Assembly (NCBI GenBank): GCA_943704525.1
Contig: CALSCQ010003075.1
Location: 1-22,566, forward strand
Direction: 5' to 3'
Source: Pigoraptor vietnamica
Lineage: Eukaryota; Opisthokonta; Filasterea
Length of the DNA: 22,566 bases
Part shown: positions 1 to 22,566 of the stretch, piece after piece
Layout: every line of letters starts with the position of its first letter
Position numbering within the stretch: the first letter of the stretch is position 1
Position numbers and translations under genes: made by a program
Notes under the pieces: model-generated
Seen by the model: only the letters and a program-made list of their open reading frames with translations
What the model was told of the DNA's origin: nothing
The model's database searches: none

Positions 1-55
1 CCCTTCCATTCCCACCTCTCATTCGTTCTCCAACACTAAAACGGAAAAAGGGAAC

Positions 56-1112
56 TCAACAACAGCCAACGCGGCAGCGGATATACTGCGTGAAGAACGC
101 AACGGCCTGCGTCGTGCGCCGCGCCCCCACGAGGTAGTCGGCGATGGCGCGCACCAGGTGGTTGTTGAAGGGCGTCGGCTGCATGCCGGGCGCCCCCGTC
201 CCAAGCACGCTCGCCTTGCCAAACAGCGCCGCAGCGGCCGCTAGGAACGTCGCCTCGTCCTTGGGAGTCGGCAGGGGATCGAACAGCCGGAGGCAGTCGA
301 TGTGCACCTGCGCGCGAGGCAGAAGAGGCACGCCGTTAACACACAGCAGGGGGGTGAAACTGAGCCAAGGGTCCCGGCAATTGACGGACGAGTGGACAGG
401 TACCTTGGTCTCGGGTGGAACGGCGAGTGCGCGAAGCACCGCGCTCACACGCAGTTCGGCCCACGCAGCTTCCGTCATTTCGTGCCTGCAACATTTGTGG
501 TCAACGAGGCATTTCAGCAGACCCGCCGTCCGACACTCGAGCAAAGCGCACGGACGCACCTGCGACCAACGCTGTCCACGGCGTATGCGTCGATGCCGCC
601 GGGCATGGCCACCTCAATGCGCACGTCCAGCCGCGAGAACGCGTTGAACGAGCAGTACGTCGTCCGCTGTATCCGCCACCCCTTCGAAGCGGCCTGCCAG
701 AACAAACAAGATGCCCACGTGTGTAAGACACCGCACTTCACCGCACCGCCGACGCAGATCCCGCCAACGCGCACCCACCAGCGCATTCGCAAGCGTGTGC
801 ACATAAGCAGCAATGGACGCCGGTGAAGTCACATCCGCGCCGTAAACGTGGTGGTACGAGCCCATCTCGAGCACCGTGGGGCGGCCAAATGTCGACGACC
901 GCTCGCAGTGCTTGCGCACGTGGCACATGTCGCAGGGGCCGAGTCCATCAAAGCGACCTGAAATCAACGCGAGGCGATCGGGTTAAACCGGTCGTCAAAA
1001 CCCCACCCTCACACACAACGCACGCACCAACAGCCTCTGTCCGCGCGCTCAGGGACTCTCCAAGCGTCGTTTCGACGATTTCCGGTATGTCATGAAAGGC
1101 GCCGTCCGCCAT
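56..1112 (-). CDS. Unrecognised 243-aa protein, five exons
   Basis: Spliced model on the minus strand: exons 1112-1028, 957-779, 693-560, 485-404 and 307-56, stop at 58-56. All junctions are GT-AG and the phases match, giving 243 aa. The ATG at 1112 sits in an AAAATGGC context. I do not recognise the family. Visible features are a Cys/His cluster at about residues 37-46 (CDMCHVRKHC, a possible metal site), a MGSYHHVYG stretch at about 60-68, and a predicted beta-rich middle (FNAFSRLDVRIEV, then PGGIDAYAVDS). The C-terminus is alanine-rich and helical, with a TPR-like look (AIADYLVGARRTTQAVAFF). No signal peptide or membrane segment is evident. It is divergently paired with the zinc-knuckle gene at 1840. 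Consistent phases and absence of stops make the gene likely real; its function is unknown. Confidence 0.7.
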
Positions 1113-1839
1113 TTTTGAGGCCACTGGGAACTACCTAGGCAACTCCTTTCCACTGGCGCTCTCCTCGCTATGAGTACGACAAGAGCCCTCTGCGTCGCCC
1201 AATGCCAAGCACAAAGCGCACCGTCAACAAGTGCTGTGATTGCGGGTTGAGAGGACGGAGGGAGCTCACACGTACAGCGCACACAACATACGCGGTCACA
1301 CAACGGCCTACCCGCGCACTCGCCCCGCGCGGCTCAACATCTTCCGCCGAAAGGCCACCGCAAGGCCATGCGGCCTCTGATCTTCGCAAGGAAAGGCGCA
1401 CACAGGACTCGCGCAGCTGCGTCAATGGCAAGTTCTCAAGCTAGTGGACGTGTTGTCCGCACCGCAATGAGTGCCAAGCCGTGTGCGATGCGCGAGCGAC
1501 CGATGTCCAAGTGGCGTGCGTATGAGAGTGCAATGGAATAGAACCAAGGACGGCACTCCTGGCGCGCAGAGAGGGAGAGGACACAAAGGCACGTGCGAAG
1601 GTGAGGGGAAGGCAGACTCGAGGGGGGATGGGACTCCCTGCGAACACACTTTCAAAGTGCGCGTCACCAACAGCCGAGAGACAGCAAAGCTACTACAGAC
1701 CAGATTTCGGATGTACTGCTTTAGTAGTCGCACACAGCCAGCCGACGCACTCACACACACAAAGCACGTATACACATTACACTCGCGCACAGCCAAACAG
1801 CATCGCATAGGACTCCACTGCTTGCCATACGCTCCGAAA
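1113..1839. promoter_or_regulatory. Divergent intergenic spacer, presumed bidirectional promoter
   Basis: These 727 bp lie between two start codons that point away from each other. I see no convincing coding frame, only short overlapping open frames typical of GC-rich DNA. CA-rich runs occur near 1740-1800, with a weak TATA-like GTATACAC at about 1769-1776. The promoter role is inferred from gene orientation alone. Confidence 0.4.
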
Positions 1840-2469
1840 ATGGCAGGTCGGACGCCTCTCTTGCTTGTCGCGCGCGCTGTCCCGCGGCTGGCGCAACGGC
1901 GACACCTCCACGCCACGGCTGTCCGGTTCGCGGGTGCGTAGCCTCAGCAGGCGTTGCCGTAGTCGCGCTGTTGGACATGTGCGTGCACCGACGCCCTGTG
2001 GCTGTTCTCTGTCCCCTGTTGACGTGCCTTCTGTCGCCAGCATCGCGCCCGGGTGAGACGTCTTCGGCACAGGAAGAGCGCAACCAGTTTCCCATGCTGC
2101 TGCGTCAGCGGTGTTTCTCGTGCGGCACCGTCGGCCACCTCACGTACAACTGCGACAAGGCTGTCCCGTGGAAGAACTGGCGGCCCCGCGCGGACTTTGA
2201 CTCCATCCGCGACGAGTTTAATGCGTGAGTATCACGTGTGGTCGCCCGCATTCGTGTGAGGTCGTCCCGTCTCGCACGCTCGCGATCCAGCTGTACTCCT
2301 GTGTCAGAAAGCATTTCGCTGCTGCCTCGAGTTCCATCTGCACTCGTCGAGTAGTTTTCCTGCGTCTGTGTTCTGCCGGTTTGTCGTGGTTTGCTTTGCT
2401 CATTCGTGTGCATGCAGGCTTCTCGCCAATGTCACCGCCTCCACTGCGCCGCGGCCAGCAGGCCGATAG
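1840..2469 (+). CDS. Small CCHC zinc-knuckle protein, probably mitochondrial
   Basis: Three exons: 1840-1933, 2041-2224 and 2418-2469, stop TAG 2467-2469, giving 109 aa. The second donor (GC|GTGAGT) overlaps an in-frame TGA, so an unspliced reading would end at about residue 92; the spliced version adds LLANVTASTAPRPAGR. Residues 1-30 are rich in Arg, Ala and Leu with no acidic residues, which looks like a mitochondrial targeting presequence. Residues 56-69 form a perfect retroviral-type zinc knuckle: C56-x2-C59-x4-H64-x4-C69. A tryptophan-rich segment (VPWKNWRP, about 73-80) follows. CCHC knuckles usually bind single-stranded nucleic acid, so an organellar RNA-binding or ribosome-associated role is possible, but this is inference. 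Family not recognised. Confidence 0.65.
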
Positions 2470-2684
2470 CGGCGCCGTGCGTTGTTTTATGGCCCAGAGC
2501 GCAGGCCGCTGGGGCACTAAAGCACAACCGCCGCACTCGCACTCAATGTGTTGTCAAAGGCAGCCGCACTGGCGTGGCCTTTTAGTACTCGCAAATATGC
2601 ACGTGCGGTGTGTGCAAGACTGTGGAAGAAAAGCGACATGCGCAGACGCAGACGAAAACGCAATACCGAGGCGGACGCGCGCAA

Positions 2685-4590
2685 TTAGCTGCTTATCGAC
2701 GGCACAGGTGGCAATGGCTCTCCGCCAAACTTGACTGCCCGCGTGGTCCCCGGCGCACCCGGGACTCCGATCGGCGCTGCCACGGCGTCTGTCCGTTGTG
2801 CCGGCCGCCCGCGCGCCTCCGGTGGCTGCGTTACATGTCGTGCGTGTTATTGCAATGTTCACCAAACACTGCCATTGAGCTCAAACGAGTCGCCGTTTTG
2901 CTGACGCACACACAGCACGCACCTTGGCCACAAACGAGACTTCGGGGCCGCGTCGGACTTTGTCGCCCTCGCGAATGGTCACGCCGGGCGCCAATTGGAT
3001 CGACTCGAGCTGCAGTTTGGTGCAATGTTAGATTGTGGGCCTTCAGACTTCGATGGATCAAATCGCCTTCAAAATCAGTGCACCGACACACACAGCACGC
3101 ACATGAACACACACACACACACACACAGCACACGCACATGCACACACGCACACAATGCACGCACGCAGGCAGAATCTACCCACCAAGGACGGCACCATGC
3201 CCCTCTCGTCGACGCGGTCTTGGTACGACGCCGCGCGGTCCGTCAGCGGAAGCGACCGTGCCGCTGCGTCCGCGCCCGCCGGCTGCTGCTGTGACATCAT
3301 CATGCGCCGTCGCGCGCGGGCCGCTTTGATGCGCGCAGCCTCCGTGTCCGCCGCGCTGTCCACGACCGACGCCTTCGTGTGCACACGATACGACGGCAAC
3401 TTCGACGGGTCAAACCGCATCGCGCCCACCACAGTACCCTCGACGACGTCCCTCCGCGCGGGCGGCTGCGGCGCTGCGTGCGACGCAAAGCCCACCGTTG
3501 ACGGCGGCTGCGCCAGCGGCGTGTTCACGTGCGACGGCGGAAGGGGCGCGGCGGGCTTCGCATTCGGCGAGCCCTCGGCCGCCTGCTGCTGCCCGTCGAC
3601 CGATTTGGCCGCTGCGCTAGTCCCAGCGCCCGGGTGGGCCTTGCCCTGTCGCTCCGAAGACGCGCCCTCTTTGGATTTTCGCAGCAGCGCCCCACGTACA
3701 GGCCCCGACCGCTGCGCTGGCGGCGCATCCCGTGGCTTCGTGGTGCGCGACTTCGTGGGACTTGCCACCGCCGGTTCCGCTGCCGCCGCTTCGGGCGCCC
3801 CGTCTTCCGCTGGCGGCGCGGGCGGGTGTTCGTCGTGTGCGGCGGGCTCTGCCGGTGGCACAGTCCCTTCGCTCACAGACACGAGTTGAGCACCAGCCGA
3901 TCCCTTCCCCGCGCGCCCAGCATCCGAGCCCGAGCCTGCACTGTCCCGGTGAGCCCGCGAAATCCCCAACTCTGCCGACGACTGCTGCCGCATTTTCCCA
4001 ACCGTCGACGCCGACGGGCGCACAATCGAACTGCGATGCATTTCGCGCGTCGACGACTGTGATGCCACTGCTGGTGGCGGCGCCTTCTTCACCGGAATCG
4101 CACCTCGGGCCCAGGAATCTATTGTTGCTGGCCGTGGCTCTGCACGTCAAGAGGAACAATCAGGACCGGGGACACAAGCAACGACTGTGCCACATAAAGC
4201 GTCTCCAGCACACCACGACGCGCACCTTCGTCTTCCAGCCACGTCGGGTCGGTGTCCGTGCCGATCTCACCCGGGTCGCGCCGGAGGAACTGCCACTCGA
4301 TGAGCTGCATGATGGCCTTCTTGGCGCGCTTGACCGTGTACGGCAGCAGCTGGCTCTCAATGTACCGCTCGTAAATGACCGACTGGCTGTTGTCAAGGAT
4401 CTGGTCGAGGATGTCGCCCACAATGTTCTCGCAGTCCTCCTGGCCGATAATGGCCGCCCTGCGCAAGCAACCAAACACAAGCATTGGCAACGATGTCTCA
4501 CTAAATGAAGGGACGCCCGTCAAAGCACGTTCTCGCCACGCACCAGTCGGCCGCGCTCACGCGCTGCTGCGGCGGCCCCTCGCTCGCCAT
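2685..4590 (-). CDS. C2orf81-like (DUF4639-type) protein, probably cilium-associated
   Basis: Five exons on the minus strand: 4590-4544, 4458-4226, 4139-3184, 3009-2923 and 2825-2685, stop 2687-2685; 487 aa with consistent phases. Residues about 14-93 contain a block resembling the N-terminal domain of human C2orf81 as I recall it (ENIVGDILDQILD, then PYTVKRAKKAIMQLIEW and RRDPGE, then DPTWLEDE). An immediately following DSWARGAIPV segment spans the exon 2/3 junction. A long, disordered, Ala/Pro/Ser-rich middle follows. Then come a conserved-looking FDPSKLPSYRV motif (about residue 336) and a LAPGVTIREGDKVRRGP motif in exon 4 (about 418-434). These three islands in this order are what identify the family. 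Its biochemical function is not established; the cilium link rests on recalled family distribution. The gene converges with the zinc-knuckle gene and diverges from calcineurin. Confidence 0.8.
3081..3168. repeat. CA/GT microsatellite in an intron
   Basis: An imperfect (CA)n tract, with interspersed CACG and CATG units, fills much of intron 3 (3010-3183) of the C2orf81-like gene. On the sense strand it reads as a GT-rich run directly after the GTGGGT donor. Ordinary simple-sequence expansion is the likely origin. Confidence 0.9.
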
Positions 4591-5288
4591 GGCGGCGAAG
4601 GAGGCGGAGAGCCGACGCGCAATGGTTGCTGCTGACTACGGGGCCGTTGGACCCCGACGCGGCACGCGCCGAGAGAGAGAGAGGCACGCAGGGCCAGAAG
4701 AGCAACAGGGACGACGCAGGAAAGAAGCCCTCTGCAATTCACATTCAAACGGTAAAACGTGCGCGTTCTACTGCATCGCCTTTCCTCTTGAACGAGTTGA
4801 GCTATCCCTGTGTGCCGATCATAGCAACGCCCACCCCGGTTGCAAATCCCGTCGTCACATCCGGGGTAATAACTTAGCAACGAACCCACCTGCGCTGTCT
4901 CCGAATCCGGGGTGCTTCAGAACCCAAAAAAATACGGGCCTCGATTTGAAACGGGCGCAGTAAATAAATGCGGCTGACTATGGGTTGAGTACCGCGGGGG
5001 CGTGCGCAAATAACGCACCCCCTCTGTTGTCTGTGGGTTCCCTCTCCGCTTCCCTCTCCCTCTCTCGCTCTCGTTTTGCTTGCCCTTGCCGCTCTCTCCA
5101 TCCACCTGCGCATTCTACTGCTTTGAACAGACCCGGCCCGCGCGAGCGCAGTAGTGCGTCGCCGCTAGTCGTGTCTTGGTGGATCGGTGCCATTCGTCTC
5201 GATTTTGTATTCAGTCCAAACAGCGGGGGATTGTGGTGTTGTCGCTCGTTGCGCTCAGCCGGTCGAGGGGGTTCTCGTATAAGCAAAG
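4591..5288. promoter_or_regulatory. Divergent spacer between the C2orf81-like gene and calcineurin A
   Basis: These 698 bp separate two outward-facing start codons. The region holds a small AT-rich patch (GTAAATAAATG near 4961-4971) and a pyrimidine tract of CT repeats at about 5038-5078, roughly 200 bp upstream of the calcineurin ATG. No coding frame is supported. Promoter function is inferred from position. Confidence 0.4.
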
Positions 5289-8111
<2,823 letters not shown>

Positions 8112-8478
8112 AGTGTGGGCGCCGCTGCGCCCCGTCCGATGCCTCGCGTTGCCGAAATTAGCGTCCCTTCCCCGCTGCGCTGCGCTCGTTCCCTCTCTCT
8201 TATGCTCGCGTGCTCTCTGTGGTTGTCATTGCGTGACCTGCCGCCGCCGAAGTCGTATGCGGTCGCTGATGTTTGTCGCTGCGGAAATGCGCCTCGCGCG
8301 CCGTTGTGATTCTTAAAAAAAGGTCTTTGTTTGCCTGAGCACTGAGCAGAGCCTGCGTGTACGAATTTTGGGGGCTCAAAATGCGGTGTACTCATGATCG
8401 GGCAAAGTCCCGTCATGCACAAGGAAAGCACTGCGGCGCCGCCTCCAAGACAGGCGCCCCTCGGCCACATGCGCGCAC
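8112..8478. other. Convergent 3' spacer
   Basis: These 367 bp lie between the stop codons of calcineurin A (plus) and the nucleoside hydrolase (minus), so they should hold both 3' UTRs. A short A-run (TTCTTAAAAAAAGG, about 8311-8324) is the only notable feature. I found no canonical AATAAA and no coding signal. Confidence 0.5.
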
Positions 8479-10075
8479 TTAAGGCAGCGTCGCAAAGCGC
8501 TCGCGCAGCAGCGTGCGCACGGCGTCCGCGTTGACCTTCATGAGGATGGACGTCTGCGGCGCCTTGCCGAAGATGCCGTTGAAGTCGGCGACGGTCGTTC
8601 CCGCCGTCAGCAACCCCTCGGTCTCCACGTCGACGTACACGGGCGAGCCCTCGTAGAGGTCTGGGCGGATCATGGCCACAATGGCCGACGAGTCGTGCAC
8701 GGGCATGAAATCGACGCCGACGATGGTGCGGTAGGCGTTGAGGTAGAAGCGCGTCATGTCGTGCACGAGGCGCCCGCACGTGCCGAGCGGCGCAAGGTCC
8801 TCGAGGTAGCCCTGGGTCAGACGCGTCGCCATCGTGACGTCAAGGCCGGCCATGGTGATGTTCCAGCCCGCGCTGAACACGACGTGCGCTGCCGAAGCGG
8901 GAGCGAAAAGATAAGACAATGCGACTGACAGGGGAACAGAATGACTAGGGATGTTACAGAGAGTGAGGTTCGTCGTTTTACGTACCGCCCATCGCGTCGT
9001 TGAAGACATTGGCCTCGCCGAGCGGGTGCACGTTACCTGTGGGTTACAAGTAGGTGCATTGCCTCCTCAGGTTGGCTCTTTGCGATGCACGCGTCGTGCG
9101 AACGCATGCACTCGCACACACGCACTCGCATTCGCCCGAGCAGTTGCACTCACACGCACGCGCACGCACTCGCACTCACACTCAAGCACTCGCACTCGCC
9201 CGCACGCACTCGCACTCACACGTACGCGCAGGCACTCACACGCAAGCACTCGCACTCACACGCACGCGCACGCACTCAGCGCACCCACCGGTCTCCTTGA
9301 TGGTGCCACCCATCATGACAAAGCGGCGCGCAAGCTTCGGCAGGAGCGGCTCGGCCTCCAGTGCCCGCGCAATCGTCGTGAGGGGCGAGAGCGAGACGAG
9401 CGTGATCTGGCCCGGGTGTGCGCGGCACATGCGCACAATGAAGTCGACGCCCGATTCCCCCTGCAAACGCGCGCCCGCGGGCAGCGGCACGTCGACGTTG
9501 CCGAGGCCGTTCATTCCGTGGAACTTGTAGCCGCCATTCTCGACATAGGGGTGAAGCTGCACGTGCGCGGGGAAGTACGAAGTTGGAAACGAATAATAGG
9601 AGCTTAGTGAGCGAGTGCAGCGCGAGTGCGTACCAGGGGGTCGGTGCTGCCGAGGAACACGGGGATGTCCGTGCGGTTGGCCACGCCGAGCACGCGGAGT
9701 GCATTAAGACCCAGCATGGTGACGTTGCCGTTGTTGCCGTAGGTGACGACCACTCCCTCCACGCGAAGCTCGGGAGAGGCGACGGCGAGAAAGAGCGCCA
9801 TTGTGTCTGCAGACATTCAACGCGGTTTAATATAGAGACTTGAAAATTGATCGTATCCTCCCTCTCTCTCTCACCGTCAATGCCGGGGTCTGCCAGGATA
9901 ATAACGCGCTCCGGACGCGCCTCGGATCCACACGCGCCCGTGGTGGCAGCCGCGATGCCACCGCAGAGCGCGAACAGCACAAGCAACAAACCCTGAAGAC
10001 GTGAGGCCACACAAACCGTCAGCACGAGTGCAACCAATGGGTTGCAGTTTGCGCAGCACGTACCTTGCTCGCCAT
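8479..10075 (-). CDS. Inosine/uridine-preferring nucleoside hydrolase, probably secreted
   Basis: Six exons on the minus strand: 10075-10064, 9992-9875, 9806-9634, 9556-9289, 9036-8986 and 8888-8479, stop 8481-8479; 343 aa. The first coding exon is only 12 nt (MASK). It joins in phase to a hydrophobic stretch (GLLLVLFALCGGIAAA, residues 5-20), forming a signal peptide, so the enzyme probably acts outside the cell or in the endomembrane/lysosomal system. The family signature DPGIDD lies at 39-44 (Ca2+-binding aspartates). FVMMGG and a GEANVFNDAM segment follow. Near the C-terminus, PVHDSSA carries the His-Asp pair typical of the family active site. Nucleoside hydrolases split the N-glycosidic bond of ribonucleosides, giving free base and ribose for salvage. 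Substrate preference cannot be read from sequence. Length agrees with the family plus a leader. Confidence 0.93.
9103..9283. repeat. CACTCG/CACTCA/CACGCA minisatellite in nucleoside hydrolase intron 4
   Basis: The central part of the intron between exons 4 and 5 (9037-9288) is made of tandem 6-bp units CACTCR and CACGCR. On the sense (minus) strand this reads as repeated GTGAGTGCGAGTGCGTGC. The intron is therefore packed with matches to the 5' splice consensus downstream of the true GTGGGT donor at 9288. Confidence 0.9.
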
Positions 10076-10452
10076 GTTTTCGACTCTATGTGTGCCGGCT
10101 TGTGCTTATGGCTTGAAAAAAACGTTTCTCTAAAAAGTGGCTTTATCGGTTTGCGCTCGGCAGTGCGAATGCCGTTAAATCACTGGCGCACGTGTTTTCC
10201 AGCCACTGCTTTGGAACCCTCACCTTTCCATGCAGATTGCTGTGGACTGTTGTAACTTCCACCACGGATCAAATATTATCAAGACCAGCGACTGACGAGG
10301 GTGCAAAAGGGTGCAAGTCGTTTGAATGAAAGCTTCATTAGGGAATAAAAACGCAGCGCGCAAAGCAACACACGTACACGCACACATAACACCTGTCGAG
10401 ATGACAACATAATAAAACGCGGAAGACGGCACACGAGCGCAAAAAAGGGACT
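10076..10452. other. Spacer: 3' end of the spectrin-like gene and promoter of the nucleoside hydrolase
   Basis: These 377 bp sit between two tandem minus-strand genes. They should contain the 3' UTR of the spectrin-like gene and the upstream region of the hydrolase. The sequence is less GC-rich than its surroundings. I see no open frame and no clear promoter element. Confidence 0.4.
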
Positions 10453-13400
10453 CTACGAAGTGCCGCCGGTGGACGACTTGCGCCTAAAGATGCCCATGAC
10501 GCTCCCCTTCTTCTTCTCCTTGTCCTCCTCCTTCTTCTCCTTCTTCTCCTTCTTCTCCTTCTTGTCCTTCTTGTCCTTCTTCTTCTTTTCGTCCGTCGCG
10601 GGCGAATCGGGCGCAGACGACGGGGTTCCCGTCGGAGTCGCCGCAAAGTCCACCTTCTTCTCGGGCGTCGCCGGGACAGCAGCAGCCGCAGCAGCCGCAG
10701 CAGCCTCCTCCTGCTTGCGCTTCTCTTCCGCCGCAGCCGCCGCAGCAGCCTCCTCCTGCTTGCGCTTCTCTTCCGCCGCAGCCGCCGCAGCAGCCGCAGC
10801 CTCCTCCTGTTTGCGCTTCTCTTCCGCGGCGGCAGCGGCCGCAGCCTCTTCCTGCTTGCGCTGTTCCTCGGCAGCAGCGGCGGCAGCAGCCTCTTCCTGC
10901 TTGCGCTTCTCTTCCGCGGCGGCGGCGGCGGCAGCAGCAGCAGCAGCAGCCTCTTCTTCCAGCTTGCGCTTCTCCTCGGCAGCGGCCGCCTCCGCGGCGA
11001 GACGCTCGGCCTCACGACGCTCGGCTTCCTCGCGCGCCGCACGCTCCGCCTCGGCCGCAGCCGCGGCGAGGGCGGCCTCGTGGGCCTTTCGCTCCGCTTC
11101 CTCCCGCGCAATGCGCTCAGCCTCCGCAGCCGCAGCCGCACGACGCTCGGCCTCCTCCCGCTCGGCCGCCAGGCGCTCTGCCTCGGCACGACGCTCGGCC
11201 GCAGCCTTCTCCGCCGCGCGCTCGGCGGCCTCGCGCTCCTCCTGGGCTCGCTTCTCCTCGGCGATGCGCTTCTGCTCCGCCTGCTGCGCGGCGGCGAGCT
11301 CCTCGGCGTGGCGCTGCTTCTTCTCCTGCACCGACCGCTCGAGCTGCTCCTTGCGCTGGCGCTCGCGATCCGCCTTCTCCTTCTGCGCAGCCTGGCGCGC
11401 GCGCTCCTTGGCAGTCTCCTCCTCGGCCTCGCGCTCGGTCGCGGCCTTGGACCACGCCTCCGATTCCGCGCGACGGCGCTTGTTCTCGTCGTCCGAGAAG
11501 AGCGAGTTGGTGAACGAGCGGTAGTCGTAGGCATTCTCGACGCCGCCTTCCGTGTAGGGCTTCATGTTCTTGAGGCAGAAGCTCGCGAGCTCCGGCGAGA
11601 GCGCCGTGCTGATCTGCGTCTTGGTGACGTACGGCTTGTCGCCCGCAAGGCTGCGGAAGGCCTCCATAATGTCCTCGGGGCGCTCCGCGTTGACCGTCTC
11701 CTTGCTGATCATGAACGCGACGTACTGTTCGCGCGTCACGTGGCCGTCCTTGTGAGGGTCGACCGTCGCGACAATCGCGTCAAAGTCGGCGTCGCCCTGC
11801 TCGCCGGCGGCAAAGTCGTAGCCGAGCGACTTGAGGCAGAGGCGGAACTCCTTGTAGTCGAGCTTGCCCGACTTGTCGCGGTCAAAGTGGTTGAACGAGT
11901 CGTTGTACTCCTTCAGCTGCTCCGCAGAGACGCCGACCGTCTTGCTCGCGCGAATCTGCTGCTCGAGGTTGAAGGCCATGCGCTTCGCCAGCTGCTCCAG
12001 GACGTCCCACTCCTGCGCAAGCGACACGACAGAGTGCTTCGTGTGGCGGTTGTCGAGGACGACGTGCTCCTGCAGCTTGCGGCCAATCTCCTCGAGCCCA
12101 GTCACCGACGAGCGCATCGTCGCAATGTCCTTCTGCGCGGCCTGGACGCCCGCGAGCTGCGCCTCGAGGTCGCCCGACGAGTCCACGAGCGCCGCGCGCG
12201 TCCGCGTGACCCACTGGTAGAAGGCCTCGGCGTGCTCGGCAAAGTTCTTGCGCAGGGCCTCGTTCAGGTCCTGGCGCTCCGCCTCGCGCTTCAGCAGCTC
12301 CTCGCGGTCGCCGCAGAGGCGCTGGACGCTCTTCCACTTCTCCGAGAGTGCCGCGGCCGTGAACGGCGTGTACGGATTCACCGTCACCCCCATCGAGCGG
12401 ATTTCGCCGTCGAGCTGCGAGAGACGCTCCCAGTCCTTGGCCGGCGCGACGAGGCCGTTCTGCTTGTACTGCGCGTGCGCCGCCTGGAGCGACTTGATCT
12501 CGTCAATCGAGTTGACGCGCACAGACTCCGTCAGGTCTTCCTCCGCGCCCTCGGCCCAGTTGTTGAACGCCGACGCGCGCTTGGCAAACTCGAGGAGGAG
12601 GTCCTCCAGGCGCTGCAGCCGCACACGGTTCGCCGACAGCTTCTCCTTCCTGTCGCCGACGGCAGCCACGAGGGCATTCCACTTGGCCACGGCGGCGGCG
12701 GCACGAGCCTCCGCAGCGGCGGGGTCCGAGCAGCCCTCGCGCAGCAGCGTCGCCTTGAGCTCGCCCAGCGTGGCGATGCGCGGCTTGAATGCCTCCACGG
12801 CGGCCGCGAGCTTCTCGTGGGCGCGCTCGTGACCGTCGACGTCGGCGAGGTTGGCGCCGTAGTCCTTCGAAGTGGCCGCGAGCTCCTTGCTGGCAATCCA
12901 CGCCTCAATGGCGTCCACGGCGCGCGAAAAGTTGTGCAGGCGCAGCAGCCCGTCCAGGAACTTGCCGCGCGCCACAGTCGCGGCCTCAAGGGCGGCCACG
13001 CGGTCGACGAGCTGCGCGGAAATCTTGTTGATCGTCTCGGCGCTCGGGTTGGCCTCCGAGATGAGCTTCGAGCCGTTCGAGACGACGTTCTTGACGCGCT
13101 CCTGGCGGCTGGCGTTCTCCGCGACGACCTCGGCGTGCTTCTTCACGAGCACGGCGGCCGTCGACAGGTCGGGGTTGATCACGGTCGAGAGCAGGGCCGT
13201 GCGGTCCACGTGCCAGACGTCCTCCTCATGCGCGTCGGCGGCAAAGCGCTCAAAGTCCAGCGAGTGGTTGAGCCGCGCCGAGCGGGCGCGCGAGGCATCG
13301 GCAAGGGCGTGCCAGCGGTTCTCAAGGGTCGTCGCCGCCGCCTCAATCTCGGCAGCCGCGGGGTGCGCCTGCGAGGCCATCTCGCGCCCGCGCTCGAGCA

Positions 13401-16400
13401 GGGCAATAATGCCCTTCTGGTGGTTGCTCAGCTCGGTCGCAAAGGCCTCCTGGCGCTTGATCATCTTGAGGGCGCCGATGAGGTCCTTGCCGACCTCCTG
13501 CGAGAACGCCTGGGGCTCGCGTTCCTTGATCCACGCCTCCTCGTCCTCGACCTCCTTGGCCCACTCGCGGTGGAGCAGCGCCATGTTGAGGTGCGCGCGG
13601 CGGTTCGTGGCGCGCGCGCGAATCTTGCCGTAGCGCTCCTCCAGCGCCGTCTTCTTGGCACTGATCGTCGCGTCGTCCGTGTTGTGCTCCTTCGCATACT
13701 CGATCATCGCACGGATGAGGTCGTCAATGGGCTGGGCGAGGTTGACCACACGCGCCTCCACGTCCTCGTGACGCTTTAGAAGGCCTTGCACGGCGTAGAG
13801 GTCGCGGCCGACATCCTCCGAGGCAAGGAGCGCCTCGACTTCTCCAAGGCGGAGGAGCAGCGCGTCCGCATTGCGACCAAAGCCCTCCTCGCTGTCAATC
13901 TCGTGCAGCTTCTTGCCCTTCTCGTCCGCCTTGGCGCGGAGGGCGTCCCACTGCGCCGCAATCGCCGTGAGGCGCGCCTTGACGTCGGGGGCGGCAAAGT
14001 GATTGCCCTCGACGAGCGCCTGCCCGCTCGACATGAGCTTCGCGATGCGGGGCTTGCCGGCCTCGAGCTCACCGACAAAGGCGTTGTGGTGGATGATCCG
14101 GTCCGTGATCGGCTCACCGCCCGCATGGGGGTCCTCCGCGGCAATCTTGTAGCAGTCGTCCATCCACCCGGCAATGTCTTCGGCGTCGCGCTTGAACGCC
14201 TGCAGCTTGCGAGCCTCGTCCAGGCGCGCCTGGCGCTTCGCGAGAAGGCCGTCGAGCGCACGCCAGCGAGCGATAATGGCGCTGCGGCGCGCGTCAATCG
14301 CCTCCGCGTCGGGGTTGCCCGCCGACACGAGGGACGTGGCGTACTGGTCGAGCTTCTTGACGTTCCCGGCATTCGCGGCAATGGTACCGGCGACGGCCTC
14401 GTGCGCCTTGATCAGGACGTCGACCGCCTCCATGCTGTCGCCGATCGCCTCGCTCATCAGAGTCGCCTCGACGTCCGACAGGAAGTCCTCGACGACCTCG
14501 GCGTCGCGGCCAAAGCGGAAAAACTCGAGAGACGCCTCGAGGCGCTTCTGGCGAGCGTCCCACGCACCGCCCAGCTTCTGCCGGTCGGCCTTGAACGCCG
14601 TCAGCTTCGTCTGAACCTCGTTGCCAAGGGGCCTGTCCTTCAGGCGCGTCGCGAGGACTTCGCCCGTCGCCACGAGCTTGTCAAAGGCATCGCCGCGCCC
14701 GTCAATGTCGGCCTTCTGCTTGGCGTGACGGCGCAGCAGCTGCTCCGCTCCCGTGAGCGTCTGGGCGACTTCGTCCGACGAGACGAGGCCGTGGCGGTCG
14801 GCGATCCAGATCGAGGCGTGGTGGAGGTTGCTGAGGAACCGGAAGACGTCCGTAGAGTCCTCGAGGGCCTTCTTGCGCTCCTCGAGCCGCTTCGTCACGT
14901 TCTCCAGGGCAATGCTCACTGCCGCAATGGCGCGCGCGAGGTCGTCCGAGTGGTCGGGGTACGAGTCCGAGAGAATGCAGCCGTCCTCCATCATGTCGGC
15001 AACCTTCGCAGAGATGGCGTCAATCTCGCTCGCCGTCGCGTTGACCTTGCGCTGCAGCGCTTCCGCCGTGGCGAGGTCGTGGCCCTCGTCCGTGCTCGAG
15101 AGCGCCGTCATCTTCTCGTCAATGCGACGCTGCACGTCGGCGACCTCGCGGAGGAAGCGGCTCGCCTCGTCCGCGCTGCCAATCTGGGCGCCGTTCTGCG
15201 CGACGATCGTCTGCAGCGTGTTCCACTTCTTGTCGATGATGCGCTGGCGCTCCTTGATCTCCTCAGAGTCGGGATGGTTGTCGGAGACGAGGCGCTCGGC
15301 AATCTTGCCGACCTCCAGGATGCGCGCCTCGTTCGCGGCCATGTCGCGCTCAATCTCCGCCATCTTCTCGCGAATCGAGTCGATGGTGGCAAGGTCGGCC
15401 TGCGACGCCTCCGCCGAGCTGGCAACCGCATACCGGTCATCAAGCCACGCCTCAACGTCCGTCGCCTTCGTGCTGTACCCGAACATCTGCACGCTCGCCT
15501 CCAGCGCGGCGCGGCGCTTCTTCGCGGCCGCCTTGATCGACTCGTACAGCGCGGCAAGCTCGCCGTGGCGCTGCACAACCTCGGTGCCGGCGTACGTCTG
15601 AATCTGCGCGGCGCGTTCGCCAAGCTGCTTGAGGTTGCCCCCGTAGGCATTGAGCTCCGCCTCGAGCGCGTCATTGCGCTTCAGCAGAGCAATGGCAGAG
15701 GCAGCGTCGCGGCCATAGTCGTCGCTGTTGGCCATGGCGTGGCGCTCACGCAGCCAGGCGTCGGCGTCGTCGGCGTCCGACGTGAACCGCTGAGCCGTCG
15801 ACACCTCGAGCAGCTTGGCTCCACGCGCACGGTTGCGGTTGCGCAGTTCCTCCCAGCGCTTCAGAAGGCCGTCCCGGCGGGCATTGATATCCTGCGACTC
15901 GTAGTGGCCGGCACCGACGAGGGCCTTGCCGGCGTCGGCAGTCCGCATGACAGACTTCTCGTGGGACGTCAGCTCCGCCTCAAACGCCTCGTTGCGCTTG
16001 ATGAGCCGCTGGGCCGCGATGAGGTCCTTGCCAAAGTCGGACGAGAGCGCCTGGCTCTCGTTGTCGCGAATCCAGGCCTCGTCGCTCTCGCAGTCGCGGC
16101 AAAACTCGCGGAACTTGTGCGCGTCCTTCAGCTTGTTGGCGCGCGCCGCGAGCGCAGACTTGAGCTCCTGGTAGTCCGCCTCGACCTTCAGGCGCTTCGC
16201 GTCGACGGCCTGGGCGTCCGCGCCGTGCTCGCCCTTCTTCAGCTCGTCGCCGCGAGGCTTCAGCGCGGTAATCTGCTCACCGCGAGACGCGACCTCCGAC
16301 TCGAGGAGGCGGTGCTCCTCGATGAGTTCCTCCACCGACGCAACATCGTTGCCCCACTCCGAGGTCTTGAGAACGTCGTGCGTCGAGCGAATCCAGGAGA

Positions 16401-18104
16401 CAATGTCGTCGCAGTCGGCAAAGTAGCGCTGCGCCGTGTACATGCGCATGAGCGCCTCACGGCGCGCGGCAAGGGCCTTGAGAAGGTTGCTCCAGCGAGC
16501 CGAGATCTCGTCGGCGCGGGCCTTGATAGGGTCCACGCCGTGGTACTTCTCCGCGGCGAGCTCGTCGGCAACAGCGAGTACCGCAATGATGCCGTCCTCG
16601 TGCGACGACACGTCCGAGGCAATAGCCTCGTGCTTCTTGGTCGCGGCCTCGATCGACGCAATGTCATGCGCGACCGTCTGCTGCGCAACGAGCTGCTCGG
16701 CATCGGCGAGCCAGGACGTGCGCAGGGTGGCCTTCTTCGCAAAGCGCGCGGCGAGCTGCTCCAGGCGCTCCTGGCGCTCGAGCTCCTCGCGCAGCGCAAT
16801 CTCGCGGTCGGCCTCAGCCGTCTCGAGGCGCTTCCACGCGCGATTGACGTCCGAAATGAGCTTGCCGGCGGGTGGGTGGTACATGGGGCGGTTGCGGCTG
16901 CGCAGGCGAGTCTGCAGGTTGAAGAACTGCGACTCGAGATTGCCCTTGTCGCCGTACTTGGGCGGCTTCTCGACCGTGCGGAACTTCTGGAAGTCGCCCA
17001 TCGACGTCTTGAGGCCCGCGAGCGTGTTGGGAAAGTCGCGGCTGTCGAGGCGCTCCGTGCTGGCCTTGATCCACGCCATGAGGTCCGAGGCGAGGTCCTC
17101 GTAGTCCTTGATCATCTTCTCAATCTCGGCGGCGAACCCGACGACGTTTCCGATGCGCTTGTTGCCGACGTCCGCCTCCTTCATGTTCGCAAAGTAGTGG
17201 TAGTACGCCGCAATGTACGTCATGATCGAGCGCTCGTCGGGACGCTCCGCATCGACAATGTCCTCAGCGTCGAGCAGCTTGTGAATGCCGAGCTGCTTCT
17301 CCGCGACGTCAAACGCATTGTTGAGGTTGTTCAGCTCGTCCGACTTCTTCAGACCGTCAAAGTCGATCAGGTCGGGGCGGTGCTTGTGGATCAGCGCGTT
17401 GAAGGCAAGCCCGTCCTTGAAACTGCGGCTGAAATCCTGCACGTTCACGCCGGGGTACCCCGCCGTCTTGCGCTGGCACCAAAGCAGGAGCGCCTCCTTC
17501 GCAGAGAGGTCCTCGACGCTGATGTCCTGAATCTGGAAGCGGAGAATGATCGTCCAGATGAGACCGAGCGTGAGCTTCTCGTTGCCGTCGACAATATCCT
17601 CCGTGCCGATGTTCGTGAAGTGGACCTTCGTCTGGAGGTACTTGAGGGCGGCGCCCACGTTGCCGATCTTGTGAAAGCGCATCTGTCCACGCTCGGGCCG
17701 CTGGAGCTGCGAAGGCAGACGCACGAGCCGGGACTCAGTCTGCTGCCCACAAAGTCCATAAAACAAAATGCAAGAGGCAGTGTGCGCGCACTCACCGTCT
17801 CTCCAGAGATCAGCTGAAGGAGCTTGAGCAGCTTGACGCCGTCGCGGAGGTCCTTGTTGAGGTCATCGACGTGGTCGTCCACTGCGGCAGCCACAAAAAG
17901 GATCAGGGACAACAAACTCCATAACGCATGCAGGAGCCATGGAATTGAGGAAAGAAGTCCAAGTGCAAGGACAGCGGAAGCAAAGGGGACCGAGGCAACG
18001 GCCGGCGTACCCTTCACGAGGTGCGAGTTGATCCATTTCGTAAAAGTCTTCTTCTGAATTCCGGTACGCTCGGCGCCGAGCTCTCCAATACGCTTGTCCG
18101 CCAT
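10453..18104 (-). CDS. Giant alpha-actinin/spectrin-like actin crosslinker (CH-CH, 16 spectrin repeats, EF-hands, charged helical tail)
   Basis: Three exons: 18104-18011, 17881-17796 and 17742-10453; 2,489 aa. Two calponin-homology domains form an actin-binding head (CH1 about 15-135 with WINSHL and DLNKDLRDGVKLL; CH2 about 140-250 with KEALLLWCQRKTAGYPGVNV). About 16 spectrin repeats follow (about 265-2000). The first two and last two resemble the four rod repeats of alpha-actinin; the twelve between look spectrin-like (AWIRDNESQALSSDFGKDL style). The calmodulin-like domain has a canonical EF-hand at 2014-2025 (DRDKSGKLDYKE) and a degenerate second one at 2055-2066 that ends in Gln. After about 2145 comes an unusual Ala/Glu/Arg-rich helix, six EEKRKQEE-polyAla units (about 2315-2415), a Lys/Glu-rich stretch and a basic end containing RRKSS. 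It likely crosslinks cortical actin. The acceptor at 17742 could instead be 17739, one residue shorter. Confidence 0.93.
10506..10590 (-). repeat. Lys/Glu-Asp coding microsatellite
   Basis: Tandem CTTCTTCTC and CTTCTTGTC units on the plus strand encode repeated KKE and KKD triplets near the C-terminus of the spectrin-like protein. The result is a highly charged segment just before the final basic tail. Confidence 0.9.
10675..10980 (-). repeat. Coding tandem repeat: six EEKRKQEE-polyAla units
   Basis: Six in-frame units of about 45-57 bp encode EEKRKxEE followed by 7 to 12 alanines in the tail of the spectrin-like protein. The core is nearly invariant (one EEQRKQEE, one EEKRKLEEE) while the alanine runs vary in length, the pattern expected of recent unit duplication and slippage. 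Confidence 0.9.
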
Positions 18105-18700
18105 GGTGATCGCAGGCCCCTCGCGGCGGCCTCGGTCGACTGCTCCAACGACCGAAACTTCAACGGTAGCTCAAACGGAAAAAGGTGCACACCCACGCAA
18201 CAAGGCCAACAGAGCCCGGCCACGAGTTCGCAGCAAAGAACACAACAACCGCACCGAGTAGATCCGAGTGGGGCTGCGTGCGTGCGTGCGTGAGCGAGTG
18301 TGGCAGAGGGGCTTCTCTTTGCGTGGGGGCCGTGGGAGTGGTGTGAGTGGATGCGCACGCGTGCGCTGAGGGCGCGGTTTGTGTTTACTGTTGCCCAGAG
18401 CGAAAGGGGGGCAAAAGCCATCGAATTTTTTCAATTTTTGGTTTTAATTTCGATCGCTAGTTTTGTATGAAATTTGTATTGATTCGAAAATTATTCAAAG
18501 TGCACGGCAAAAAATGGACAAAAAAGCCGCGGACATGACATCCGGGGTGGCTGTTCTTTCCCAGAAGAGATCACGTGTTGAAGTTCTGAGGTCATGATGC
18601 CGTCACTTCTGTGACGTAAGCAAAACTGGAGGCACTGTGGAAAACACAAATCGGAGCCGGAACTTGAACGAGTGCGCAGGGACTGAACTGAAGCGAGAGA
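18105..18700. promoter_or_regulatory. Divergent spacer between the spectrin-like gene and the TMX-like gene
   Basis: These 596 bp separate outward-facing start codons. The region contains a sharply AT-rich block at about 18421-18500 within otherwise GC-rich DNA, a CACGTG E-box at 18572-18577 and an inverted repeat at 18601-18616. No coding frame is supported. The promoter role is inferred from orientation and composition. Confidence 0.45.
18601..18616. promoter_or_regulatory. Inverted repeat with CRE-like half sites
   Basis: CGTCAC-TTCT-GTGACG is a perfect 6-bp inverted repeat with a 4-bp spacer. Its right arm continues as TGACGTAA, a CRE/ATF-like word. It lies 85 bp upstream of the TMX-like start codon and 24 bp from a CACGTG box. 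A bZIP-responsive site is plausible for an ER gene but unproven. Confidence 0.35.
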
Positions 18701-19768
18701 ATGCGCGCCATTGCCGTGGTTCTGCTGTCAGTGGCCTTGTGTTTGGGGGTGCGTGCGGACGAGGAGGAGTTCGGATACCGACCCGTTGATGATGCCCTCA
18801 CTGTGCGCGCCCTCGACGATGCAACGTTCGAGCACTTGACGCAAGCAGCGACCGGCGCTACAACCGGCGACTGGCTTGTGGCCTTGTGAGTGAAGCAATT
18901 CATCATACACTTTCCCATGTCTTGTTTGAGCTTATCTGAGGCATCGATCTGACCCCTATGGCAACCAGTGTCGACGGTGGCAGCCGCGCTCCCTCACGAG
19001 CACTGCTGGAGAAGGCACAAGAATTGTGAGTGTGACACGTGGCAAAGTGAGTGATAGTACTGTCAGGGTATTTATCGACTTCACGCCGCAGAGCACCCCG
19101 CACCAATATGGCCGTCGTCGACTGCGACTCGAGCGCAGGTGAGAACTGATGTGCTATTGCTGAGAGGGGATGCAATCGACTTAACCTGACTTCACCGGCA
19201 CTTGTTTTCAGGTCTCAAGCGACGCTTCCGTATCACCGAGTTCCCTACCATTCTTTTGTGAGTAACGAGCCCTGCATGGCTTCTCTTTTTCTTCGTTTTT
19301 CTGATTCAGTGTACTGCGCACAGCTTCTCGCGAGGGAAAGTCCACAAGCTTCCTCACCACTCTGCCATCAAACCGCGGGACGTGCACACTTTTGTGGATG
19401 GCGGGTACTCGGCGCATCCTTCCCTGCGCGTGCCGGACGTCAACGGAGAGCTGTCCGGTGATTTTGGAGGGTGCGTTAGACGTGTTCCGCCTGACAACTT
19501 TGCCGCAAAGTCTTTCACGTTATTGACCATGCTGAAATTACAGCGGCGAGACGACTGCGAAACAGACGAAGGCGCAAGCAGAGAAAGGCTCTTGGGTAGG
19601 AATCGTGTGGTGTGCTACTCTACGAAGTCTCAAAAGACTCTATCGTGTTGTGCGTACTAATGATGCTGTGCTCCTCAGGGGTCGATCGCGTTGGGTGTGC
19701 TCGGCGCACTCGCGTTCTTCGGGTTCGTCATACTCCGCCAAAGCAAACCGAACGTGAAGAAGCACTAA
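18701..19768 (+). CDS. TMX-like transmembrane thioredoxin-fold protein lacking the CXXC active site
   Basis: Seven exons: 18701-18885, 18969-19025, 19092-19138, 19212-19257, 19324-19470, 19544-19595 and 19679-19768; 207 aa with all phases consistent. Residues 1-19 form a signal peptide. A thioredoxin-like domain follows. WLVAF (58-62) is the usual strand before the active site, but SRAP occupies positions 67-70, where the family has CGHC, so no redox dithiol exists. VVDCD after the next helix and the cis-proline loop EFPTILFF (Pro108) are retained. A single membrane helix lies at about 180-197 (ALGVLGALAFFGFVIL), then a basic tail ending KKH. The predicted topology is an ER-lumenal domain with a short cytosolic tail. 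Known TMX/PDI members with mutated active sites act as chaperones or adaptors, so a binding role is inferred. The gene converges with the next one. Confidence 0.85.
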
Positions 19769-19946
19769 GTCCTCCTGACTAAGTGGTGAGAGAAGGCGCG
19801 TACTTACAAAGCTACCGTGGCGCGACGGTCCGTGCCAAATAAACCGAAGCACGTGCGCCACCGCAGCACGCCCTTCGACGAGCACAAGCCCTTTCTAATC
19901 AATTTCTGTCCAAGCGTGAAGTGAATGGCGAGCGCAATGGCTTCGT

Positions 19947-20509
19947 TCATGGCCGACGAGATTCCCGCGCCTGATACTCGGCGTTGGCTTTCCCGTTGTG
20001 TGCGGGCGATGTTTTGAGTGCGATGAAGGGAGAAATGCGCCGGAAGGGACCGGCACGGCCGTGATTGACGGCAGTGACGACGAATCGGTAACACGAGAGA
20101 CGACGAAGTGGCTGGACCGGCAATCGTCAGTTAAAAGCCGTGTACCAAAATGATGACGCGCAATGTCGAATTCGGCGCTTTCGGGCCGGCAAGTACGGGC
20201 GTGTCTCGGTCGTTGAAAGTGTTTGCTTTCACCTGGGAATACAGGAATGTGACTAGTCTGTGAACGGAGGTGGCCCCAATCACGACAACTGAAGCTAAAA
20301 GCACGTTCGAGCCTAGACGCTCGAGCTCCGAAGCACGCCCGAACTCGGTCGCCCAATTCAAGTCGCACCTTCGAAGGTAGCAAGCGGCGTACCTGCTGAT
20401 AGGTGCTGCCTGCCCGTAAGCAGCATGGACTCAGTACAACCGGAATGTTTGTGGCACTAAATTTAGGTTCACAACTTACGATCATTTGAGCCACCATGCT
20501 CGGCATCAT
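19947..20509 (-). CDS. Small single-pass membrane protein of unknown function
   Basis: Three-exon model on the minus strand: 20509-20480, 20409-20233 and 20111-19947, stop 19949-19947; 123 aa. The first intron has a consensus GTAAGT donor; the second uses GTGAAA and ends in a GTCCAG acceptor preceded by TTTTAACTGAC, a good branch-point match. A hydrophobic helix lies at about residues 38-61 (SNVLLASVVVIGATSVHRLVTFLY). It is preceded by an amphipathic, charged stretch (TEFGRASELERLG) and followed by a basic C-terminus. I do not recognise the family. If intron 2 were retained, the protein would instead end at an in-frame stop near 20131. The gene lies 302 bp downstream of PEX4 on the same strand and converges with the TMX-like gene. 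The model is plausible but rests only on phase and splice signals. Confidence 0.45.
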
Positions 20510-20811
20510 TGGTGAGCGCGACTGACTACAGTAGTGCCCGACGCGGATCGGTATCAGTCAGCGAGGCAGGCCGGATTGCGGGCAAACCGGGACTGGCTGT
20601 CGAGTGGCGGCGCTTCCTGCGGAACTGCCTGAGAGACCGCCCAGACAGTAAACGTATCCACAATATTCAGTCCTCTCACCCGTGCGAAGCCGACTTACAC
20701 TCGGACTTGAGACAGCTGTATCAGTCGGCTTTTGGCGGGTGTATCTTTCGCGGACACTGCTGCGCCAATCGGTCGGTGCCTCATCAACAGCGTTTATGAG
20801 ACCCCTGTCAT
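20510..20811. other. Spacer between PEX4 and the small membrane protein gene
   Basis: These 302 bp lie between tandem minus-strand genes. A plus-strand open frame crosses most of the spacer, but it shows no recognisable domain or splice structure and I regard it as chance. No promoter motif stands out. Confidence 0.4.
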
Positions 20812-21696
20812 TCATTCCTTTGGAATCGCATAGAGCTTCGTGAACATGCGCACCAGCGACCGATATCCCCTGTCGTCCCCGCATCGAAGAAGGTTGCCTG
20901 GAAGCACGACAATTCGTTAGGACTTCCGGTCGCAAACAAACTACGGTGGAAAGAACATCACGCTGCGAAAACACACAAGGACTTCCAGTCACAAACGAGC
21001 CACGACGAAGAGAATATCACGCTGCGAAAACGCACAAGGACTTCCGGTCACAAACAAGAAAGACGAAGAGGACATCACCGCTGCGAAAACACACCAGCAT
21101 CACAATTTAGCGGGCTGTCGACCTCCGGATTGTCAAGCAGCACAATGAGCGCCAGGCACGTTGATCGCAACGTCCACGCGGGGCTCCACGTCGTCTTGAG
21201 AATGTCGAGGCAGATTTCGCCCGTCTGCACGCACAGTCACAAGCAGTCGTGTAAACATCGATTCGCAACTCAACAACGCACGACGGACAGCTGTACACGG
21301 AGGCCTACACGCACCTTGAAGTGAATGTTGGGGTGGCAAATTTTGGTGACAAAGGTCATTTTGGGTGGCCGAATGGGATAGTCATTCGGGACGGCAATCT
21401 TCACCTCGAACGTCCCCCCTGTCGCGATGTATGGCGCAGAAAACTCAGCAAAAAACTCTGACGAAGACGCTTCGAAAATGCTTCGAACACGGGAGTGAAC
21501 ACAGAAAGGCAACGCGCAATAATAAACGGAGCGACCCCTATTAATACGCACCCTGGTAGAGTGACGGCGCGGGAGGCTGCAGGCGCGCCGTCCACATCAG
21601 AATGTTGTCCTCATTGGGCTCGAGCGTGAACTCGGCCGCGGGCGTCTTGCGCAACTCCGCAAGCTCCTTTAAGAGCCGCCGCTCCACCGACGCCAT
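20812..21696 (-). CDS. PEX4: Peroxisomal ubiquitin-conjugating enzyme E2 (PEX4)
   Basis: Four exons: 21696-21552, 21418-21315, 21224-21095 and 20897-20812, stop 814-812 of the 20 kb block; 154 aa. PEX4 is the E2 that monoubiquitinates the import receptor PEX5 on a cysteine so it can be recycled from the peroxisome membrane. The UBC fold is complete: LYQGGTFEVKIAVPNDYPIRPP, then HPN at 77-79 and the catalytic Cys88 in TGEICLDILK. The segment SPAWTL followed by PEVDSPLNCDAGNLLRCGD strongly resembles plant PEX4 and distinguishes it from cytosolic E2s. The exon 2 acceptor was chosen at 21419 because it restores the canonical YQGGTF strand; an upstream acceptor would insert about 13 unexplained residues. 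The start at 21696 is the first ATG in frame. Its PEX22 anchor is not visible here. Confidence 0.92.
20919..21095 (-). repeat. Three 59-bp tandem units filling PEX4 intron 3
   Basis: Units begin at 20919, 20978 and 21037 (marked by AGGACTTCC), a constant 59-bp period. Each contains, on the sense strand, GTGYGTTTTCGCAG (21094-21081, 21035-21022, 20976-20963), which holds both a donor-like and an acceptor-like hexamer. The first unit directly abuts exon 3 and supplies the real GTGTGT donor. The divergent third unit (20919-20977) is the one closest to exon 4. Confidence 0.92.
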
Positions 21697-22482
21697 CTGT
21701 GTTGCCGCGCGCTCTAGTCGCACTTCAAACGTCGCACAACTTCAATCCTTGACGTAAGCGTCGGATGGGCGCTGCCGCGCGTGATCGCCGCTACTTCGTC
21801 ACGCGCACCGAACTATTCCTCGCGCAGAAATTCAAGCACACATAATGACGAAACAGACATGGAGTGCGGTTGATGTGCGCGTGTTTTTTTATGCTGCTTG
21901 GTTGTTGTGTGCGTGTGCGTGTGCGTGTGTGTGGTGTTGGCTTTGGCCTGCGTCAGCACTTTTCCCGCCAGCTTTGCGGGTTGACAATTGAGTTTTATCC
22001 GAACTTTTACATTTTCGCGAACTCCCAAATCAATTAAATACAAAAAAAGCAAATACACTTTTCAAAAATGGCATATTTAGCCAGACCGGAAATTGTGACG
22101 AGGCGAGGTCTCGGTAGAGACGCGCCTGCGAGTCAGGCCGAGCCGCGGGTAGACCGGCCGGGCGCTCGGAAAGAACGGAGCTCTACGAGGGGCTAAGGCG
22201 CGAAGGAACAGCGCCCGAGTAACAATACAAATCAACCAATCACAACGCGAATCGCAGATTGCTAGCACAGAACGCAGTCGCCTAACTCCTGTCAGCGGAC
22301 ACCACGCAGCGCTCCCCTATCCTCGCGCTCCCCGTACGTGTACGAGAGCGGCGGACAACTGAGAACTGCAACGGAGTCTTGAGAGAAGATTTTAAAGGCA
22401 AAAGAACACGCAGCACGCACGCAGCACGCATCTTCACGCAGCGAACGCACTACACGAACCACCGAACTGTGCATCCTCGCAG
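21697..22482. promoter_or_regulatory. Spacer upstream of PEX4
   Basis: This region of 786 bp holds the PEX4 upstream region and possibly that of a divergent gene starting at 22483. It contains a GT-rich dinucleotide tract (about 21898-21938), an AT-rich block (about 21981-22080), and a short CACGCAG/CACGCACGCAG repeat at about 22407-22430. No convincing gene was found on either strand, and I could fold no tRNA in it by eye. Confidence 0.4.
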
Positions 22483-22566
22483 ATGGGCGAAGTGCGAGGA
22501 TGGGGAGGGCTTGCGCGACCCATTGGCAAGACGCGCGTTGACTATGGCCGTGCCATAGCCACACGC
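22483..22566 (+). CDS. Possible 5' end of a protein-coding gene, truncated by the window edge
   Basis: An ATG at 22483 opens 28 codons without a stop to the window edge (MGEVRGWGGLARPIGKTRVD and on). It is the first ATG after a repeat-rich leader and would extend the divergent pattern with PEX4. The segment is too short to identify, and chance openness over 84 bp in GC-rich DNA is likely enough that this call is weak. Confidence 0.25.
   Translation, partial: MGEVRGWGGLARPIGKTRVDYGRAIATR

What the first reader, a model, noticed from the sequence alone, without database searches (positions are those of the whole stretch)
10453..18104. Alpha-actinin ends wrapped around a spectrin-length rod
Seen: two CH domains, an alpha-actinin-type first repeat, about 16 spectrin repeats, alpha-actinin-type last two repeats and a calmodulin-like domain in one polypeptide. 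Known: alpha-actinin has 4 repeats with CH and EF domains; beta-spectrin has CH domains but no EF-hands; alpha-spectrin has EF-hands but no CH pair. Inference: this is either a descendant of the ancestor of both spectrin chains or an alpha-actinin whose rod expanded by inserting about 12 repeats between repeats 2 and 3.
Basis: partly seen in the sequence, partly recalled or inferred. Interest (0 to 1): 0.75.

Follow-up and report, generated by a model that had tools for sequence, protein, structure and literature searches.

The report
Living unsplit, one-chain spectrin gene
A probable single-celled relative of animals carries one gene whose protein joins the two ends that animals keep on two separate spectrin chains, and its rod matches both chains repeat by repeat, so it looks like a surviving form of the postulated common ancestor of alpha- and beta-spectrin.

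Summary
On the minus strand, 18104-10453, three exons encode a 2,477-residue protein: two CH domains, 16 spectrin repeats, an EF-hand pair, the Ca-insensitive EF hand and a 342-residue charged tail. Interior repeats 3-14 match beta-spectrin in register (W_i with beta_i, z 5.9) and alpha-spectrin in register (W_i with alpha_i+4, z 7.1), each 0 of 20,000 permutations. Of the other offsets tested, only those eight repeats away also stand out. A multi-repeat alpha-actinin control shows no register. Repeats 1-2 are beta-like (48%, 42% identity), 15-16 alpha-like (47%, 47%). Capsaspora CAOG_08407 and one unnamed protein share the 16-repeat layout in register. The same genome has a separate alpha-actinin, and no other long spectrin gene was found. 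Best reading: an unsplit spectrin forming an antiparallel, two-ended actin cross-linker (inferred). Such an ancestor was postulated in print (PMC9145010); my searches listed no paper that I could see describing a living one. Secondary fusion is not excluded, and whether the eight-repeat block duplicated before or after the alpha/beta split is unresolved.

The parts
10453..18104 (-). whole gene, three exons, 2,477-aa unsplit spectrin
   Evidence: gene model; domains
18011..18104 (-). exon 1 (start codon; begins CH1)
   Evidence: alignment with Capsaspora P0024
17882..18010 (-). intron 1 (GT-AG)
17796..17881 (-). exon 2 (CH1)
17707..17795 (-). intron 2 (GT-AG)
10453..17706 (-). exon 3 (rest of protein, in frame)
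17533..17694 (-). end of CH domain 1 in exon 3
   Evidence: PF00307 positions 57-108
17188..17505 (-). CH domain 2
   Evidence: E 1.8e-30
16786..17109 (-). spectrin repeat 1 (beta1-like, 120-residue pitch)
16450..16752 (-). spectrin repeat 2 (beta2-like)
12634..16434 (-). spectrin repeats 3-14, as a set in register with beta3-14 and alpha7-18
12289..12600 (-). spectrin repeat 15 (alpha19-like)
11959..12249 (-). spectrin repeat 16 (alpha20-like)
11710..11907 (-). EF-hand pair 1-2; by eye loop 1 canonical, loop 2 degenerate
11497..11688 (-). Ca-insensitive EF hand (PF08726)
   Evidence: E 4.2e-19
10453..11481 (-). A/E/K/R-rich tail (342 aa) with basic end; a charged tail also in Capsaspora P0024 and P0026

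Best explanation
The gene encodes an unsplit spectrin. One chain carries the actin-binding CH pair plus repeats 1-2 that animals keep on beta-spectrin, the last repeats plus EF-hand domain that animals keep on alpha-spectrin, and a 16-repeat rod homologous in register to both. It most likely retains the state from which alpha- and beta-spectrin were derived. Mechanism, inferred from alpha-actinin and alpha-beta spectrin: two identical chains pair side by side and antiparallel, repeat i with repeat 17-i. That register is the same as beta_i with alpha_(21-i) in animal spectrin. Each end of the rod then bears a CH pair from one chain next to an EF-hand domain from the other, so a single homodimer has an actin-binding site at both ends. 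It would be a long, flexible cross-linker of cortical actin (about 80 nm if each repeat adds about 5 nm, a recalled figure). An animal alpha-beta dimer has only one actin end and must join head to head to become two-ended (recalled), so the split would have made that reversible joint necessary. Shown here: gene structure, domain order, repeat register, co-occurrence with alpha-actinin. Inferred: homodimerisation, actin cross-linking, membrane attachment by the tail end, and ancestry rather than fusion.
For: Domains and 16 repeats. Register: W interior repeats 3-14 vs beta at offset 0, z 5.9, and vs alpha at offset +4, z 7.1, both 0 of 20,000 permutations; none of the other offsets from -3 to +7 reached z 0.1 for W against either chain. 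phmmer against the solved erythrocyte spectrin chains (8iah) gives the same co-linear blocks. Capsaspora P0024 and P0026 have 16 repeats in the same register (W-C z 6.7, W-M z 5.6). End trees with all outgroups: alpha-spectrins form a clade without the unsplit proteins, 99/99; beta-spectrins likewise, 95/94. The outgroup alpha-actinin is itself an unsplit CH-repeats-EF chain, which makes the unsplit state the older one. The genome has a separate alpha-actinin on contig C284 with CH, repeats of both end types and EF and, apart from it, one weak Spectrin match below the cut-off elsewhere (C647). Control: the many-repeat alpha-actinin P0233 shows no register with either chain (7 interior pieces, largest z 1.41), and its repeats match one another's counterparts in P0234 (R1-R5, R2-R6, R3-R7). 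Pitch signature. Published hypothesis of an ancestral CH-SR-EF chain later split (PMC9145010 section 7, both parts read).
Against: Without the long-branch outgroups P0233 and P0234, support for beta-spectrins excluding the unsplit proteins falls to 77/74 (alpha stays 99/99); the three unsplit proteins group with only 72/63 at the N end and not in the best C-end tree (not rejected, p-AU 0.235). In the block trees the three unsplit rows form one group in only 2% and 16% of 200 bootstrap trees, and the window's row is a long branch. Register is not perfect: against beta, W3, W9 and W13 rank 6 and W11 ranks 4; against alpha, W3 ranks 6. No dimer could be modelled; net charge of paired repeats gave no clear complementarity. 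An exon-by-exon genome search could miss a divergent spectrin gene. I could not check whether Capsaspora lacks separate alpha and beta chains.
Confidence: 0.78

Rival explanations
1. Secondary fusion: separate alpha and beta chains existed first, and a recombination joined the CH end of beta to the EF end of alpha, followed by loss of both parents.
For: Ends are each closest to one chain (W1-2 to beta, W15-16 to alpha), as a fusion would give. The N-end support for a position outside beta is only 77/74 without the long outgroups, and in one block tree the window's long branch joins the beta rows with 83/89.
Against: With all outgroups the unsplit proteins fall outside the alpha clade (99/99, 8 animal or unnamed rows) and outside the beta clade (95/94, 10 rows, among them Dysidea and two unnamed EukProt rows that I take for choanoflagellates). 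Over W4-W14 the in-register alpha score is above the in-register beta score at 11 of 11 positions (by 1 point at W12), in Capsaspora at 10 of 11 (not at position 6), so no switch from beta to alpha appears there; this is weak evidence, because alpha seems to evolve more slowly. A break would have to lie around repeat 3. The outgroup alpha-actinin is unsplit.
Confidence: 0.13
2. Alpha-actinin whose rod expanded by inserting about 12 repeats.
For: The ends are also related to alpha-actinin (1sjj: 416 and 233 bits at the two ends), and placing the window's row with the two remaining actinins is not rejected (p-AU 0.29 and 0.32).
Against: Interior register with both spectrins; actinins separated from spectrin-plus-unsplit by branches with 99/96 and 97/97; real alpha-actinin expansions look different (P0233/P0234). 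Mean identity among W3-W14 is 23.7%; 11 of 12 in-register identities to alpha (Latimeria) and 10 of 12 to beta (Antedon) are higher.
Confidence: 0.03
3. A 24-repeat unsplit chain is the true ancestor, and the 16-repeat form here is a shortened descendant rather than the pre-duplication form.
For: Alpha and beta share an eight-repeat period (alpha-alpha offset 8: 29 of 5,000; beta-beta offset 8: 0 of 5,000) and align with each other at alpha_j-beta_j+4, z 7.0, as a 24-repeat common ancestor predicts.
Against: W6-W11 are about equally close to both alpha copies, which fits divergence before the duplication as well. Alpha also matches beta at alpha_j-beta_j-4, z 5.7. Block trees cannot order the events (four groupings in two trees, p-AU 0.09-0.41).
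Confidence: 0.06

Closest known systems
Capsaspora owczarzaki CAOG_08407 (P0024) and the unnamed protein P0026 (which begins inside CH1)
   Same: CH domains, 16 repeats in the same register, EF pair plus Ca-insensitive EF hand, long charged tail; 38% and 37% identity over the alignment
   Different: pitch of repeats 2 and 3 is 106/107 here, 113/112 and 113/111 there; shorter tail here
beta-spectrin
   Same: CH pair, repeats 1-2, and rod register
   Different: here no PH domain, no partial repeat 17, and the chain ends in EF hands
alpha-spectrin
   Same: last repeats, EF hands and rod register (offset 4)
   Different: here CH pair at the N end, 16 not 20 repeats, no SH3
alpha-actinin
   Same: one chain with CH pair, repeats and calmodulin-like domain; probable antiparallel homodimer
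   Different: 16 repeats not 4; interior repeats are spectrin repeats; the same genome has a separate alpha-actinin
dystrophin and spectraplakins
   Same: CH pair, many spectrin repeats and EF hands in one chain (recalled)
   Different: no WW, ZZ, GAS2, plakin or SH3 domain among the Pfam hits; the EF region matches PF08726

Membership tests
spectrin (broad sense) | long rod of ~106-residue repeats homologous in register to alpha/beta spectrin | tested here: met
beta-spectrin | N-terminal CH pair and repeats 1-2 of beta type | tested here: met
beta-spectrin | C-terminal partial repeat 17 and no EF hands | tested here: not met
   16 full repeats then EF hands
alpha-spectrin | EF-hand domain after last two repeats of alpha type | tested here: met
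alpha-spectrin | 20 repeats with SH3 insert, no CH pair | tested here: not met
alpha-actinin | CH pair, four repeats, calmodulin-like domain | tested here: not met
   16 repeats; interior repeats spectrin-type
alpha-actinin / spectrin | antiparallel lateral dimer | not testable with these tools
   inferred from the end repeats; no multimer prediction on hand
dystrophin | WW and ZZ domains (recalled) | tested here: not met
   none among Pfam hits of exon 3
spectraplakin | GAS2 domain and plakin domain (PMC9145010 section 7) | tested here: not met
   none among Pfam hits of exon 3

The most novel reading that the evidence does not exclude
The protein preserves the pre-split, 16-repeat spectrin. 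Animal spectrin arose from it in two steps: tandem duplication of an eight-repeat block (repeats 4-11) to give a 24-repeat unsplit chain, then complementary truncation of two gene copies. Beta kept CH, repeats 1-11 and part of the second block, ending in a broken repeat; alpha kept part of the first block, the second block and the EF end, starting with a broken repeat. The broken repeats became the head-to-head joint, so the reversible spectrin tetramer is a by-product of losing the two-ended homodimer.
Probability: 0.3. Interest if true: 0.88.

Novelty: new variant of a known kind. Interest (0 to 1): 0.72.

Why it matters
Spectrin is a core part of the animal membrane skeleton, and its two-chain design has been explained by an imagined ancestor carrying both ends. 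A living unsplit chain, beside a normal alpha-actinin in the same genome, makes that ancestor testable at the bench: does it form a two-ended homodimer, how long is it, and what did splitting buy? It also gives an outgroup for reading the eight-repeat history of alpha and beta spectrin, and warns that automated labels such as 'Spectrin beta chain' can hide this form.

Tried and rejected
Lineage-specific repeat expansion: tested by nearest neighbours and by the many-repeat alpha-actinin control (only P0233 was put through the permutation test, with 7 interior pieces against 12 for the window, so with less power); rejected. Dystrophin or spectraplakin: no WW, ZZ, GAS2 or plakin domain among Pfam hits; rejected. 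Charge complementarity of repeat i with 17-i as a sign of a homodimer: uninformative. Block trees for the order of the eight-repeat duplication against the alpha/beta split: unresolved. The basic tail end as a conserved motif: last 20 residues similar to P0026 (2 of 5,000 shuffles) but not to Capsaspora (1,135 of 5,000); last 36 residues 273 and 1,434 of 5,000; so only a lead. Naming the organism by 18S rRNA: the Rfam request gave no answer twice. ZU5 (ankyrin) search found nothing, but the control rang nowhere, so absence is not shown. Structure prediction and fold search were not used, because a monomer model would not test dimerisation.
Full report
WHAT IS THERE. The gene lies on the minus strand. 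Exon 1 is 18104-18011, exon 2 17881-17796, exon 3 17706-10453, with two GT-AG introns. The N-terminal part aligns with Capsaspora P0024, 47 of 70 residues identical. The 2,477-residue protein has two CH domains, 16 spectrin repeats, an EF-hand pair and the Ca-insensitive EF hand, then 342 residues rich in A, E, K and R. No SH3, PH, WW, ZZ or GAS2 domain is among the Pfam hits of exon 3 at E 0.01. By eye, EF loop 1 fits the canonical pattern; loop 2 is degenerate here and fuller in Capsaspora.

THE GENOME AROUND IT. Of 19 Spectrin matches in that genome, 16 are in this gene, 2 on contig C284 and 1 weak one, below the cut-off, on C647. C284 also carries CH domains and the Ca-insensitive EF hand, and tblastn finds on it both CH-side and EF-side repeats with introns between them: a separate alpha-actinin. 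The 10,000 bases of C647 that I fetched gave no tblastn match to the window protein at E 1e-3. The genome has integrin beta, several T-box genes, a Runt domain and 177 matches to the tyrosine-kinase-like kinase family, which also rings in 9 of 14 prokaryote controls and so says little. Together with Capsaspora as the nearest named relative this suggests a filasterean, a single-celled relative of animals; that inference rests on recalled distributions of Runt and T-box genes, not on a named record. Passages of PMC9492541 name Ministeria and two Pigoraptor species as sequenced filastereans; I could not match the window to any of them.

RELATIVES. Three searches of the protein database were run; each scores only about 8,000 candidates that share most words and lists at most 120. 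The first, with exon 3, had 557 proteins at E 1e-20; of the 120 listed, two carry CH, Spectrin and PF08726 together: P0024 (Capsaspora CAOG_08407, 2,704 aa) and P0026 (2,616 aa, no name, beginning inside CH1). The third, with the alignment of the three, had 4,868 proteins at E 1e-50; those two head the list (4,859 and 4,806 bits, inflated because they are in the profile), the next has 2,672 bits, and none of the other 118 listed shows PF08726. The unlisted ones were not seen. The second, with residues 1660-2100, listed 114: 112 with Spectrin and PF08726 but no CH, as in alpha-spectrin, and two (P0233, P0234) with CH, which are alpha-actinins with 8 to 10 repeat pieces depending on the threshold. 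P0024 and P0026 were not among those 114, so these searches can miss unsplit relatives.

REGISTER TEST. Repeats were cut with one HMM built from the window's repeats; it found 16 in W, Capsaspora and P0026 alike, apart from pieces in the charged tails at a looser threshold. Every pair of repeats was scored, the matrix double-centred, and the mean on a diagonal compared with 20,000 permutations. Only interior repeats 3-14 were used, so the actinin-like ends could not drive the result. W against Capsaspora peaks on the diagonal (z 6.7, 8 of 12 top-ranked), W against P0026 likewise (z 5.6, 7 of 12). W against ten alpha-spectrins peaks at offset +4 (z 7.1, 0 of 20,000; 6 of 12 top-ranked, rank 1 or 2 for 11 of 12, W3 rank 6). 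W against eleven beta-spectrins peaks at offset 0 (z 5.9, 0 of 20,000; 5 of 12 top-ranked; W3, W9, W13 rank 6 and W11 rank 4). Offsets from -3 to +7 were tried there, and none of the others stood out for W. Capsaspora and P0026 give the same two offsets. A further run found the offsets eight repeats away strong too: W-alpha at -4 (z 5.3, 0 of 20,000) and W-beta at +8 (z 5.0, 6 of 20,000); W-alpha at +12 gave z 1.7 (708 of 20,000) and W-beta at -8 z 0.9. phmmer against the erythrocyte chains of 8iah shows the same blocks: alpha 22-730 with W 605-1314, alpha 697-988 with W 433-723, alpha 1053-2416 with W 710-2071; beta 101-1387 with W 2-1269, beta 1400-2069 with W 434-1110 (exon 3 numbering).

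EIGHT-REPEAT PERIOD. Alpha matches beta at alpha_j-beta_(j+4) (z 7.0) and at alpha_j-beta_(j-4) (z 5.7), both 0 of 20,000; alpha matches itself at offset 8 (29 of 5,000), beta itself at offset 8 (0 of 5,000), and the unsplit set itself at offset 8 (44 of 5,000). Repeats 4 and 12 of the window are each other's nearest neighbours. Alpha1 does not fit the simple scheme: it resembles class 10 rather than class 5. Block trees of positions 6-8 and 6-9 could not say whether the block duplicated before or after the alpha/beta split: all four groupings remain possible in both trees (p-AU 0.09 to 0.41), and the three unsplit rows do not group there. I recall older work on intragenic duplication in spectrin that may already describe such a period; I did not see it.

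END TREES. CH to repeat 2 (17 rows): the actinins are separated from spectrin-plus-unsplit by a branch with 99/96, and beta-spectrins form a clade without the unsplit proteins, 95/94. Repeats 15-16 plus EF (15 rows): 97/97 and, for alpha, 99/99. Leaving out the two long-branched alpha-actinins lowers the beta figure to 77/74 and leaves alpha at 99/99; placing W with the two remaining actinins is not rejected (p-AU 0.29 and 0.32), so the order at the base is unsure. Rows were chosen by hand; the alpha set holds no choanoflagellate or sponge row.

HOW IT MAY WORK. Alpha-actinin pairs antiparallel (PMC4550062, passages), and animal spectrin pairs beta_i with alpha_(21-i) (recalled). With W_i equal to beta_i at the N end and to alpha_(i+4) at the C end, a homodimer pairing i with 17-i reproduces the spectrin pairing. 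The long pitch of the end repeats is kept (R1 120, R14 114, R15 115; beta1 120, alpha18 115, alpha19 114 in one species each). The homodimer would carry an actin-binding end at each side. This is inference; no dimer was modelled. A charged tail is present in all three unsplit proteins; its last residues resemble P0026's but not Capsaspora's, so membrane attachment is a guess.

WHAT IS KNOWN. PMC9145010 (section 7, both parts read) proposes that an ancestral spectrin with CH, repeats and EF hands was later split into alpha and beta, reports both chains in two choanoflagellates, and says that no spectrin was found outside opisthokonts except in one plant; the word Capsaspora occurs twice in its text, not with spectrin. 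PMC4550062 (passages) places the origin of spectrins near choanoflagellates. PMC5042518 (passages) treats Capsaspora alpha-actinin, so that species too seems to have a separate alpha-actinin. In PMC10959527 and PMC9170242 spectrin occurs only in a reference; in PMC4265756, PMC13245172, PMC11271494 and PMC12599920 the passages I saw concern other matters. Searches for a described unsplit spectrin listed none that I recognised as such; I opened only part of the listed papers, and the library lacks most subscription journals, so this is not proof of absence.

VERDICT. An intact unsplit spectrin gene, sharing its architecture with a deposited Capsaspora protein that I found described nowhere.

Noticed in passing
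proteins P0233 (1,531 aa) and P0234 (1,544 aa), found: Alpha-actinins with 8 to 10 repeat pieces, apparently by duplication of a four-repeat unit (R1-R5, R2-R6, R3-R7 match); P0233 shows no register with spectrin.
   Followed up: partly
alpha- and beta-spectrins of animals: Eight-repeat super-period in both chains, and a register alpha_j-beta_(j+4) over 13 positions; alpha1 breaks the pattern and resembles class 10.
   Followed up: partly
G000 contigs C844, C791, C1344, C123, C1365, C854; C739; C661, C928, C829: Several T-box matches, one Runt-domain match and integrin beta matches in this small genome.
   Followed up: no
window 10453-11481: Near-repetitive A/E/K/R tail (units such as EEKRKQEEAAAAAAA), probably a long charged helix, ending in a basic stretch.
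   Followed up: partly
window 144-10037 and 19898-20992: Ten open frames outside the gene that I picked (144-344 aa) gave no Pfam match at E 0.01; the neighbouring genes remain unidentified.
   Followed up: partly
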